From assembly GCA_002825465.1 (NCBI GenBank), contig PJER01000012.1, forward strand, positions 5,034 through 69,033: a DNA stretch of 64,000 nucleotides, written 5' to 3'. Under the pieces are notes generated by a model that worked only from the letters and a program-made list of their open reading frames with translations, searched no databases and was not told the DNA's origin. Position 1 is the stretch's first letter. Each line of letters opens with the position of its first letter. This DNA is from Candidatus Thorarchaeota archaeon MP8T_1 (GTDB lineage: Archaea > Asgardarchaeota > Thorarchaeia > Thorarchaeales > Thorarchaeaceae). Made by a program: the position numbers and the translations under genes. This document shows positions 1-64,000 of this stretch, piece by piece.

Positions 1-1
1 T

Positions 2-265
2 GGAATGCTTTCAATTGAATTGGAATCTGATTTAGCTGGCACAAGCAAATTCGTTGATTCTCTGAATGTTTTTCTCAATGCGGTCTCTTTAGGTGGTGTT
101 GAGAGTTTAGCCAGTATTCCTGCATTAACAACTCATTACGGTGTGAATGAAAAGGCTCTACAAGAGATGGACATCTCTGAGTCAACGGTACGATTATCAG
201 TTGGAATTGAAGATCCATCCGATCTATTACTGGATTTGCAAACAGCTATGGATCTATCTCTTTAG
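2..265 (+). CDS. Cys/Met-metabolism PLP enzyme, C-terminal end (partial)
   Basis: Only the last ~87 codons are in the window; the frame is open at the left edge, so the gene starts upstream. The visible part matches the C-terminal domain of trans-sulfuration PLP enzymes (cystathionine gamma-synthase, cystathionine gamma-lyase, methionine gamma-lyase, O-acetylhomoserine sulfhydrylase). It has the hallmark SLGGVESL just after the first third and the closing block RLSVGIEDPSDLLLDL. In this family the C-terminal domain closes over the PLP site; the lysine and PLP-binding residues lie in the missing part. Which reaction it catalyses cannot be decided from this fragment. It converges on the membrane-protein gene that ends 8 bases downstream. 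Confidence 0.85.
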   Translation, partial: GMLSIELESDLAGTSKFVDSLNVFLNAVSLGGVESLASIPALTTHYGVNEKALQEMDISESTVRLSVGIEDPSDLLLDLQTAMDLSL

Positions 266-272
266 TTGTAAT

Positions 273-1157
273 CTATTCTGAAGAAGGTCCCACTGCCAAT
301 CGTTGTTTATACTTCGATTGGTTCTTCTGAAATGATTTCACATAGAACACATAGATAGCTGAAATGGGTCCTAGAGCAAGAATAGGTGCAGCTACTACCG
401 CTGCAACAGGTACGAGGAAAATAAGAAGAGAAAATCCCTCTTCTGGTGGATGTTCAGAAAGGTATTGGAACCAATCAATAGTTTGCAATATTGTGAAGAT
501 ATAAGCAATCAATGTCGAGATCCCCGCAAATCCCTTTATCAATTTCTTATACCAATTACCAACTCCTTCTCGTTCAGAAATCTTACCTGGCTTTTGTTCA
601 GACTCTCTTACAAGTCCCGCATCTTGCAAAGTCCAAATTGGAACAAAGAGAATCATAAGGAAACCAGCCATCAAGAGGAGAATGAATAGAAGTGCTAATC
701 CAACTGCAATTGTTTGAGCCTGCACATTGATATCAGTACCTGTGAAGGTTTCTACCGTTAAGATTGTATTAACTACACCATCTATTTTGGTGATTGAATA
801 TGAAATGCCAAGAGCAGTAAAGGCTGGGAGTAATAGTTTTTTGATTTGACCTCCCATTGAACTATCTGGAATAATTTCCTGTGAGTAATATATAGAATTC
901 CTTCCTATGAATGTTCGATGTATTTTTACAAAGAAACTCGCAAGCTTTGGAGCGATGAAATACAGCAAGAGACCAAGTACTATCGAGACCACGTATAGCC
1001 AGATAAAGTCAAACAAGATGTCTCCAGGAAAGATCTTGTATACTCCCAGCTCGCTATCAAAAGGAAACGCTCCTTGATACGTAAGAAATACTGTGATAAT
1101 TATCGTAGTAATTACGAATAGCTGAATAAGAATGACTGGCTTCAAAGATTTATCCAT
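273..1157 (-). CDS. Multi-pass membrane protein, unknown function
   Basis: A 294-residue protein with about five or six hydrophobic segments (near residues 8-28, 44-68, 150-175, 212-230 and 245-272, plus a weaker one near 110-127). A charged loop around residues 180-205 lies between the two halves. I recognise no catalytic or transport motif and no family. The start ATG is the first in frame. It lies upstream of, and on the same strand as, nothing obvious; its 5' neighbour (1259-1702) is another small membrane protein on the same strand 101 bases away, so they may be separately transcribed. Real coding is supported by length and consistent membrane topology. Confidence 0.7.
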   Translation of the reverse strand: MDKSLKPVILIQLFVITTIIITVFLTYQGAFPFDSELGVYKIFPGDILFDFIWLYVVSIVLGLLLYFIAPKLASFFVKIHRTFIGRNSIYYSQEIIPDSSMGGQIKKLLLPAFTALGISYSITKIDGVVNTILTVETFTGTDINVQAQTIAVGLALLFILLLMAGFLMILFVPIWTLQDAGLVRESEQKPGKISEREGVGNWYKKLIKGFAGISTLIAYIFTILQTIDWFQYLSEHPPEEGFSLLIFLVPVAAVVAAPILALGPISAIYVFYVKSFQKNQSKYKQRLAVGPSSE

Positions 1158-1258
1158 ATATTTTCACCTGACTCTACCTTACTAGTTTCAATAGACGCGT
1201 TCGAAATTTATTATCTTCTTGTATAAACACGATTTATGTAATCATGCTAGAATCGCAT

Positions 1259-1702
1259 CTATAGTTCTGCAAAACAGTTCTGACACTTCATAATTCCTTG
1301 TTCATTCTTTGCCCCACAGTAAGGACAAATTACAAGATATCTAGTTTCCACCTCTTTTCGAGGTGTAATTGGTGTGCTTCCATGAGTCATTACTGACGAT
1401 GGCTGTGACTGTGGCTGAGGTTGCGGATGTGTTGTATATGTAGTCGGAGTTGGTATTGCTCGAGCTGCCATCATTTCTCTTCGATGAGTCGGATAGGATG
1501 TAGTAGTTCGAGCTTGAGCTTGAGCCCTTTTCTTTGAAGCGTTAACCCCAATGACAATCCCGAAGAAAATCATCCCCGTCATGACTATCGCGGCATTATC
1601 TGTTTGCATTGCAGGTTCGTCACTACCAAATATCAGGGCTATTATTGGAAATGCAATAAGGAGAAATCCAATGAGTTCCCCACAGTTTGGATTATTCGAC
1701 AT
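1259..1702 (-). CDS. Two-TM protein with C-terminal zinc ribbon
   Basis: A 147-residue protein. Two hydrophobic helices occupy roughly residues 10-26 and 38-54. A long polar linker rich in Gln, Pro, Ser and Thr follows (with a QPQPQSQP stretch). The C-terminal zinc ribbon has two CxxC pairs, CPYCGAKN and CQNCFAEL. Such short TM-linker-zinc-ribbon proteins are common in archaea and their roles are largely unknown; the ribbon would face the cytoplasm if the N terminus is inside. Related layouts occur at 1912-2451 (ribbon first) and 44222-44572 (ribbon last). Function not assigned. Confidence 0.75.
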   Translation of the reverse strand: MSNNPNCGELIGFLLIAFPIIALIFGSDEPAMQTDNAAIVMTGMIFFGIVIGVNASKKRAQAQARTTTSYPTHRREMMAARAIPTPTTYTTHPQPQPQSQPSSVMTHGSTPITPRKEVETRYLVICPYCGAKNEQGIMKCQNCFAEL

Positions 1703-1911
1703 TTTGTTCTTGCCTTCAAATTGTGTTTTGCGTTTGTTTTGGCATGAAATTCATGCTCGGTTGATTCAGATAATTAATAGTCTCTCACAAATGAGATTCA
1801 AAAGTTCCGACTACTCTTTGGGTTAAAAACTTATCAAGTATTAATATCTCTGAAAAAATTAGAATTTTTACACAACTATATTTAGGAGCTTCAAGATATC
1901 TAGGAATAACG

Positions 1912-2451
1912 ATGACATACTATCCTAATTCACTAAATTGTACATATTGCGGGACTCCTCTCACAAGTAATGAGACCGAGTATATCCAGAGAGGTGTAGC
2001 TGTGAGATGCAGAGGATGTGGGTCTATTTTGACAAGTCAGAGTTTTGAAGATACTCATGTTGACTTGACCGATCATACATTAACTACTCAACAACCAGTG
2101 CAAAAGCCCTATCGGCCATCTCCGAAAAAAAGTTCTGGTACGTTGATATTCTTCATCGGATTTGTTTCCCTTAGTCTAGGATTGTATGCTTTGTTTTTCC
2201 CGATACCCTTCTTTAGTTCAACATACTATGGCGAGATATTGGGAGCTATTGCCACGATAATCGGACTTTACAATCTTATGAAAGAATCTACTGATCCCTC
2301 CGGCATTAGTATAATGATTATTGGACTTGCAGTATGGCTAATAGCTTGGATGAGTTGGATTATCTATATTCCAATTCTATCTGATTTCTATTATGGAGAA
2401 GCAGTAGGATTGCTTCTGATTATTTACGGATATTTCAGATCAAAAAGATAG
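1912..2451 (+). CDS. N-terminal zinc-ribbon membrane protein
   Basis: A 179-residue protein. It opens with a zinc-ribbon-like module (CTYCGTPL, then CRGCGSIL about 20 residues later). A polar linker of ~40 residues follows, then about four hydrophobic helices from residue ~77 to the end, finishing with a basic tail (RSKR). It mirrors the neighbouring minus-strand protein at 1259-1702, in which the ribbon is C-terminal. The two are divergent across a ~209-base AT-rich gap that must hold both promoters. No catalytic motif is visible and the function is unknown. Confidence 0.72.
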   Translation: MTYYPNSLNCTYCGTPLTSNETEYIQRGVAVRCRGCGSILTSQSFEDTHVDLTDHTLTTQQPVQKPYRPSPKKSSGTLIFFIGFVSLSLGLYALFFPIPFFSSTYYGEILGAIATIIGLYNLMKESTDPSGISIMIIGLAVWLIAWMSWIIYIPILSDFYYGEAVGLLLIIYGYFRSKR

Positions 2452-2502
2452 TCCATGTTTGATTCGTTACAGTCATTAGTCGTTCTCAATTCCTAATTAC
2501 CC

Positions 2503-3135
2503 ATGGCAAATATCTTCACAACAAAAGTTCTGAATCAATTCAAGAAACAGGTTCCAGAACTCAAGAAACCCTTGGAATTAGTGAAGTTGACTCTTGAACC
2601 TACATTAATGCCTCCCTTTGAGATGATAGTACGTTCAATAATATACCAACAATTATCCGGTAAAGCAGCAAAGACGATACATGACAGATTCCTCCAACTT
2701 GTTGGAAGACTCACTCCAGCTTCTGTTTTGAAGACATCACAGGAAGAATTGAAGAGTGTAGGTCTCTCTCGGCAAAAAGCATCATATCTTCATAATGTCG
2801 CAGAATCGTTTCAACGAGGGGGTTTTCTATGGAAATATCGAACTATCAACTCACTATCCGAATTGTCCTCCGATGATATAGTAAAACTCTTTGTCCAGAT
2901 TAAAGGCGTTGGCGAGTGGACTGTGGAGATGTATCTTATTTTTGCAATGGGCCGTCTGGATATTCTCTCCGAAAAGGACCTTGGGGTGAGGAAAGGAATA
3001 CAGAAACTCTATGGACTTCCTGATGTTCCTCCACCAAAACAGGTAATTGAATTGGCAAAAAACTGGAAGCCTTTGGAGACCGTAGGAACATTTCTCGCTT
3101 GGCGAATTCTTGAGGAAGATTTTGTCTTCCCATAG
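2503..3135 (+). CDS. DNA-3-methyladenine glycosylase, AlkA/HhH-GPD family
   Basis: A 210-residue base-excision-repair glycosylase of the HhH-GPD superfamily, compact like bacterial AlkA2-type and archaeal enzymes and lacking the extra N-terminal domain of E. coli AlkA. Visible landmarks are SIIYQQLSGKAA at ~45-56 (helical core), the helix-hairpin-helix GVGEWT at ~135-140 and the DLGVRKG block whose Asp159 corresponds to the catalytic aspartate of the family. It would remove alkylated purines from DNA by hydrolysing the N-glycosidic bond. It lacks the four C-terminal cysteines of an Fe-S cluster, which argues against EndoIII/MutY. A pair of AT-rich hairpins follows its stop codon. Confidence 0.88.
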   Translation: MANIFTTKVLNQFKKQVPELKKPLELVKLTLEPTLMPPFEMIVRSIIYQQLSGKAAKTIHDRFLQLVGRLTPASVLKTSQEELKSVGLSRQKASYLHNVAESFQRGGFLWKYRTINSLSELSSDDIVKLFVQIKGVGEWTVEMYLIFAMGRLDILSEKDLGVRKGIQKLYGLPDVPPPKQVIELAKNWKPLETVGTFLAWRILEEDFVFP

Positions 3136-3175
3136 CTATTCTATATCTATAGAATATTCTATAATCATAGAATAG
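3136..3175. repeat. Tandem AT-rich inverted repeats
   Basis: Two consecutive perfect hairpins: ATTCTATA / TATAGAAT with a 2-base loop (3138-3155) and ATTCTAT / ATAGAAT with a 4-base loop (3156-3173). The outermost arms CTATTCTAT and ATAGAATAG (3136-3144 and 3167-3175) can also pair with each other, so two mutually exclusive folds exist. It begins directly after the glycosylase stop and ends ~75 bases before the next gene. It could be a transcription terminator, an mRNA-stability element or a dimeric operator. Confidence 0.6.
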
Positions 3176-3249
3176 TTAATAAATCTTCGAACTAAATATC
3201 CACAGTATCTTGATGATTGCAATCAATCATCATCGTGGAGGAAAATGGC

Positions 3250-3801
3250 GTGGATATAATGAAATTTTATAAAAACTTCAAAAGGCCAATTTATGTTGGC
3301 GTTGCGATTTTTGCTACCGAATTTGCTTTGGGCTGGCTGAGTTTCATTCTGGTTATAATTCCAATGATATTCGTGTTAGCCCTTATTGTTGGATATTTTG
3401 TAGATACCATTGAAGATAGTATTGTGGTTTATTCCATTGTTCTAATTATTGGAAATCTCTTAGGTGGACTAATACTGGCAATTGTTCTATTTCCTTCGTG
3501 GTTAGGCCCAGGAAGAATAGACCTTGGTGTTCTTGGAGTATTATTCTTTATTGCACCATTTATGGCCATGAGTGGAGCATCCACAATGCTTAATGGATTT
3601 GCACTTACCGAATTTACTCTGATAATATTCCTGATTGCCCCAGTCCTGTATTTCTTTTCATTTGGGTTTGCTGCTGTTGGATCTAGAATTGGTAATCGAC
3701 TGAGGAATGAAGAATTGGAAAATGCAGAAGAAACAGTGAAAGATATTTCTACTTTGACCAAAGAAGAAGAATCTATTTTTAGTATCGATTCGACTAATTG
3801 A
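3250..3801 (+). CDS. Four-TM membrane protein, paralogue of next gene
   Basis: About 183 residues with hydrophobic segments covering most of the chain, and a charged, acidic C-terminal tail (residues ~150 onward). I start it at the GTG at 3250 because GGAGG lies 8 bases upstream. An ATG at 3259 is the alternative, and a TTG at 3217 has no ribosome site. The next gene (3874) uses the same GGAGG-spacer-GTG layout and has a similar hydrophobicity plan and a shared motif (PVLYFFSFGFAAVG here, PILYLISFAFAPVG there), so the two are tandem paralogues. No known family recognised. Confidence 0.7.
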   Translation: MDIMKFYKNFKRPIYVGVAIFATEFALGWLSFILVIIPMIFVLALIVGYFVDTIEDSIVVYSIVLIIGNLLGGLILAIVLFPSWLGPGRIDLGVLGVLFFIAPFMAMSGASTMLNGFALTEFTLIIFLIAPVLYFFSFGFAAVGSRIGNRLRNEELENAEETVKDISTLTKEEESIFSIDSTN

Positions 3802-3873
3802 TAAGATAATTTATTGATATTATTCTCTCGAAAAGATTGCACAATCATTGTGTAATCTCCCGGAGGTCAAAGC

Positions 3874-4455
3874 GTGGTTAAGATTGATCTTATTCTTTCA
3901 ATTATCATAGGTCTTGTAATCTTTGTCTCAGACCTGGCCTTCAGCTGGTTGACAATCCTGTGTGGGAGAATCCCAGTCATTTTTGTCATCGCAGTCATAA
4001 TCGGTATTGTGGCCGGATCTCATGGTGATGCTGTCATTGCAACGATGATTACATGGATTGGTGGCATATTGATTGGAATGTTACTGGCTCCAATCATCTT
4101 TGTGGATATATTGAATCCCGACCAAGATTTCCTTGTTTTGTTCATCTTTGTCCTTCTATTTTCTGTAAGAGGTTTCTATAACTTTGAAACTCTGGATACT
4201 CTTCTTGAATTAATTGTAATTGGATTTTTACAACTCATAGTTGCGTTAATTATAACGCCTATTCTGTATCTAATTTCATTTGCATTTGCACCGGTCGGTG
4301 TTTTAATTGGTAAACTCATTCGAAAGGGATTTTCGGGTAAATCCACAGAACAACAACCAATACCAGAACAACCTCATATAATAGCATCAAGACCTGTTGA
4401 AGATGATGATCCTTTTGATGATAATGAAGAGCAAGCGGATGATTCGGCGTTCTAG
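3874..4455 (+). CDS. Four-TM membrane protein, paralogue of previous gene
   Basis: A 193-residue protein with about four hydrophobic helices up to residue ~155. It ends in a charged tail rich in Gln, Pro, Asp and Glu (DDDPFDDNEEQADD). Start is a GTG preceded by GGAGG at about the usual distance. It shares the membrane layout and the ILYLISFAFAPVGVLIGK-type motif with the protein at 3250-3801, which points to a local gene duplication. It converges on the adenosine-deaminase-like gene. Function unknown. Confidence 0.7.
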   Translation: MVKIDLILSIIIGLVIFVSDLAFSWLTILCGRIPVIFVIAVIIGIVAGSHGDAVIATMITWIGGILIGMLLAPIIFVDILNPDQDFLVLFIFVLLFSVRGFYNFETLDTLLELIVIGFLQLIVALIITPILYLISFAFAPVGVLIGKLIRKGFSGKSTEQQPIPEQPHIIASRPVEDDDPFDDNEEQADDSAF

Positions 4456-4493
4456 AGAATCAGCGCCTTACCAAATAGTACAATGTCTTGCTA

Positions 4494-5525
4494 TCAAATC
4501 AGTTGAGATTCTAATTCCCGATATTCAGATGAAAATTGACGCTTCAATTTAGCTCTCTTGTTTTCGTCTATGAAAGCAGACTGCAATCCATTCAAAGAAA
4601 TCTGATAGAGGTCCTCCACGGAGAAGCCAAGTTCTCTATGAAGGGTAAGATATTCATTATTCATATCCGTATGAAACAATGAGGGATCGTCACTGTTCAC
4701 AGTGACCAATAGACCATTATCAAAGAAATCACGGACTGGGTGGTCGCGAATCGAAGAAACCACTCCTGTTCTTAGATTACTAACTGGGCACATCTCAATG
4801 GGTATCTGCTTACGTTTCAGATACTCAACTAAAATTGGATCTTCCTTTGCAGTTACACCATGACCCAGTCGTTCCACATTGAGGCTTTGAATCGCATCCC
4901 ATATTGATTCAGGTCCTGCTGCTTCACCTGCATGAGCTACGCGATGTAAACCAAGTTCAGTGACTCTTTTGAAATGTTCAACAAATCGATTTGGTGGAAA
5001 CCCTTTTTCTTTCCCACCAATGTCTACGGATACAATGTTGTCTGGTTTCTTCTCAATAAAATCAATAATCTCCATCCCTTCATCATGAGTCGAGTTTCGA
5101 ACCAAATCTACTCTCAGGTTAGTTTCTATTCCAAAGTTTCTCTTTGCTCGTTGTACTCCTCTATTGATACAATCAGATATTCGCTTGAATCGTAGACCAT
5201 TTGGGATATGATCTCTCGGGGAGAAACTAGCTTCTACATAGTGAACATTACTCTTTGCACAGGTCTCTAGCATCTCGTAGGTTATCCGTTCAAAATGACG
5301 TTCATCTCTAATGTAACTGACTGCTTCCATGTATACCTTGATGAAATTCAAAAAATCCTTGTATTCAAATCGTTTTACTATCTGTTCGACATTTGTGTAC
5401 GGTGACTTGATATTATCTTCTTCAATTATCTCAAGTAATGTTTCTGGTTTCACTGATCCAAGAATATGAACATGTAACTCGACCTTTGGCAGAGATCTGA
5501 TTATGTCTAGGGTTTCCATTTGCAT
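4494..5525 (-). CDS. Adenosine deaminase family amidohydrolase
   Basis: A 343-residue TIM-barrel metal-dependent deaminase of the ADA family. Zinc/catalytic residues are visible: His18 and His20 (ELHVH), His198 and Glu201 (HAGE), His222 (LGHG) and Asp279-Asp280 (NSDDP). The family hydrolyses the 6-amino group of adenosine or related purines. One key position differs: after HVH, classical enzymes have an Asp (Asp19 in mouse ADA, which holds the ribose 5'-OH), whereas this protein has Leu22. The true substrate may therefore not be plain adenosine. The start could also be the second Met (base 5519). Downstream it converges on a membrane-protein gene. Confidence 0.85.
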   Translation of the reverse strand: MQMETLDIIRSLPKVELHVHILGSVKPETLLEIIEEDNIKSPYTNVEQIVKRFEYKDFLNFIKVYMEAVSYIRDERHFERITYEMLETCAKSNVHYVEASFSPRDHIPNGLRFKRISDCINRGVQRAKRNFGIETNLRVDLVRNSTHDEGMEIIDFIEKKPDNIVSVDIGGKEKGFPPNRFVEHFKRVTELGLHRVAHAGEAAGPESIWDAIQSLNVERLGHGVTAKEDPILVEYLKRKQIPIEMCPVSNLRTGVVSSIRDHPVRDFFDNGLLVTVNSDDPSLFHTDMNNEYLTLHRELGFSVEDLYQISLNGLQSAFIDENKRAKLKRQFSSEYRELESQLI

Positions 5526-5838
5526 CGTGATGTTTCATTGTTAATGTTAAATCTTTAGACACGCTTGGTTTCACTCTGGTAATAACTTCAACCGATTTTT
5601 AACTAATAAACCTGTAATTTTAATATGTAATACCTTGGCAACATGGCCATTTGTTAAGTTCATATTTTCAGCAGTAGCGGCGTCTATTCTGAATATGTCC
5701 GCTAGCATTCTAAATCAAATACACTTGTTATTCACCTTCGATAAAACGCTTCAAATCGGCGCATAGGTCAATTCTAATGGAGGACTACTTCCCTATACCG
5801 GTTATATTCAGAAATTGGTATATTTCTCTCGATTAGAG
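5526..5838. other. Intergenic region, no convincing gene
   Basis: About 310 bases between the divergent deaminase and thioredoxin-like genes. It is AT-rich near 5590-5630 and must hold two promoters. A TTG-initiated 43-codon frame (5635-5766) would encode a hydrophobic peptide but has no ribosome site. I see no RNA gene. Confidence 0.5.
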
Positions 5839-6180
5839 ATGACCGTTAGAACAGAATCTGCCCTTCTCCCTATTTCAGCTACAAAGACCGACTGTGGAAG
5901 ATGTAGTTGCATTATTCTCTACAGTAGCGAACATTGTGTGCTATGTGATGCGGCTCTGGAAATTCTTCAATCGGTTATCTCTGATTTTGGACTTCCTCCT
6001 TCTGTTATTAGAAAGGTCGATATCATGCTTGAGGATGACGGGTGTAATCTTCCTCCGCCAGTTGGACTCCCCGCGATGCGGATCTGTCATGAGGTTATCA
6101 CGGGATTACCAGATATTGATTTGACACGCAGCGCAATCATGCAAGCTGTGTTAAATGGTTGCTTCTCAGATTGCCAATGA
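5839..6180 (+). CDS. Thioredoxin-fold protein with CxxC
   Basis: A ~113-residue protein of the thioredoxin/glutaredoxin fold. The strand IILYSSEH leads into the redox pair Cys33-Val-Leu-Cys36, and a likely cis-proline lies in VGLPAM (Pro78) in front of a strand-forming stretch, as in glutaredoxins. Three extra cysteines just before the fold (CGRCSC, residues 19-24) and a Cys-containing tail (GCFSDCQ) are unusual and could bind metal or form a second disulfide. I chose the ATG at 5839; a TTG at 5815 would add 8 residues. The DNA is less AT-rich than its surroundings. It may act as a thiol-disulfide reductant; partner unknown. Confidence 0.7.
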   Translation: MTVRTESALLPISATKTDCGRCSCIILYSSEHCVLCDAALEILQSVISDFGLPPSVIRKVDIMLEDDGCNLPPPVGLPAMRICHEVITGLPDIDLTRSAIMQAVLNGCFSDCQ

Positions 6181-6232
6181 CACGAAGTAGTATGTTCGAC
6201 CAAAAATCCCCTGACTTGTTTTAGTGTAAGTA

Positions 6233-6517
6233 TTATCTTGGCAAGTGAAGATTGGCCATGCTTCGCCATATCTCCATATTTCTCTGTAGTTCGTTCAGTT
6301 TTTCATGGTCAATGTGATACATTGGTTTGCGCATATCAAGTAGATTTGGTACCTTTTTGCAGAGATGACCGGACTGCAAGGTTTTGAGAGCAAGGGTGAC
6401 TGTTCTCATAGCGAGTCCACTCTTTTTTGCAATCTCTGCTGGATACATTGGCCCTTCACTGCTTAATTTATCTAACACAATTAAGGTGCTCTTTGTGAGA
6501 TTGATCGGGAGGCTCAT
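6233..6517 (-). CDS. Winged-helix transcriptional regulator, small
   Basis: A ~94-residue protein with a MarR/ArsR-like winged helix: helix ST-LIVLDKL, turn GPMYPAEIAKKSG, recognition helix RTVTLALKTLQS, then a wing (KPMYHID) and a C-terminal helix. I start it at the ATG at 6517, which follows GGTGA in the upstream mRNA. A longer frame reaching 6676 would add 53 residues with a hydrophobic stretch but would overlap the divergent regulator gene. Probably a DNA-binding regulator for itself or for one of the neighbours; ligand unknown. Confidence 0.65.
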   Translation of the reverse strand: MSLPINLTKSTLIVLDKLSSEGPMYPAEIAKKSGLAMRTVTLALKTLQSGHLCKKVPNLLDMRKPMYHIDHEKLNELQRNMEIWRSMANLHLPR

Positions 6518-6702
6518 TCTAGTCACCAGATTCTTCTTCCAATTGAGTAATAGAGTCACAATCACCACTAAGTACCCAAGGACGAATTGTATGTAATTCT
6601 TAAGTGGCTTAATATAAGCCTTATCAACAGAGTAATTCCTAATTGCTCCAACGCCAAGCTTAATTGTGGAATTCAATTGATTTCAAGAGAGAAGGTGATC
6701 TG

Positions 6703-7812
6703 ATGACTCGAAATCGTCCACTTGATCAAAAGGACGTTGATATTATTGGAGCTCTCGATAAACTGGGAGGGAAAACATCAACTGAAGAGCTCAGCCAAGC
6801 AACGAAGATTCCTGCACGTACAGTAAGATATCGCCTTACGAAAATGAGAGATGCAGAAGTTCTGTACCCTGCGAGAACATTCACCCATGAAAGAAAATTA
6901 GGACTTGGTGAGAACATAATTCTCTGTGATACAACTCCAGGATCTATTCCTATACTTGAGGAGATGTTCCAATCAATTAATTCCATCTACTATTGGTCAT
7001 CGACATATGGAAAATATAATGGCTGCACGATTAATTCTCTCTACTCTCTTACCACTCCAAACGTTTCAAGAAGATTGATGGAGGTTTTTCAGAAAGAGGG
7101 TCTAATCTCTAACTATTACATGTTTGACGCTACTGACTATGAGCACAAAAATGGTGATTTCAGTAAATTAAATCCAAAACTTGGTTGGCAATATTGTTGG
7201 TCTGATTGGCACAAGAAAATCAAGAAGAGTCTCAATTCTAAATCAAGCAAAATTCATACAAAGTGTGATGAAAATCCAAAACTAATAGATTTTGATAATA
7301 GTGATTTTGGATTACTGAGGAGTCTTTTTGATGATGCATTAGTCCCACAAAAAGAATTGGCTAAAAGGTTCTCATTGTCTGAAACACAGGTTACAAAGAG
7401 AATTCGACGATTAGAGAATGTAGGCGTGATAAAGGGATTTGGATCCAGTTTTAAAATGAGTGAACCTATGACTGATTTCAATTTGTTCATTGATATTGAG
7501 GAACCTGTAGCACGAATTATGAATAATTTCTATGCACATCCCTTCCCGGGTTCTATATTACAGGAATCACGAAATCGATGGTGCATTAGGCTAGCAATTC
7601 CTGCGGAGGGCTTTCAAGGATTCTTACATGGAATTGATTTAATGAGACCATATCTAAAATCATATGCATTGCAATTCTTTTGCTCATATCATCGTGACAC
7701 GAGTATCCATCCATATGATCTTTTCAATGTTGATACACACAAGTGGGAGACTCCTGTTTCAGACTATTTAGCTATCATCTCTGATGTTTTGGCTAAACAT
7801 TCAAGAAAATAG
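6703..7812 (+). CDS. Lrp/AsnC-like regulator with two helix-turn-helix domains
   Basis: About 369 residues. An N-terminal winged helix (LDQKDVDIIGALDKLGG followed by TSTEELSQATKIPARTVRYRL) resembles Lrp/AsnC proteins. A second helix-turn-helix appears mid-protein (LVPQKELAKRFSLSETQVTKRI, with RRLENVGVIKGF as the wing), each followed by an alpha/beta stretch. This doubled architecture is typical of archaeal tandem Lrp-like regulators. The ATG at 6703 is preceded by GGTGATC, a near-perfect anti-SD match, so the upstream ATG at 6664 is not needed. It diverges from the small winged-helix gene and converges on the nuclease-like gene. Target and effector unknown. Confidence 0.75.
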   Translation: MTRNRPLDQKDVDIIGALDKLGGKTSTEELSQATKIPARTVRYRLTKMRDAEVLYPARTFTHERKLGLGENIILCDTTPGSIPILEEMFQSINSIYYWSSTYGKYNGCTINSLYSLTTPNVSRRLMEVFQKEGLISNYYMFDATDYEHKNGDFSKLNPKLGWQYCWSDWHKKIKKSLNSKSSKIHTKCDENPKLIDFDNSDFGLLRSLFDDALVPQKELAKRFSLSETQVTKRIRRLENVGVIKGFGSSFKMSEPMTDFNLFIDIEEPVARIMNNFYAHPFPGSILQESRNRWCIRLAIPAEGFQGFLHGIDLMRPYLKSYALQFFCSYHRDTSIHPYDLFNVDTHKWETPVSDYLAIISDVLAKHSRK

Positions 7813-7815
7813 ATT

Positions 7816-8502
7816 TCATTTCACAGTTTCATACAGGAATGCATTTCCCTGCTTTCCAACCATTTTTAGTATCTTCATCTTCTTCATGCAATATGTCATT
7901 TTTTGAGCAAGCTTCTGTGAAATCATAATCTCCTCAGACAGAGACCTAGTCGTAAATGGTTCTGTGATGGTCTTTGGAATCAAGGATAACATATCTTCAG
8001 GTTTTTGAAAGAGTTGCCTGTCAATGATTTCGACAAGATGGTGATCATAGATACTCCATCCCCTTCTTCTCCAACTTCCATTTCCATCTTTGATTCGAAT
8101 TTCTTCCTCTCGGGTAAGTATTACCTCGAGCTCGAAATTGGTATTAATGAGAAATGTTGGTAAACGAACCATTTCTTCGAAGATATTCGCTATAGTGCCT
8201 CTCTTTGGCGACTTTCTCTTTCCAATGACTCTGCCTTTACTATCCTGATGAATGATGATTTTTTCTTCTGCAATCGGATGAACTAGTCTAACTCTGTGTT
8301 TCTTCATGAGTTTGGCAAGTTTCTTTTTTATTGCAGAGAAATTTCTGGTTTGAATTTCTATCAATAGGTCGTTTTGAACTATATCAATAATGAATCCATC
8401 TACTTCTACTTCTGATTGCGTAGCTGGACTATCATACAATTCCTTGAGTGATGCATGGAGTGATCGCTCTTGTAGAGTTCCGATGCCTCCTTCCTTATTC
8501 AT
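7816..8502 (-). CDS. PD-(D/E)xK nuclease-like protein (DUF8091-like)
   Basis: A 228-residue protein. Its first ~110 residues carry a restriction-endonuclease-fold signature: IGTLQERSLHASLK, then VDGFIIDIV with Asp40, then LIEIQTRNF (Glu49-Ile-Gln51), then a conserved RLVHPI and RKSPKRG. That arrangement (D...ExQ) is the active-site layout of PD-(D/E)xK enzymes with Gln in place of Lys, and I recall the same block in a widespread uncharacterised bacterial/archaeal family. The C-terminal half looks like a winged helix (SEEIMISQKLAQKMTYCMKKMKIL). No methyltransferase is nearby, so it is not an evident restriction system. Family assignment is from memory. Confidence 0.65.
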   Translation of the reverse strand: MNKEGGIGTLQERSLHASLKELYDSPATQSEVEVDGFIIDIVQNDLLIEIQTRNFSAIKKKLAKLMKKHRVRLVHPIAEEKIIIHQDSKGRVIGKRKSPKRGTIANIFEEMVRLPTFLINTNFELEVILTREEEIRIKDGNGSWRRRGWSIYDHHLVEIIDRQLFQKPEDMLSLIPKTITEPFTTRSLSEEIMISQKLAQKMTYCMKKMKILKMVGKQGNAFLYETVK

Positions 8503-8564
8503 AATTTGACTCTCTCATGTCTACTTATTGACTGTTCTATTACCCACCTAATACTTGTAGAATG

Positions 8565-9026
8565 TTAGATATGTTTGGTCCAAATCACACCGTCATCTTG
8601 AGGGTAGAGATTTGGAAGTCTTGCTTCTTCTCGAAATCCCAAACTATTGTAGAATTTTCTTGCAACTTCATTAGTTCCTTCCATGAAGAGAATAATGACT
8701 CTGAGTGTATAGCCTTTATCAGAATAGAATTTTGAGGCTTCTTCAATAAAATGATTGACTAATCTTCTAGCAATTCCTTTACGTTGGTAATTTTCTTTAA
8801 CGCCAAGACCGATAATTTCAACAACTCCATCGTCATACCCGCCTCGTGTATCCCAGGTCAAGGTTGCACAAAGTTGATCGTCTTGAAGAGCCAAATTTGT
8901 CTTAAAGTGGTTTATCAAGTCATCAGCAAATATCTGAGCTCTTTCTGGATGGGGTTCTACTTCTTCCAGATACATATCTCTTAGGAGATTGATGTCCTTA
9001 TCTGTGGCTGTTTTTATTTTAAACAT
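8565..9026 (-). CDS. GNAT family N-acetyltransferase
   Basis: A 153-residue GNAT-fold acetyltransferase. The acetyl-CoA binding motif A is clear: IIGLGVKENYQRKGIARRLV, with the Q/RxxGxA loop. It is followed by the motif-B region with NEVARKFYNSLGF typical of the C-terminal half. The family moves acetyl from acetyl-CoA to an amine; the substrate cannot be read from sequence. It stands alone between the nuclease-like gene and the Fe-S block on the same strand, 48 bases downstream of the NifU-like gene, so co-transcription with that block is possible. Confidence 0.82.
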   Translation of the reverse strand: MFKIKTATDKDINLLRDMYLEEVEPHPERAQIFADDLINHFKTNLALQDDQLCATLTWDTRGGYDDGVVEIIGLGVKENYQRKGIARRLVNHFIEEASKFYSDKGYTLRVIILFMEGTNEVARKFYNSLGFREEARLPNLYPQDDGVIWTKHI

Positions 9027-9074
9027 GGCATCTTGTTAGAGGAACTCAATTCGTTTTGTATTTGACGCTTCAGT

Positions 9075-9854
9075 CTACTCGATAATAACGACTGCATCAA
9101 CGAAGAGTTCATAGTCTTCATCCTCATCAAGATTCTTGATTAACACTTTTTCAACCTCGTATTCTCCTCGAACTTCAAGAAGCCTTGATTGGTATAGGAC
9201 CTTAACATTCGATCTTGCCAGTTTCTCTGCAAGATCAGGATTAAGTACAAGAGTCTCATCTGGAGTCAGAAGTATTACCCGATCTGTAACCTCTGTGAGA
9301 TCCATAGCTATGTTCACTGATTCATCGCCAGAATATAGAACGAGGGTTCTAAGGTCTTTAAAGTCATCCACATCATCTACACTTTCATAGACCCCCTTAT
9401 CCAGGAATTCATCCTTTCCTACAAGGCATTCTACCTCTTCTTTCACACTCTCAGACTCTTCATCTACCTCTTCGCCTCTGGCTTTCCGATAGCTTTTGAT
9501 AGCCTCGTGCAAAGCGTCTGCTGCAAGGTTTGAACAGTGCATCTTGATTGGTGGAAGTCCATCTAATTCATCCGCAACATCTTGACGAGTGAGTTCCATT
9601 GCCTCATCGAGAGTCATCCCTTTGACCATCTCTGTCGTCATGCTTGTTGTCGCAATCGCTGAACCACAACCAAAAGTTCGGAATTTTGCATCTGTGATCT
9701 TATCTCCATCTATTTTGATGAAGACTTCCATAATATCACCACAAGTAGGATTGCCAACTTTGCCAACAGCAACGTCATCTCCCTCGAGTGTTCCGACATT
9801 TCGTGGGTTGCGAAAGTGGTCCAGGACTTTTTCACTATATTTTGTAGATTTCAT
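9075..9854 (-). CDS. IscU/NifU scaffold fused to a thioredoxin-reductase-like domain
   Basis: A 259-residue Fe-S scaffold with an unusual tail. Residues 1-127 are a full IscU domain with the three cluster cysteines and the stabilising Asp: NPTC38GD40, FGC63GSAIA and HC107S. An acidic linker (~128-160) leads into a ~95-residue domain that resembles the NAD(P)H-binding half of thioredoxin reductase: VLYSGDESVNIAMDL (a degraded glycine motif), VILLTPDETL, then VKVLYQSRLLEVRGEYEVE and ELFVDAVVIIE. The FAD-binding parts and the CxxC of a real reductase are absent. It lies 4 bases after the IscS gene, so the two are co-expressed. The IscU part should build or pass Fe-S clusters; the tail's role is unknown. 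Confidence 0.88.
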   Translation of the reverse strand: MKSTKYSEKVLDHFRNPRNVGTLEGDDVAVGKVGNPTCGDIMEVFIKIDGDKITDAKFRTFGCGSAIATTSMTTEMVKGMTLDEAMELTRQDVADELDGLPPIKMHCSNLAADALHEAIKSYRKARGEEVDEESESVKEEVECLVGKDEFLDKGVYESVDDVDDFKDLRTLVLYSGDESVNIAMDLTEVTDRVILLTPDETLVLNPDLAEKLARSNVKVLYQSRLLEVRGEYEVEKVLIKNLDEDEDYELFVDAVVIIE

Positions 9855-9858
9855 TTTT

Positions 9859-11028
9859 CTACACCTCTTTTGATTTGTAAATTGGTGATAGGTGTCTTAA
9901 TCTTGTAACGATATCAGGCACTATCTCAAGAACTCTATCAATGTCTTGATCTGTATTGAATCTCCCAGTTGTTATCTGCAATGAACCATGTGCCTCTTCA
10001 TGAGTTAATCCAGTTGCTATAAGCGTGTGTGATGGTTCCAGCGTCTTTGAGGTACATGCAGATCCTGTTGAAATGGCTACACCCTTATCCTTGAATGAGA
10101 GCAAGATTGATTCTCCTTCAATTCCATCAAATCTAACATGGGTATTACTGGCAAGTCGCTCAGTTGGATGTCCGTTTAGGTAGCTATCAGGTACTTCTTC
10201 TAGAATCTGTTTGATCATTCTTTCTCGATATTCTGTGAATCGCTTGACTTCTCCAGGCATCTCTTTTTCCATAATCTCTACTGCAATTTTCATCCCTACA
10301 ATTCCAGGAATATCCTCACTACCAGACCTGAGACCTCTCTCTTGTCCTCCGCCTATCATGATCGGATTGATTCTGTATCCCTTCTTCATATATAAGACTC
10401 CGACACCTTTTGGTCCATAGAGATCGTTCGATGAGAGCGCCATGAGATGAATTCCATCACGCTTTACATCAATAGGTACAAGACCTTCAGCAGCAACCGC
10501 ATCCGAATGGAAGGCAATGCCTTTCTCTTCTGCTATTTTTCCAATCTCTCGAATTGGTTGTATTGTCCCTATCTCGTTACTAGCATATCCAACAGAAATG
10601 AGAATTGTCTTGTCCGTGATTCTGCGTTCTAGTTTACTAAGGTCTACACGACCATACAAGTCAACTGGTACTTTGGATATCTCAAAGCCTGATCGCTCAA
10701 GATACTTGGCAATATTGTGAATAGAGATATGTTCAACTTCAGACATGATGATGTGGTTACCTTTTTGCTGATTCTTCATCGCATAACCTATGATTCCCAT
10801 GTTGATTGCTTCAGTTGCACCTGAAGTGAATATTATTTCATCATCATCAGCATTGATGAATTTAGCAATTGTCTTTCTACTCTCTTCAAGTGAATCTGTG
10901 GCGATATCTCCAGTTGTATGAAGTGCTGACGGATTTCCATACTTCTCCGTGAAGTATGGTAGCATCCCTTTAATTACTCTAGAATCTACTGGTTTTGCAC
11001 TTTGGTTGTCAAGGTATATTTCTTTCAT
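9859..11028 (-). CDS. IscS/NifS-like protein lacking the PLP lysine
   Basis: A 389-residue class-V aminotransferase-fold protein of the cysteine desulfurase family. It has the N-terminal YLDNQSA, the SGATEAIN phosphate loop, HSDAVAAEG, the GGGQERGLRSGS block and the mobile-loop cysteine Cys325 in TGSACTSK. The normally invariant Schiff-base pair His-Lys before LYGPKG is replaced by Asn201-Asp202 (SSNDLYGPKG), and the DNA reads cleanly there. The same Lys-to-Asp change is known in Archaeoglobus fulgidus IscS, which does not hold PLP in the usual way. It may therefore act as a cysteine-bearing scaffold partner of NifU rather than a desulfurase. It is followed at 4 bases by the NifU-like gene and preceded by TusA. 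Confidence 0.9.
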   Translation of the reverse strand: MKEIYLDNQSAKPVDSRVIKGMLPYFTEKYGNPSALHTTGDIATDSLEESRKTIAKFINADDDEIIFTSGATEAINMGIIGYAMKNQQKGNHIIMSEVEHISIHNIAKYLERSGFEISKVPVDLYGRVDLSKLERRITDKTILISVGYASNEIGTIQPIREIGKIAEEKGIAFHSDAVAAEGLVPIDVKRDGIHLMALSSNDLYGPKGVGVLYMKKGYRINPIMIGGGQERGLRSGSEDIPGIVGMKIAVEIMEKEMPGEVKRFTEYRERMIKQILEEVPDSYLNGHPTERLASNTHVRFDGIEGESILLSFKDKGVAISTGSACTSKTLEPSHTLIATGLTHEEAHGSLQITTGRFNTDQDIDRVLEIVPDIVTRLRHLSPIYKSKEV

Positions 11029-11066
11029 CTTAATGGACCTCTACCACTTATCGTAATAATTCATCT

Positions 11067-11312
11067 TCAGTCTTCTTTTCTTCTGAGTAGTATTCTTTTT
11101 GATCCATCAGGTAGCATTTTAGCACTAATGAAAGTATGACCTGTCCTCTTAGCGAATCTTTTGATATCTTCCTCTGCTCCAGGATCGTCTGCAAGGACTT
11201 CGAGTACTTCTCCAGGTTTAATACTTTCAATTGCCTGTTTCGTTTGAAATAGTGGTTGAGGACAATATAGCCCCACACAATCCAAACTTTCGGCTGGTTC
11301 TTGATCACTCAT
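11067..11312 (-). CDS. TusA/SirA-like sulfur carrier
   Basis: A ~81-residue protein of the TusA/SirA/YedF family. The N-terminal strand and helix carry the signature SLDCVGLYCPQPLFQTKQAI, with the active Cys18 immediately before Pro. The rest (GEVLEVLADDPGAEEDIKRFAKRTGH) is the family's second beta-alpha unit. These proteins carry persulfide sulfur between enzymes. An extra Cys12 is present. I start at the ATG at 11312; a GTG at 11318 is also possible, with GGAG upstream. It sits 38 bases upstream of the IscS-like gene on the same strand, which suggests it is the sulfur carrier of this Fe-S block. Confidence 0.88.
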   Translation of the reverse strand: MSDQEPAESLDCVGLYCPQPLFQTKQAIESIKPGEVLEVLADDPGAEEDIKRFAKRTGHTFISAKMLPDGSKRILLRRKED

Positions 11313-11435
11313 GAACACTCATCTCCAATAAACTATTGTTAATTTTGTCTTATAACTTTATTCATACATTGACTAATACGTATGACCTTTTGGTTTAATT
11401 TTTATTGAGGTTCAACATGTGAAAGTCAAATCACA

Positions 11436-12566
11436 ATGAAGTTGTTGATAATGGCAGTCAAGAAGAGTCGAGCCGCAGTGGTTCCTAAACCCAGTGCAAG
11501 TTTAGAAATTGCAGAATACGAAATCCCTGATTTAGCACCAGGTGCCGCATTATTAAAAGTTGCAAACGCAGGAGTCTGTGGTACTGATGTTCATCTGTGG
11601 CATGGACGACTTGCAGGAGTACCATACCCTCTTATCCCAGGTCATGAGGTTGTTGGGACAATTGAAGCAATCGGACCTCGAACAGTTAAAGACCTAGATG
11701 GAAATGAAGTGAAAGTTGGAGATCGTGTTACATTCCATGATGTCTACAATACTTGTTACAAATGTTGGAACTGCTTAATCGCAAAAGCTCCAACAAAATG
11801 CACGAATCGAACAGTGTATGGAATAACAATGGATTCTACCAAGCACCCTCATCTAATAGGTGGTTATAGTGAATACCTGTATCTCTCTCCTGGTACTCAT
11901 ATCATTAAGATACCTGATCATGTAAGTTTCGATGGTGCAAGTGCAGTAGGTTGTGCCATGCCAACTGCAGTCCATACTGTATTACGTAGTTCTCTGACAT
12001 GGGGAATGAATGTTGCAGTTCAGGGTTCTGGACCTGTTGGACTGATGATTGCTGTTCTTGCTCTGATTGGTGGTGCATCGACAGTTACGATGATTGACCA
12101 AGCGCAAAATAGACTTGATATTGCAAAGAAATTTGGAGTAACCCATACTCTCAATCTTGGAGAAACAACATTAGAGGAACGTAAACAAGCCCTTATCGAT
12201 ATTGCTGGAGGTCATGGACCAGACATAATCTATGAGGCTACAGGGAATGCACGGGCAATTCCTGAAGGTATTGAGTTAGTACGTGAAGGAGGTACCTATA
12301 CTATCTGTGGTCAATACACGGATAGTGGTACAGTTGAAATTAATCCTCACTTGATGAATAAGAAACACCTTGATATCAAGACGGTATGGGGATCTGAGAC
12401 CCTACATGTATATCGTGGTGTCAAGACCATCGCAGACAATTACGATAGATTCCCATTTGATTCACTCGTCACACACAAGTTTAGTCTTGATAATGCCCAA
12501 AAAGCACTAGAAACCCAAGAGAGCTTTGCTTCATTGAAAGCAGTAATTCAGCCACATGGCGAATAG
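11436..12566 (+). CDS. Zinc-dependent medium-chain alcohol dehydrogenase
   Basis: A 376-residue MDR-family dehydrogenase. Catalytic zinc ligands are Cys48 (CGTDVHLWHG) and His70-Glu71 (PGHEVVG). The structural zinc loop has all four cysteines (Cys107, 110, 113, 122). The Rossmann fold shows VQGSGPVGLMIA and an acidic strand end (MIDQ), consistent with NAD(H). It belongs to the threonine/sorbitol-dehydrogenase branch, and similar proteins are often annotated as phosphonate or polyol dehydrogenases; the substrate is not determinable. An ATG at 11451 is an alternative start. The M24 peptidase gene follows after 14 bases, so they form a pair. Confidence 0.85.
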   Translation: MKLLIMAVKKSRAAVVPKPSASLEIAEYEIPDLAPGAALLKVANAGVCGTDVHLWHGRLAGVPYPLIPGHEVVGTIEAIGPRTVKDLDGNEVKVGDRVTFHDVYNTCYKCWNCLIAKAPTKCTNRTVYGITMDSTKHPHLIGGYSEYLYLSPGTHIIKIPDHVSFDGASAVGCAMPTAVHTVLRSSLTWGMNVAVQGSGPVGLMIAVLALIGGASTVTMIDQAQNRLDIAKKFGVTHTLNLGETTLEERKQALIDIAGGHGPDIIYEATGNARAIPEGIELVREGGTYTICGQYTDSGTVEINPHLMNKKHLDIKTVWGSETLHVYRGVKTIADNYDRFPFDSLVTHKFSLDNAQKALETQESFASLKAVIQPHGE

Positions 12567-12580
12567 TTGGAGGTTGTTCT

Positions 12581-13768
12581 ATGACTTATGAACTTCAGAA
12601 ATCTAAATGTGAGCAAGCTAGCGAACTTCTGAAAGAATTAGAGATTGATGCCTGGATGATTTGGGTTAGGGAAACATCTCAGATCTCCGATCCTGTTTTA
12701 GATTTGATTTCTGGAGGCGATGTCGTCTGGCAAACAGCATTTCTCTTTACTCGATCGGGAGAAAAAATTGCCATTGTCGGAAACTTCGACGCTGATGGAA
12801 TCAAGATGCAAGGATTGTTCAACCAAGTGATTCCATATACTGAAGGGATTAAGGATGAACTAATCAGTCAATTCGAAAGATATGACCCTTCAAAGATAGC
12901 TATCAATTATAGTATAAATGATGTTGCAGCTGATGGTCTGACATCTGGAATGCACATGATATTGAAGGACTATCTAAAAGGAACTCCTTTCAACAATCGT
13001 CTAATATCTGCTGAGAATCTAATTCAAAAACTTCGAGGACGAAAATCAGCTGAAGAGGTAGCTCGGGTTCGGAAAGCAATAACAATCACTGAGGACATTT
13101 TCAAAGAAGCAGAGAATTTCGTAAAGACCGGGATGACTGAAATTGAGATATACAATCTATTCCACCAGGAAATGGAGAAACGTGCTGTAACCAGTGCATG
13201 GAATGATGATCACAATCCTGCGGTTGATGCAGGCCCTACGAAACGGTTTGGTCATATAGGTCCTGTCGATAATAAGACAAAACATGGTCATCTCCTTCAT
13301 TTTGACTTTGGGGTTCGATACAAAGACTATTGTTCTGACATTCAAAGAATGTTCTTCTTTGGTAAAGAGAATGAAATTCCAGAGCAGATTCAGACTGCAT
13401 TCGATACAGTTCGAGATGCCATTGTTGCAGCATCAGAATTCATCAGACCTGGGGCTCTAGGTTACGAGGTTGATACAATTGCCCGTGATTCTGTAAAAGA
13501 TGCTGGATATGAAGAATATCAACATGCACTGGGACATCAAATTGGGAGACATGCCCATGATGGAGGAGCACTCCTTGGTCCTCGTTGGGAACGATACGGT
13601 GATACAGTGATTCAACCTGTCGAGGTTGGAAATATCTTTACACTTGAGCTCTATGTGACCACAGAGAATTATGGACAAGTGAGTTTGGAAGAAGATATTC
13701 TAATTACCAGAAACGGTTGTGAGTTCCTCTCTAACCCACAAAAGAAACTGATTTGCATTAAAAAATGA
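12581..13768 (+). CDS. M24 family metallopeptidase (Xaa-Pro aminopeptidase-like)
   Basis: A 395-residue protein with a creatinase-type N-terminal domain (~1-150) and a pita-bread catalytic domain. The five metal ligands of M24 enzymes are in place: Asp242 (HFDFGV), Asp253 (YCSDIQR), His319 (LGHQIGRH), Glu356 (FTLEL) and the Glu pair of SLEEDI (~370-371). It should cleave an N-terminal residue before proline or hydrolyse a related amide. GGAGG lies shortly upstream of the ATG, and the gene follows the alcohol dehydrogenase at 14 bases. It converges on the LarE-like gene with only 2 bases between stop codons. Confidence 0.85.
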   Translation: MTYELQKSKCEQASELLKELEIDAWMIWVRETSQISDPVLDLISGGDVVWQTAFLFTRSGEKIAIVGNFDADGIKMQGLFNQVIPYTEGIKDELISQFERYDPSKIAINYSINDVAADGLTSGMHMILKDYLKGTPFNNRLISAENLIQKLRGRKSAEEVARVRKAITITEDIFKEAENFVKTGMTEIEIYNLFHQEMEKRAVTSAWNDDHNPAVDAGPTKRFGHIGPVDNKTKHGHLLHFDFGVRYKDYCSDIQRMFFFGKENEIPEQIQTAFDTVRDAIVAASEFIRPGALGYEVDTIARDSVKDAGYEEYQHALGHQIGRHAHDGGALLGPRWERYGDTVIQPVEVGNIFTLELYVTTENYGQVSLEEDILITRNGCEFLSNPQKKLICIKK

Positions 13769-13770
13769 AG

Positions 13771-14583
13771 CTAGAGGTCGAGACCTTCATCCATAGCTCC
13801 AGTCCGATATCCTCTCATATCAAGAGTGACATAAGCAAAGCCAGCATCATGTGCTTTCTCATCTAGTAGTTTCCATTTTGATTTATCAAACATAAGATCT
13901 AGCTCTGATTCACCTATCTCAATTCGGACAAGGTCTCCATGGAATCTCGCACGTACACACTCTACTTGGAAAATCTCTTTGACTGCATTTTCAACTGATT
14001 CAACCATTTGCAGTCGTTGGTGATTAATCTCTGTACCGTATGGAAATCGTGTTGCTAGGCATGCTCCTGACGGTTTTTCTGCAACAGAAAGCCCTTTACT
14101 CCGTGCGTATTCACGAACTTCTTCTTTAGTCACATTTGTTTCTAAATAAGGTGAACTTACACCAGATTCTCTAAGTGCTCTTGCGCCGGGTCTATACCCT
14201 TCGGTTTCACTCGCAGTTGTTCCCTCAATAACCATGTCAAGATCAAGTTCCTTAGCAGTTTTCATCCAAATCTGTGATAGTATTTGTTTACATTTAAAGC
14301 ACCTATCCACAGGATTGTTTGCTAGGCTTTCATCCGAAAACCAGTCGACCTCTTTTACCATCAATTCTAATCCAAGTTCATTTGCAATTCTCCTTGCACC
14401 ATCTAGCTCGCTCTTTGGCACTGTAGTACTAGATATTGTTAACAAAGAGATCTCTGAAGATGCATCAGATGCCAGGCTTGCAAGCACTGTGCTATCTACT
14501 CCTCCGCTAAAGGCAACAAGGATTTTCTTTCCTCTGAGATTGCTTTTGATTGTATCAAACTTGGATTTTGTTGTATCTTTCAT
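13771..14583 (-). CDS. LarE-like ATP-dependent sulfur transferase
   Basis: A 270-residue N-type ATP pyrophosphatase of the LarE family (TIGR00268-like). The PP-loop SGGVDS is at 26-31. The LarE landmark PSGAC175LATRFPYGTEI is present; this cysteine matches the sulfur-donating Cys176 of Lactobacillus LarE, which loses its thiol in making the nickel-pincer cofactor. A CxxC (Cys95, Cys98) gives three cysteines in all. Some LarE proteins with three cysteines bind a 4Fe-4S cluster and recycle sulfide, but whether these particular cysteines do so is inference. No LarA, LarB or LarC is in the window, so the client is unknown. Confidence 0.85.
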   Translation of the reverse strand: MKDTTKSKFDTIKSNLRGKKILVAFSGGVDSTVLASLASDASSEISLLTISSTTVPKSELDGARRIANELGLELMVKEVDWFSDESLANNPVDRCFKCKQILSQIWMKTAKELDLDMVIEGTTASETEGYRPGARALRESGVSSPYLETNVTKEEVREYARSKGLSVAEKPSGACLATRFPYGTEINHQRLQMVESVENAVKEIFQVECVRARFHGDLVRIEIGESELDLMFDKSKWKLLDEKAHDAGFAYVTLDMRGYRTGAMDEGLDL

Positions 14584-14634
14584 GGTTCTTTGATATTGGA
14601 TATCCGACTCGTCTTAAGCTTTCAGAAGTGACTG

Positions 14635-16479
14635 TTAATCACTATTCATGTAAGGATCTTCGTCGACCTCAATATCAGCATAACCAACATCCTTGAGTAG
14701 GCGCTCAATTGATTCCGCACCTGTTACCCAAGTGACTCCCCAGGTATTATCTTCCTTTAATCGTAATTCAACGTCAGGGAGGTCTCCAAGTAGATTATGG
14801 TCCATCTCGATTGCATCCTGATATGCTCCAGCTAGTGCAATGAGGAAATGAGACCCAGGTATCTTCTCTAGAATGCCTACAGGAATCCCATCGCCCATCT
14901 CTCCACCTGGCATTGTAAGTGGTCTATCGTCCTTTGAGAACCATACTTTTTCTGTATCCTGTCTGTAGAAATGTGCAATCTCACCATCTGAATCACAAGT
15001 GATATCCACTAATCTCACTGTGGTTTCAGGATGAACATGTAAGTTCGAAATAGGTATGACTGGGAAGTGTTGTTGGACAAGTACATAATCTGCAACACTA
15101 TTGAAGACACTAAAATTGCCTACAGCAATATGCTCTGGATGCCAGAAATCTCTGATTTGATTTTCATTAATGAAGGATTGTAATCCTAGAGTTCTTAGTC
15201 TCTGTCTAGTTGTTCTTTCAAGGATTCCCACAATCATCTCATTTTCAAAGATGAAACGTAATCCAGCCAAGGTCATTCCACCGAACACTGCATGAAATTC
15301 GTTCCATATAGCGACTAGTTCATCGAGAGTTGTTGCGGTGTTTATCTTCTCACTATACTCCTTCTCTTTTGCTTGTGCAGTTTCAGATTCGTACTGGCCA
15401 CCCGGTGCAGGAAAGACCGACCTGACTTCCAGAGCTTCAACAATGATAAGTGCAGCAAGAGCGGTAATCCCCCGACCCGACTCAATCATAATATTCGGAG
15501 CAGGATGTTTATCATGTTCTTCTGCTAGATTCTCCATTACTCCTTGTACAAGATTTCTTGCATATTGGTACATCAAATCTGGTGGATGTTTGCCAGTATA
15601 ATCGATAGCCAATCCACCTCCAAAATCTATATTCTCTAATTTTTCGAGACCCATGTCCCTCAGTTCCGAATAGAGGCTTGTCAGAAATTGGCCAAACCTA
15701 GTGAAAGAATTAAGATCGGTGATTTGGGATCCTGCATGACCTAGAATGGTTGTGACTGATTCTGCAAATCCTGCTTGAGTGAGTAGATCTACAACATTAT
15801 ACAGGTCATGAATACTTAATCCGAATTTCGAGTCTCTTCCAGTAGAGTGTGACCAATGTCCTTCTACATTGAGGTATGGTTTGATTCTGAAGACCAATTC
15901 TGTCTTTGACGGGTAAAAGTGTTCTACAATCATTCTGGCTTCATGAAGTGATTCTATTGAAATTGCTATTCTGAATCCTTTTTCCACAGAATCTCGAATC
16001 AGTCGAAGATAATCCGGATCTTTTGCACCGTTACAGACAATGCGTCGATGTTTCTCATTTTTTATCACAGAGGTGATTAGAAGTAATTCCGCCTTTGTTC
16101 CAGCTTCTAATCCATAATCTGAATCTGAACGTATAACTGAGGTCACGAAATCGCTTCTTTGGTTTACTTTAACAGGATAGATTCCTATGAATTTTCCATC
16201 GTAACTTAATTCCTCGAATACACTCTCGAATGCAGTTCTCAGCTTCTTGATTTGATATGTAATCAGTTGTGGGATTCTTAGAGTAAAAGATGAGACAAAG
16301 CCTGGAGATTTACCATTTACTGATTTTATCTTCTGGACAATCTCTTTGATAGTGATTGTTTTATCCAACAGTTTGATGCAGAGCTCGCCATCATTGGTGA
16401 TATCTAGGAAATGTAAATCATTCCTTCCAACTCCAAATATGGTCCTTGCTTTGTCAACAGACCATGTCCCATCTGTCAT
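14635..16479 (-). CDS. speA: Biosynthetic-type arginine decarboxylase (SpeA-like)
   Basis: About 614 residues, close to bacterial SpeA (~630-660). This PLP enzyme with an alanine-racemase-like barrel would convert arginine to agmatine and CO2, the first step of one polyamine route. The PLP lysine is in GIYPVKVNQ (Lys104 from my start). NIDFGGGLAIDY binds the cofactor phosphate and the IMIESGRGI block is present. I start at the ATG at 16479, which has AGAGGA just upstream. A longer frame to 16569 would overlap the preceding gene by 59 bases. It is 31 bases downstream of the dCache-HAMP gene and could be the last gene of that operon. SpeA is mostly bacterial, so transfer is possible. Confidence 0.86.
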   Translation of the reverse strand: MTDGTWSVDKARTIFGVGRNDLHFLDITNDGELCIKLLDKTITIKEIVQKIKSVNGKSPGFVSSFTLRIPQLITYQIKKLRTAFESVFEELSYDGKFIGIYPVKVNQRSDFVTSVIRSDSDYGLEAGTKAELLLITSVIKNEKHRRIVCNGAKDPDYLRLIRDSVEKGFRIAISIESLHEARMIVEHFYPSKTELVFRIKPYLNVEGHWSHSTGRDSKFGLSIHDLYNVVDLLTQAGFAESVTTILGHAGSQITDLNSFTRFGQFLTSLYSELRDMGLEKLENIDFGGGLAIDYTGKHPPDLMYQYARNLVQGVMENLAEEHDKHPAPNIMIESGRGITALAALIIVEALEVRSVFPAPGGQYESETAQAKEKEYSEKINTATTLDELVAIWNEFHAVFGGMTLAGLRFIFENEMIVGILERTTRQRLRTLGLQSFINENQIRDFWHPEHIAVGNFSVFNSVADYVLVQQHFPVIPISNLHVHPETTVRLVDITCDSDGEIAHFYRQDTEKVWFSKDDRPLTMPGGEMGDGIPVGILEKIPGSHFLIALAGAYQDAIEMDHNLLGDLPDVELRLKEDNTWGVTWVTGAESIERLLKDVGYADIEVDEDPYMNSD

Positions 16480-16510
16480 TTTGATTCCTCTGATTGGTGG
16501 AGAGAGGAAC

Positions 16511-17950
16511 TTATTCGTCTTCCTCTCGTATTGTATCAAGCATTCCTTGGAATGCTCTAGCCAATTCACCTATCTCATCATCTTTTGAGATATACGATTG
16601 GTCCACCTGTAGATCTGCTGTATCCAAAGGTTGGTCTCGGATTCTTGCAGCTGCATTTCTGGTGGCAAGATCCATCAGATATTGCAGAGGTCTTGTGATT
16701 GTATTGGATATCGACACTGCAACAATTCCTGCTATCACTATTCCACCAATAGTGACGAAAAGTATGAACTGAGCTGCTTCCGCATTTGCTGCAGCAATTC
16801 GGGCTTCAAGTGGTGGTATAGATTGTAGCACTTCATCAAGTGGAACTGATATTACACAGATATACCCTCCTTTGCCAACGGGAGTGAATACCAATATTCT
16901 CTCACTGTCATCTCTGGTGTATCGTAGAGTTCCAGAAGTTTCTGAGACTAGAACCGCTCTGATAGTGTCCATGTCATTTTCATCGAGTGGATTTGCTGAA
17001 CTAGTATCTTGTTCTACAGAGAGAAGATATGGTAGTCCACCAAAGTAATCTGTGTCCTCTACTTCAGGATGTGCAACAATTTCACCAAGTGAGTTGAGGA
17101 GAAATGCATAGCCACTCTCCAAAACACTCACGTCAATGACTTTGTCTTGGATATCACTAATGGTAATATCACCTGAAATAACAGCTAGTGGAAGTCCCCC
17201 ACTATAGACGAGTTTTCCGATTGAGATTAGTAAGACATCATCAAACTCATCATAATACGGATCGACAAAGACAACGTCACCACGACCGTCAGCAATCGCA
17301 GTATACCAATCTTCATCTGTTGGATCATATCCTGGGAAATCAAGGAGACTTCCTGGATAGTTGATGAAGAGACCATCATCGGCAAATGCGATATACAGCC
17401 ATCTGAAATCAAGTTGATCATGAATTGCCTTGAAGATGTAATCCATGTTTGAGACCGTACCTAACTTGTCTGCCTCAGCCGCTTCATAGATTCCATAATT
17501 TGATGCGTCGTAGTCTCGTTGGAACCAACTACTATAGGTCCATGAAACATTCAGATCGTAATTTGCATCATAGTGATTATCTGAAGGGGGTGATGCGATG
17601 GATGCGTTCTCAAAGATCTCATGGAAGTAGACCTCCCTATTTGCATATGTCGAACCTGCAGCAAATAGTGATTCTAGTTCTGTTGCGGCAGCCTCTATCA
17701 TACTCTGCGCACTTGCTAACTTCTGGTTGATAACTAAAGCAGTCTTTTCAGCGGTCTTTTCCATGTTCGTTTCAATCTGTGTTTCAAGAGCCAATGAGCT
17801 CTGGTCTCTCGTGAAATTACCTATGATATTAACAAAGGTCAAGGACACGAATCCAGTTGCTGACAGCGAAATCAGTGAAATCACTAGGAATGTCAAGATG
17901 ACATTGGTTCGGAATTTTCCTTTCTTCTTTGTTTGTGTTGATTGTGCCAT
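16511..17950 (-). CDS. dCache-HAMP transmembrane receptor without output domain
   Basis: A 479-residue membrane receptor. TM1 is at ~19-42. A large extracellular double-Cache sensor spans roughly 60-380; typical dCache features are the WYTAIADGRG and VFVDPYYD stretch and SGYAFLLNSLGEIVAHP. TM2 is at ~395-418 and a HAMP linker follows (NTITRPLQYLMDLA ... ISKDDEIGELARAFQGML). The protein then stops: there is no kinase, methyl-accepting or cyclase domain. Its sensor resembles that of the 952-residue neighbour 13 bases upstream, so both may sense the same small ligand, and signal output may pass through that partner. A strong GGAGGAG precedes the start. Confidence 0.85.
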   Translation of the reverse strand: MAQSTQTKKKGKFRTNVILTFLVISLISLSATGFVSLTFVNIIGNFTRDQSSLALETQIETNMEKTAEKTALVINQKLASAQSMIEAAATELESLFAAGSTYANREVYFHEIFENASIASPPSDNHYDANYDLNVSWTYSSWFQRDYDASNYGIYEAAEADKLGTVSNMDYIFKAIHDQLDFRWLYIAFADDGLFINYPGSLLDFPGYDPTDEDWYTAIADGRGDVVFVDPYYDEFDDVLLISIGKLVYSGGLPLAVISGDITISDIQDKVIDVSVLESGYAFLLNSLGEIVAHPEVEDTDYFGGLPYLLSVEQDTSSANPLDENDMDTIRAVLVSETSGTLRYTRDDSERILVFTPVGKGGYICVISVPLDEVLQSIPPLEARIAAANAEAAQFILFVTIGGIVIAGIVAVSISNTITRPLQYLMDLATRNAAARIRDQPLDTADLQVDQSYISKDDEIGELARAFQGMLDTIREEDE

Positions 17951-17963
17951 TTTTCATCTCCTC

Positions 17964-20822
17964 CTAGTAATCTACTGTCGTTCCTCCCACTTCGAGTTGT
18001 GCCATCAAGACTCCAATCTTCTCAAAGGCTTTCTCAATATCTAATCTCACATCTACACTATCTACAACTGATAGATACTGTCCCTGTGGGATATTATCAC
18101 AGATTGACTCCAGAAGTTCTTCTGTTGTCATCCTTTGCCCAGTCTTTCTTGACTTCAGTCTCTTCTTTGTATCAACTGGTAGTGCAAGTTCCTGACCCAC
18201 TCCAATGACAATGAGGTTGACATCGAGATGATTGTCTCGAATGAATCCCTCTATCGTGCGTGGTCTATTACGCGCAATTCGATCTCTCTCAGTGAATATC
18301 CCCTCAAGAGCATCCAGTGAATAAGTGTCAGAACTATTATCTTGCCCATCAGTCAATGCAATGACCCATCTGTGCTCGCTTGACTCAATCTTGTTCAGTT
18401 CTTCAAGAGCCCTTCCTAATGCATCATAGAATGCAGTAGCATAGTTTGGATACTTGAGTGAATCAAGAGCTCGTACAATCTTACTTTCATCCTCCGAAAC
18501 ATCACCTTTGACGGTGAGTGGGAGTATCTCACGGTAGGTTGAATTGAAGATGATTATTGAGACTGCATCCTGTGGATTGACTTGACTATGCAGAATTTCC
18601 TTTGCTCCGTCTACTGCTGCTTTAATTCTATTCTGAGCCTGCATGCTTCCCGAATAGTCAATTACAAAGGTGACGCTCTTCTTGTATAGGATTGAACGTC
18701 TGAGTCGTTCTGCTTTTCTTCGGACTTCGTGACTTGGTTTATTCAACTGATCTAGCACATCAGCTAGTCGTTGCATTGCAAAAACTACAAGCCACATTTC
18801 GTCAGTAGCTTGACCAAATTTAATTGCACTATTATATTCGTCCTCAGCTTTGTTCCACTTTGTTTGAACTTGATAAAGTTCTCCTTCATGATAGTGGATG
18901 TAGGCAAGACTTCTATCATATCCAATGGATTTGGCAGTCTTCTGTGCTTCATCAAACTTAGATTGTGCTTGACTATACCGACCATCTCGCATCAGGACTA
19001 GACCCATTGCATCATACCTTCTGGCAAGACCATATGTATTCTTGATTGTTAGATCAATTGCTTCTGCATCTTCTAGAAGGGTCATAGCTCGCTCCACATT
19101 TTTACGATCCATCTCAACGAGTGCCATGTTATGATACGTTGATGCTATTCTCATCATTGCATCCTTCTCATCTGCTCCTTCTTCCTTTGCACGTTCGAGA
19201 AGTCGCTGAGAAATAGATAGAGATTGATTGTAGTAGTCCATCGCATTGGCAGTATCTCCCCTTTGTCGGAAGACATTGCCAATATTGAGGAGCATAGTTT
19301 GTTCTCCAACATCAATCTGGAGTCTTCTACTTATTTCAAGGAGATTCTGATAGTTTGCCAGAGCACGTCTTAGGTCTCCTCGGATAAATGCCTGATTTCC
19401 AAAACGACATGCTTCTTGGAAACTTAACAAGGCATCTACTGTTGTCCCTACTTCTTCATACATTGCTCCCGCAGTTGTTACACCTCGCGTGAAGTCTTGT
19501 TTTGCCATTTTATTCACTAATCGAGTCATCTCACTTATTGGTTCAACCACTGCTCTGCCTCTTCTTGAGGAAACTGTTGATACAACTGCTGCAACTGCTG
19601 CAAGGATTCCTGCTAAGACACCAGTGAGTATCAAAGTTCTAGTTGCAACAAGATTGAGAATCTCTGTAGCTGGTGCTACAACATCTGCATCAGGAACTAC
19701 AACTACTAGAATGTAATCTGTGTTTAGAATGTTCACAAACGAAAGATGCCATGTCTGACTATCTTTCTGATATTCTAGAAGTCCACTTTCTTCTGTAAGT
19801 ACATGAGTATTCAATAGATTACCGAAAGCAGTGGCTTCTGAACTACCTGTTGTACCAAATTCAAGAGTTTCAATTGATGCAACATCTTCATCAAACAGTG
19901 GCTGTTCTGGATGAGCCACGACATCCCCATTCTTATCAAGAAGAAATGCATAACCATTGGTTGAAACGTCTAGATTGAGAACATTATCAAGTACGGTACT
20001 CATTGTAACATCTGCAGAGACTACACCGATAAGAGTCCCATTATCATAATACACTGGTCTTCCCATAGAAATGACCAAACCAACTGGATCGATATACGGT
20101 GCGGTGAATGTGATACTGTTATCTGATTCATCCACTGTTGCAACGCTTGTGTACCACTCTTCACTATTAGCATCATAATCTTGACCTGGTCCATTCCAGT
20201 CATAGAAATAGGATAATTGATCAAAGGGATAGTTCCTAAACAAGTGCTGATCGGATACAGCCAAATCAAAGCCCATGTAAAGCCACTTGTAGTCTGGATT
20301 CATAGCATGCAATGATTTGAAAATATCAATCATATTTGACGAATAATCAAGTGCGTTTGCTGTTAGTACAGAATGGTCCAGTGGATCATTATTGTTCCAT
20401 TCATTACGAGGTATGAAATAACAATCGGTTTCAAATGAGATATAATCCGATTCATAGGACTCTGTAATCTCGGGGTCTGTTTCAAACGTCAACGCACCTA
20501 CACTTGGGTCCCATACAGGATCCCAATAATGCGAATATTGTGGCGTTGCAGAAATCCTGTTGTTAAACAAATCTTCACAATATTGCTCCATCATATAGAC
20601 TCCATCGATATAGCTTTGCCATCTCTCCTGAATGAAGAGTGCTGTATCATTAGATAGTCTCTGGAGGTTTTCGAGTTCCTCAGCTTTTAACGCCTCAGCA
20701 GCATCTCCTGCATTTGCATTGGATACGGTGAAGATCTCACCGATTGATAATGCTGAAATGACCAGCATGGGAACCAATGCCACAACGACGAATGTGACAA
20801 CTATTCTCTTTGAGATATCCAT
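17964..20822 (-). CDS. dCache-HAMP-TPR-VWA receptor
   Basis: A 952-residue protein with an unusual domain order. TM1 (~8-30) leads to an extracellular dCache sensor (~45-375; WYTSVATV, FTAPYIDP and NGYAFLLDKNGDVVAHP are Cache-like). TM2 (~388-412) leads to a HAMP-like linker. About six TPR-type repeats follow (~460-700; e.g. RALANYQNLLEISRR, NAMDYYNQSLSISQRL, KAEDEYNSAIKFG). A cytoplasmic von Willebrand A domain closes the protein, with an intact MIDAS (VIDYSGSMQ near residue 722 and ALTDGQDNSS). No kinase is present. It would convert ligand binding outside into TPR/VWA-mediated assembly inside. It is in a tight operon with a propeller protein and a second dCache receptor. Confidence 0.86.
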   Translation of the reverse strand: MDISKRIVVTFVVVALVPMLVISALSIGEIFTVSNANAGDAAEALKAEELENLQRLSNDTALFIQERWQSYIDGVYMMEQYCEDLFNNRISATPQYSHYWDPVWDPSVGALTFETDPEITESYESDYISFETDCYFIPRNEWNNNDPLDHSVLTANALDYSSNMIDIFKSLHAMNPDYKWLYMGFDLAVSDQHLFRNYPFDQLSYFYDWNGPGQDYDANSEEWYTSVATVDESDNSITFTAPYIDPVGLVISMGRPVYYDNGTLIGVVSADVTMSTVLDNVLNLDVSTNGYAFLLDKNGDVVAHPEQPLFDEDVASIETLEFGTTGSSEATAFGNLLNTHVLTEESGLLEYQKDSQTWHLSFVNILNTDYILVVVVPDADVVAPATEILNLVATRTLILTGVLAGILAAVAAVVSTVSSRRGRAVVEPISEMTRLVNKMAKQDFTRGVTTAGAMYEEVGTTVDALLSFQEACRFGNQAFIRGDLRRALANYQNLLEISRRLQIDVGEQTMLLNIGNVFRQRGDTANAMDYYNQSLSISQRLLERAKEEGADEKDAMMRIASTYHNMALVEMDRKNVERAMTLLEDAEAIDLTIKNTYGLARRYDAMGLVLMRDGRYSQAQSKFDEAQKTAKSIGYDRSLAYIHYHEGELYQVQTKWNKAEDEYNSAIKFGQATDEMWLVVFAMQRLADVLDQLNKPSHEVRRKAERLRRSILYKKSVTFVIDYSGSMQAQNRIKAAVDGAKEILHSQVNPQDAVSIIIFNSTYREILPLTVKGDVSEDESKIVRALDSLKYPNYATAFYDALGRALEELNKIESSEHRWVIALTDGQDNSSDTYSLDALEGIFTERDRIARNRPRTIEGFIRDNHLDVNLIVIGVGQELALPVDTKKRLKSRKTGQRMTTEELLESICDNIPQGQYLSVVDSVDVRLDIEKAFEKIGVLMAQLEVGGTTVDY

Positions 20823-20883
20823 TTTCTCTTTCTCCGTACGTTATCATAAATTCCATTCTTGACCATCATTTCTAATGAATTTC

Positions 20884-22320
20884 CTACCCTGTCTGTGCTC
20901 TCAGTTCCTCAACGAGTCTTTCTGCAAATTCACGAGAGCTCATTTTCTCATCTAATGCAAATAAGTCTCCATTTAATGTGCCTTGAATAATTCCCTCTCC
21001 GAGAAGGATAATCAGTGTCCTTCTCAATAAAGAGCGATCAACACCTGTTTCCTTTTCCATATTGCTTACATTGACCGTATCTGCACCTTTTAGCAAATCT
21101 AGAAGGATTAATTCAATATTCTTTGCCTCTTTTTCTTGGATTTTCTTGTACTTGACTTTCTTAGTTCTGACAAAGGTACTCCCATCAATATACCCCTCTA
21201 TATCTCCACTCTGAATCATAGCTTGAAGACTTCGGCGAAGATTGTATGCTGCAGGTCGAGGTAGGGTTTTTCGAAGTATCCTATCCAACTCTTTTAATTT
21301 GATTTGAGAGTGTTTTCCAGTAATCGAATCAATACTTTCCTGAATGTATTCTTCAATCACGTATTCTTCAATGACCTCTAATGTTGCTCCGCAAGATTCA
21401 CACTTTGGTGTTTCCGGAGAGGCAGGCGCTCCACAGTTGCCGCATCTTATAGATCTTCGATAAAGAATTTCCTTTGTAGAACCAATTTGCTGAAGAATCA
21501 CTTTCTCACTTCGTGATGCTTTTCCTGATTCTTGAACTTCCCAGAAACTTAACCTTCTATCCTTCGTACTGACTACCAAGTATGCAATATCTGAAATATC
21601 ATCAGGTACTCCAGTTGCAATTGCTCGAGGTACATTACTGACTTCAAGCCGGTTAACTTCGTTTCCATCGATATCCCATATCCTGAGAGTTGACGAAAGA
21701 TCTCCTGTAACGAATAATACTCTTTCATCAAATGAGAGAACTGCAAAGACAGAGATTCTACTGCCAAGTTGCAGTTCTTTTAGTCGATATCCAGCTGAAG
21801 TCAGAATTGTTATCTTACCATTCTTATCTGCGATTACAACTTCTAGCTCAGTATCTTTTGTAATGTCTTCCAACCAGATATCTGCTATCGGACTATCAAC
21901 ATTTCTCGTGAAGATTGCATCCTTGTCGTTATTATAGAGAATCACTCTGTTATTTTGGAGAGCAACAGCAACCTCAGCAGCATCATCTCCATCAACATCT
22001 CGTGCATCACAAGCAACGACATCACTTTCCAATCGGATATTCCATACTGTACTACCTCTGTGATCAACAACAAGTACCTTCTTACCTACTCCCCCAACAA
22101 GAGCATCCATTCCTTCTCCCTCAATATCTGCAACTGCGATACATCTAACTTTACTACTCCACTTTCGAGTACTGTGCAGTGTGCCCTTTGAGTCGAAGAT
22201 TCTCATCCTGTCGCCATAATCAAGAGAAAACACCTGAGCACTTGCATCTCTTTTCTGTCTCACATAGACAGAGTATACATTTGCTGTAGTTGTAACACTT
22301 GCTACTGCACGAATCTTCAA
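20884..22320 (-). CDS. Beta-propeller, zinc-ribbon and winged-helix protein
   Basis: A 478-residue cytoplasmic protein. Residues ~1-275 are repeated beta blades with VADIEGEG, DVDGDDAAEV, DITKDTELEV and WDIDGNEV motifs, typical of FG-GAP/WD-like propellers. A zinc ribbon follows (CGNCGAPASPETPKCESCGA, ~290-315). The C terminus has helical winged-helix-like segments (KLKELDRILRKTLPRPAAY and VSNMEKETGVDRSLLRRTLIILLGEG). It starts 62 bases upstream of the receptor genes on the same strand and is likely the first gene of their operon. It is plausibly a scaffold or effector for the VWA receptor; direct function unknown. No signal peptide. Confidence 0.75.
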   Translation of the reverse strand: MKIRAVASVTTTANVYSVYVRQKRDASAQVFSLDYGDRMRIFDSKGTLHSTRKWSSKVRCIAVADIEGEGMDALVGGVGKKVLVVDHRGSTVWNIRLESDVVACDARDVDGDDAAEVAVALQNNRVILYNNDKDAIFTRNVDSPIADIWLEDITKDTELEVVIADKNGKITILTSAGYRLKELQLGSRISVFAVLSFDERVLFVTGDLSSTLRIWDIDGNEVNRLEVSNVPRAIATGVPDDISDIAYLVVSTKDRRLSFWEVQESGKASRSEKVILQQIGSTKEILYRRSIRCGNCGAPASPETPKCESCGATLEVIEEYVIEEYIQESIDSITGKHSQIKLKELDRILRKTLPRPAAYNLRRSLQAMIQSGDIEGYIDGSTFVRTKKVKYKKIQEKEAKNIELILLDLLKGADTVNVSNMEKETGVDRSLLRRTLIILLGEGIIQGTLNGDLFALDEKMSSREFAERLVEELRAQTG

Positions 22321-22356
22321 ATCTTAATTCCGCTCCGTAAAGGAATTGTTGCATAG

Positions 22357-22365
22357 CAATATAAG
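22357..22365 (+). promoter_or_regulatory. TATA-like element, probable leaderless promoter
   Basis: CAATATAAG lies about 25-33 bases upstream of the deacetylase ATG (22390), the usual TATA-to-start-site distance in archaea. There is no Shine-Dalgarno motif before the ATG, so the mRNA is probably leaderless. Confidence 0.4.
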
Positions 22366-22389
22366 TGTGCACCGAATTCTCATCTCACA

Positions 22390-23466
22390 ATGAGCACTAG
22401 TAGAAAATGCACTGTTGGATTCCTCTGGAGTGAACTTCTTGAGACCTTTGATTTCGGAGAAAAGCATCCAATTCAAATTGGTCGTTTTACTATGCTTCAT
22501 GACTTTGTTGATGAGAAAGGTTTCCTGAAACAACCAAATGTTCACATGATAACGCCAGAGTTACTCTCCGAAGAACTCCTCTACAAGGTACACAATGACG
22601 AGTACCTGACAAAACTAAAGGAGATCTCCGAGACTGGAATAGGTGATATTGACATCGATACCCCTGGATTCAAGAATATCTACTTCAATACACGAATCAC
22701 ATCTGGTGCATCAGTCACAGGAGTTCGTTCTGTGATGTCTGGAGATGTTGATCATTTCATATCACCAACTGGTGGATTCCATCATGCGAAATATGAAGAT
22801 GGGGGAGGTTTCAGTATTGTCAACGATGTTGCAGCATGTGTATATGCATTGAAGGAACAAGGTCTCAAAAGAATCTTAATCACAGATTTTGATGTTCATC
22901 ATGCAAATGGGACACAGACATATTTCTACGATGATCCTGAGGTCATGCACATCTCGTTTCATGAAGATCCAGAATGGTTGTATCCTCACGATGGGTGGAT
23001 TACTGATATTGGAGATGGACCTGGTACTGGATATAACATCAATATGCACTTTCCGATGGATTCATGTGACTCTGTCTATCGATATGCTTTCGATGAATTA
23101 ATCCCTCCGTTGATTGATTTTTACAAGCCAGAATTCATCATTTTCATTCCAGGATTTGACAGTCTCTATACTGATCGATTGGCTCATCTCAACCTCACGA
23201 CTGATTTGATTCGCTATATCTCAGAATATATTCACTCTGCCGCTCATCTCCATTGCGATGGGAAGATGGGTGTCTTGACAGGGGGTGGATATACTCGAAA
23301 GTCATTGACATGGGGATTTGCTACTGTTATGTCTGTCCTTACTGGACATCCGTACCAGCCTCCACCGCAGACTCCGCCATATGATGATGATGAGGAGACT
23401 TGGGAGATAGTACGATCAAATGTTCGGCAAGTGAAGGAATTGGTCTTTTCTGAACTTGGTATCTAA
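22390..23466 (+). CDS. HDAC/AcuC family deacetylase
   Basis: A 358-residue arginase-fold deacetylase of the histone deacetylase / AcuC / acetylpolyamine amidohydrolase superfamily. The catalytic His pair is His131-His132 (GGFHHAK). Zinc ligands Asp168 and His170 sit in TDFDVHHANG, the third is Asp257 in IPGFDSLYTD, and the transition-state Tyr301 is in LTGGGY. In place of the usual GFDAH, it has GFDSLY. It would hydrolyse acetyl-lysine or acetylated polyamines; the arginine decarboxylase operon nearby makes a polyamine substrate worth considering, but this is inference. Its stop overlaps the stop of the convergent corrinoid-protein gene by 4 bases. Confidence 0.85.
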   Translation: MSTSRKCTVGFLWSELLETFDFGEKHPIQIGRFTMLHDFVDEKGFLKQPNVHMITPELLSEELLYKVHNDEYLTKLKEISETGIGDIDIDTPGFKNIYFNTRITSGASVTGVRSVMSGDVDHFISPTGGFHHAKYEDGGGFSIVNDVAACVYALKEQGLKRILITDFDVHHANGTQTYFYDDPEVMHISFHEDPEWLYPHDGWITDIGDGPGTGYNINMHFPMDSCDSVYRYAFDELIPPLIDFYKPEFIIFIPGFDSLYTDRLAHLNLTTDLIRYISEYIHSAAHLHCDGKMGVLTGGGYTRKSLTWGFATVMSVLTGHPYQPPPQTPPYDDDEETWEIVRSNVRQVKELVFSELGI

Positions 23467-24098
23467 GAGAGTTCTTCAAGGAATCTTTTGGCAATTTTGA
23501 CTGAACTCATTGCATCTTTTCCAAATGCATCTGCACCTGTATATTCAACAATACTCTGATCGATATCTCCTCCACCAATCATGACCTTTACTTTATCACG
23601 AAGTCCAGCTTCTTTTAGAGCTTCGATAGTTTTCTTCATAACATCATGAGTAATGGTGATTAATCCACTTAGAGCAAGTACCTTGGCACCAGTTTCTCTC
23701 AATTTATCAATGAATTTCTCAGCGGAAACATCCTCACCAAGATCAAATACCTCAAACCCATTTGACAGCAGAAATGCAACGACTAGGTTTTTTCCAATGT
23801 AATGAACATCGCCTTCAACTGTCCCAATTACGATCTTTCCACTTCCCAAACTCTTGTCTTGACTGGCTAGTAGTTTAGGTTCTAGAATCTCCATGGATCG
23901 TTTGAATAATTCCGCTGACATAACGAGTTCAACCAAAAAATACTCGTTATTGGAAAATCTTTCACCAACAATATCCATGCCTTTCTTCAAATCCCCGAGA
24001 ATATCAAATGGTTGTTTTCCTTCAGATAGATACTGATTTACGAGGGCAATCACTCTCTCATCATCAATATCTGCCATCGCGGTAACTAGGTCGGTCAT
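23463..24098 (-). CDS. Cobalamin-binding corrinoid protein (MtbC/MtaC-like)
   Basis: A 211-residue two-domain corrinoid protein. An N-terminal helical cap (~1-85) is followed by a Rossmann-like B12 domain. The cobalt ligand motif DxHxxG is Asp97-Val-His99-Tyr-Ile-Gly102 within GTVEGDVHYIGKN. The downstream SxL (LSGL) and GG (IGGGDID) motifs that hold the nucleotide tail are present. Such proteins shuttle methyl groups between a substrate methyltransferase and a pterin or CoM-type acceptor. No MttB, MtaB or MtbB methyltransferase is in the window. The activator gene lies 67 bases upstream on the same strand. Confidence 0.9.
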   Translation of the reverse strand: MTDLVTAMADIDDERVIALVNQYLSEGKQPFDILGDLKKGMDIVGERFSNNEYFLVELVMSAELFKRSMEILEPKLLASQDKSLGSGKIVIGTVEGDVHYIGKNLVVAFLLSNGFEVFDLGEDVSAEKFIDKLRETGAKVLALSGLITITHDVMKKTIEALKEAGLRDKVKVMIGGGDIDQSIVEYTGADAFGKDAMSSVKIAKRFLEELS

Positions 24099-24165
24099 AG
24101 GTTATTGCTCCCATCATATACAGGATTATGAATCTAAGGAGTCTTGCCTAATCATATATCTTTGG

Positions 24166-25755
24166 TTAGAATATCCCTATGAATTTCAGAAATGTTTCTT
24201 GGAATTTTTTATGAGATGCAAGGTCCACATGCATAATATCATCAACAAATATTTCTGCAATCTCACGATTCTTCTTTGAGAGTAGTAATCCCTTCGCCCC
24301 TTCTCCGGCTGCATTACCAACAGGGACGACCTGTGAGATATCGACTCTCGGAAGTAGTCCTATTGCCAATGCATTTGATGGACGAATATAATTACCAAAT
24401 GCTCCCGCAAGGAGAATTCTATCGATTTTTGATACATCCAACTCCGCCTCCTCAAGAAGCAAGGCACACCCTGTTCGGATTGCAGCTTTTGCTAGCTGTA
24501 CCTGTCTTACATCTTTCTGAGTGAAAAGAACTTGATTTCCTACTGCTGATTCTTTTTTGTTGACAATAGTATATGCTCGTCCTATTTTCTCCTCTTCTAT
24601 AATTCGTTTGGAGTTCTTTTTCATCTGTCCTGAATCGTCTAATATGCCCACTCTATGAAGTTCTGCGACGATATCTACAATGGCTGATCCACAAATACCT
24701 CGTGGGTCGATACCTCCTATAATTACGGTCTGTGGTCTATCATCTTTATTACCAATGGAGAGATACTCGATTGCTCCTTCTTGTCCTCTCATACCATGAA
24801 GTATTGTAGCTCCCTCAAAAGCTGGACCTGCTGCTGCTGAACAACAGTACATCTCACCTCGATTTGACAGTACTATTTCACCATTTGTGCCGATATCAAT
24901 ACCAAGTACCACATCATCTACTTGATCTAACCGTTGAGAAAGAATGAATCCTACTGTATCGCCCCCAACATATCCTGCAATATTCGGAGGGAGATATAGT
25001 TCTGCTGTTGATTCGGGCATCAATCCTATTTGTTTTGCATCAATTATTGTTGATCCAGTAATTGAAGGCGAATATGGTTTCATTCCTAGAGGTTGAGTAT
25101 CTGCTTTGAGAAGTAGATGTTGCATAACAGTATTACCAACTACAACCATTCGACTGAGCTGACTCAGACCTATGTGTGAATTATCTAGGAGGTGTGCTAT
25201 TTGTTGATTGAGACTATCAACAACTCTCTGTTGAAGAATTTCTGCACCTCCTTCTTTCGAGGCATACTTAATTCTAGAGATGACATCTTCTCCAAATGCA
25301 CTTTGCGGATTCAATGATTGAGATTGCGAAATCTGAATTCCGTTAGAAAGATCGAGAAGGTAGACAACTACTGTAGTCGTACCAAGGTCAACTGCAATAC
25401 CAAATTGATCATCAAGTCCAGAATCACCTATCCATTCTCTCGATTCAGATGATGTAAGAATCTGTATTTGTCCCTCTCTTTTCGGGATTAAGATTCTAGT
25501 TCTCTCAATTATCTTTTGTCTGCATGCCAAACGAATCCCATTCTCAATCTCCTTGTTGGTCAGATGTTCTAAATCACGTTCTAGTGGATCTCCCGCAGGA
25601 TGCATTGAAACTTTGCATTTCCCACATGTCCCCCTCCCTCCACAGTCATTTGGTATATCAAGACCCGCTAAATGGGCCGCACTAAGCACAGTAGTTCCAC
25701 CTTTGACTAACACCCGTAATCCAGATGGTTCAAAGATAACTACAACATCCTGCAT
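24166..25755 (-). CDS. Reductive activator of corrinoid proteins (RamA/RACo-like, DUF4445)
   Basis: About 529 residues from the ATG at 25755. The N-terminal plant-type 2Fe-2S ferredoxin has Cys38, 44, 47 and 78 (CGGRGTCGKC ... LACRQ). A linker follows and then an ASKHA-fold ATPase (FGIAVDLGTTTVVVYLLDL; VLGIDIGTNGEIVL; ILLAGAFGNYI). These proteins use ATP to push an electron onto inactive Co(II) corrinoid, restoring Co(I). A longer frame to 25902 would add 49 residues without family character. It is paired with the corrinoid protein gene and is divergent from the reductive-dehalogenase-like gene, giving a three-gene corrinoid block. Confidence 0.9.
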   Translation of the reverse strand: MQDVVVIFEPSGLRVLVKGGTTVLSAAHLAGLDIPNDCGGRGTCGKCKVSMHPAGDPLERDLEHLTNKEIENGIRLACRQKIIERTRILIPKREGQIQILTSSESREWIGDSGLDDQFGIAVDLGTTTVVVYLLDLSNGIQISQSQSLNPQSAFGEDVISRIKYASKEGGAEILQQRVVDSLNQQIAHLLDNSHIGLSQLSRMVVVGNTVMQHLLLKADTQPLGMKPYSPSITGSTIIDAKQIGLMPESTAELYLPPNIAGYVGGDTVGFILSQRLDQVDDVVLGIDIGTNGEIVLSNRGEMYCCSAAAGPAFEGATILHGMRGQEGAIEYLSIGNKDDRPQTVIIGGIDPRGICGSAIVDIVAELHRVGILDDSGQMKKNSKRIIEEEKIGRAYTIVNKKESAVGNQVLFTQKDVRQVQLAKAAIRTGCALLLEEAELDVSKIDRILLAGAFGNYIRPSNALAIGLLPRVDISQVVPVGNAAGEGAKGLLLSKKNREIAEIFVDDIMHVDLASHKKFQETFLKFIGIF

Positions 25756-25876
25756 TATGATACCTATTTTGTAAGATAGAATTGTTGCCTTTAAGGAAAG
25801 AGGTTCAAGTTTTAGCATCCTAATAGAAGAACGTAAAAGTATCTCTACATGAGATTGTTGAAAAGGAGTCATTTCT

Positions 25877-27259
25877 ATGTATATCTCAAAGACGTTGTGC
25901 AATCCACAAGTGTGTAAGTATGAATGTCGGACTGCATGCTCTCAAATTCATGGAGATGATTCACCACTTGGTTTTGGGAAGGAATCATTATACCCTGTCA
26001 TTGATGAAGGAACATGTACTGAATGTCTTGCGTGTGTTCGCGCTTGTCCCCTGAATGCTATTAGTATCAGTGAGCATCCAGATACTTTTCCTGAACCAAT
26101 TCCCCCTCCCCCTGTGGCCCCTATTTCTTCAGAACGTCCATATGAGGTTTCTAATACTCTATCTAGGATGTCAGAAGCTGATACAATCTTTGCACGTGTT
26201 CAGTTTGATCCTGATTATGAATTCTATAAGAAGACAGAATTCTATGGTGCTGAATTTATGATCTCCAAGGGAATTCCAGGATATGGTCGATTTGAACATG
26301 AACTGAGTGTAGCTGCTTGGGAATTATATGACGCCAGAAATTCAATCAGACGCCCAGGAATTGGACTTGACCCAAATGCTGATACAACTGGTAAGAGAAA
26401 TGTGACCAATCCTGTAGAACTTACTGCTATGGTCAAGAAGGCCAGTCTTTTCTTTGGTGCTGGATTAGTGGGCATTGCAGACCTAAATAGAGTCTGGCTG
26501 TATACCCATAACCGCAAAGGTGAACCGTATAATATACCTGAGTCCTATACCTATGCAATAGTATTGGCAATCGAGATGGACTATGATGCCATAGCAACAT
26601 CACCCACTTTCACAAGCGCGGCTGCTACAGGTCTCGGTTACTCAAAAATGGCTTTTATAGAAGCTGAACTTGCTTCATTCATTCGCAGAATGGGATATAA
26701 TGCAATGACCTGTGGAAATGAAGTGGGTCTAAGTGTCCCACTGGCAATAGATGCGGGGTTAGGCCAATATGGTAGACATGGTCTTCTGATATCAAAACCA
26801 TATGGTCCGCGAATTCGTATTGCCAAAGTGTTGACTGACATGCCACTAATCCCCGACTCTCCAGATCTTGACTTCTGCAGAGCAGTTGTTCGGTTCTGCG
26901 AGACCTGTGAGCGGTGTGCTCAGATGTGTCCATCAAAATCAATTCCCTTTGGAAAAGAACGAACATTGAAAGGAAAAACAATATCGAATAACTCTGGAAT
27001 CAAGAAATGGTATGTCAATGTTGAGACTTGTTATGGCTTCTGGATTGAGAATGGTTCAGAGTGTTCGAATTGCATTCGTTCATGTCCATACAATAAGAGA
27101 GATGGTAGATTACATCGAACAGTAATGTGGCTCATCCAAAATATACCTTCGTTAAACAAATTTATTGTAAAATTTGATAAATTAGCCGGTTATGGACAGC
27201 AAAAGACTAATGATAAGTTCTGGAAAAAGGTAGGTGGTGTTCCTCGTAAGATAGAATAA
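25877..27259 (+). CDS. Reductive-dehalogenase-like Fe-S protein with RLI-type N-terminal domain
   Basis: A 460-residue protein. The N terminus (~8-62) carries a C-x4-C-x3-C-x3-C set (Cys8, 13, 17, 21) and a C-x2-C-x2-C-x3-CP set (Cys47-57). The layout LCNPQVC...YPVIDEGTCTEC...NAISI closely follows the Fe-S domain of ABCE1/RLI. A proline-rich linker follows (~75-90). The rest is like cytoplasmic reductive dehalogenases (RdhA/TIGR02486): a corrinoid-type nitroreductase-fold core and two C-terminal cluster motifs, C341-x2-C-x2-C-x3-C351P and C385-x10-C-x2-C-x3-C403PYN. There is no Tat signal and no RdhB anchor. It may be a B12-dependent reductase or an electron donor to corrinoid proteins; epoxyqueuosine reductase is a less likely alternative. 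Confidence 0.78.
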   Translation: MYISKTLCNPQVCKYECRTACSQIHGDDSPLGFGKESLYPVIDEGTCTECLACVRACPLNAISISEHPDTFPEPIPPPPVAPISSERPYEVSNTLSRMSEADTIFARVQFDPDYEFYKKTEFYGAEFMISKGIPGYGRFEHELSVAAWELYDARNSIRRPGIGLDPNADTTGKRNVTNPVELTAMVKKASLFFGAGLVGIADLNRVWLYTHNRKGEPYNIPESYTYAIVLAIEMDYDAIATSPTFTSAAATGLGYSKMAFIEAELASFIRRMGYNAMTCGNEVGLSVPLAIDAGLGQYGRHGLLISKPYGPRIRIAKVLTDMPLIPDSPDLDFCRAVVRFCETCERCAQMCPSKSIPFGKERTLKGKTISNNSGIKKWYVNVETCYGFWIENGSECSNCIRSCPYNKRDGRLHRTVMWLIQNIPSLNKFIVKFDKLAGYGQQKTNDKFWKKVGGVPRKIE

Positions 27260-27357
27260 TAGGAATGTTACATACAAAGCACTGTTTGCAAAGTAGTAAT
27301 ACACTATAATTTATCCAAAAATTGTGATAAAAATCCGAGTCTGGAGAATGTATTAAG

Positions 27358-28824
27358 ATGTCAAAGAAAGCGGGGAAAAAGACTACGACATCAAAGAAGA
27401 GGAAATCCAAGACTTCAGATAAGACATTCCCTGCAATACCTAACTGGAATGATACAATGATTGAGGTTATCCTCAATAATTCTCATGATGGAATTGTCAT
27501 TCTAGGGGATGATTTTACATTCGAATATATCAATGCGCGTGGATTGAACATCTATGGTGGAACTCCCAAAGACCTGATCGGTCAAGACTTTCGTAGTTTT
27601 ATGAAACCTGAAACTGCGAAAATGGTTGCTGAGTACTACGAGCGGAGAAGAAAGGGTCTAAAAGTTCCTGATGTCTATCCATTCAATTTAATTCGAAAAG
27701 ATGGTATCGAAGTAACTGTTGAAGCACGCGTTTCAGTTGTCATAGGTCCAGATAAAAAACCCAAAACAATTGCTCATTTTCAAGATATCACTCAAATAGA
27801 GGATGATCTGAGAGCTCTTGAAGAATCAAAGGCTCGATATCGATTACTAGTTGAAACTATGAATGATGGACTAGCAATCGACAATGTGGAAGGGGAGCTG
27901 ATCTATGTCAACAATGCTTTCTGTAAAATGCTCGGATGCACTAGTGATGAGCTCATTGGAAAGCACTGGAATGATTTGACAAATGAAATGACCCGTGAAG
28001 ACGTTCAAAAGAAAATGGCGGAGCGACGTACTGGTGTTTCAGCAAGATATGAACTTACGTGGGTTCATAAGAATGGCGATCCTGTTCCAACCATTATTTC
28101 TGCAACTCCCTACTTCGACCACGAAGGTAGTTTTACTGGAACCTTTGCTGTCATAACAGAAATCTCAGATTTGAAGGATGCTGAAGAATCTATCCAATTC
28201 TATCTCGATCTTCTATCCCATGATATAGCTAATCAATTACAGGTGATAATGACAAGTAGCGGACTTCTCGAACGCGAGGTCCCTGCATCTTATATTGAAG
28301 ATGCTCGACAAGATATCATTGATGCAGTTGATCGATGCAATCGACTCATCACCAAGGTAAAACGAGCTGGACAGATTCGGCGGGTCCCTCTGTCAAATGT
28401 TGATCTTGTTGATATTGTTGAAGAAAAAACCTCGATCTTAGAGCGCGTGTATAATGCCAAGATACACAGGTCTGGTTCGAAAAAGCTAATTATGGTTAAA
28501 GCAGACATCCTCCTTGGAGAACTTGTTTGGAATCTTCTAGAAAACTCTGCACGACATAATCCTACGGATAATAAAGAGGTCTGGGTTTCTATAAAGACAA
28601 AAGGAAATTCAGTTCTTCTATCAATTGCAGATAATGGTCCTGGTCTTAGTAATAGCAGGAAGCAGACATTGTTTACTGAACGTAGTCATGCTGGAGGAGT
28701 CGGGCTAAAACTTGTTCGCCAAATGATTCGAAAATATGGCGGATCAATTGAAGTCGAAGATCGAGTCCCAGGTAAACCAAATGAGGGTGCCAATTTCATT
28801 GTGATCCTTCAGAAATCAAAATGA
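27358..28824 (+). CDS. PAS-PAS sensor histidine kinase, soluble
   Basis: A 488-residue protein without TM segments. A basic N-terminal tail (KKAGKKTTTSKKRKSK) is followed by PAS 1 (~33-150), PAS 2 (~155-275), a dimerisation helix with the phospho-acceptor His288 in DLLSHDIANQLQ, and a HATPase domain (ELVWNLLENSARHN, IADNGPGL, GGVGLKLVRQMI). The HD-IANQ H-box is typical of archaeal kinases. It would sense a small ligand or redox state in the cytoplasm and phosphorylate a response regulator; no regulator gene is in the window. It lies 98 bases after the dehalogenase-like gene on the same strand. Confidence 0.88.
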   Translation: MSKKAGKKTTTSKKRKSKTSDKTFPAIPNWNDTMIEVILNNSHDGIVILGDDFTFEYINARGLNIYGGTPKDLIGQDFRSFMKPETAKMVAEYYERRRKGLKVPDVYPFNLIRKDGIEVTVEARVSVVIGPDKKPKTIAHFQDITQIEDDLRALEESKARYRLLVETMNDGLAIDNVEGELIYVNNAFCKMLGCTSDELIGKHWNDLTNEMTREDVQKKMAERRTGVSARYELTWVHKNGDPVPTIISATPYFDHEGSFTGTFAVITEISDLKDAEESIQFYLDLLSHDIANQLQVIMTSSGLLEREVPASYIEDARQDIIDAVDRCNRLITKVKRAGQIRRVPLSNVDLVDIVEEKTSILERVYNAKIHRSGSKKLIMVKADILLGELVWNLLENSARHNPTDNKEVWVSIKTKGNSVLLSIADNGPGLSNSRKQTLFTERSHAGGVGLKLVRQMIRKYGGSIEVEDRVPGKPNEGANFIVILQKSK

Positions 28825-28841
28825 AACATATGATACTCTAA

Positions 28842-29108
28842 TTATCTGGTTTTATTTTGAATTCTCTCATAGAGTCCTTCAAAGAAATCTTTCTTGTTGA
28901 TTTGGTTAATCTTGAAGAAGTTTGTCTTTATTCGATACAACCTTCTTTTAACTGCGTCATAATCTTTCAGTCTTCGTTTTCCAACTGCACTCTCTATTAT
29001 AGTGGTAACTTTCTCAGGAAAGTTGTCAATATACTGACATTGTTTCACTTGAATATGAAATAGAGTGCTCTGCAAAATATCAGTTCTTGATATACATCTT
29101 GTTTCCAT
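28842..29108 (-). CDS. Small basic helical protein, uncertain
   Basis: An 88-residue frame in an otherwise empty 440-base gap. The last ~60 residues have the look of a real amphipathic helical protein rich in Lys and Arg (EKVTTIIESAVGKRRLKDYD, then RRLYRIKTNFF). The first ~25 residues look less natural, so a start further in (a GTG at about residue 21) is possible. There is only a weak GGGGA near the ATG. It is convergent with the histidine kinase gene. No family recognised; it could be spurious. Confidence 0.35.
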   Translation of the reverse strand: METRCISRTDILQSTLFHIQVKQCQYIDNFPEKVTTIIESAVGKRRLKDYDAVKRRLYRIKTNFFKINQINKKDFFEGLYERIQNKTR

Positions 29109-29265
29109 TGCGCACGGTCCCCACGATATTGACTTCTAATTTTTCTAATAAAAGTTCTAATAATACTCTTAGAGTGTCTAGTAACTCTATCCGCGCGTTT
29201 CGAATTTTCAAGGGGTTGGAGTTTTATTGTAGATTAAATGTTAATGATTTGGAAATGTGGATGTT

Positions 29266-29961
29266 ATGAGAATCGCCTCGGTCATCGACATCAGTCTGGT
29301 AGACATACCCAAGATTCCTGTGACAGTTATTTTCACAGGTGGATGTAACATGGATTGCGCCTATTGTCAGAATGCAGAGCTTATTCCCAATGACTCTGGG
29401 ACTGAAATGGACATTCAAGATATCGTTCAGAGAGTTCGAGGAAATCTTTCTGATGGTTATTGTATCACGGGAGGAGAGCCTACCATTCACAAGGACATAC
29501 CCGAGCTCCTTAGAGCTCTAAAAGAGGACAATGCTGGTCATATCAATCTAAATACACAGGGGTCAGTTCCTGACATTCTTGAGAAATGTCTTCCGTATCT
29601 AGATTCTGTTTGGTTTGATATAAAGGGGGTTCCAGAGCGTTACGCTGAGATAACACGAACTCGATCCGATCCCTGGCCACGAGTCCTGAGGAGTATTAAG
29701 TTACTACTCAATTCTGAAGTATCTTTCTGGCCTCGGACGACATATGTTGGCGGATTGATAGATCCAATTGACGTTCAAAAAATTGCTGACCTATTATACG
29801 ATTTCGGTTTCAGAGGTGAATACTTGGTGCAGAACTATAAGAGATCTGCTGGTACTAGAGCGAGTGAGGTAGCATTATTCACTGAACCTAATGAAAATGA
29901 TCTGATTCCATTGTTAGACTCAATGCCTTCTGGAATAACTTTGAGACTTGAGTGGCGTTGA
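29266..29961 (+). CDS. Radical SAM activating enzyme (glycyl-radical activase-like)
   Basis: About 231 residues, short like the activase branch of radical SAM proteins. The cluster motif C-x3-C-x2-C is in TGGCNMDCAYCQN near the N terminus, the GGE motif is in YCITGGEPT, and the remaining barrel is compact. It resembles the pyruvate-formate-lyase-activase-like and anaerobic-NTP-reductase-activase-like proteins (COG1180) of archaea. These cut SAM to a 5'-deoxyadenosyl radical to install a glycyl radical or modify another target. No glycyl-radical enzyme is nearby. ATG at 29266 or GTG at 29257 could be the start. Confidence 0.8.
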   Translation: MRIASVIDISLVDIPKIPVTVIFTGGCNMDCAYCQNAELIPNDSGTEMDIQDIVQRVRGNLSDGYCITGGEPTIHKDIPELLRALKEDNAGHINLNTQGSVPDILEKCLPYLDSVWFDIKGVPERYAEITRTRSDPWPRVLRSIKLLLNSEVSFWPRTTYVGGLIDPIDVQKIADLLYDFGFRGEYLVQNYKRSAGTRASEVALFTEPNENDLIPLLDSMPSGITLRLEWR

Positions 29962-29987
29962 TACTAGAGAACAAACACACAGACAAC

Positions 29988-29996
29988 CTTTTAAAC
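29988..29996 (+). promoter_or_regulatory. TATA-like element upstream of psmA
   Basis: CTTTTAAAC lies ~70 bases upstream of the proteasome ATG, in the short gap after the radical SAM gene. It predicts a start site near 30015-30022 and a ~45-base leader. Confidence 0.4.
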
Positions 29997-30065
29997 TCCC
30001 TAGACGTCACCTTGTTTTGAACACGCCAGATTCTAGGTGTTAATCTGCTGGAGTGTCATGTTATC

Positions 30066-30806
30066 ATGTTTCAGACACAAAGTATGGCTTACGACCGAGC
30101 AATTACGGTCTTCAGTCCAGAAGGAAGATTGTATCAAGTTGAATATGCAACAGAAGCAGTCCGTCATGGGCCTCTTGCTGTTGGCGTCAAAGCTGTCGAT
30201 GGAGTTGTTTTGGCTGGTGAGAAAAGATCTCCTCATGCATTAGCTGATTTGGATTCACTCAAGAAAATTCTCCTGATTGATGACCATGTTGGTACAGCTA
30301 TTGCAGGTCTTCATGCAGATGCAAGGAAGCTCATTGATCAAGCTAGAGTTCAAGCTCAAATCAACAAGCTTCACTATGACGAACCTATCTTAATCCAGTC
30401 TCTAGTTGTCAACATCTGTGATGATAAGCAACTTCATACACAATATGGTGGTGCTCGCCCATACGGCGTATCATTACTTGTTGCTGGCATTGACGATAAT
30501 GGCCCTCAGCTCTATACTACTGACCCCTCAGGATCATTCTGGGGCTGGAAAGCCACTGCGATTGGAAAGGAATCTGATGTTGTTCGTGACTTCTTCCAAG
30601 AACACTACAAAGCAAACATCAAGATCGATGCAGCACTTACGTTAGCTCTTAAAGGTCTATTCCAGTCTGAGGATCTTTCAACTCTCAATGTTGCTGAGAA
30701 ATCGAAGACAGTAGAGATTGGCATGATTGACACAACTGATAAAATCTTCAAGATTCTGTCAAATGATGAGGTCCAAGAGAAACTGACAGCTCTAAAATCA
30801 GCTTAG
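30066..30806 (+). CDS. psmA: Proteasome subunit alpha
   Basis: A 246-residue archaeal 20S proteasome alpha subunit, the usual length. The N-terminal gate and signature (YDRAITVFSPEGRLYQVEYA) are textbook. The H0-H1 region, the Lys of the C-terminal-tail-binding pocket area (LAGEKR) and the DPSGSFWGWKATAIG block are present. Alpha subunits form the outer rings of the 20S core and dock the PAN/Cdc48 ATPase; they lack the catalytic Thr. The beta subunit is not in this window. The gene has its own TATA-like element and a short leader, and converges on the RimK-like gene. Confidence 0.97.
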   Translation: MFQTQSMAYDRAITVFSPEGRLYQVEYATEAVRHGPLAVGVKAVDGVVLAGEKRSPHALADLDSLKKILLIDDHVGTAIAGLHADARKLIDQARVQAQINKLHYDEPILIQSLVVNICDDKQLHTQYGGARPYGVSLLVAGIDDNGPQLYTTDPSGSFWGWKATAIGKESDVVRDFFQEHYKANIKIDAALTLALKGLFQSEDLSTLNVAEKSKTVEIGMIDTTDKIFKILSNDEVQEKLTALKSA

Positions 30807-30817
30807 TCTTGTTAATA

Positions 30818-31714
30818 CTATCTCTTTGACTGCACCACAAGTCTATCAATAATAAGACTTGCAACATCTAGGCCTGTGACTCTTGATAATGCACTCCAGG
30901 ATGGTGCTGCATTTGCTTCAATAACACATGGGCCCTCTGGAGATTCAATGATATCTACTCCTGTATAATCCAGATTTAGCACTTCAGCAGTTTTTAATGC
31001 GCACTCTCTATACTCTGGAGTGAGATCGGTTACTTGTGCTTCTCCTCCTCCATGTATATTGGTACGCCACTCGCCATCAACATCCTTAGGCACATATCGA
31101 TACATTGCACCTATCAACTCTCCTCCGATAACGAAAGCTCTAATGTCTCGGTCAGGTTTCTGTACAAGTTCCTGAACATAGAGAACCTGTCCAAGTTGGT
31201 GTATGAATTTCATTGCTCTGTAGGTGAGCTCACGATGTTCCGCTCGAATCATCCCCATCCCCCTTGCTCCTATGAGTGGCTTAATGATGACATCTCCTAC
31301 TTCATCCGCGAACTCGATTGCTGATTCTAGATTTTCACCAATGTATGTTCTTGGAACCCGAATACCAGCTTTGTTCAGCGCAGTAAGTGTTGCATACTTA
31401 TCTTTCGCTCTTCTGAATGAGTATGCTGGATTCATTACATATATCCCCGCATCTTCAAAATGTTCAAGGAGGCTAATTCTAAACGTTATCTGATCTCCTG
31501 TCCCGAATCCTACTGTTCTAACTATCACGCCATCCATATTCGAAACGTCTTCTTCATCTAGGTAAGTGAACTTGTTTGGAATTTGAGCTGCGACATCAGG
31601 CAAACGAAATGGCTTCGGGGTATGACCTTTTGCCTTGATTGCATCTATTAGACCTGCAGTTGCCCAATTATTCACATTCTCGTGATAGACTACTCCAAAG
31701 AGACAGTTTGTCAT
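30818..31714 (-). CDS. RimK-like ATP-grasp ligase (MptN/LysX-like)
   Basis: A 298-residue ATP-grasp enzyme of the RimK family. The ATP-binding region shows VIIKPLIGARGMGMIRAEH, LYVQELVQKPDRDIRAFVIG, and the metal-binding end GVDIIESPEGPCVIEANAAPSW. Family members add glutamate or another amino acid through an acyl-phosphate: MptN (tetrahydromethanopterin), CofF (F420), LysX (lysine biosynthesis) and RimK (S6). The overall feel is nearest to MptN/RimK archaeal proteins, but I cannot distinguish these from sequence alone. It is divergent from the carbonic-anhydrase-like gene. Confidence 0.85.
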   Translation of the reverse strand: MTNCLFGVVYHENVNNWATAGLIDAIKAKGHTPKPFRLPDVAAQIPNKFTYLDEEDVSNMDGVIVRTVGFGTGDQITFRISLLEHFEDAGIYVMNPAYSFRRAKDKYATLTALNKAGIRVPRTYIGENLESAIEFADEVGDVIIKPLIGARGMGMIRAEHRELTYRAMKFIHQLGQVLYVQELVQKPDRDIRAFVIGGELIGAMYRYVPKDVDGEWRTNIHGGGEAQVTDLTPEYRECALKTAEVLNLDYTGVDIIESPEGPCVIEANAAPSWSALSRVTGLDVASLIIDRLVVQSKR

Positions 31715-31858
31715 TTGGTTTCCCTCGTTTCTAAGTATGCTTCATGAATTTATTTCAGTTAAAAGAACTACCTACTAACTACTTCAGTAATTATTTAGTG
31801 TTCAGTATTCTCGTTTTTGATTGTGAACTAAGATAATCGTTAAGTAGGTTTCATACTT

Positions 31859-32893
31859 ATGTATAATCAAGGAGATAACACGCGAAGGATGATTAATAAT
31901 GTAGTTGAGCTCGCAGAGAAGCTCTCTGCAGAGCGTAAGAAAAATCCTGAACTCTCTGCACTGATGAACGAAGCTGCTCAAGGACAGGCACCACGATTTT
32001 TAATGATCTCCCCTATTACGAGAAGCTCTCAGGACCTTCAGTTATTCAATATGAAGAGAGGTGATGTTTTTCATGGAACGAGAGTACCTCATGAACCACT
32101 ATTACCAATATCACAATCACCTATTCTTTTTGCAGGCCCTGCTTCCTATAATAGGGCATTTCCAGAGCATCGTGGAGTGATTCTTACTTTCGATTTAGAA
32201 GAACCTGAAGATATCATTCGTGTATCATTGGATAATATTAGGAACCATCCTGATTTGATTGATGTACCCGTGATTGCATTTCGAGTTGACTATGACAGAG
32301 GTAGCGCACGCATTATCGCACATGGAAAAGGTCGCAGTTATGAGTATGAAAATTGGCTTTTGTCCCGAATTAAACACCCTGATCCTCTAGATTCAGAAAC
32401 TCTGGTCTTAATTTGTTCGGATTCGAGAGTTCACCCGCCTGTTACTCCTAGAGGGTTACCCATGGCAATTCAATCCCTTGGTGGTTACCTTCCTCCGTAT
32501 ACTGGAGCAGATGATGAAACACTTCAGTTGAATAATTTCTTTGATGAGTGGCTCTCAAAGCAAATGAATGACCCGCACATCCTTATTGTTGTACATGGTA
32601 ATTTTGAGGGTGAAGGCCCTTCATGTGGAGCTGCTGAGGCATCACTAAATCCTAATGAAATAAGCAACTCGATCCTACTTTCCGTGATTATCGAACTAGA
32701 ACGTGCAACCAGACCATACGAACCCATTCCCGCACAATCCGCTGAGGATCGTGTGAAATCCCTCTCTCACGCCATTCGAGAGAATCTTTTGACTTACCCA
32801 CCTGTGCGCATATCTGTTGATACAAAATCATCTGACTTTATTCAGATTCTATTGATGGATACCGTAAGTAATGTATTATCCACTGAAGACTGA
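31859..32893 (+). CDS. Beta-carbonic-anhydrase-like protein with extended active-site loop
   Basis: A 344-residue protein. The C-terminal half (from ~180) carries degenerate beta-carbonic anhydrase motifs: CSDSR (Cys186, Asp188, Arg190), a QSLGGY stretch in place of the RNAGG motif, and HILIVVHGNFEGEGPSCGAA with His246 and Cys256. In true enzymes the zinc His and second Cys are two residues apart (HxxCG); here nine residues separate them. The first ~175 residues form an unknown alpha/beta domain (FLMISPITRSSQDLQLF, then GVILTFDLEEPEDIIRVSL). The zinc site may be intact with an altered loop, so either CO2 hydration or a new activity is possible. No close family recognised. Confidence 0.68.
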   Translation: MYNQGDNTRRMINNVVELAEKLSAERKKNPELSALMNEAAQGQAPRFLMISPITRSSQDLQLFNMKRGDVFHGTRVPHEPLLPISQSPILFAGPASYNRAFPEHRGVILTFDLEEPEDIIRVSLDNIRNHPDLIDVPVIAFRVDYDRGSARIIAHGKGRSYEYENWLLSRIKHPDPLDSETLVLICSDSRVHPPVTPRGLPMAIQSLGGYLPPYTGADDETLQLNNFFDEWLSKQMNDPHILIVVHGNFEGEGPSCGAAEASLNPNEISNSILLSVIIELERATRPYEPIPAQSAEDRVKSLSHAIRENLLTYPPVRISVDTKSSDFIQILLMDTVSNVLSTED

Positions 32894-32903
32894 AGATTGG
32901 CAA

Positions 32904-33569
32904 TTAATACTGTCCGTAATACGACACAATTCGATCTTCATAGATTTCGAAATCCTGAATGAATCCATTCAATTTGAAAACTGGAACAACAGGCACACCT
33001 TCATGCATCTCAACTTCTTCGACAAGCCAAGTGACCATAGTGGGAAAAATAATGTAATTTCCTGGTGTCATGGATGGTATTTTCTCCGATAATCTATCCA
33101 TCTCTGAAGATAATCTGCCAGTTCTTATCTTCTGTTTTTCAGCGGCATCCCTAAGAGCCGAGCCCTTTCCTCCTCGAACACTCCACATTTTTGCATCAAC
33201 AGATATGATAGTTCGTCCTCGAACCCCAATGACATCGATCTCCATTCCCTTTACATCAGATGTTCCCCTTCGTCTGAAACTTTCTGCACACTTGAAATTG
33301 TTCTCAGTTAGAATATTAGCAATCAATCCTTCGAAATCTTTCCAAGTCAACAGATTCACAACATCTACTATTTGCACTCCAGCTTCGGTAGCTATCATCG
33401 CTAATTCTATTCGTTTCTCTCTATCAACCACAATAGTCCCTTGCTCATTCACGCGAAGATTGAAACTATAACAGATATCCAAATCTAATGATTCGGTGTA
33501 TTCAACTACACCTGTTTCTTTTGATTGGTCTAGAAGGTCAATGATGGTAGATTTAAGAGATGATTTCAT
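32904..33569 (-). CDS. Mrr-like PD-(D/E)xK nuclease
   Basis: A 221-residue protein whose C-terminal half has the Mrr/restriction-endonuclease-like core: a helix LLTWKDFEGLIANILTEN, strands with Asp112 (MEIDVIGVRG) and Asp125-Ala-Lys127 (IISVDAKMW). This is a good fit to the PD-(D/E)xK active site with the D-x-K third motif. The first ~65 residues are a separate small domain that may be regulatory. Archaea have stand-alone proteins of this kind used in DNA repair or as Mrr-type modification-dependent restriction enzymes; no partner gene is adjacent. It converges on the carbonic-anhydrase-like gene. Confidence 0.75.
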   Translation of the reverse strand: MKSSLKSTIIDLLDQSKETGVVEYTESLDLDICYSFNLRVNEQGTIVVDREKRIELAMIATEAGVQIVDVVNLLTWKDFEGLIANILTENNFKCAESFRRRGTSDVKGMEIDVIGVRGRTIISVDAKMWSVRGGKGSALRDAAEKQKIRTGRLSSEMDRLSEKIPSMTPGNYIIFPTMVTWLVEEVEMHEGVPVVPVFKLNGFIQDFEIYEDRIVSYYGQY

Positions 33570-33638
33570 ACTAAACTTTCTAAAACTGAGTTAGTTTATA
33601 ACATCAGTAGGTGACAGAAGAATAAGAAGGAGAAGTCT

Positions 33639-34133
33639 ATGGCTGAAATAACAGTAGGCTGGAAGCGAGTTCTGGACGCATTTGAAGATTGGATAAGTTA
33701 CGAAACTACTGAGTTCGGACCCTACACAGGTTACTTCTCACTCGAAAATCTGAGAGACCTAATGCACTCTGAAATAATTGGCTGGATGCGTTCAATGTTT
33801 GAAGACATTATTCCTGGGAGAGTAGAAAAATGTAGGAACGCTGGTATTGCGTTTGAAGATTTTATACCCTACATGCCTGATCCAGATGCACGAGAAGTTG
33901 TTCAGTCAATGATTGATTTGACTCAATTATTAGCTGACGATATGCTTGTAATGAGCGATACCATTCATAATATGCATGAAGATTACAAGACTGGTGGATT
34001 TGATGAGATAGTTCCATATCTCTCTGAACTTGCTGATTATGAAGAGAATATTCGACATCATATGAGTCTATTTAGCCAGGGATTTGGGAAACTTCAGAAG
34101 ATGGGTCTCGAAATGCCTGATTTAGAGTCTTGA
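33639..34133 (+). CDS. Helical acidic protein, unknown
   Basis: A 164-residue, mostly helical and acidic protein, not resembling any family I know. It contains Trp-rich N-terminal helices (VGWKRVLDAFEDWISYE) and a long C-terminal helix region (MVMSDTIHNMHEDYK; EENIRHHMSLFSQGFGKL). GGAGAAG precedes the ATG at a good distance, so translation is well supported. It stands alone, divergent from the Mrr-like gene, with a ~90-base gap to the next small frame. Confidence 0.65.
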   Translation: MAEITVGWKRVLDAFEDWISYETTEFGPYTGYFSLENLRDLMHSEIIGWMRSMFEDIIPGRVEKCRNAGIAFEDFIPYMPDPDAREVVQSMIDLTQLLADDMLVMSDTIHNMHEDYKTGGFDEIVPYLSELADYEENIRHHMSLFSQGFGKLQKMGLEMPDLES

Positions 34134-34220
34134 TTTTACTAAATTAACGTTCTTAGCAAACCTTAAGTGAAAAGAATGTTGGATTTTTCCTGACCCACAA
34201 AAAGTGAGGTGAAAAACGCA

Positions 34221-34319
34221 ATGGGTACTGAAACAACTTACTCTGCCCATCAGTATCGGGTCTCAAACACGAAAGGTGACTGCCAAATTAAGTCACGAGG
34301 TGAACGTGTTCTCAAGTGA
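34221..34319 (+). CDS. Short upstream open reading frame (32 codons)
   Basis: ATG at 34221 is preceded by GAGGTGA, a near-perfect ribosome site, and opens a 32-codon frame (MGTETTYSAHQYRV...RVLK) that ends at a TGA (34317-34319). It overlaps the start of the winged-helix gene in another frame by about 14 bases. It could be a leader peptide that couples or controls translation of the regulator, or the trace of a frameshift. No similarity seen. Confidence 0.4.
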   Translation: MGTETTYSAHQYRVSNTKGDCQIKSRGERVLK

Positions 34320-34641
34320 CCGTAAGGTCTCTACTACTAGTTTTCAGCGTCTTCAAACTGCATTCTTCCAATTAGCAGATGCTAGGATGAGTGATACACA
34401 GAAGACTGTTTTGAAATTGAGTCATCAGTTACTCAAGTTCAATGACCTATCGGTGACTGCTCTAGCAGACTTAGTTTCCCGCAGATCTAAGGTTCCCTAT
34501 AGCACAACAAAATGGAATCTACGGTCTCTAAAGGAAATGGGTTTGCTAACTGGAGGTGACTCACACCGTAAGGGAGAACGTGCTCGTCTAACGCGCGAGG
34601 CTCAGATGTTGGCAGACTATTTCCATAAAGAGGAATCTTAG
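34306..34641 (+). CDS. Small winged-helix regulator
   Basis: A ~111-residue protein with a winged-helix fold: helices SDTQKTVLKLSHQLL, LSVTALADLVSR and the recognition helix PYSTTKWNLRSLKEMGLL, a wing with GGDSHRKGERARLT and a short C-terminal helix. It resembles archaeal MarR/PadR-like single-domain regulators. I take GTG at 34306, just after GAGGTGA, as the start; GTG at 34276 or 34300 would add up to ten residues. It overlaps the end of the upstream short frame (34221-34319), a layout that suggests coupled translation. A strong terminator follows its stop. Confidence 0.7.
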   Translation: MFSSDRKVSTTSFQRLQTAFFQLADARMSDTQKTVLKLSHQLLKFNDLSVTALADLVSRRSKVPYSTTKWNLRSLKEMGLLTGGDSHRKGERARLTREAQMLADYFHKEES

Positions 34642-34643
34642 AT

Positions 34644-34679
34644 GCGGGAGGGCTCATTAGAGCCCATCCGCTTTTTTTT
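34644..34679 (+). terminator. Stem-loop with U-tract terminator
   Basis: GCGG-GA-GGGCTC, loop ATTA, GAGCCC-AT-CCGC, then eight T. The inner six-base stem is perfect and the outer four base pairs are perfect around an AT pair. It lies directly after the winged-helix gene's stop. Confidence 0.75.
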
Positions 34680-34754
34680 CCCTTAGGCAATCAGATGAAG
34701 ATACAGATTGCTTGTCTGTTCTCAATCGATACTGCAATGCTTTACGTATCGATT

Positions 34755-35471
34755 TCATCGCATCTTCATTTTGAATATCTCCCACCCTGAGGTGATGAGA
34801 GTCCTTGCCTCTTCGAGATTAGACGCTGCCGCGAGGACAATATCTACAGACTTGTATTCATGTGGACCAAGGGGACCACGATTCCATTGAAGTCCTGTAG
34901 CAACATCCTTTGGGCCAAGCTCGAGATTCTTCTTGAGGTCGCGGTTGTTACTATCAATCTTTAGTTTAGATGGAGTAGAAATCTCCCACGCATCTGGTAC
35001 AGGGTCTGATGCGATAACAGCACACAATGGATTCTCATCGTATACTGATATCATTCTTGTATTTTCATCAAAAACTCCAATATCATCCTTGTAGCTTGAA
35101 GGACCTCCGATATCGAAGTCCATAAGATTATACAATTTCAAATCTTCAATGATACCATCACTGAGATTCGTAATCTTATGACGAATCAACATGAACGGTT
35201 TATTTCGACTCCAAACCTCGATTTCTATTCTAACTAGAGGAATATTATTAGCTACAGGAGAGTAGTCTAAAACAACCATTGTTCTTCCTTGGGATTCTTC
35301 CTTTTTCACGATAGAGATTTTCTCTTTCTCAACTGTGTTTATGCTATATGGAACACCATCCACAAGATATGTCACCCAGAAACCAGCTTTTGTATCAGCA
35401 GGATTTCTGAGCAATAGTTGTTCTTTTCCTTTAGCGTTGATCAGACTGAGGCGTTTGATGTAGAAACCCAA
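34755..35471 (-). CDS. Beta-rich protein, unknown function
   Basis: A 238-residue protein, almost entirely beta strand by its alternating hydrophobic pattern (RMISVYDENPLCAVIAS; MVVLDYSPVANNIPLVRIEI), reminiscent of a galactose-mutarotase-like super-sandwich or an Ig-like sandwich. Trp-containing strands (LQWNRGPLGPHE) and a DFDIGGPSSYKDD turn stand out. No signal peptide, TM or catalytic motif. It stands alone with a ~240-base gap upstream that is shared with the divergent coiled-coil gene. Family unknown. Confidence 0.6.
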   Translation of the reverse strand: MGFYIKRLSLINAKGKEQLLLRNPADTKAGFWVTYLVDGVPYSINTVEKEKISIVKKEESQGRTMVVLDYSPVANNIPLVRIEIEVWSRNKPFMLIRHKITNLSDGIIEDLKLYNLMDFDIGGPSSYKDDIGVFDENTRMISVYDENPLCAVIASDPVPDAWEISTPSKLKIDSNNRDLKKNLELGPKDVATGLQWNRGPLGPHEYKSVDIVLAAASNLEEARTLITSGWEIFKMKMR

Positions 35472-35714
35472 GCGACCTTGTCCTCAAGATGCACACTCGA
35501 GTGCATATGAAACGTCCAACCTCGGTTTTCGGTTTCCGGTTTCAAGGATTTCAGACATGACCATTCACTGAACCTATGCAGATTCTTCATTGCGTAAATC
35601 GTGATATAAACATCCGCATTATTCTAAACATTATAATGTGGACAATACCTTACATGTCATAAAGTTGATAAACGAGGGGATTAAACTCGTTCTCAGTCTG
35701 GGTAGGTATAGTTA

Positions 35715-36941
35715 ATGACCAATCTCAATGTTGAACAACTCCAAAAATGGTACAGAAATCAGCTCAAAAAGAAATCTAGTGAGTTTCTAAAGCAAGCAGA
35801 GAAAAGCTACAAAATTGTTCAGAGAACCTTGAAGGACATTGAAGAATTGACAAAGGAATTTGAGGATGATGAAATAGATGATGCTGATGGAATTGCGTCC
35901 CGCTTTGCAATGAAAGTCAAAGAGATTGTTTCTGATTTTTATGTTGATAAGGAGATTACCTATGAAGGAACGGAATCTATGCAGAGTGAGATACAACGAT
36001 TCATTCAGGAATTGTGGGGTGCAGGAGCTCGTTGGATTGGAAGATTGGACAAGCGACATAAAACAACGATCAAATCCTTGGATGTTGATATGAAAGAACT
36101 TTCCAAGGAAATGAAGAGGATTGGAAAACTCCTCTATGATTATAGCTGGGTCAAGGACCTGGAACGAATAGGTGGTAGAATTAACACCCTTCATGACCTG
36201 ACCTTCAGCAAGGAAATATTCGAAGAACAGATTAATACCGTACGCTTGAAGATTCATTCTGCAAAAGAGGAATATGAAAAATCAAAGAAAGCATTTGAGG
36301 AGTTTACTGAGACTTCCAATGTTTCAGAATTACTTAATCTAGATGAACAAGCTGAGCACATTTCCACCCTCCTAAAGATGAAAATGAATCCTCTGAAAAA
36401 GCAGGTAAAGAAATTCCTTCAACATGATACAGGAGTACGTGTTGGTCCAGCTGGCCAAAAGGCACTCACAGATTATTTTGAGGAACCATATAATGCAATA
36501 ACCGAGGAATCTGATGGTTATCCCGGCTTGATTGAAGGTCTTAATGGATTACAAGAGGCAATTGAAAAGAACAAACTCTCGCTCAAAGATAGGCTTGCAC
36601 GACGCGCAATTGAGGAAATTACAGTAATTCGAGATGGTGGTCTACTTGACCTCCAAAAACAAGCTAAGGAAATCGAAGATAAACGACATACATATGCTGG
36701 TTCTGATGTTTATACTAAGAGTGCAGGACTCGAAGCCAATCTAATGGAGGCCAAGAAAAATCTCGAATATCACAAGAATGACCTCCTTCGCATACGTGAC
36801 GACCTTCAAAGACAGATTAGCAAAGCAGATGAATTTAGGGTTCGCATAGAATCTGAGATTCTAGAGTCCTTCTCCGAAAAAGTCACTATTCATCTTGAGG
36901 TATCGCTAGAACCTTTGATTGCTTTATGTTCAGTAGATTGA
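35715..36941 (+). CDS. Coiled-coil protein, unknown
   Basis: A 408-residue, highly charged, largely helical protein with heptad-like leucines across most of its length (e.g. YKIVQRTLKDIEELTKEF; LERIGGRINTLHDLTF; LDLQKQAKEIEDKRHTY). There is a helical break near residue 240 (TGVRVGPAGQKALTDYF). No enzyme motif is visible. AGGT upstream of the ATG is weak. It is 16 bases upstream of dtdA and is the first of several coiled-coil proteins on this strand (37883, 39835), so a shared structural or scaffolding role is possible. No TM, so cytoplasmic. Confidence 0.75.
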   Translation: MTNLNVEQLQKWYRNQLKKKSSEFLKQAEKSYKIVQRTLKDIEELTKEFEDDEIDDADGIASRFAMKVKEIVSDFYVDKEITYEGTESMQSEIQRFIQELWGAGARWIGRLDKRHKTTIKSLDVDMKELSKEMKRIGKLLYDYSWVKDLERIGGRINTLHDLTFSKEIFEEQINTVRLKIHSAKEEYEKSKKAFEEFTETSNVSELLNLDEQAEHISTLLKMKMNPLKKQVKKFLQHDTGVRVGPAGQKALTDYFEEPYNAITEESDGYPGLIEGLNGLQEAIEKNKLSLKDRLARRAIEEITVIRDGGLLDLQKQAKEIEDKRHTYAGSDVYTKSAGLEANLMEAKKNLEYHKNDLLRIRDDLQRQISKADEFRVRIESEILESFSEKVTIHLEVSLEPLIALCSVD

Positions 36942-36957
36942 ATGGCGGCAGATAATA

Positions 36958-37782
36958 TTGCGAATATTAGTAACATCTGAAAAAGATATAGCTAGTCAGA
37001 CAATCAAAACAGTCCTGATTGAGGAATATGGATTTCTTCCAACTGGAGAAATCTTTGAGGACAATCCAATTCTATCAATAGATGAATCAACACTCCTAAT
37101 TACAACCAAGCGTGATATGATTTTTTGTGATCACCTAGAAGATCACTTTAATGCTGAAGTCTTTATTTTCTGTTCTCGCCACCGTGCTGAGTCTGCAAAA
37201 CCTGCTCTATTGGTACACAGTACGGGAAATCTTGGAAAAGAAGCTCTCTTTGGTGGAAGCCCCCAGAAAGTTTCTGTTTCAGCTCCTGCTCTTGTTTCTA
37301 AAGCATTAGATCGTCTACAGAGCGAGAAAGAGATGCGTGGATTGCATGAATTTGATGTTTCACTTGAAGTCACTCACCATGGGCCTACATCTATGAATAC
37401 ACCATTGGTTTTTGTAGAACTTGGAAGTAATGAACAGTATTGGGTTCACAAAGATGCAGCGAGGGCAGTTGCAGCAGCAGTTATGGATTGCATCAAAGAG
37501 CCTCTTTTGTGTGAATCTGTAATTGGTTTTGGGGGGACTCATTATGCCAGTAAGTTTAACAAACTTGTTTTGGAAAAGGATTACAAAATCGGACACATGG
37601 CTCCAAAGTATGCAATTGATGAATTGACAATTGATGTTGTTAAACAGATGATATCAAGAACTGCTGGTACTGTTTCATGTGCGATAATAGACTGGAAAGG
37701 AATGAATGCTGATAATAAAGCACACCTCTTCCCTATATTGGAAGATACAGGACTAGAAATTATTCGAGATAAAGATGCATAA
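36958..37782 (+). CDS. dtdA: D-aminoacyl-tRNA deacylase, archaeal type
   Basis: A 274-residue protein matching the archaeal/plant DTD2 family (DUF516). Recognisable blocks are FIFCSRHRAESAKPALLVHSTGN near residue 70-92, SLEVTHHGPT with the His-His pair (~135-140), FVELGSNEQYW and VIGFGGTHYASKF. It hydrolyses D-aminoacyl-tRNA and also N-ethyl adducts in plants, a proofreading role in the cytoplasm. The start is a TTG at 36958. The neighbouring coiled-coil gene is 16 bases upstream. High confidence on family. Confidence 0.9.
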   Translation: MRILVTSEKDIASQTIKTVLIEEYGFLPTGEIFEDNPILSIDESTLLITTKRDMIFCDHLEDHFNAEVFIFCSRHRAESAKPALLVHSTGNLGKEALFGGSPQKVSVSAPALVSKALDRLQSEKEMRGLHEFDVSLEVTHHGPTSMNTPLVFVELGSNEQYWVHKDAARAVAAAVMDCIKEPLLCESVIGFGGTHYASKFNKLVLEKDYKIGHMAPKYAIDELTIDVVKQMISRTAGTVSCAIIDWKGMNADNKAHLFPILEDTGLEIIRDKDA

Positions 37783-37882
37783 AACCCTCTTTCTGGTTTA
37801 AACTATCAGTTCATTACATTCCCGAAAGGAATATTAAAAGAATCGTTTTACCCTCATCCACGCTGCTAAAGTTGGGGATAGC

Positions 37883-38797
37883 ATGGCCGCGAAAGACGAT
37901 AACCCACTCATCAAAGAAATTTCCGAAAAAGTTGATAGTCTTACTGAGGAGATAGCAAATATTCGGGAAGAGCTAAAAGTGCTTGAATCATTGGAGGATA
38001 TCAAGAAATTCGATAAGGTCTTAGATGGTCTTGCTACATCAAAGGATTCAGAAATTATAAGCAAGAAGATGGAAGAACTATCTACTTCAATAAACGGATT
38101 TGAAGAGGACATTAAAATCATCAAAGATGCCAAAGAAACTGAGGTCATCATCAAAAAGATTGATGATATACTCATCTCTCTCGCTGATTCAGATGTGCTT
38201 GGTAAAAAACTAGATGATCTTCAGGGCTATGTTGCAGGTCTTTCAAGTCTTGAAGAAAAAGTCGAAGATCTCTCTGCACAATTTGCTGAAACAAATGAAA
38301 TAGTTGGTATTATTGTACGCCAGCTGGATGATATTGAAAGAAAATACAATCAATCCCTCGATAAGATAACAGAAACAGCTGAACTAGTAGCGAAGATTAC
38401 TTCCAGGACAACAGTTGGAGATTCAGACACGAAATCTACCGAAAAGAAATCTACCAAGTCTACCGAAGATGATGAGGAAGTTACACAGAAAAAGAAATCT
38501 CCTGTATCAAAAGCAAATCTCCCCTCTACCATTGACACACTTATGGGAAAACTACTTGAAATGGTCAATCCCCAGACCGAAGCTAAAGATATGGCAGATG
38601 CTCTCGAAGAAGTTCGTGATGAACTTACTCCCATGATCACAGTTCATACTCCTGTAATATTCCAATTTGGGAAGAAAGCTAGAGAATTGAAATCATATCC
38701 TCCTACAGCAACACTAAATGAAAATGATATTGCCACGTTGAACAAGGAAATAAAATCATGGAAGAGCAAGCTGAAAGAGATTGCCAAAAGTTCCTAA
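37883..38797 (+). CDS. Coiled-coil protein with C-terminal helical domain
   Basis: A 304-residue protein. Residues ~10-170 form a long heptad coiled coil (LIKEISEKVDSLTEEIANI; MEELSTSINGFEEDIKIIK). A flexible Lys/Ser/Thr/Glu linker follows (~175-215; KSTEKKSTKSTEDDEE). A ~95-residue helical domain closes the protein (LMGKLLEMVNPQTEAKDM; FQFGKKARELKSYPP). GGGGAT precedes the ATG at the right distance. It lies between dtdA and the Cys-containing gene at 38943, within the coiled-coil run that ends with the 1300-residue protein. Function unknown. Confidence 0.78.
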   Translation: MAAKDDNPLIKEISEKVDSLTEEIANIREELKVLESLEDIKKFDKVLDGLATSKDSEIISKKMEELSTSINGFEEDIKIIKDAKETEVIIKKIDDILISLADSDVLGKKLDDLQGYVAGLSSLEEKVEDLSAQFAETNEIVGIIVRQLDDIERKYNQSLDKITETAELVAKITSRTTVGDSDTKSTEKKSTKSTEDDEEVTQKKKSPVSKANLPSTIDTLMGKLLEMVNPQTEAKDMADALEEVRDELTPMITVHTPVIFQFGKKARELKSYPPTATLNENDIATLNKEIKSWKSKLKEIAKSS

Positions 38798-38942
38798 CAA
38801 CTTATACAGATCAATTCGCAACCATCATTTTTTGGTATTTTTACGAGTCCGATTGGCATAGGTTTATCTCATTCCTGCACAAATGCGCAACCAGATTTGT
38901 CCATCTTGATGGTATTATCAATGGACAGTTGATTGGAGCTCC

Positions 38943-39782
38943 TTGATTCCAATTCTCTCAGATATAACGGACGGTAGTGTCATGGAACTTAAAAAACACA
39001 CAAATCTATTTTCAGAAAGAATTCACCTACTAGATGAAACTGCCGATAAACAACTAGCAAGGGAACTAATCCAGATGCATGAAAAGAAATGCACAGCCTG
39101 TCAGGATGACCGACTGAAATGTGCAACAAATCCTGCATGTAAGGATAGGAATTTTCTCAATACACTGATTGAAATCGGTGTTGCAGCAGAAGACTTACCC
39201 TCTTTTTGTTATAGTTTGAATATTGAGCACATCCGTCGATTCATCCTTGAGAAGAAAGGAAGAGCTGTAGAGAATAGGAGACTTCCAATTGAAGATCTAC
39301 TTCAAACATTGAGTGTAAGTTCAATTAGACACTTCACTACTAAATTCAAGAAGATCTGGTCGAACTTCTCTCAAATTCAAGAGAATGATGTAATGCTTAT
39401 TGCAGGAGATAACCTGCTTTTTCGATTTGATTTTCATCGAGGCATTGTAACTATCAATCCTACGAAAGATCCAATCACAAGCTTTCAAGCTTTCAAACTC
39501 TATAGCATGCTCTTCTCCTCAATCTATCAGCTTCCAGTTGTGATTAAAGACTACACTTCCAACTGGTGGAATCTTGCTATCGAAGTAAAGGGAGCTGATT
39601 CTGCTAGTATACGCGCTTTGCAACGAGGTAAACTAGCAGATGCATTTGAATCGATTTACTCTAATGAAGTGGATAATAAATTCCATCTTGAAGCAGAGGT
39701 GGTTCTAACCGAAAATCCACCTTTCTTGTTAGTGGAACAACTTCAGGAACTGTTTGAGAGTGCATCCAAACTCGGTGAATGA
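38943..39782 (+). CDS. Cys-cluster protein in coiled-coil locus, unknown
   Basis: A 279-residue protein. A possible zinc or Fe-S motif C-x2-C-x6-C-x5-C (Cys50, 53, 60, 66; CTACQDDRLKC...C) lies in a helical N-terminal part. The C-terminal ~150 residues are alpha/beta (LIAGDNLLFRFDFHRGIVTI; FKLYSMLFSSIYQLPVVIKDY). I use the TTG at 38943 because GGAG lies 4 bases upstream; an ATG at 38982 is the alternative. It is followed by the 1300-residue gene at ~50 bases and likely co-transcribed with it. No family recognised. Confidence 0.65.
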   Translation: MIPILSDITDGSVMELKKHTNLFSERIHLLDETADKQLARELIQMHEKKCTACQDDRLKCATNPACKDRNFLNTLIEIGVAAEDLPSFCYSLNIEHIRRFILEKKGRAVENRRLPIEDLLQTLSVSSIRHFTTKFKKIWSNFSQIQENDVMLIAGDNLLFRFDFHRGIVTINPTKDPITSFQAFKLYSMLFSSIYQLPVVIKDYTSNWWNLAIEVKGADSASIRALQRGKLADAFESIYSNEVDNKFHLEAEVVLTENPPFLLVEQLQELFESASKLGE

Positions 39783-39834
39783 AAAAAGATGCAATCGAAT
39801 AGTTTCAGAATTAAAATACGCGGTGGGATGCGTA

Positions 39835-42800
39835 ATGAGTGACAATAAAATAACTAAAACGGTGCCAATTCTCAGAGAGCGTCTTGAACTCACAGAGTCA
39901 GAGGCTAAAACAATAGTACCGATCTTTCTGGGAGGCAATATGACCGCAGGAGGAATCTCTCTTCTAGTAGGAGATGATCTTTCAACGGTGAAAAGAACTC
40001 TTAGCAGGCTAATCAAAAAAGGCTTGGTCAAAGAGATTGATGGAAAAGTACCTGTCTATATGGCGGTATCGCCAAGCATAGCACTGGTTGAACAATTGAC
40101 TCAATCAATTGGAATAGTAGAAGGATTGACTTCAGATACTGGGAAAGTATTTGCAGCTCGACTGAAAGCAATTGAATCTGTTGTTGACGAATTTATGAAA
40201 TCACAGACAACTGCAGAAGATGAGATTAAAGTTGCACTTTCCTCATACGAGGATAAGATTCTTGCTCTTGTCAAAGATCAAGTTGAATTAGTTTCCACAG
40301 CTTCTACAAGTGCAATGGCAACTTTCTCGGATGAATTGGATGAAGCAATAAATGGGTTTGACACTCTTCTTGATGATAATCTCGGTATTAAAATGACAGA
40401 ACTTCAAGGGGAAATTGACAAAGCACAATTAGCACTGGAAAATGAATTGAAAAAGACAGTACGAGAATTTGACAAATGGATGAAACTTGAGCGTAAGAAT
40501 ACACTCACTTCAGTTTCAGAATTTGAGGTAAAATCCAAAGCTCTTGTTGATGCGGCCAAAAAAGCAATTACCGAAGCCCTATCCAAGTCAACGGATTCAA
40601 TTCAAAGGGTAGCACGTGACCTCTCTGGTTCATTAACATCAATGGCTTCATCTGCCTCTGATGAAGGTTTAGAAATACTGAATGCTGTTTCTGTGGATAT
40701 CTCTCAGTTTCTAAACAATCTTGATGGAGAACTAGGAAAAGCATACCTCACAAGTCAAGAATCGCTCAAAGATGTAGTCACTCAATCTCATGAGCTTTCA
40801 AAAGAATATGGTGAGGTTGCAAAAAATAAGATCAACAATGCAGTGGAGATCACATCAGATGTTGGTGATATTGTTGATGAATGGCAAAATGAAGTCTCAG
40901 GGTTTATGGATGTAGCATCCCAGTCCATAACCTCTCAATTAAACCAAATATCTACAACTGGTGGAAATTATCTGGAAGTAGTCAAGAATTCACTTACATC
41001 CCACATCGAACGCGCGAATGAATCATTGAATGATGAGTACAGTGAAATCATATCCCTCGCAAGTTCTCTAGGGAATGAATGTGAAACCACACTCGGTGAT
41101 ACTCGAACAATGGTTCTTGATCTTCTCAAAGCAGAGAATGATGAGGAAATAGCATCATGTGACGCGGCTAATCAAAGACTTCATGGAGTTCTTGACAAAT
41201 GGGTGAGTTCAACCATTACGGATATTGAAGCTAAATTGTCAGAGACAGCAAAAGATGTGTCGTCAATCTTGAACACTGAAACCACTGAGTTGAACACAAT
41301 AGCTGGTGCTATGAACAGTCGATTAAAATCAGCATTCAATTCTGTCATCAAATCCGCAACCACCAAAAACGATGCAATGATTACTGCAGTCAAAAAGACA
41401 ACTAATGACTTTGAACATGATGTAGGTTTAGAGATTGATGACCTAATAGCGAATTTTACTTCTGCGACAGAGAAACAGGTTCGTGAATCAAAAGAGCTCT
41501 ATGAAGGACTTCGAGATAGATTAGATGCTAGAATGACAAAGAGTATTTCTGCTATTAACTCTCAAGCTGATAAAATCCAGAAAGAGATTGGAGTCACTAT
41601 CTCTGAGCAGGTGGATAGAATTGACCAACATAGTCAAGTAATCCAAAACGAGTTCCATACTCGTTTGGAAGAGATGACTTCTCAATTTATGACAATGGTG
41701 CAGGGTCTCGAAGTGACATTCAATGGACTCCTATCAAGTCAGACCGTTGAAGCTAGGGATATTATTTCATCAGCTCATACTGAATTCAGAACTTCATTAA
41801 AGAATGAGATTGCAAACTTGAAGGAGGATTCTCTCAAGGTTCAACAAGAATACTCTACAGAGTTGTCTCTAAAAATCGATGAGGTTTCATCATCAGTAGG
41901 AACTGCCAAGAAAGTTCTTGAGGAATTATCTGTCCAGAAGCGAACAGAGATTTCTAAGAGTATGGCTAAAACTTTGGCAGACCTTGAAACCGCTGTAAAG
42001 AGCACGGAACAGAACCTACGGGATTTAGAATCTGGTACTGTCAAACAATTCATCGAAAACATGGAGCAGGTTTCACAAGAGTTCAGTGTCACTGTTGATG
42101 GTGCTCGAGATAACATTTCAGAGCGACTTGATAATATTCGAGCTGCTACAGAAGCAGTACTCGTAAAAAGTTCAACACAGGCAAAAACATTGGCTGATGG
42201 ATTCATTTCGGAGCAGAAGGATAACATGCAGCGGTCACTTGCAAACACAAGCAAGAAGATGAATAGGCTAGCTACTAAGCGAGTCAAGGACTCTGCTGCA
42301 AGTATTGAAGCATTTCAAACGTCAGCTTCTGCAAATCAAACACGCAGTATCAAAGAACGCAGTATTGCAAAGGATGAAGTTCTAGCAACTCTTGAAACAC
42401 GGAGAGCAGAAGTAGCTAATGCATTTGATGCTGCTCAAGTTTGGGTAGATTCAACTCAATCGAACATGGCAACATCTCTCGAGTCTCATGGAAACAAATT
42501 GAAGAATGAACTCATCCTAATGCAGAAAGGTTTGCAGAAAGCTGCTGTTGAAGCTTCTTTGGCCATTCAAGAACGTGGCAATCAGTACGTTGACCAGTTT
42601 CAGGAAATTGCTCGTGCACTGATTCAAAATACTGAATCCATTGTGACTGATAGACTAAATGATTTTGGAGAAAGTGTTTCAACAGCTTTGACAAAGAGCA
42701 ACGACGCATTCACAAATATTCCGACACAAATGGAAGAAGAATTAGCCAAGGTTGAATCTGAGATTGTAGACATGACCACCAACGAATACGCCAAGGTTGT

Positions 42801-43737
42801 TGATAGTCTGTCTACCACGTTCAATGAAACAAATAGGGTTGCTGAAGGCGCTTCTGAGAGTCTCAAGAGTCTTATTGACCAGGTCGCCACTAAAATGACA
42901 GAAAATCGTGATGAAATGGTTGAAACTGTCAAGTCAAATGCAGATTTAGCAAATCAGCATGCATCACGCAAATTCGAAACAATTGGGCTCGAACTAAAGA
43001 CGAAATTGAGTTCAGATTCATCGCAATTATTAGAAAGTGGTCGAACAAACTTCACTGCCAAGAATCTTGAAATAAATGAAGCAGCTTCAAAGGTCACCAA
43101 CACGACAAATGAAACAACATCATCACTAAAACAGTCCCGAAATGAGGCTCTGTTTACCTTCCATGAAAAAGGTGAACGAACCCTGCGTCGTTGGTCAAGT
43201 GATCAGAAGGATCAGATGAATCAGTTGAAGGATCGAATCCAAGAAACTATCCAAGGAGTTACATCATCAACTCAAGGTACAATTGATCTTCTAACAGCTA
43301 TTCATGAAATCGGTGATGCTATGATTGCACAGATATCCGATAGGACCTGGTATCTGTCAGGTAATGATGAAACATGTGCTTACATTATGGACATGGCTCA
43401 AAGAGCTGAAGAATCTATTATCATATCAGTCACCAATCTTGAATGTCTTGATCTGAAGAAGCTCGCGAAGGTCAAAAAACCAAAACGAAAAATACTGATA
43501 ATCCCTGAAGTTGATGAAGCGCATCCTGAACTAGAAATCTTGGATGATTGGAGAATCTGGCAAACAAAAACTCCTATGCTCCTATCTTTAGTTGATGATC
43601 GAGAGATTCTCGTAGGAGGTGCAACAGATTCACGATCTCTGGTTGCTATTGTTTCAGAAGATCAGACATACCTGCAACTTTACCATGATATTCTTGGTCC
43701 TCGCCTAATCAGTGGAAGAATATCCCTAGGTAAATGA
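39835..43737 (+). CDS. 1300-residue winged-helix / coiled-coil / TrmB-effector-like protein
   Basis: A very long protein. Residues ~1-85 are a TrmB-like winged helix (LRERLELTESEAKTIVPIFLG; GGISLLVGDDLSTVKRTLSRL; wing KGLVKEIDGK). About residues 90-1180 are an almost unbroken acidic helical region with heptad-like repeats, rich in Ser, Thr, Ala, Glu and Lys. The last ~110 residues are a compact alpha/beta domain (IMDMAQRAEESIIISVTNL; KRKILIIPEVDEAHPEL; VDDREILVGGATDSRSLVAI) that resembles the TrmB effector/PLD-like fold. I start at the ATG at 39835, with GGGATG just upstream; a TTG at 39754 is unlikely. The layout suggests a DNA-binding, rod-like protein, e.g. chromosome organisation; this is inference. 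Confidence 0.82.
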   Translation: MSDNKITKTVPILRERLELTESEAKTIVPIFLGGNMTAGGISLLVGDDLSTVKRTLSRLIKKGLVKEIDGKVPVYMAVSPSIALVEQLTQSIGIVEGLTSDTGKVFAARLKAIESVVDEFMKSQTTAEDEIKVALSSYEDKILALVKDQVELVSTASTSAMATFSDELDEAINGFDTLLDDNLGIKMTELQGEIDKAQLALENELKKTVREFDKWMKLERKNTLTSVSEFEVKSKALVDAAKKAITEALSKSTDSIQRVARDLSGSLTSMASSASDEGLEILNAVSVDISQFLNNLDGELGKAYLTSQESLKDVVTQSHELSKEYGEVAKNKINNAVEITSDVGDIVDEWQNEVSGFMDVASQSITSQLNQISTTGGNYLEVVKNSLTSHIERANESLNDEYSEIISLASSLGNECETTLGDTRTMVLDLLKAENDEEIASCDAANQRLHGVLDKWVSSTITDIEAKLSETAKDVSSILNTETTELNTIAGAMNSRLKSAFNSVIKSATTKNDAMITAVKKTTNDFEHDVGLEIDDLIANFTSATEKQVRESKELYEGLRDRLDARMTKSISAINSQADKIQKEIGVTISEQVDRIDQHSQVIQNEFHTRLEEMTSQFMTMVQGLEVTFNGLLSSQTVEARDIISSAHTEFRTSLKNEIANLKEDSLKVQQEYSTELSLKIDEVSSSVGTAKKVLEELSVQKRTEISKSMAKTLADLETAVKSTEQNLRDLESGTVKQFIENMEQVSQEFSVTVDGARDNISERLDNIRAATEAVLVKSSTQAKTLADGFISEQKDNMQRSLANTSKKMNRLATKRVKDSAASIEAFQTSASANQTRSIKERSIAKDEVLATLETRRAEVANAFDAAQVWVDSTQSNMATSLESHGNKLKNELILMQKGLQKAAVEASLAIQERGNQYVDQFQEIARALIQNTESIVTDRLNDFGESVSTALTKSNDAFTNIPTQMEEELAKVESEIVDMTTNEYAKVVDSLSTTFNETNRVAEGASESLKSLIDQVATKMTENRDEMVETVKSNADLANQHASRKFETIGLELKTKLSSDSSQLLESGRTNFTAKNLEINEAASKVTNTTNETTSSLKQSRNEALFTFHEKGERTLRRWSSDQKDQMNQLKDRIQETIQGVTSSTQGTIDLLTAIHEIGDAMIAQISDRTWYLSGNDETCAYIMDMAQRAEESIIISVTNLECLDLKKLAKVKKPKRKILIIPEVDEAHPELEILDDWRIWQTKTPMLLSLVDDREILVGGATDSRSLVAIVSEDQTYLQLYHDILGPRLISGRISLGK

Positions 43738-44199
43738 TACTGTGTAGATGATAGCATCCTCAGACTCATAATATCCGATTCTGCGGTCAACTGCTATCAT
43801 CCCCACATTCTCATAAAGATGTCTTGCCCAGTAATTACTCTCCCGTACTTCAAGTTCGCATGTTTCCATCCCCATCAGTTTCATCCTTGACAGCGCATGG
43901 TCTAGTAATTTCATCCCTCTTCCCTGTTGTCGGAATTCTTTCTTGACTGCCAAATTCAGGATATGTCCATGATTCTCTTCCCTGTCTTCTTCCCAGACTA
44001 CATATCCATTTACCATTCCTTTGTTTCCCATGACTACCATGATTACTACTGTACTTTCTTCGACATAGTATGTACCACCGCTCAATGCCAATTGAAAGAA
44101 GATTTCTTCCTCCCAGGGTTGAGGAAAACTAGTTTTTTCTATATCAAATACACTCTCTATATCATCAAGAGAAATGAAACGAATCTTAGAAAAGGTCAC
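43726..44199 (-). CDS. GNAT acetyltransferase, RimI-like
   Basis: About 158 residues. A RimI-type GNAT: motif A is ILNLAVKKEFRQQGRGMKLL and the C-terminal ELEVRESNYWARHLYENVGM is the classic RimI/NAA10 pattern that positions a protein N-terminus. It would acetylate the N-terminal residue of a protein. I take the GTG at 44199 as start, because GGAGG lies 7 bases upstream; an ATG at 44247 overlaps the preceding gene. Its stop overlaps the convergent giant coiled-coil gene by 12 bases. It is probably in an operon with the two small genes upstream on this strand (44222, 44595). Confidence 0.85.
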   Translation of the reverse strand: MTFSKIRFISLDDIESVFDIEKTSFPQPWEEEIFFQLALSGGTYYVEESTVVIMVVMGNKGMVNGYVVWEEDREENHGHILNLAVKKEFRQQGRGMKLLDHALSRMKLMGMETCELEVRESNYWARHLYENVGMIAVDRRIGYYESEDAIIYTVSFT

Positions 44200-44221
44200 C
44201 AATCTACCTCCAAGGGCGATT

Positions 44222-44572
44222 CTAATCAATTTGAAGGTCATCATCATTCAGGGCATTTCCACAGGTCGGACAGAATGATGCACCTCTAGGAACTGCTGAA
44301 GAACAATATACGCATTGTGTTCCTGTATATATTATATGGTCTGTTCTCTGTTGAAAAGGTACGTTTCCAACAGCTCTTAGCATAAGAATGACAATTACCA
44401 ATGAAAGTCCAAGAAACATGAAGATTCCAAGTGGTTCTGATGTACTGAAGAAGAAGAATGGGAAAATGAAGAAAGTAGAATCTCCCATTCCTCCGCTTCC
44501 CAATATTATGAGTATAATCCCTGCTGCTATTAGTAACACGCCTATTGTTAAGAAATTCTGAGACCTCTTCAA
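44222..44572 (-). CDS. Two-TM zinc-ribbon protein
   Basis: A 116-residue protein: two hydrophobic helices (~8-28 and ~48-68), a short linker and a C-terminal zinc ribbon (CVYCSSAVPRGASFCPTCG). It resembles the small membrane zinc-ribbon proteins elsewhere in the window (1259-1702 and 1912-2451). It is the middle gene of a tight minus-strand set between the MIP18-like gene (22 bases upstream) and the RimI-like gene (22 bases downstream). Function unknown. Confidence 0.72.
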   Translation of the reverse strand: MKRSQNFLTIGVLLIAAGIILIILGSGGMGDSTFFIFPFFFFSTSEPLGIFMFLGLSLVIVILMLRAVGNVPFQQRTDHIIYTGTQCVYCSSAVPRGASFCPTCGNALNDDDLQID

Positions 44573-44594
44573 TTATGTTTCACCGAGTTCCGCA

Positions 44595-44942
44595 TCACAA
44601 CATACCGCGGGTCTTGAGTTGTTCAATGATTCTGTTGTACTGAGAATCATCACTAATCATATTATTGACTTGCGTTTCAAGTGAATGTGAGCCCGGAAGA
44701 AGACAGACCTTTATTTCGTTGTCAGGATAGACTTCTTCGAGTCTATGACGTATTAAGACCCCAATCAAACCACCCATTGGGCAGTAAGGCACTGTAGGTC
44801 TAAATTGGACTTCAATTTCATTTCCTTCTACTTTGATATAATCTTGAGTTACAATCGACATTTGCGGGTCAGTAATCGAAATTGGGTGCTCTGGATCCTG
44901 TACCGGTTCCAATGCTTTGAATACTTCAAGAACGGTTGCCAT
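44595..44942 (-). CDS. MIP18/DUF59-like Fe-S assembly protein
   Basis: A 115-residue protein of the MIP18/PaaD/DUF59 family. It has the family landmark DPEHPISITDPQMSIV, the PTVPYCPMGGLIGVLIRHRL segment with the conserved Cys-Pro, and a compact alpha/beta fold. Eukaryotic relatives (CIAO2) target cytosolic Fe-S assembly; bacterial ones act in Suf or phenylacetate pathways. The C-terminal ~25 residues look variable. It probably assists Fe-S cluster transfer. It is the first gene of the minus-strand trio and is divergent from the pseudo-GTPase gene. Confidence 0.82.
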   Translation of the reverse strand: MATVLEVFKALEPVQDPEHPISITDPQMSIVTQDYIKVEGNEIEVQFRPTVPYCPMGGLIGVLIRHRLEEVYPDNEIKVCLLPGSHSLETQVNNMISDDSQYNRIIEQLKTRGML

Positions 44943-45099
44943 TTTCTTCTCCAGACCGTCCCCCTTCCTGACTCCTTAATAATTTATGGCCCCCTTACAA
45001 AATGAATCTAATGGCACAAGTTATATCTATAATTGCACTGGAGTGTAACTACCTTATAATTACTCAAATGCATGGTCGATAGGGGGTATCAAGTTTAAA

Positions 45100-45618
45100 A
45101 TGCCAGTGAAGGACTCTCCAAATGTAAAGCGAAGCAGGTATCTATTCAAGATAACTGTTGTTGGACCTGATGACAAATTGCTCGAAGCAGTCCTCTCTAC
45201 TTTTGATGACCCTGTCGTTGCAGTAGATGGGATTCGTATTGGTTCTACTGAAGTTGATACTGACACTTCTGAGATTCATGCAGTATTCATGAGTCCAAAA
45301 CACTCTGCTCTTGATATTCTCCTGACTCTTACGTACAAAGGAGCAAGCGCAGTGATAATCGTATGTAAAGATGCTGATCCGGAGATCGAAACTATTTACA
45401 GAAACGAGATACGAGAAAATCTCGGGACTGGAATTCCAACCCGTGTTGTGCAAGTTGATCTTCCAATTGATGAATTCAAGAAGAATGAGATTCATCATCT
45501 CTTTGATGAAGTTATAGAAGAGATTCTTGAGAAACGAACTAAACAAAAAAAGCCGGAACCTAAGAAGAAGACAACAAAAACAAAAATACTCTCGAAAAAG
45601 AAGACGAAAAATGGCTAG
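45100..45618 (+). CDS. Rab-like pseudo-GTPase without P-loop
   Basis: A 172-residue protein. The order of strands follows Ras/Rab GTPases: SRYLFKITVVGPDD (strand 1, in Rabs ending in the P-loop), TEVDTDTSEIHAVFM (strands 2-3), YKGASAVIIVCKDADPE (strand 4), and IPTRVVQVDLP (strand 5). But GxxxxGK[ST] is replaced by GPDDKLLEAV, DTAGQ by an MSPKHSA stretch, and NKxD is absent, so nucleotide binding should be lost. A C-terminal Lys-rich tail (KKPEPKKKTTKTKILSKKK) may bind acidic partners or membranes. Its neighbour is the acidic protein 59 bases downstream. The assignment is by alignment by eye. Confidence 0.65.
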   Translation: MPVKDSPNVKRSRYLFKITVVGPDDKLLEAVLSTFDDPVVAVDGIRIGSTEVDTDTSEIHAVFMSPKHSALDILLTLTYKGASAVIIVCKDADPEIETIYRNEIRENLGTGIPTRVVQVDLPIDEFKKNEIHHLFDEVIEEILEKRTKQKKPEPKKKTTKTKILSKKKTKNG

Positions 45619-45677
45619 AGCATGTAACACGTACGTAATCATAACGCTTTTTTCGATTTTATTCTGCCTCTATATAG

Positions 45678-46736
45678 GTGTCAACAGTGAACTCTGAAGA
45701 TGATAAAAATAGAACTGACGAATATTGGATGGGCGTAAGAGATGCCCTTCGAATGGTCGATAGCTTTACGAAATGGGCAAAGAGAAATCCTGGTCGCGCC
45801 AAGACCTTAGAGGATTTCATTCATGACGGGCTAATTGCTGCTGCAAAGAGATGCGAATCGTGTCTTCGCGATAAGCTTGGCATCAAATTTGAAGATGACG
45901 AGGAAGATACAGCTATAAGAGAAGAATTTCGAGAACAAGAGATTGAGAAGTTATCTGGTGAACCAATCATCGAAGAAGAGCTCTACGAACCAGAAGAAGA
46001 TACTGTTGAGCACGAGGATGAAGATGAAACGGAGATCATCACCGAAGACGCCTCAGAATTTGAATCCGACTCTATAGAACCAGAATTCGAACCTGAAGAA
46101 CCAGAACATATGATTGAAGAACCAATCAGTCCTGACGAACCGGAATTTGAAACGCCAACAACATATTCTGATGAGTCCTCTATTTCTTTGGACAGTGTTG
46201 AACGTCGAGAAGATGAAGAAATGGATGATCTCTCTATCGAAGGTCCACCACGCGAATTCTCGACTGACTTTGAGTTGGTTGAACCAACACCACTGATTGT
46301 TGAAGAAGAATCAGAACCATCTTCTGAAGATGAAGAAGATTTGGTAGATGAATCAAAGGATGAGATAACTCCAATATCCGAAGAGGATGAGTCTGAGGAA
46401 CGACCTTCCTTTACTTGGGCTGAATATGAGGAAGCAATTTCACCAACTTCAGAACCTGAGCCTCTCGATTCTGAAGATGAATTACTTTCGCTTGACGAAG
46501 AGTCTCATTCTATGGATGAATCCGAAGAATTGCCACAAGAACCTCCTGAACCACCGCTACTAGAGAGTTCCTTTGATGATGAAGATGATGATGATGATGA
46601 AAGTGATTCTCTAGATGATCTTGAGGAAGAAAGCGAGGAAGTGATCTCTGAACCTCCTCCTCCACCTCCTCCAGAGAGTGAAGAGGATGAAGAAGAGCGA
46701 AAACGAAGAGCAAGAAGACTATTCTTTGGTGACTAA
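45678..46736 (+). CDS. Acidic, disordered protein with polyproline run
   Basis: A 352-residue protein. Residues ~10-75 are an ordered helical domain (EYWMGVRDALRMVDSF; RNPGRAKTLEDFIHDGLI; CESCLRDKLGI). The rest, about 230 residues, is strongly acidic low-complexity sequence (Glu/Asp with Ser/Pro), broken by a motif PEFEPEEPE. It ends with a PPPPPPP run and a short basic tail (RKRRARRLFFGD). This looks like an intrinsically disordered scaffold. It starts with a GTG at 45678 (a second GTG at 45687 is also possible), 59 bases after the Lys-tailed pseudo-GTPase, a natural partner by charge. No known family. Confidence 0.72.
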   Translation: MSTVNSEDDKNRTDEYWMGVRDALRMVDSFTKWAKRNPGRAKTLEDFIHDGLIAAAKRCESCLRDKLGIKFEDDEEDTAIREEFREQEIEKLSGEPIIEEELYEPEEDTVEHEDEDETEIITEDASEFESDSIEPEFEPEEPEHMIEEPISPDEPEFETPTTYSDESSISLDSVERREDEEMDDLSIEGPPREFSTDFELVEPTPLIVEEESEPSSEDEEDLVDESKDEITPISEEDESEERPSFTWAEYEEAISPTSEPEPLDSEDELLSLDEESHSMDESEELPQEPPEPPLLESSFDDEDDDDDESDSLDDLEEESEEVISEPPPPPPPESEEDEEERKRRARRLFFGD

Positions 46737-47764
46737 GCGCTCTTGTTGAGAATTGCATCATAGAGTCGTATCGCTTCATCTGCGGTATCGACTCCCTTTA
46801 TTATAGCACTTCCAGAAGCCATCAGAGTCACTTTTTCTCCACTAGAGAGTGTTATTAGAATAAGTCTTGTTGTCTTTTTTATCTTGTAGAGTGATGAAAG
46901 TTTTCTAGCTAACTCTTCTATGTCTAAACTCACAACTCTAGTTGGTGAGACATTGAAACTTCCCGAACACAATGTTGTGACTGTCAGGCCTTCATCTGAT
47001 GGTGTTTGTTCTTTTGGTTTCTTTGAACAGACAAGACAATCATCAGCTTTTCCAATATCAAAGAAATCAAATGTCAACGACGATGAATCAATAGTCATAA
47101 GCCGATTTCCAAGAGTAGGGTCTCTACCTGTTGCAATACGTATTGCTTCATTCACTTCCACAGCAGCGGCAAGTGATAGAAGAGTCGGAGTAACTCCTAC
47201 GTTAGCACATGTGTTTTCAGGATTATCTTCTGCATCACCCATTACACAATTTAGACAGCCAGTCTTACCAGGGACAAATGTAGACAGATTTGCGTAATAT
47301 TCTACAGCTCCGGCAAAGATGTATGGAATACCTAGTGATATACTTGCACGGTTGACTGCTCTTCGAGCTTTAAATGAATCAAGCCCATCAAGAATGATAT
47401 CTGATCCCTGCAGAAGCTCATTTGCATTATCCTCACCGATTGAGATACAAATTGGCTCAAATTCTACATTCGGATTGACCAGCTTCAAATTGGTTGATGC
47501 CGCCTCTACTTTAGGTTCCCCAATATCTATTGTGTTGTACACAGTCTGTCTCTGAATATTGGATAATTCAACAATATCTCGATCAATTATACGAATCTTC
47601 CCGAAACCTACTGCTGTGAGAAGTCGTAGTGCTGGACTACCTAATCCTCCTGCTCCTACAACCGTAATTGTTGTATTCATTATTGATTTCATATCATCTT
47701 CGCTGAAATCTCGAAGGGCCAACATCCGAGAGTATCTCTCTCTTTGTTCATCAGTAAGCTTCAT
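46733..47764 (-). CDS. E1-like/MoeB-ThiF adenylyltransferase
   Basis: About 343 residues of the ThiF/MoeB/UBA superfamily. It has the ATP-binding VVGAGGLGSPALRLL, the IIDRDIVELSNIQRQ signature, two zinc CxxC pairs (CLNC and CLVC), and the catalytic-position cysteine in ENTCANVGVTPTL. The C-terminal domain (SGEKVTLMASGSAIIKGVD) is of the MoeB/ThiF tail type. It adenylates the C-terminal glycine of a ubiquitin-like or sulfur-carrier protein. No such carrier is in the window. I start at the ATG at 47764; longer frames reach 47809 or 47833 but run into the divergent gene and its promoter. Confidence 0.86.
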   Translation of the reverse strand: MKLTDEQRERYSRMLALRDFSEDDMKSIMNTTITVVGAGGLGSPALRLLTAVGFGKIRIIDRDIVELSNIQRQTVYNTIDIGEPKVEAASTNLKLVNPNVEFEPICISIGEDNANELLQGSDIILDGLDSFKARRAVNRASISLGIPYIFAGAVEYYANLSTFVPGKTGCLNCVMGDAEDNPENTCANVGVTPTLLSLAAAVEVNEAIRIATGRDPTLGNRLMTIDSSSLTFDFFDIGKADDCLVCSKKPKEQTPSDEGLTVTTLCSGSFNVSPTRVVSLDIEELARKLSSLYKIKKTTRLILITLSSGEKVTLMASGSAIIKGVDTADEAIRLYDAILNKSA

Positions 47765-47792
47765 CTTTGAAATATTAGACGTAAACCGTTCA

Positions 47793-47800
47793 CTTAAAGC
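47793..47800 (+). promoter_or_regulatory. TATA-like element for the DUF362 gene
   Basis: CTTAAAGC lies about 25 bases upstream of the ATG at 47825, with no Shine-Dalgarno motif, so the DUF362 mRNA is probably leaderless. Confidence 0.3.
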
Positions 47801-47824
47801 CTTGGACATATGCTCTAATGAATC

Positions 47825-48649
47825 ATGGAACAAATTACTGAGATTTCAATTGGTGTTCAGAGAAATCCTCGAAAAGCTCTAGAAGTTGCTCTATCAAAAC
47901 TTACAGTTCAACCAACTATTCCTTCAAACATTTCAGAAATTCTGATTAAACCCTCTATTTACGATCCTGCATTGATTGGAAATACTGACCCAACATTGGT
48001 GAAAGCAATCGCTCAGACTCTGGGAAATATTGGACATGTTACCATCATCGAAAGTGATAACCCAATAAGAACTACTGAAACAGCTTTCGAAAGAACTGGT
48101 TATTCCACTCTTTTTAGTCCTGATGTGAAATTATCAAATCTCTCCAAGCTTCCTCGTGAATCAGTAAAGATGGCTGGATATCACTTCGAATCATTGGAAA
48201 TGCCATCAATCCTGATGAAGCCAAATTTCTTTGTAAACGTTCCAACACTAAAACACGAGTCAGGAATTTGCACTATAGGTGGTGGAATCAAGAATCTCTT
48301 TGGTCTCATCCCTGAACGTGATAAAAAACAATATCACGAATACATGGATGATGTTCTTTTAGACCTATTAATTGCATTCAGACCTCAATTGACTATTATG
48401 GACCTCACTACATTAGTCATTGGAAATCGAGAAGATGGCATCACGAAAGATATAGGTGCAGTAGTTGTGAGTATTGATCCAATTGCAGTAGATGCTTTCT
48501 GTTCAGATCTTTTAGGAGTGGATCCAACAAAGGTAAATTATTTGACTAAAGCTCATGAACTTGGTTTAGGTGAAATAATCATCGATCGAATGAAAATCCG
48601 TGGTACTGAGGAACAACGGATGAAACTTTTCGAGCTTTTCCAGTTTTAA
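47825..48649 (+). CDS. DUF362 family protein
   Basis: A 274-residue protein of the DUF362 family, with the family's features: VLIKPS near residue 44, IESDNPIRTTETAFERTGY, KPNFFVNVPTLKHES, GGGIKNLFGLIPERDK, and DPIAVDAFCSDLLGV. Relatives are often fused to ferredoxins; this one has none and no Fe-S motif. The function is unknown, though an ATP-grasp-free redox or ligase role has been suggested for such proteins. It is divergent from the E1-like gene and 92 bases before the aminotransferase. Confidence 0.85.
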   Translation: MEQITEISIGVQRNPRKALEVALSKLTVQPTIPSNISEILIKPSIYDPALIGNTDPTLVKAIAQTLGNIGHVTIIESDNPIRTTETAFERTGYSTLFSPDVKLSNLSKLPRESVKMAGYHFESLEMPSILMKPNFFVNVPTLKHESGICTIGGGIKNLFGLIPERDKKQYHEYMDDVLLDLLIAFRPQLTIMDLTTLVIGNREDGITKDIGAVVVSIDPIAVDAFCSDLLGVDPTKVNYLTKAHELGLGEIIIDRMKIRGTEEQRMKLFELFQF

Positions 48650-48741
48650 CCAAACGGAAAGCATTTATCACTGGGTGATTGGCTCGTGTCATAATGCCAT
48701 AGGCAACACATTCACGCACGTATTCTAAGGATGGTGCAGAA

Positions 48742-49908
48742 ATGGATTGGACATCCCACACAATGGAGCGTATCCCTGAATCGGGTACTCTGAAAATGTT
48801 TGATTTGGCAAAACGCCTAGAAAAAGAAGGAAAGAAAGTTTATCACTTTGAAGTTGGTCAACCTGATTTTCCTACTCCTGACCATATTGTTGAAGCTGGT
48901 ATTCACGCCCTTAGAGAGGGATTTACAAGATACACACCTGCTCGAGGAATACCTCCTCTTCTTGATGCAATTGAAGGATATTACAAGGCACGTGGAATCG
49001 ATATTGACGGTTCCAAAAACGTCATTGTGACACCCGGTGCGAAGATGGCTCTCTTTGCAGGATTTCTTGCAACAATCGATTCTGGTGACGATGTTCTTCT
49101 CCTTGCTCCAGCTTGGCCAACCTATAGAGTTATGATTCGTGCAGTAGGAGCAAAACCTGTTGATGTTCCTACTAATGGCAATTACACAATTGATGCAGAA
49201 GTTCTAAAGAATAGTATTTCACGAACTGTATCAGCACTGGTGATTAACTCTCCCAATAATCCCACCGGTGGTGTACTATTAAAGGACGATTTGAAACTGA
49301 TTCACGACCTCGCAGAAGACCACGATTTTGTTGTATTTTCTGACGAGATCTATGAGACCCTTGTCTATGATGATTTCAAACAGACTTCTATGCTTGAAAT
49401 TGACCCCAATATGGATCACACAATGGTAATTAATGGTCTCTCGAAATCTCATTCGATGACAGGTTGGCGATTAGGATATGCTGTTGGAAATGAGGAGTCC
49501 ATATACAACCTTGTCCGTATACAGCAAAATACGACCTCATGTGCTGCATCCTTTACTCAATATGCAGGTGCCAAAGCTCTTACAGGTGATCAGAGTTCTA
49601 TCCAAAAAATGGTAGATGAGTACCAAAAAAGACGCGATGTCATCACTGGTTTATTGAATGAGATTCCTGGTATTGCTTGTTTGAATCCTAAAGGTGCATT
49701 CTACGCTTTTCCGAATTTCTCAAAAATAGGCCTTAGTAGTGCAACTCTTGCCGAATTACTTCTGAAGAAAGTTGGTATCTGTTCCTCACCTGGTGGTGTC
49801 TTTGGGTCGAGATATGACAGTTATCTGCGATTTTCGTATGCTACATCGATGGAAGACATCAAAGAGGGTATGGCTAAACTTGTTGAATTCCTTCCTACCA
49901 TTTCCTAG
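48742..49908 (+). CDS. Class I/II PLP aminotransferase (AspC-like)
   Basis: A 388-residue fold-type I aminotransferase of the aspartate-aminotransferase Igamma type. Substrate and cofactor residues are visible: FEVGQPDFPTP near the N terminus, SPNNPTGG, FSDEIYETLVY, and the PLP lysine Lys235 in NGLSKSHSMTGWRLGY. It swaps an amino group between an amino acid and 2-oxoglutarate; the specific amino acid is not evident. It is 15 bases upstream of the YkgJ-like gene, so a shared transcript is likely. Confidence 0.9.
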   Translation: MDWTSHTMERIPESGTLKMFDLAKRLEKEGKKVYHFEVGQPDFPTPDHIVEAGIHALREGFTRYTPARGIPPLLDAIEGYYKARGIDIDGSKNVIVTPGAKMALFAGFLATIDSGDDVLLLAPAWPTYRVMIRAVGAKPVDVPTNGNYTIDAEVLKNSISRTVSALVINSPNNPTGGVLLKDDLKLIHDLAEDHDFVVFSDEIYETLVYDDFKQTSMLEIDPNMDHTMVINGLSKSHSMTGWRLGYAVGNEESIYNLVRIQQNTTSCAASFTQYAGAKALTGDQSSIQKMVDEYQKRRDVITGLLNEIPGIACLNPKGAFYAFPNFSKIGLSSATLAELLLKKVGICSSPGGVFGSRYDSYLRFSYATSMEDIKEGMAKLVEFLPTIS

Positions 49909-49923
49909 AGTCACATCCAAGAA

Positions 49924-50544
49924 ATGTGGTGGCTTGATTTGAATCCAAAAAATAAGGAGTCATCAGGAGAAAAAAATTCGCTCCCCCACTTTGAATGTAC
50001 CAAATGTGGTGCGTGCTGTCGAGATGAATCATTACTTGTGACCGTAACAGGGAGTGATATCGTGAGAATTGCATCTGTGCTTGGATTGAGTTCAGATAAT
50101 ATGCTTAAAGCTCTAGATTTCTATGTTCTCTCAAAAGGATTACCTATTCCCGTAGGTCTTGAACGAATCTCTTCAGTAAAAACCGAAAAGGGTTCTGCAT
50201 TCATAGCATTAAAGAAAATGGATAATGGCGATTGTATCTTCTTGAAAGATAATCTCTGTATGATACATCCTGTTCGACCCGCTGTTTGTAAATCATTTCC
50301 CTTTACATTCACTGAATCAAGTGGTAATTTGTCTTGGGGGCTGAGTGCAAAGAAAGAGATATGCCCTGGCCTCGGAACTGGAACACAAGTATCTGAAATT
50401 GAGATTGAAGAATTAGCAGGAGCAATTCTACCAGAGATGCTCATCTATAAGGAATTTACAGATGAATGGAATTCTAATCAAAGATCTCCAAATGTAGTTG
50501 AATTGCTGAAGTCTATCATTAACGATATTAGATTTTACACGTAG
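49924..50544 (+). CDS. YkgJ-like cysteine-cluster protein
   Basis: A 206-residue protein with the YkgJ/UPF0153 signature CTKCGACCRDES (Cys25, 28, 31, 32) and the CIFLKDNLCMIHPVRPAVCKSFP block, whose cysteines complete a zinc or Fe-S site. A later Cys in EICPGL may also be a ligand. The family is common in bacteria and archaea; the metal and function are uncertain. It follows the aminotransferase gene at 15 bases and converges on the Cys-containing coiled-coil gene. Confidence 0.82.
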   Translation: MWWLDLNPKNKESSGEKNSLPHFECTKCGACCRDESLLVTVTGSDIVRIASVLGLSSDNMLKALDFYVLSKGLPIPVGLERISSVKTEKGSAFIALKKMDNGDCIFLKDNLCMIHPVRPAVCKSFPFTFTESSGNLSWGLSAKKEICPGLGTGTQVSEIEIEELAGAILPEMLIYKEFTDEWNSNQRSPNVVELLKSIINDIRFYT

Positions 50545-50555
50545 GTGCTGATCCA

Positions 50556-51512
50556 TTACATCTTTGTTAGAATCTGGAGAATATTCCCAAAATTATGCTC
50601 AACTGCCCTACTCTTCTTCGTATATGATCGAAGTAGAGTTAGTCTATCATCCTTTTGGACTAAATCAGTAAATCTGTTAGAATTGATAATACTGTGTATC
50701 TCTTCATTTAGGCTTAGAATCTCATCAGAAGATCTTAGAATGAACTTCAGTATTTTAATTAATAATACGAAATCATTAATGTCTCGTAGTTGAAGAGATT
50801 GACTATAGAACTGAAACTCTAAACGAGAGAGCTTCTCTCTCTTCTTTATTAGATCCTGAATCCAGAACTCTGAATTTTCCTCTGTATAGATCTTCTCCAG
50901 ATTTGCCCAATATTGTTGTTGATCGATTAGTTGGACAAGATATCTTCTCAGGAAATCGAAGTGATTCACACCTCTCTCCAGTTCCTCCTCAGTTCCTATC
51001 GGTTTCATGAGACTGTCCATCTGACTCAATTTCATAGCAATCTTTAGTGAAAAATTATCGACATATTGTTTAATCTCATCAGCTTTCTCTTTCTTCGTCA
51101 TAAGATCAGAAAAAGTGTCACCAAGGGTCAGAATAAATTTGTAAATGCACTCAGAACATATCTCTGCACTTGCACTTGCTTCTTTTGTAGATAGAAATGG
51201 TAATGATCCTTCAAGATCATCACCTGGCACGTCCTTTCCATGTATTCTCAAGCTCCATCCTTGTGAAATACAGTACACTTTGTTATCTTGATAGTTTATG
51301 TAGATGGAAGTAAAACAGATATTACTCTCAGATGCAATTTCTTTCTTCATTCCTTCATGATCTGTTCTAAGTGCAAACATAGAAGTGTCAATTTCAATGG
51401 TGTCAATTTCGAGAACCTTATCATCATTTACACAAAGCTTCTCGTCTCCAAAAACTTTGAAACATGGACAACCGCGAACTAGCTTGATTGATGCAGTCTC
51501 TTCAAGCACCAT
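50556..51512 (-). CDS. Cys-rich N-domain / coiled-coil protein A
   Basis: A 318-residue protein: an N-terminal beta-rich part (~1-130) with a CPCFKVFGDEKLC motif and CSECIYKF near its end, followed by an all-helical region to the C terminus. AGGAG precedes the ATG. It is a paralogue of the next gene on the same strand (51583-52551): both have G-C-P-C, FGDEK-x-C, YCISQG, and C-x2-C-[IL]-Y-[KR]-[FY] in the same order. No family recognised. The Cys motifs suggest metal or disulfide use. Confidence 0.7.
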   Translation of the reverse strand: MVLEETASIKLVRGCPCFKVFGDEKLCVNDDKVLEIDTIEIDTSMFALRTDHEGMKKEIASESNICFTSIYINYQDNKVYCISQGWSLRIHGKDVPGDDLEGSLPFLSTKEASASAEICSECIYKFILTLGDTFSDLMTKKEKADEIKQYVDNFSLKIAMKLSQMDSLMKPIGTEEELERGVNHFDFLRRYLVQLIDQQQYWANLEKIYTEENSEFWIQDLIKKREKLSRLEFQFYSQSLQLRDINDFVLLIKILKFILRSSDEILSLNEEIHSIINSNRFTDLVQKDDRLTLLRSYTKKSRAVEHNFGNILQILTKM

Positions 51513-51582
51513 TTATCTCTCCTAACTCTTGAAATGATCTGCCTTGTATCTAAACCAGTAGACCAATTGCATTTAGAATTTC

Positions 51583-52551
51583 TCATAGAGAATGAGTGCT
51601 GATTTCGTTTAGTACTTTGACCAGATTGGTAAATTTATACTCCGTATCTTTTCGTTTTTCAGAGTGTTTTCGAAGCGACTGATGAATCTCTTCACTCATA
51701 GCTTTTCTCTCTAGGAGATCGTGCGTTTTCTCGCGAATCTGATCACTAAGACTGATTACCTTCTCAGAAACTCCGACAATGAATCTAAGAGTACTCAATG
51801 AATCCGATTCGTCTGCGGGTTCATCCAGTGACAAAACTTGGAATAGGAAGATGGCTTCAAGTCTGTACAATGCCCTATAATGGTCGACAAGTTCTGCTAA
51901 TACAGTGTCTCCATCGTTCTCTCTTAGTTTCCTCGTGAGTGCTGCCCATTGAGAACGAGTCTGGCTTAATTTCTTGATATACAATCTGATATGTTGCTGA
52001 TATCGCTCATCAGAGTAATTATTTGCTGAATATCCACTCAATTCTGCAGCCATTCTTGTTGAAACATCTCTAACATAAGAAGCAATAAGCTCCTCTCTCT
52101 CTGTATCAGTGAGAAATCCTTCTGATGCTTCACCTAGAGTTCGAAGATATCTATATAGACAATCAGAACAAGCAACACCATCTCGATTCCTTTCTGTTGA
52201 TGTGACAAATTGAAGCGCACTATCAATCTCAGCTGTCTTTACATCTATGCTGTTAATGTTTATTCTCTTCCCTTGACTGATGCAATAACAATATCCTCCT
52301 TTTCTATCAAGGTACATTAGTAAATAGCACATGCTTTCCTTATCACTCTTGTATTCGCTTAGTTCTTCAATATCACTGATTTGTTCAAAAAATGAAGGAT
52401 CGATAGAAATAGCATTAATTGGAACTACATCATCATAGTTTAAGCAGACCTTCTCATCTCCGAATTCCCTGTAACAAGGGCATCCTTTGATGAGGTTTGA
52501 TACGGACTGATTTCCTGTAGATACAGAGTCGATATTCAGTCCAAGACCATC
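51583..52551 (-). CDS. Cys-rich N-domain / coiled-coil protein B, start disrupted
   Basis: Paralogue of 50556-51512. In-frame ATG is only at 52332, but the same frame continues upstream with clear similarity to the paralogue (IKGCPCYREFGDEKVCL, CYCISQG, CSDCLYRY). No ATG, GTG or TTG is present in that upstream stretch. An ATG at 52550 lies in the next frame, reads MVLD and stops; the paralogue begins MVLE. So the start appears separated from the body by a one-base shift. It is either a recent frameshift, a sequencing error, programmed frameshift, or a non-standard start. I mark the extent of the frame; a truncated product from 52332 is the conservative alternative. Confidence 0.65.
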   Translation of the reverse strand, partial: DGLGLNIDSVSTGNQSVSNLIKGCPCYREFGDEKVCLNYDDVVPINAISIDPSFFEQISDIEELSEYKSDKESMCYLLMYLDRKGGYCYCISQGKRININSIDVKTAEIDSALQFVTSTERNRDGVACSDCLYRYLRTLGEASEGFLTDTEREELIASYVRDVSTRMAAELSGYSANNYSDERYQQHIRLYIKKLSQTRSQWAALTRKLRENDGDTVLAELVDHYRALYRLEAIFLFQVLSLDEPADESDSLSTLRFIVGVSEKVISLSDQIREKTHDLLERKAMSEEIHQSLRKHSEKRKDTEYKFTNLVKVLNEISTHSL

Positions 52552-52751
52552 CTGCCCTATGATTCAACACGCTCCTTGATTGGAGGCTTTAGCCACATTC
52601 ATTCATGATATTTCCTATTAGGAATAGATATCAAGCTTTCCTTGATGAACACCTTGTACTATTTTATTAGTGCCATCTTCCTAGCTGCATGACTGAATGC
52701 TTTTCAATCAATCTTGCATGTTGCTTTTTTGGAATCCTATGCGTGATGGAT

Positions 52752-52892
52752 CTAACCCCAGAGTTCTCTCTTGAGGAGGTCTCGGATTGCAATTCTGATT
52801 GCCTCTGATCTGTTAGGATAGAGGTTATTCTCAACCAGACGTTCAAGTCCTTCGACGTATTGTTCAGGAATATGTAAGGTTACTAGCTTCAT
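52752..52892 (-). CDS. 46-residue ribbon-helix-helix (CopG-like) protein
   Basis: A 46-residue protein: M-KLVTLHIPEQYVEGLERL then VENNLYPNRSEAIRIAIRDLL and KRELWG. The N-terminal strand and the N-[RK]-S-E-A-I-R turn between two helices are a clear ribbon-helix-helix DNA-binding fold. AGGAG lies ten bases upstream of the ATG. It is probably a dimeric transcriptional regulator. It lies between the frameshifted paralogue and the two-TM protein genes, so it may control either or its own promoter. Confidence 0.8.
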   Translation of the reverse strand: MKLVTLHIPEQYVEGLERLVENNLYPNRSEAIRIAIRDLLKRELWG

Positions 52893-53015
52893 ATTGAGTA
52901 ATCTCCTGATACAGTTCTCTGTCATACATGAATATGGTTGTGAGTAATACTTACTCGGTAATCAAAAACAAATCTTGAAATTCTTAGAAAGTAATAATGA
53001 TGTGGAGTTGTTCAA

Positions 53016-53309
53016 TTGAGTACATGGGAAGACCGTAGGAAAAAATCTGTGAGTTATTATATTTGCTTACTTATTCTACTCTGGCCACTCATTTACATTC
53101 CTCTTGGTCTAATTGTGAGTGTAGCATTTGTTAGTTGGCAGGTTCTTTTCACAGGCGTGGTTTCATCTGTAGCGCTAATCGGTGTAGCTCTTGGGTGTGG
53201 CGCAAATTATCGTTCCCGTGGCATAAATCCATCATCCAGAAATATTCTGAATTATAATGATGGCCATTATTTCGAACGTATCGGAGCTGATGAGTCGGAT
53301 TATCCCTAA
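53016..53309 (+). CDS. Two-TM protein, paralogue pair member 1
   Basis: A 97-residue protein: a basic N-terminal amphipathic start (WEDRRKKSVSYYICL), two hydrophobic helices (~15-40 and ~45-62) and a polar tail. The start is a TTG at 53016 with GGAG eight bases upstream. It aligns along its length with 53382-53675 (W-x-x-RR-KS-x-x-YY-x-CL, RxRGINP-x-SR), so the two are a tandem duplication. No family recognised. Confidence 0.72.
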   Translation: MSTWEDRRKKSVSYYICLLILLWPLIYIPLGLIVSVAFVSWQVLFTGVVSSVALIGVALGCGANYRSRGINPSSRNILNYNDGHYFERIGADESDYP

Positions 53310-53381
53310 TCTCCTTCTTCATTTGGATTGCGAACATCAGGTTGATATTATTTCGCGCACATTATCATCTTGGGAATAATA

Positions 53382-53675
53382 ATGAGCGATTGGGATGAGC
53401 GTCGAAGAAAATCATGGGGTTATTACTTATGTCTCATGTTACTTCTGTGGCCACTACTAATGATTCCAATTCAATTCATATTTGCTCCATACAGTTTGAC
53501 AGCTGAATCAGTAGCTGCATCCTTATTCATGTCAGTCTTGGTAGTGGGATTAGCGATTGGTTGCGGTACTAGGTATCGTTTAAGGGGAATCAACCCTGGT
53601 TCTAGAACAGTCTTGAGTACAATAGATGATCAATATCTTCAAGCAAAGGAGTATGATGGGTCGACCAATAAGTAA
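53382..53675 (+). CDS. Two-TM protein, paralogue pair member 2
   Basis: A 97-residue protein from the ATG at 53382 (MSDWDERRRKSWGYYLCL); an upstream TTG at 53370 is in frame but not needed. Two hydrophobic helices occupy ~14-37 and ~45-63, followed by a conserved RLRGINPGSR segment shared with 53016-53309. It is likely co-expressed with that gene. Function unknown. It lies just upstream of the acyl-CoA synthetase gene. Confidence 0.72.
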   Translation: MSDWDERRRKSWGYYLCLMLLLWPLLMIPIQFIFAPYSLTAESVAASLFMSVLVVGLAIGCGTRYRLRGINPGSRTVLSTIDDQYLQAKEYDGSTNK

Positions 53676-53778
53676 GAATCTCGAGTCTTCTATTTTTCAA
53701 TTAGCTTCAAAAAAGGCCGTCACGATAGAAGTTATATTCATCATCTTTTGTCCCACGGCTCGTTACCATCGCAGGGTA

Positions 53779-55902
53779 GTGCATGCTGTGGACAGACAAG
53801 CAAGTATTGACATTCTCTTCAATCCAAAATCGATTGCAGTGATTGGAGCTTCATCCAGTCGTGGAAAACTCGGAAATGATGTGTTGCGAAATCTGATTGA
53901 TAGTGGATATGATGGAAGAATCTATCCTATAAATCCAAAAGCAGGCGAAATCTTGGGTCTGAAAGCATTTCGATCAATAAAGGAGGTACCCAGCCAAGTA
54001 GATGTTGCTGTTATTGTAATACCTGCAAGTTTTGTTTTAGAAGCTGTTGAAGAATGTGGTCAAAAGGGAGTGAAGGCACTCGTCATTATTACTGCAGGTT
54101 TCAAAGAAATAGGTCATGAGGGAATAGAAGCAGAAAAGAAACTCGTTGAACTTGCTGAAAAATACAAGATGGTCATACAAGGCCCAAATTGTCTTGGAAT
54201 AACCAATACTTCTGCTCCATATAATGCATCATTCTCTGCCGGGACACCAGGAAAAGGAACCATCGCCTTTGCTTCTCAGTCAGGTGCATTAATGACTGGT
54301 ATCCTGGACTGGAGTCTAATGGAGAAGATAGGATTCTCGAAATTTGTTAGTTTAGGCAATAAGGCTCATCTCGATGAAGCTGATTTCATTGAAGCTTTTG
54401 GGAGAGACCCTAATTCCACCTTTTTGCTTCTTTATCTTGAATCTGTTGTAGATGGTAAGAAATTCATGGAAGCGTGTAAAAAAGTAGTCCCAAAGAAACC
54501 AATCTTCATCGTAAAATCTGGGGTCAGTGAGGCTGGAGCTCGAGCTGCATCATCACATACAGGATCCTTGGCTGGCAGTGATATGGCGTATGATATCGCA
54601 TTCAAACAGAGTGGTGTTCGTCGTGCTCATGATATGGCATCACTCTTTGATGTTGCAGCAGTTTATGATGATATGAGTCTCCCCTCAGGAAATCGTGTAG
54701 CTATTATTACAAATGCCGGTGGTCCAGGAATTCTCACAACTGATGCATGTGAATCTAGTGGTCTAGAGGTCACACAACTCACATCTGAAACGAAAGAGTT
54801 TCTGAAGGCAAACTTACCTCCTGCTGCATCGGTGAATAATCCAATTGATGCGCTTGGAACCGCTCAGCCTGAAGATTACGAGCTTTGCATAGAGGCTTCC
54901 TTAAAGGATACAAATGTTGATTCTGTCATCGTCCTGCTGACGCCGCAAGCAATGACTAAGGTAACAGAAACAGCGAAGGTTCTAGTTGATTCACATAAGA
55001 AATATCCTAGCAAGCCATTGCTATCGGTGTTTATGGGTGGCAACTCAATGGTATATCCACGAATAGTCCTTACAAGTGGCGGTATTCCTGTTTTCGATTT
55101 TCCAGAACGTGCAGTCCATGCTCTGAGTGAACTATACAAATACACTGTGAATAGGGATCGCCTCAAGGATGAAACAATTCCCAAATTCAAAGTTGATATG
55201 CAGCAGGTTGAGAAGATTATTGATTCCGTAAGAAAAGATGGACGCAGAGTCCTGCTGGGTAGCGAAGCTCATGCAATTGCAGAGGCATATAAAATTCCAG
55301 TTGCTCGAATTCGTCTTGCTACAACACCGGAGGAAGCGGCTACTATTGCAGATGAATTTGGATATCCCGTTGTCATGAAGATAGCAAGCCCTGATATTGT
55401 TCACAAAAGCGATATTGGTGGAATCAAAGTTGGTCTCTATAATTATGCAGAGGTGCAGATTGCATTCCATGAAATCATGGAGAATGTAAAGACCCACATG
55501 CCTGATGCTAAGGTCTATGGTGTTGATGTACAGGAGATGGCTGAGAAAGGTCGCGAGATAATCATTGGATGTTCACGTGATGTCCAATTTGGGCCGCTCA
55601 TAATGTTTGGAACAGGTGGTATCTACGTTAACTTTCTCAAGGATATCTCTTTCAGATTAGCACCTATGACAAGAACTGAGGTTCATGAACTAATCATGGA
55701 GACCAAACTGGGAAAACTTCTGGAAGGAGTTCGTGGTGAGCCTCCTAGTGACATTGAGGCAATTGAGGATACTATACTAAAGATTAGCCAGTTAGTCACA
55801 GATTTTGAAGAGATAGTCGAACTCGATATCAACCCTGCATTTGGGTATGAGAGTGGGAAAGGTGTGACTGCAGTAGATGTTAAAATAACTCTAAAGAAGT
55901 AA
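53779..55902 (+). CDS. acdA: ADP-forming acetate/acyl-CoA synthetase, fused alpha-beta
   Basis: About 707 residues, the single-chain form of archaeal ADP-forming acyl-CoA synthetase (ACD). The N-terminal CoA-binding Rossmann part has NPKSIAVIGASSSRGKLGN, the alpha domain has the phospho-His in ASSHTGSLAG (~residue 260), and the C-terminal ATP-grasp half has KIASPDIVHKSDIGGI and DLD-like ends. It converts acyl-CoA plus ADP and phosphate to acid plus ATP, conserving energy. I start at a GTG (53779); an upstream frame reaches 53626 but the extra ~50 residues look non-native and overlap the previous gene. It fits the acetyl-CoA output of the beta-oxidation genes downstream. Confidence 0.9.
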   Translation: MHAVDRQASIDILFNPKSIAVIGASSSRGKLGNDVLRNLIDSGYDGRIYPINPKAGEILGLKAFRSIKEVPSQVDVAVIVIPASFVLEAVEECGQKGVKALVIITAGFKEIGHEGIEAEKKLVELAEKYKMVIQGPNCLGITNTSAPYNASFSAGTPGKGTIAFASQSGALMTGILDWSLMEKIGFSKFVSLGNKAHLDEADFIEAFGRDPNSTFLLLYLESVVDGKKFMEACKKVVPKKPIFIVKSGVSEAGARAASSHTGSLAGSDMAYDIAFKQSGVRRAHDMASLFDVAAVYDDMSLPSGNRVAIITNAGGPGILTTDACESSGLEVTQLTSETKEFLKANLPPAASVNNPIDALGTAQPEDYELCIEASLKDTNVDSVIVLLTPQAMTKVTETAKVLVDSHKKYPSKPLLSVFMGGNSMVYPRIVLTSGGIPVFDFPERAVHALSELYKYTVNRDRLKDETIPKFKVDMQQVEKIIDSVRKDGRRVLLGSEAHAIAEAYKIPVARIRLATTPEEAATIADEFGYPVVMKIASPDIVHKSDIGGIKVGLYNYAEVQIAFHEIMENVKTHMPDAKVYGVDVQEMAEKGREIIIGCSRDVQFGPLIMFGTGGIYVNFLKDISFRLAPMTRTEVHELIMETKLGKLLEGVRGEPPSDIEAIEDTILKISQLVTDFEEIVELDINPAFGYESGKGVTAVDVKITLKK

Positions 55903-56227
55903 CCACATGCTCTAGAATCCACTTCAGACAATTGGAATGGGAGCAAAGAGTGCTCCCTATGTAGAAATAATTGAACGCACATTGCCGGGAGAGATAAGTG
56001 CGTCTTAATCTACTCAATTTCAACTCTCCATATGTCATCTTGTATAGTAGAGCTAATACACGGTTAGTATTCAGGGTGTAACCTGAACAATATATGGAAC
56101 TCATCCAAGTATCGCTCACTCTGGTTCCAAAATTCAACAATAAGTCCATTGAGGCTTTTCAAGGTAATACATTTATGCAGGCATATTCTATCCGCTGAAC
56201 ACTTCAATAACAATTAGAGGTGAACAA
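55903..56227. other. Intergenic region before the nitroreductase gene
   Basis: About 325 bases without a gene I can support. It should carry the promoter of the nitroreductase operon (a weak TATA-like CATTTATGC near 56169-56177) and ends with AGAGGTGA just before the ATG at 56228. I see no RNA gene or strong repeat. Confidence 0.4.
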
Positions 56228-56989
56228 ATGGCTTCAGATGCTGAAAAGTCAGATGCTGGCAGTGAATCTCAAGAAACCACTTCAACTGATAAAGAATTAC
56301 AGACGTTGAGGTGGATTCGAGAGCGACGCTCTATAAGAGAGTTCACTGGTGAGAAAATACCTGACGAACATATTGAAATGATCCTCGAAGCAGCTCGACA
56401 TGCACCAAGTCCAGAAAACATGTTGATGATGCGCTTTGTGGTGATCCGTGATGACCAAGATATGAAAGTGTTCTTAGCAGATATCGCTCAAGAGATGGCA
56501 CAGACTGCTTTTGGTGGAGCACCATTCGAGCTTACAAGTGGGCGAAACTGGTTTATTGGTGATCCCTACCGAGCTGCTGTCTATGCTCGCCTAAGGGATG
56601 GGGAGCTCTTCCGTTATCCCGAGAAGAGTGATACTGTAATTATAATCTGTGCTAGCGAAGCATGGCATGATGCAGGTTATCTGTATCCTAACGAACTCTT
56701 TGGTTCTGTGGTAAGTGGTATGGCAATCATGAATATGTGGTTGACAGCTACTGAACTTGGTTACGGATGTGGTTACGAAGCACTTGTATGCTCAGACCCA
56801 CGTCATGCTGAATTGATTCGTGATAAGCTTGGAATACCCCCAATCTGGGTACCTCTTACTGCATTCTGTATTGGAAAGCGTGTTTCTCCAAGAGCTCTTG
56901 GTCCCAGCAGACCACCGCTTGAAGGTCTGATGTACGAAGAACGTTGGGGTTTACCATACAAACGAATGGCATTCAAGGAGGACAAATAA
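56228..56989 (+). CDS. Nitroreductase-like flavoprotein
   Basis: A 253-residue nitroreductase-superfamily protein. The FMN-binding start is clear: RERRSIREFTGEKIPDEHIE with ARHAPSPENM, and the C-terminal GYGCGYEALVCSDPRHAELIRDKLGIPP and PLTAFCIGKR are typical. FMN-dependent two-electron reduction is expected; the substrate may be an acyl-CoA-pathway intermediate or a quinone, since it sits at the head of the fatty-acid-type operon. A polar Ser/Thr/Glu-rich N-terminal ~20 residues precede the fold. The gene has a strong GAGGTGA and starts an operon of four. Confidence 0.84.
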   Translation: MASDAEKSDAGSESQETTSTDKELQTLRWIRERRSIREFTGEKIPDEHIEMILEAARHAPSPENMLMMRFVVIRDDQDMKVFLADIAQEMAQTAFGGAPFELTSGRNWFIGDPYRAAVYARLRDGELFRYPEKSDTVIIICASEAWHDAGYLYPNELFGSVVSGMAIMNMWLTATELGYGCGYEALVCSDPRHAELIRDKLGIPPIWVPLTAFCIGKRVSPRALGPSRPPLEGLMYEERWGLPYKRMAFKEDK

Positions 56990-56990
56990 T

Positions 56991-57524
56991 ATGGATGTTG
57001 ATTTCGTAGGTGATACACTTGAAAATATGAAGAAACTTGCTTCAGAGGCTGGATTGACGCCTGAGGGTCTTATCATGGTCGTTATGGAGCAGTTTGTCAA
57101 TAACAAGGGTGCAAGAGTCTACACTGGTGCATGGTCAGGTGGTACTGCTACACCAGATGGTGTTAAAGGATTCCGATATGTTCCTCAATGGCCTTTCCGT
57201 CCAGGTTTCAAGGAAGCTCAAGGCGAAGAGGTCAAGAAATGGCGCTCTGGTGAGAAGAAGTTCCGTCCACATCCAACTGGTGAGTGGCCTTTCTATCCTC
57301 GATTAAATGAAGATAGCATTGAACATGAGTATTGGAACTCAAAGAAGATGTACCATCAATCATTGATCAATGATAGAAAAGGTCGTATTGTAACTCTCAT
57401 GGAAGGTGACAAGTACGATGTCTTCATGAATGCCATAAAGAAGAAGAAAGGAAACATTTGGGCAAATACTATCGAAGCAGTCATGGCCGAAGCGATTGAT
57501 GACTGGATAGCAAAGGAGGAGTAA
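56991..57524 (+). CDS. Unknown protein in nitroreductase-SCP2 operon
   Basis: A 177-residue protein beginning only 1 base after the nitroreductase stop, followed by the SCP2-like gene at 2 bases. It has no known family motif. A helical N terminus (VGDTLENMKKLASEAGLTPEGLI) is followed by an aromatic and glycine-rich segment (GAWSGGTATPDGVKGFRY; PQWPFRPGFKEA) and a helical C terminus (ANTIEAVMAEAIDDWIAKEE). Tight spacing argues for a functional link to lipid or acyl-CoA metabolism. No TM or signal peptide. Confidence 0.75.
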   Translation: MDVDFVGDTLENMKKLASEAGLTPEGLIMVVMEQFVNNKGARVYTGAWSGGTATPDGVKGFRYVPQWPFRPGFKEAQGEEVKKWRSGEKKFRPHPTGEWPFYPRLNEDSIEHEYWNSKKMYHQSLINDRKGRIVTLMEGDKYDVFMNAIKKKKGNIWANTIEAVMAEAIDDWIAKEE

Positions 57525-57526
57525 AA

Positions 57527-57895
57527 ATGTCACAATTACAAGAATTCTTTCAGTTCCTTATGAGTAAGGTCAAGGAGAAGGAAGACCTCCAAGAAACAGT
57601 CAAGAAATGGGTTGGCCACTATGATGGAAAAATCCTGCAAGTGATCACTCCTGATCACGGAGCTCAATACATCATTGTATACAAGAAAGCACCATGGATG
57701 TCTCTTCATGATGGAATTTATCCAAGTCCTGAAGTGACCTACAAAGCAAACTCTGAAACATTGCTTGGCATCTTTACTGGTGAGGTAAAGTTCAAGGATA
57801 CCATGAAAGATGGTAGGCTTGAGGTCATCGGAAACGCAAACGAAAGTGATCCTCTAGCTAATCTGATATTGGCTGCGATGATGGGCGCTATCTAG
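57527..57895 (+). CDS. SCP2 sterol-transfer-like domain protein
   Basis: A 122-residue protein resembling SCP2 domains: after a helical start, a beta-sheet core (ILQVITPDHGAQYIIVYKK), then the SCP2-like PEVTYKANSETLLGIFTG, EVKFKDTMKDGRLEVIGN and NLILAAMMGAI. SCP2 domains bind lipids or acyl-CoAs in a hydrophobic cavity. Located 2 bases after the unknown gene and 12 bases before the 3-hydroxyacyl-CoA dehydrogenase, so it may present acyl chains to this pathway. GGAGGAG lies before the ATG. Confidence 0.82.
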   Translation: MSQLQEFFQFLMSKVKEKEDLQETVKKWVGHYDGKILQVITPDHGAQYIIVYKKAPWMSLHDGIYPSPEVTYKANSETLLGIFTGEVKFKDTMKDGRLEVIGNANESDPLANLILAAMMGAI

Positions 57896-57907
57896 GAGGT
57901 TCCATCT

Positions 57908-59032
57908 ATGGAAATCAAAAAGATAGCTGTCATCGGTGCTGGACTCATGGGGTCTGGTATAGTCTACGTCTCAGCTTGGAATGGATTCGAAGTTCACATG
58001 ATTGATATCAATGATGCTGCTGTCGAAGCTGGTATGGATCGTATCAGAAATGATGTGATGACTGGTATCAACAAGAACAAGATCTCCATGTCCGATGCTG
58101 AATCACTCATTGGTCGAATCTCCTATGGGACTGACCTTGCTGCAGGTGTCAAGGATGTAGATTTAGTCATCGAAGCTATCTTCGAAAACATGGAGGTCAA
58201 GAAAGACCTCTTTGCCAAAGCTGATTCTGCAGCCCCTCCACATTGCATCCTTGCAACAAATACTTCTTCATTGAGTATTGATGAGCTTGCTACTGCAACA
58301 AAGCGTCCTGACAAATTCATTGGGATGCACTACTTTTCACCAGTACCTGCAATGAAATTACTCGAGCTTGTTATCGGAGAGAAAACGAGTCCTGAGACAA
58401 TTGCATGTGCAGTGAAGGTAGGAAAGAAGCAGGGGAAGACCACAGTCCAAGCAAAGGACAGCCCAGGTTTTATTGTCAATCGAATCTTGATGCCTGTTCT
58501 AAGAGAAGCTATTCTTCTCTATGAACAAGGCGTTGCAACTAAGGAGGAGATTGATACTGCTATGACTGTTCATGGTGGAATGCCAGCTGGACCCTTTGCT
58601 CTTGGTGATTTTGTAGGTCTTGACATTGCTTTCCATGCTATGAGTACACTATACCGTGAACTCGGTGATTGTTTCAAACCTCCAGAGACTCTAAAGAATC
58701 TCGTGGAATCTGGAGCAATCGGAACGAAAGCAAAGAAAGGATTCTACGATTACACTGGTGCTGGTGGAGAAGCTGAACCTGCAAAAGGCGCAGACCTCGA
58801 GTGGCTCTCTGTTCGAATCGGAGTGATGTCAATCCGTGAAGCGATGATTCTGGTGGACACGGGAATTGCTTCTAAGGAAGACATAGATCCAGCAATGGTT
58901 CTTGGAGCTAGTTTCCCCAAAGGCCCATTTGCAATGGCTAACGATATCGGTATGAACAAGGTTCGTGAGGAAATCACCAAGTTGAACCAAGAACATGGTG
59001 AATGCTACAGCATTCCTAAGATGCTACAATAA
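57908..59032 (+). CDS. 3-hydroxyacyl-CoA dehydrogenase
   Basis: A 374-residue NAD-dependent dehydrogenase with Rossmann IGAGLMGSGI, catalytic His in GMHYFSPVP, the conserved NRILMPVL and AMTVHGGMPAGPFALGDFVGLD signature and a second, repeated C-terminal domain (from ~285; PAMVLGASFPKGPFAMANDIG). It oxidises 3-hydroxyacyl-CoA to 3-ketoacyl-CoA. It is the last gene of the operon begun by the nitroreductase gene and ends in a hairpin terminator. Located next to enoyl-CoA hydratase and thiolase. Confidence 0.92.
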   Translation: MEIKKIAVIGAGLMGSGIVYVSAWNGFEVHMIDINDAAVEAGMDRIRNDVMTGINKNKISMSDAESLIGRISYGTDLAAGVKDVDLVIEAIFENMEVKKDLFAKADSAAPPHCILATNTSSLSIDELATATKRPDKFIGMHYFSPVPAMKLLELVIGEKTSPETIACAVKVGKKQGKTTVQAKDSPGFIVNRILMPVLREAILLYEQGVATKEEIDTAMTVHGGMPAGPFALGDFVGLDIAFHAMSTLYRELGDCFKPPETLKNLVESGAIGTKAKKGFYDYTGAGGEAEPAKGADLEWLSVRIGVMSIREAMILVDTGIASKEDIDPAMVLGASFPKGPFAMANDIGMNKVREEITKLNQEHGECYSIPKMLQ

Positions 59033-59045
59033 ATCAAGATGTGAT

Positions 59046-59083
59046 TTGGTGGTTTTATACCACCAATCCTTCTCTCTTTTTTT
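59046..59083 (+). terminator. Stem-loop with U-tract terminator
   Basis: TTGGTGG, loop TTTTATA, CCACCAA, then a pyrimidine-rich tract with seven T (59077-59083). It lies right after the 3-hydroxyacyl-CoA dehydrogenase stop and closes the four-gene operon. Confidence 0.7.
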
Positions 59084-59114
59084 ACAAATTGTAAGTTTCT
59101 TCAATTGGTAAGAG

Positions 59115-59122
59115 CTTTTAAG
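59115..59122 (+). promoter_or_regulatory. TATA-like element upstream of enoyl-CoA hydratase
   Basis: CTTTTAAG lies ~55 bases upstream of the enoyl-CoA hydratase ATG, after the terminator. It predicts a start site near 59145 and a short leader with GGTGTATAC as ribosome site. Confidence 0.45.
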
Positions 59123-59172
59123 AGGTACGAAGGTGTGATGTAGTCCAGAGTATTTCCAAAGGTGTATACAAT

Positions 59173-59985
59173 ATGGGCGAATATGCTACAATGTTATACG
59201 AGAAAAAGGGAACTTTTCTGACACCTGTCAAAAATATTGCATATATTAAGATCAATCGACCTGATGCATTGAACGCAATCAATGATCAGTTCATTATGGA
59301 TCTGAATGATGCACTTGATGAGGCAGAAAATGATCCTGAAATTCGTTCTGTGATAATTGGAACAGCACATCCAAAGGTCTTCTGTACTGGAGCAGACTTG
59401 AAGATGGCACAAGGTTTTCTTTCAGATCCAGACACAGTCGCGGATGTAATCAAACAGGGTCAAGATGTCATCGATAAAATTGCAAAGATGACCAAACCTG
59501 TTATTGCAGCTATTCATGGGTTATGTCTTGGAGGTGGCACAGAAATTGCACTAGCGTGCGATATCAGAATCTGTGATGAAGAATCTAAGATTGGCACCCC
59601 TGAAGTGGCTCTCGGTCTGATTCCCGCTTGGGGTGGATGTGTACGAACTGCAAGAGTTGTTGGACTTGGAAAAGCACTTGAAATGGTCCTCACAGGTGCT
59701 CAATTAACTGCCAAGGAGTCATTGGACTACGGACTTGTCAGTAAGGTTGTCGCTCCTTCTGATCTTGAGAGTGAAGCCATCAAGTATGCCATGAAATTTG
59801 GTCAGAATGCACCTGTTGCTCTCAAACTAGCAAAACAAGCAGTTCACATGGCATTCGAAGCTGACTATGAAAAGAATCTTCAATTCCAAGTAGATGCAGC
59901 AGTGGAATGTTTCAAGACCAAAGATCTAGGTGAAGGAATCGCTGCTATTCTTGAGAAACGTCAAGCTAAATTCAAAGGCGAATAG
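59173..59985 (+). CDS. Enoyl-CoA hydratase/isomerase family protein
   Basis: A 270-residue crotonase-fold protein. The oxyanion-hole segments are present (TGADLKMAQ; IHGLCLGGGTEIALACDIRI), and Glu residues lie in the catalytic segment FGTPEVALGLIPAWGG. Both hydratase Glu positions look filled (E of GGGTEIAL and E of GTPEVALG). It would hydrate an enoyl-CoA to 3-hydroxyacyl-CoA. It has its own promoter and terminator, flanked by the dehydrogenase operon and the thiolase gene. High confidence on family, moderate on exact reaction. Confidence 0.9.
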   Translation: MGEYATMLYEKKGTFLTPVKNIAYIKINRPDALNAINDQFIMDLNDALDEAENDPEIRSVIIGTAHPKVFCTGADLKMAQGFLSDPDTVADVIKQGQDVIDKIAKMTKPVIAAIHGLCLGGGTEIALACDIRICDEESKIGTPEVALGLIPAWGGCVRTARVVGLGKALEMVLTGAQLTAKESLDYGLVSKVVAPSDLESEAIKYAMKFGQNAPVALKLAKQAVHMAFEADYEKNLQFQVDAAVECFKTKDLGEGIAAILEKRQAKFKGE

Positions 59986-60002
59986 AAATATATTACTTCC
60001 AT

Positions 60003-60042
60003 GATCCGCAATCTGAAGATTGCGGGTCTAATCTCTTTTTTT
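60003..60042 (+). terminator. Stem-loop with U-tract terminator
   Basis: GATCCGCAATC, loop TGAA, GATTGCGGGTC (11-base stem with one G-T pair), then TAATC and a run of T. It lies directly after the enoyl-CoA hydratase stop. Confidence 0.75.
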
Positions 60043-60194
60043 CTATCTTAACAGTGTTAATTTATTTCGAGAGTCATGAAAGAATCAAAGAGGTAACCTT
60101 AAGACCCAGTAATAGATTGATGACGGACTCAATGTAGATATGTTAGAGCACTGTGTTTTGTACTACACAGACTCAAACGTCGGAGGATATTAAA

Positions 60195-61361
60195 TTGGTA
60201 CGAAGAGTAGCTGTGGTCGCTGGTGGTCATAGCAAATTCGGTAAGAGATACGATGCAACCATGCGAGAACTTACTGCGGAAGCCTACAAACCAATCTATG
60301 ATGCAGGCATCACGCAGGATAAAATAGACGCTACAGTCCTCTCGTATGCTGCTTCGCAATTCACAGGTCAGGGTGCCGGTTCAGCACTAATGGCTGACTA
60401 TATTGGCCTTCAAAATAAGCCACATCTGCGATGTGAATCTGCATGTGCTACAGGAACAGCAAGTCTTAGAGCTGCATATGGAATGGTCGCCTCTGGTTTG
60501 TACGATGTCATGCTTGTTTTAGGTGTCGAACAAATGAATCGGGTGTCATCAGCTACTGCAACTGAATATATGTCAAGAGCCGGGGACATGCGTTGGGAGT
60601 ATCCCTATGGAATCAGTTTCCCTGCATTCTATGCGTTGATGGCATCTCGTTATATGAGTGAATACAACATGCCTCATGATATTCTTGCTAAGATTGCGGT
60701 AAAGAGTCATCACTACGGAGCTCAGAATCCTAAGGCGCATCTTCCCAAAGAAATTCCCTTTGAGGAGGCAAATAATGCGATTCCCATCTGCAGACCTTTG
60801 AATCTTTATGATTGCAGTCTCATTACAGATGGTGCAGCAGGTGTTGTATTAGTAGCAGAGGATCGTGTGAAGGAATTTACTGACAGACCTATGTGGATCA
60901 AAGGAATTGGAGCAGGCGCATCTGAGAATATGATTCAAGACCGCCCAAGCCTGACTTCGATCCCAGGTGCTAAGTATGCTGCTAAAGCTGCATACAAGAT
61001 GGCTGGTGTAGAGCCTAAGGATATCGATATGGCAGAAGTACATGATTGTTTCACAATTGCTGAACTGATTGCCTATGAAGACCTTGGATTCGCAGAACCT
61101 GGCAAAGGTCGTGAAATTGTAGAGAACAAGGAAAACTATCATGATGGTCGGATACCAGTCAACTGTGATGGTGGTCTGAAGAGTAAAGGCCATCCATTGG
61201 GAGCTACTGGAATTTCTATGACCTATGAAGTCATGAAACAAATGAGAGGCGAGGCTGAGAACGCATCACGACAGATTGCTGATGTAAACCTCGGTCTAGT
61301 TCATAATGTTGGTCAAAGTGGCCAATTTGTGAATGTTTTCATATATGAGAGGGGTTGGTAA
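60195..61361 (+). CDS. Thiolase family acetyl-CoA acetyltransferase
   Basis: About 388 residues, of the archaeal/SCP-x-type thiolase branch. The nucleophilic Cys is in RCESACATGTASLRAA (~residue 84), and the catalytic His and its neighbourhood are in EVHDCFTIAE and CDGGLKSKGHPLGATGISM. It would cleave 3-ketoacyl-CoA to acetyl-CoA or condense two acyl-CoAs. The start is a TTG at 60195 with GGAGG eight bases upstream; a frame to 60153 exists but lacks a ribosome site. The DUF35 gene begins 3 bases after its stop; such pairs usually form one complex. Confidence 0.9.
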   Translation: MVRRVAVVAGGHSKFGKRYDATMRELTAEAYKPIYDAGITQDKIDATVLSYAASQFTGQGAGSALMADYIGLQNKPHLRCESACATGTASLRAAYGMVASGLYDVMLVLGVEQMNRVSSATATEYMSRAGDMRWEYPYGISFPAFYALMASRYMSEYNMPHDILAKIAVKSHHYGAQNPKAHLPKEIPFEEANNAIPICRPLNLYDCSLITDGAAGVVLVAEDRVKEFTDRPMWIKGIGAGASENMIQDRPSLTSIPGAKYAAKAAYKMAGVEPKDIDMAEVHDCFTIAELIAYEDLGFAEPGKGREIVENKENYHDGRIPVNCDGGLKSKGHPLGATGISMTYEVMKQMRGEAENASRQIADVNLGLVHNVGQSGQFVNVFIYERGW

Positions 61362-61364
61362 TTA

Positions 61365-61784
61365 ATGGCAGAAAAGAAAGAACTCTATCTTGGGTATACA
61401 ACTGATAAGGCAATCACTCCTTACCTTCAAGAGTTCCTAGAAAATCTTGATGAAGAGAAACTGATGAAGAGTGTTTGCACCTCATGTAGTGCTGAATATT
61501 TACCGCCACGTCAACACTGTCAGAAGTGTTTGAGTCCCACAAAATTCGTTGAAATGACTGAGCGTGAGGCGAAGCTTTACTCATATGTCATTGTCGATTT
61601 TGCTCCTGAGACTCTCTCATCAAAGCAACCATATGTTGTAGCTATAGGTGAATTTCCTTCGGGTCTAAAACTTACAGCGCATATCACGAATCTTACTAGC
61701 ATGCCTGAAGTTGGTATGGCTCTCAAGCTCGGATTTGCCAAAGAAGCCGATGGTAAGATGATTACCTATCGCTGGTTAGTATAA
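61365..61784 (+). CDS. DUF35 OB-fold/zinc-ribbon thiolase partner
   Basis: A 139-residue protein with a zinc ribbon (Cys38, 41, 52, 55 in VCTSCSAEYLPPRQHCQKC) followed by an OB-fold (KLYSYVIVDFAPETL; YVVAIGEFPSGLKLTAHI). It is the DUF35 family that pairs with archaeal thiolases and HMG-CoA synthases to bridge acyl-CoA transfer. It starts 3 bases after the thiolase stop. No other partner is needed to explain it. It ends at a GC hairpin shared with the convergent gene. Confidence 0.9.
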   Translation: MAEKKELYLGYTTDKAITPYLQEFLENLDEEKLMKSVCTSCSAEYLPPRQHCQKCLSPTKFVEMTEREAKLYSYVIVDFAPETLSSKQPYVVAIGEFPSGLKLTAHITNLTSMPEVGMALKLGFAKEADGKMITYRWLV

Positions 61785-61799
61785 CTATTGAAGCAAATT

Positions 61800-61828
61800 G
61801 GGGGGTTTTACCCCCATCTACTTCTTTT
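61800..61828. terminator. GC hairpin between convergent genes
   Basis: GGGGG(G), loop TTTTA, CCCCC (61800-61815), then a C/T-rich stretch with five T. It lies between the ends of the DUF35 gene and the helical-protein gene, and can act on the plus strand; its last bases overlap the end of the minus-strand gene. Confidence 0.6.
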
Positions 61829-62171
61829 TCTCCACTGAGTTTGAATATGATTCAAGAACCTGAATCCATCTTGTCTGCAAGAGAACACCTTTCAATGTAT
61901 CAAGGTAGATAGAGGATATCTTCTTTGCATCACAACATTCTAGATCATTAAGGGCATTATTGATGAATTCTGAGATTTCATTGAATCTTCTTTTTCCTTC
62001 ATTTCGCCTATAATCTGAGAATACACGGTATCCTGGGTACTTTTCTCCAAGCCCCTCAAGAAGTCTAGTCTCTTCCTCAACTCTTGTCTTGAACTCATAT
62101 GCACTCTCTAGAGACGCCTTCATTGAACTTAGAGCCTCTATTAACACATGCTTGCTCCCGAATGCAACCAC
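61818..62171 (-). CDS. Small helical protein, unknown
   Basis: A 117-residue, all-helical protein (LIEALSSMKASLESAYEF; FNEISEFINNALNDLECCD; SSIYLDTLKGVLLQTRWI). A KKK tail closes it. It has a normal amino-acid balance for a real protein, with no family I recognise. There is no TM or signal. It is convergent with the DUF35 gene and lies upstream of nothing obvious; the peptide-binding protein is downstream on the same strand but expressed in the other direction relative to its start. Confidence 0.6.
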   Translation of the reverse strand: MVAFGSKHVLIEALSSMKASLESAYEFKTRVEEETRLLEGLGEKYPGYRVFSDYRRNEGKRRFNEISEFINNALNDLECCDAKKISSIYLDTLKGVLLQTRWIQVLESYSNSVEKKK

Positions 62172-62277
62172 GCGACAATTCTCCTTTTCTGATATTTGTG
62201 CGTTGGGTCAAAACGGGTAATTAAGCATTCACTTTTTCTGTTATTCTACCTCTTGAGTTTGAAGTCCTGAATTTTCC

Positions 62278-64000
62278 TCACTTTTTCGATTTCACAATGA
62301 TGACAATTACAACAATAATGACACCTAATGAGCCAATTGAAACGAATAGGCTAATTGTGCTTAGTAAATCTCCATCAGTGGTGGTACCATTAGTTGTGGT
62401 TGGTGATGTTGTTATTGTTGTATCAGTATTTGTGTTGGTTGATGAATGTTCTAAAACATTCACAAATACAGTACTGAAAGCGAAATTAGCTGAGCTATCC
62501 ATTAGAATCAATGTATAGTTGTGTTGCCCAACAGATAGACCATCTACATTCACCGAGATATCTGATCCATCCCATGGGCCTGTATAGTTCTCTTCATTAT
62601 CTAAATAGAGCATATAGAAAAGTGGATTATCATCATAGAGACTCCAATAGATGAAATGACCTGTTGTTCCTACGTAATATGTAGAACCTGATGCTGCAAG
62701 AACAACCGGAGCTGGATTGGAAGTAGTAGTTGTAGTTGTTGACGTGGTAGTCGTTGTAGTAGAAGTATCCTCTGGTGCATAGTAGTAATCCGGATTCTTC
62801 GAAATTTCATAAAACTCTCCTGCCTCATAATCAGTGAAGATAAACGGTCCTGATGTCACATGAGGTTCACTTGGATCGAAGACAGGGTTCCAAGTATTCC
62901 ACCCCGCGTAGCCAATTCCTCCAGAATCATTGAAAATGTGTTTTGGAATAATATAATCAAATGCGAAATGACTGAAGTGCCAGTATGATTCAGTGCTGAA
63001 CTCGATTACTACTCTGTATGGAGTTGGTGCATATGCTGCAACCATGTCATTGAGATCAGTACCAGCTGGATTGAAATAAACTCCACTTTCAACTGCATAG
63101 GTATAGGTGAAAGCTACGTCCTCTGCTGTCAATGGTTCTCCATCACTCCAGGTCGCGTTCTGGATAATATCAACAGTGAATCGTATATGACCTACAGGAA
63201 CTGCAGGATTTATTGAATGAGTTTCAGTAAGTAAATTCGTAGCAAGGTCTGGCCATGGATTAAGATCTGGCCCATACTTGTATAGTGACGAATATAGATT
63301 GGAAAGAATTGCAGCTGATTGAGCAGAATTCGTCACAAAGATGTTGAAGCTATCCGGCTCTTCACTAATTGCTACAGGAACCGTTCCTCCTGGAAAACCA
63401 TCAAGCCTATGGATCTTCCTCATGGTCCATGGCCCTGCAATGTATCTACCATAGTCTTCAACATGACCAGTGAATTGGTCGTTTCTGTAACCCTGCAAGT
63501 AGGTGTTCTCATAGACAACAAGTTTTGGAACATTGTATTGGAGGATCTTTTGCATCTCTGCTGCAGCCTCATAGATTTCCTCGTATGTAGTTCCATTGAT
63601 AAGCTGGTCTCTCCAAGAGTCATAGGTTGCGTTCTGAAAATTAGTTGGATTCTGGTATTCTACTCCAGCGTACTCTGACCAGAACTCGTAAGCTAGCCAA
63701 TCTACATCGTTGCTGTAGAAGTTTGCAGCATAGAAGACCATATCATAGTCTCCATGGCTATCAAGTCTATTGATGTATTCGTTGAAGTCTGCTGCTTGGG
63801 TATGCGCATTGATACCTAATGCCCGAAGGGCATCGACACCAATCTGAGCCGTACCCCCAGCAATTTCTGGTGATGATGCTGCATACTCGATTGTAATATC
63901 AAAAGCTACGCCTTTGTATGTTCGGTAACCCGTACCGCCATCAAAAGGAAAGAGTCCTGATGCATCGAGTAATTGATTCCCAATTACTGTTTGATTGGTA
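62278..64000 (-). CDS. Membrane-anchored peptide/solute-binding protein (SBP family 5), partial
   Basis: The frame is open at the right edge, so the N terminus is outside the window; ~574 residues are visible. The first ~180 visible residues are the C-terminal lobe of a family-5 binding protein (GLFPFDGG; WDLAYEFWS-type segment; MQKILQYNVPKLVVYE). A new domain then begins, PGGTVPVAISEEPDSFNIF ... SDGEPLTAEDVAFTYTYAV, the N-terminal lobe of the same family, which stops at SGPFIFTDYEAGEFYEI. A Thr-rich linker, an Ig-like beta domain, a second Thr-rich linker and a C-terminal TM helix with a KSKK tail follow. It would be a cell-surface lipid- or membrane-anchored oligopeptide receptor; no ABC transporter gene is visible here. 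Confidence 0.85.
   Translation of the reverse strand, partial: TNQTVIGNQLLDASGLFPFDGGTGYRTYKGVAFDITIEYAASSPEIAGGTAQIGVDALRALGINAHTQAADFNEYINRLDSHGDYDMVFYAANFYSNDVDWLAYEFWSEYAGVEYQNPTNFQNATYDSWRDQLINGTTYEEIYEAAAEMQKILQYNVPKLVVYENTYLQGYRNDQFTGHVEDYGRYIAGPWTMRKIHRLDGFPGGTVPVAISEEPDSFNIFVTNSAQSAAILSNLYSSLYKYGPDLNPWPDLATNLLTETHSINPAVPVGHIRFTVDIIQNATWSDGEPLTAEDVAFTYTYAVESGVYFNPAGTDLNDMVAAYAPTPYRVVIEFSTESYWHFSHFAFDYIIPKHIFNDSGGIGYAGWNTWNPVFDPSEPHVTSGPFIFTDYEAGEFYEISKNPDYYYAPEDTSTTTTTTSTTTTTTSNPAPVVLAASGSTYYVGTTGHFIYWSLYDDNPLFYMLYLDNEENYTGPWDGSDISVNVDGLSVGQHNYTLILMDSSANFAFSTVFVNVLEHSSTNTNTDTTITTSPTTTNGTTTDGDLLSTISLFVSIGSLGVIIVVIVIIVKSKK

Follow-up and report, generated by a model that had tools for sequence, protein, structure and literature searches.

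What does a membrane receptor report to when no recognizable signalling enzyme follows its sensor? The question is raised by a locus within the window (the whole stretch of 64,000 nucleotides analysed here, from Candidatus Thorarchaeota archaeon MP8T_1), where a 952-residue protein joins a dCache sensor to cytoplasmic TPR and VWA parts. On balance we favour a hetero-oligomeric receptor for amines (polyamine-like), the signal of which would pass through docking of the VWA domain to the neighbouring propeller protein and not through phosphorylation. The genes concerned are the following.

20884..22320, minus strand: PROP (478 aa), six-bladed beta-propeller, zinc ribbon and two winged helices
17964..20822, minus strand: TPRVWA receptor (952 aa), TM1-dCache-TM2-HAMP-like-TPR-VWA
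16511..17950, minus strand: dC2 partner receptor (479 aa), TM1-dCache-TM2-HAMP, without output domain
14635..16479, minus strand: speA-like gene, probable PLP arginine decarboxylase (listed ORF start 16569, likely ATG 16479)

The first three genes, separated by gaps of 61 and 13 bases, agree in their coordinates with the first-pass annotation, which had described an operon of three genes; what it missed was the fourth, speA-like gene downstream of 16511, and it also overlooked the Glu-for-Arg change in the ligand pocket and the evidence for a hetero-oligomer (see below). The speA-like ORF directly follows dC2, and its ATG is likely to be at 16479 (a gap of 31 bp) since in most of the loci compared the alignment begins at residues 29-36. 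Upstream of PROP, a region of 69 bp is shared with a divergent gene.

Within the TPRVWA receptor four regions could be delimited.

19689..20723, minus strand: dCache ectodomain (about residues 34-378)
18690..19412, minus strand: TPR array (residues 471-711)
17988..18683, minus strand: VWA domain (residues 714-945)
17967..18002, minus strand: conserved C-terminal tail (residues 941-952), a possible docking peptide

The proposed union of dCache, TPR and VWA in one protein is borne out by three Pfam matches (dCache_1 1.2e-14, TPR_12 2.3e-14, VWA_2 5.4e-15), dCache_1 being above its gathering score of 45 bits in both receptors (54.9 in TPRVWA, 73.3 in dC2). By fold, the dCache matches alpha2delta-1 and PctA. 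The MIDAS of the VWA domain is intact, as had been claimed, with DxSxS, T and D complete (D722, S724, S726, T796, D825) and invariant in 30/30 aligned sequences. The Pfam scan of the window proteins also upheld the lack of a kinase or chemotaxis domain, neither MCPsignal nor HisKA/HATPase being matched in the receptors. The HAMP domain reported after TM2 fared less well, as TPRVWA has no Pfam match to it at E<=1; nevertheless its position, the HAMP matches of two orthologues (3.8e-8 and 1.1e-8) and two helices modelled there with low confidence suggest that TPRVWA carries one. The tail pattern occurs in 63/66 receptor ORFs versus 22/748 other ORFs, a count to be taken as descriptive because this broader pattern was picked after inspecting the tails; the narrower one, defined first, is found in 43/66. 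The three ORFs missed by the broader pattern are one broken piece, one contig end and one masked stretch. The last blocks of the TPRVWA model have pLDDT values of 42 and 27.

The partner, dC2, was described from the beginning as a dCache receptor without output, and it matches dCache_1 (2.9e-20) and HAMP (7.8e-6) in Pfam and nothing beyond HAMP. Across Asgard archaea it directly follows 67 of the 70 TPRVWA receptor ORFs or pieces in the same orientation, with a spacing of -4 to 16 bp in 62/67 and of 10-16 bp in 37/67 (longest-ORF starts), and in genome G001 the two are the only dCache proteins found. In a tree of 51 dCache sequences those of TPRVWA form one clade (support 87) and those of dC2 a separate one (support 92), except for two (loci L087 and L089) that branch near the base; the inner branching of both clades is similar, so the pair is old. 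Moreover, in six Lokiarchaeal-like loci (L101-L105, L117) both receptors are without Cache: dC2 is there a TM-HAMP stub of 146-156 aa, and the receptor has the architecture TM-HAMP-TPR-VWA, with 575-577 aa in four of the loci and a contig end cutting it in the other two. This joint loss is strong evidence, at the level of sequence, that TPRVWA and dC2 would form one complex.

The persistence of Cache-less forms implies that the inner part is of use even where no Cache sensor is present. The cytoplasmic VWA might then be a structural or assembly module (for cytoskeleton or membrane organisation) that the Cache anchors or tunes, rather than part of strict signalling, and the TPR fold, near LGN and kinesin light chain, would fit; LGN/Pins and Rap/NprR TPR adaptors, unlike TPRVWA, are without VWA and are not membrane receptors. 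We regard such a purely structural role as improbable, given that both dC2 and the Cache-less receptor of L101 retain HAMP, as signal transfer would predict, and that the pocket residues of dC2 are almost fixed.

TPRVWA is not a chance ORF, since at least 150 relatives were found (7,991 candidates scored) and the 120 listed cover 74-100% of the query. A contig scan gave 46 loci, 41 archaeal (38 named as Asgard, the other three within the phylum searched) and five bacterial with the VWA part only. The receptor is thus likely, rather than proved, to be restricted to Asgard archaea, because the scan patterns were only two VWA peptides. A plasmid search with the receptor returned 49 records, none covering 80% of the query, and among the best five matches two were to the Cache part and three to the TPR part. 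MCPsignal was detected in 0/7 Thorarchaeota-type genomes and in 2/3 Heimdall/Hodarchaeal-type genomes, in one of them below cut-off. The first-pass annotation would have given up the idea of a dedicated system had gene order varied in relatives or the TPR and VWA regions been misassigned; both the linkage and the domains turn out to be conserved across Asgard classes. There is thus good support for a dedicated transmembrane system that has neither a kinase nor a chemotaxis domain.

Conserved gene order could also be inherited in Asgard archaea without any joint function. Indeed HDAC, larE and peptidase genes are likewise conserved neighbours within Thorarchaeota-type loci, and independent linkage events are few because linkage inside Thorarchaeota is inherited. 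Yet the divergent loci keep the receptor linked to its partner, PROP and speA in changed arrangements, and the other flanks are not kept (HDAC, corrinoid, activase, larE and peptidase genes in 0/41 divergent loci, flanks up to 10 kb and often shorter), which, together with the parallel disappearance of both Cache domains, makes mere vertical synteny very hard to credit. The HDAC neighbour had been considered as an acetylpolyamine deacetylase, a function that would suit an amine system; HDAC6 (1.2e-52) and bacterial amidohydrolases outrank HDAC10 (1.4e-28), and because of this ranking and its occurrence in Thorarchaeota-type loci only it was left aside.

A way to approach the ligand is to compare the predicted pockets, formed by Y216, E221, W223, Y224, Y243, D245 and D271 in TPRVWA and by Y208, E213, W215, Y216, Y232, D234 and D261 in dC2, with amino-acid receptors of the PctA type (dCache_1AA). 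The dCache fold and the equivalents of Y121, W128, Y129, Y144, D146 and D173 are shared, the last three (the amino-group clamp) being kept in 57, 58 and 58 of 58 dC2 rows. The differences here are Glu or Asp at R126, the lack of an MCP, kinase or cyclase output, and the presence of two unlike subunits. The R126 equivalent is E in 32/58, D in 15/58 and R in 4/58 rows of dC2, and Glu in 35/55 and Arg in 4/55 rows of TPRVWA (in the window, E213 and E221 respectively). TlpQ and McpU are dCache polyamine receptors in which Tyr/Asp/Asp hold the amino group, both bind agmatine, and a further ligand nitrogen is contacted by Glu170 of TlpQ (PMC6234866, in excerpt). The acidic pocket and Tyr/Asp/Asp clamp of the window receptors resemble them by description (same excerpt), and the acidic residue at the R126 position may correspond to Glu170. 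TlpQ and McpU differ in being chemoreceptors with MCP output, and a sequence search from dC2 misses both at E<=10. For another amine class, dCache_1AM, the motif in PctD comprises R103, D133, W155, F188, M215, S217 and D235 (PMC10104139, in excerpt).

The pair might still be an amino-acid receptor (for arginine or another) working in the ordinary dCache_1AA mode, with speA adjoining it because it consumes arginine. Among PDB sequences dC2 is in fact closest to PctA/PctB and their relatives (top 2.9e-11), most motif positions are kept, and arginine is the substrate of speA. We consider this unlikely since the carboxylate-binding Arg is acidic in 47/58 dC2 rows and Glu in the TPRVWA fraction given above, and the four Arg-bearing dC2 rows (L087, L089, L090, L091) come from four genomes without speA at E<=1e-60. 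In genome G006, a Glu-type pair adjoins speA and a second pair (Arg in TPRVWA, Asp in dC2) does not. Pocket type and speA are not one-to-one, because the acidic residue also occurs in five loci where no speA was found (L040, L088, L095, L096 and L099, of genomes G010, G165, G163, G105 and G053). Lokiarchaeal-type TPRVWA has lost even the residues for the amino group.

The SpeA family uses arginine, and the window neighbour is probably, as judged from its sequence, an arginine decarboxylase: it matches NCBIfam PRK05354 (5.4e-101) over nearly its whole length, yet with 339 bits against the equivalog cut-off of 369, and PDB arginine decarboxylases match it at 8e-59. The cut-off is passed in L031 (385 bits) and missed in L038 and L082. 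Among 227 genomes of the phylum, 59 have speA, 71 the receptor and 51 both (Fisher p 9e-26, without correction for phylogeny). Where both occur they are less than 500 bp apart in 46/51 genomes, 6 kb apart in one and on different contigs in four, and three arrangements of the linkage are seen. Genomes, which are incomplete, have speA without receptor in 8/59 cases and receptor without speA in 20/71. A second decarboxylase, in L081-L086, was considered as a polyamine enzyme; it is nearest to diaminopimelate decarboxylase (L082 scanned) and not a clear polyamine enzyme.

The remaining component is PROP, with these parts.

21529..22320, minus strand: propeller (residues 1-264)
21382..21453, minus strand: zinc ribbon (residues 290-313; Zn_ribbon_3, 8.3e-4)
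20950..21366, minus strand: two winged-helix domains (residues 319-457; the model shows the order H-E-H-H-E-E twice)

The composition originally read from the sequence stands, the propeller matching PF25292 above its cut-off, the zinc-ribbon matches staying below theirs (Zn_ribbon_3, 19.2 bits versus 27) and the winged helices appearing in the model. A PROP gene lies within 5 kb of the receptor at 53/70 (upstream 34, downstream 15, convergent 4) and was not found near it in L081-L086, L038 and L093. The propeller is common to the lineages and the C-terminal part varies: the window PROP has two winged helices and the ribbon, Hodarchaeal PROPs end in a RING-like finger, and Lokiarchaeal ones have other parts. 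In L093 the same RING-like finger is fused to dC2 (pairwise blastp against four PROPs, E 2e-15 to 2e-13).

The earlier suggestion that PROP carries the signal to DNA could mean that the VWA retains PROP, as a transcription factor, and frees it on stimulation. This reading draws on its winged helices and zinc ribbon and on the upstream region shared with the divergent gene. It is weakened by a propeller that stays constant while the C-terminal part changes between lineages, and by a first winged helix whose sole family match is to PCI scaffolds, and weak (0.051); we therefore hold this one-component route to be rather improbable.

For the amine receptor that we favour, we infer the following course. 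TPRVWA and dC2 would pair via their TM-HAMP (and dCache) parts, and the dCache pockets would take a small amine that has no free carboxylate, agmatine or a polyamine related to it being the likeliest. The ligand would shift the HAMP helices and so change the TPR-VWA head of the sole subunit with an output. This head, by the metal site of its VWA and by the conserved tail, might then bind or release cytosolic PROP, which would relay the signal through protein contacts. A likely beneficiary would be amine metabolism, via the adjacent arginine decarboxylase. Concrete predictions follow, namely agmatine or polyamines as ligand and PROP as partner of the VWA. Amine dCache receptor families include chemoreceptors, sensor kinases, second-messenger enzymes and phosphatases (PMC10104139, in excerpt). 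The window points to an unusual mode of sensing, in which small amines would be perceived with no known signalling enzyme involved. If true, a class that ends in TPR-VWA, needs an output-less partner and keeps a propeller protein as its neighbour would represent a new type of output, and this among the archaea nearest to eukaryotes. In the open-licence literature we found no published account of such an Asgard dCache/VWA receptor or of a link to alpha2delta; the paper that joins Asgard and dCache there concerns two-component systems.

Cache plus VWA is also the combination of calcium-channel alpha2delta subunits, with which the locus had been contrasted. The contrast holds for TPRVWA, whose VWA (714-945) follows TM2 and the TPRs, while in alpha2delta/CACHD1 it is inserted in the extracellular dCache; it does not extend to other Asgard genomes, where proteins of alpha2delta topology exist. 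Specifically, Heimdall/Hodarchaeal genomes encode proteins of alpha2delta architecture, their VWA interrupting the dCache at the position where it does so in alpha2delta. Tentatively, and with more doubt than confidence, we suggest an Asgard-ancestral receptor class of paired dCache proteins with one VWA and a cytosolic zinc-finger/repeat partner, acting by phosphorylation-free docking at a metal site. It would comprise an amine-sensing branch with the VWA inside (as in the window) and a Heimdall/Hodarchaeal branch with the VWA outside, in the dCache, and alpha2delta would descend from it. This descent is not based on the dCache tree because its non-archaeal sampling is tiny (two VWA-dCache and three bacterial sequences) and the branches are long. 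With alpha2delta-like Asgard genes it would become possible to test how a channel subunit that is a drug target originated. One protein of 993 aa (P0255) is a fusion of two genes of the outside-VWA branch and has the alpha2delta layout; through such a fusion the calcium-channel subunit would have been inherited from Asgard archaea.

The three minus-strand genes that the first-pass annotation had grouped are real, intact and placed where it had put them, as read from the open reading frames of the window:

16511-17950, minus strand, dC2, the partner receptor (dCache-HAMP, no output domain), ORF intact
17964-20822, minus strand, TPRVWA, the dCache-TPR-VWA receptor, ORF intact
20884-22320, minus strand, PROP, the propeller/zinc-ribbon/winged-helix protein, ORF intact

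Pfam finds dCache, TPR and VWA in TPRVWA and dCache and HAMP in dC2, and PROP gives propeller and zinc-ribbon matches. A fourth gene of the locus, speA, coding for a speA-like arginine decarboxylase, lies 3' of dC2 on the same strand. In the AlphaFold model of TPRVWA (mean pLDDT 81, pTM 0.43), dCache (about 86-377) sits between a TM helix and TM2; a HAMP-like helix pair, poorly resolved, TPR helices (484-711) and VWA (715-945) follow. In Foldseek and VIA-align comparisons its ectodomain groups with alpha2delta-1 and the amino-acid receptor PctA, and its TPRs with LGN and Rap proteins. The PROP model (pLDDT 82, pTM 0.74) has 24 strands, i.e., six blades, up to residue 263, followed by a low-confidence ribbon region and two winged helices; by the same methods the propeller groups with NHL, WD40 and BBSome/IFT propellers.

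Relatives of TPRVWA number at least 150 in a predicted-protein search. The 120 matches listed have 60-93% identity over 74-100% of the query and, where the source is named, come mostly from Thorarchaeota, with a few from Sifarchaeia, Hermodarchaeota, Lokiarchaeota and Promethearchaeota. Scanning GTDB genomes yielded 46 loci (41 archaeal), the lowest identities (21-37%) belonging to loci titled Heimdallarchaeota, Hodarchaeum, Hermodarchaeota, Lokiarchaeia/Lokiarchaeota or just archaeon; L022 and L029 are titled Lokiarchaeota yet are Thorarchaeota-type receptor loci (58-63% identity). Throughout the phylum (227 genomes, up to three candidates per genome scored, E<=1e-10), 114 genomes had some match, many to TPR or Cache parts only, and 71 were counted as having a receptor or a piece of one.

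Gene tables were built for 112 loci by iterated profiles, and arrangements were counted for 70 TPRVWA ORFs or pieces, leaving out L047-L080 as repeats of others. The gene order is conserved in other Asgard genomes: dC2 lies directly 3' of TPRVWA on the same strand in 67/70, and 62 of those pairs are -4 to 16 bp apart; of the three exceptions, two stop at contig ends and one is the N-terminal fragment of a copy that is broken. In L014 (genome G012) TPRVWA is split by an internal stop, and most of dC2, with speA, is found about 180 kb away on the chromosome (rearrangement or decay of this copy, or an error of assembly). PROP is within 5 kb of TPRVWA in 53/70, in three arrangements: upstream in 34 (the Thorarchaeota type, plus L097/L098), downstream in 15 (e.g., L040, L087-L091, L094-L096, L101-L103) and downstream convergent in L031, L033, L036 and L099. 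speA is within 8 kb in 42/70, downstream in 38, divergent upstream in three (L031, L033, L036) and upstream on the same strand in one (L037); many of the 28 loci lacking it stop at contig edges, others do not (e.g., L040, L087, L093, L101). A second PLP decarboxylase follows speA in L081-L083, L085, L086 and L112, one Asgard group; its nearest relative is diaminopimelate decarboxylase (L082 copy scanned).

As a control, the other genes flanking the Thorarchaeota loci (HDAC, corrinoid, corrinoid-activase, larE, peptidase) were sought in the same way and gave a match in 0/41 divergent loci, a set with flanks often <10 kb that includes one duplicate (L115) and three alpha2delta-like loci (L106-L108). 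In the window, a histone-deacetylase family gene (22390-23466), a neighbour at Thorarchaeota-type loci only, is divergent from PROP with 69 bp between. The adjoining 23463-25902 encodes a methyltransferase-type corrinoid protein, which matches TIGR02370 at 4e-51, and a protein for corrinoid activation, which matches the AcsV model at 9e-118; both matches are below the cut-offs of their models.

In a tree of 51 dCache domains those of TPRVWA form one clade (support 87) and those of dC2 another (92), except the dC2 of L087 and L089, which fall outside it near the base. Loci branch alike inside the two clades, in one alignment with several weak nodes. In six loci with Lokiarchaeal-like proteins (L101-L105, L117) both ectodomains are gone: dC2 is reduced to 146-156 aa, with TM1 fused onto TM2-HAMP, and the receptor to TM-HAMP-TPR-VWA (575-577 aa in the four loci where the N-terminus is present). 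PROP is still downstream in five, the contig being too short in the sixth. The paired loss is difficult to account for without ectodomains that function together and inner parts that share a task of their own. Upstream of Cache-less receptors we found a 244-250 aa protein (L101:9858-10610, L102:4760-5494, L103:10385-11122), with no Pfam match in the L101 copy scanned, that may replace the lost sensor. A further link, of dC2 with PROP, is provided by L093, whose dC2 ends in a RING-like zinc finger homologous to the terminal finger of Hodarchaeal PROPs (pairwise blastp against four PROPs, E 2e-15 to 2e-13 in a small search space). Comparative evidence gives good support to a dedicated receptor complex without a kinase, in line with the phosphorylation-free system proposed before. 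Each of its domains is known by itself; the literature searched gave no example of their combination or of the paired logic.

TPRVWA lacks any enzyme domain. Its VWA metal site is unchanged in 30/30 aligned sequences (the window sequence and 29 others at 25-88% identity to it), and the acidic C-terminal tail, disordered in the model, is conserved: its pattern, picked after inspection of tails, occurs in 63/66 receptor ORFs vs 22/748 other ORFs. Tail and metal site are natural putative docking points for PROP, which had been suggested either to be the VWA client or to carry the signal to DNA. Since its propeller is constant across lineages and its C-terminal part varies, a putative adaptor role is favoured over that of a DNA-binding regulator, and the DNA route loses ground.

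Motif positions were transferred to the window proteins through their PctA alignment. The amino-acid dCache motif itself follows PMC10104139 and PMC9901441, apart from some of the PctA residue numbers. In dC2 the amino-group residues are nearly fixed (Y232 in 57/58 rows, D234 and D261 in 58/58), and W215 is kept in 51/58 and Y216 in 57/58. The position of the carboxylate-binding Arg (R126 in PctA) is Glu in 32 of 58 dC2 rows, then Asp 15, Gln 5, Arg 4, Gly 1 and Tyr 1; the 55 TPRVWA rows have Glu 35, Gln 8, Arg 4, Ser 4, Trp 2, Tyr 1 and Phe 1. An acidic residue here would fit a ligand in which a second positive charge replaces the carboxylate. The polyamine receptors TlpQ and McpU have dCache domains and bind agmatine with KD of 150 nM and 0.48 uM, respectively (PMC6234866); the TlpQ pocket is described there as strongly negative, the primary amine being bound by Tyr208, Asp210 and Asp239 and another nitrogen by Glu170. 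Glu170 may correspond to the R126 position. Arginine decarboxylase yields agmatine, so the speA neighbour fits an amine ligand. Among the 227 genomes, speA is present in 59 and the receptor in 71; the two occur together in 51 (Fisher p 9e-26, kinship uncorrected), <=500 bp apart in 46 of these. The Arg-bearing dC2 are in L087, L089, L090 and L091 (genomes G165, G095, G096 and G094), where speA was not found at E<=1e-60. Of two pairs in G006, the Glu-type adjoins speA and the second (Arg in TPRVWA, Asp in dC2) has no speA nearby. Against a simple pocket-speA rule, some genomes in which speA was not detected have acidic dC2 too (L040, L088, L095, L096, L099). Amine sensing by the TPRVWA/dC2 pair is a good, testable proposal.

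Among the phylum matches, G052 and G057 have a dCache gene in which the RxWY part of the motif is followed at once by an inserted VWA; what appears to be this gene, split in two, is also in G060. These genes sit in L107 and L108 (e.g., L108:7042-10085, including a second dCache gene) and, in pieces, in L106. In alpha2delta-1 the VWA is likewise inserted into the first dCache, splitting the motif (PMC9901441). In the PDB, L108:7042-8829 matches the inter-alpha-trypsin inhibitor VWA best (7e-22); it also aligns with alpha2delta-1 chains across the insertion (152-484 vs 176-533, E 6e-18) and with CACHD1 in pieces (8e-21). Its 25 closest homologues, where named, are from Heimdallarchaeota, Kariarchaeaceae, Hodarchaeales/Hodarchaeota, Promethearchaeota and one Thorarchaeota. 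P0255 (993 aa) combines VWA-in-dCache, a second dCache, a TM and a cysteine-rich tail in a single chain and scores above the Pfam cut-off for VWA_N, an alpha2delta family (40.2 vs 34.7 bits); the insert occupies this position in P0291, a crinoid protein like alpha2delta-1, as well. The L107, L108 and P0255 proteins thus share the alpha2delta/CACHD1 topology, and this layout is present in Asgard archaea, a likeness that may or may not reflect descent. Downstream of the second dCache gene, directly after the pair, is a protein with a RING-like finger and leucine-rich repeats (L108 copy scanned):

L108:10262-11746, finger and leucine-rich repeat protein
L107:7089-8558, finger and leucine-rich repeat protein
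L106:6560-8014, finger and leucine-rich repeat protein

Its finger is homologous to those of the Hodarchaeal PROPs and the L093 dC2.
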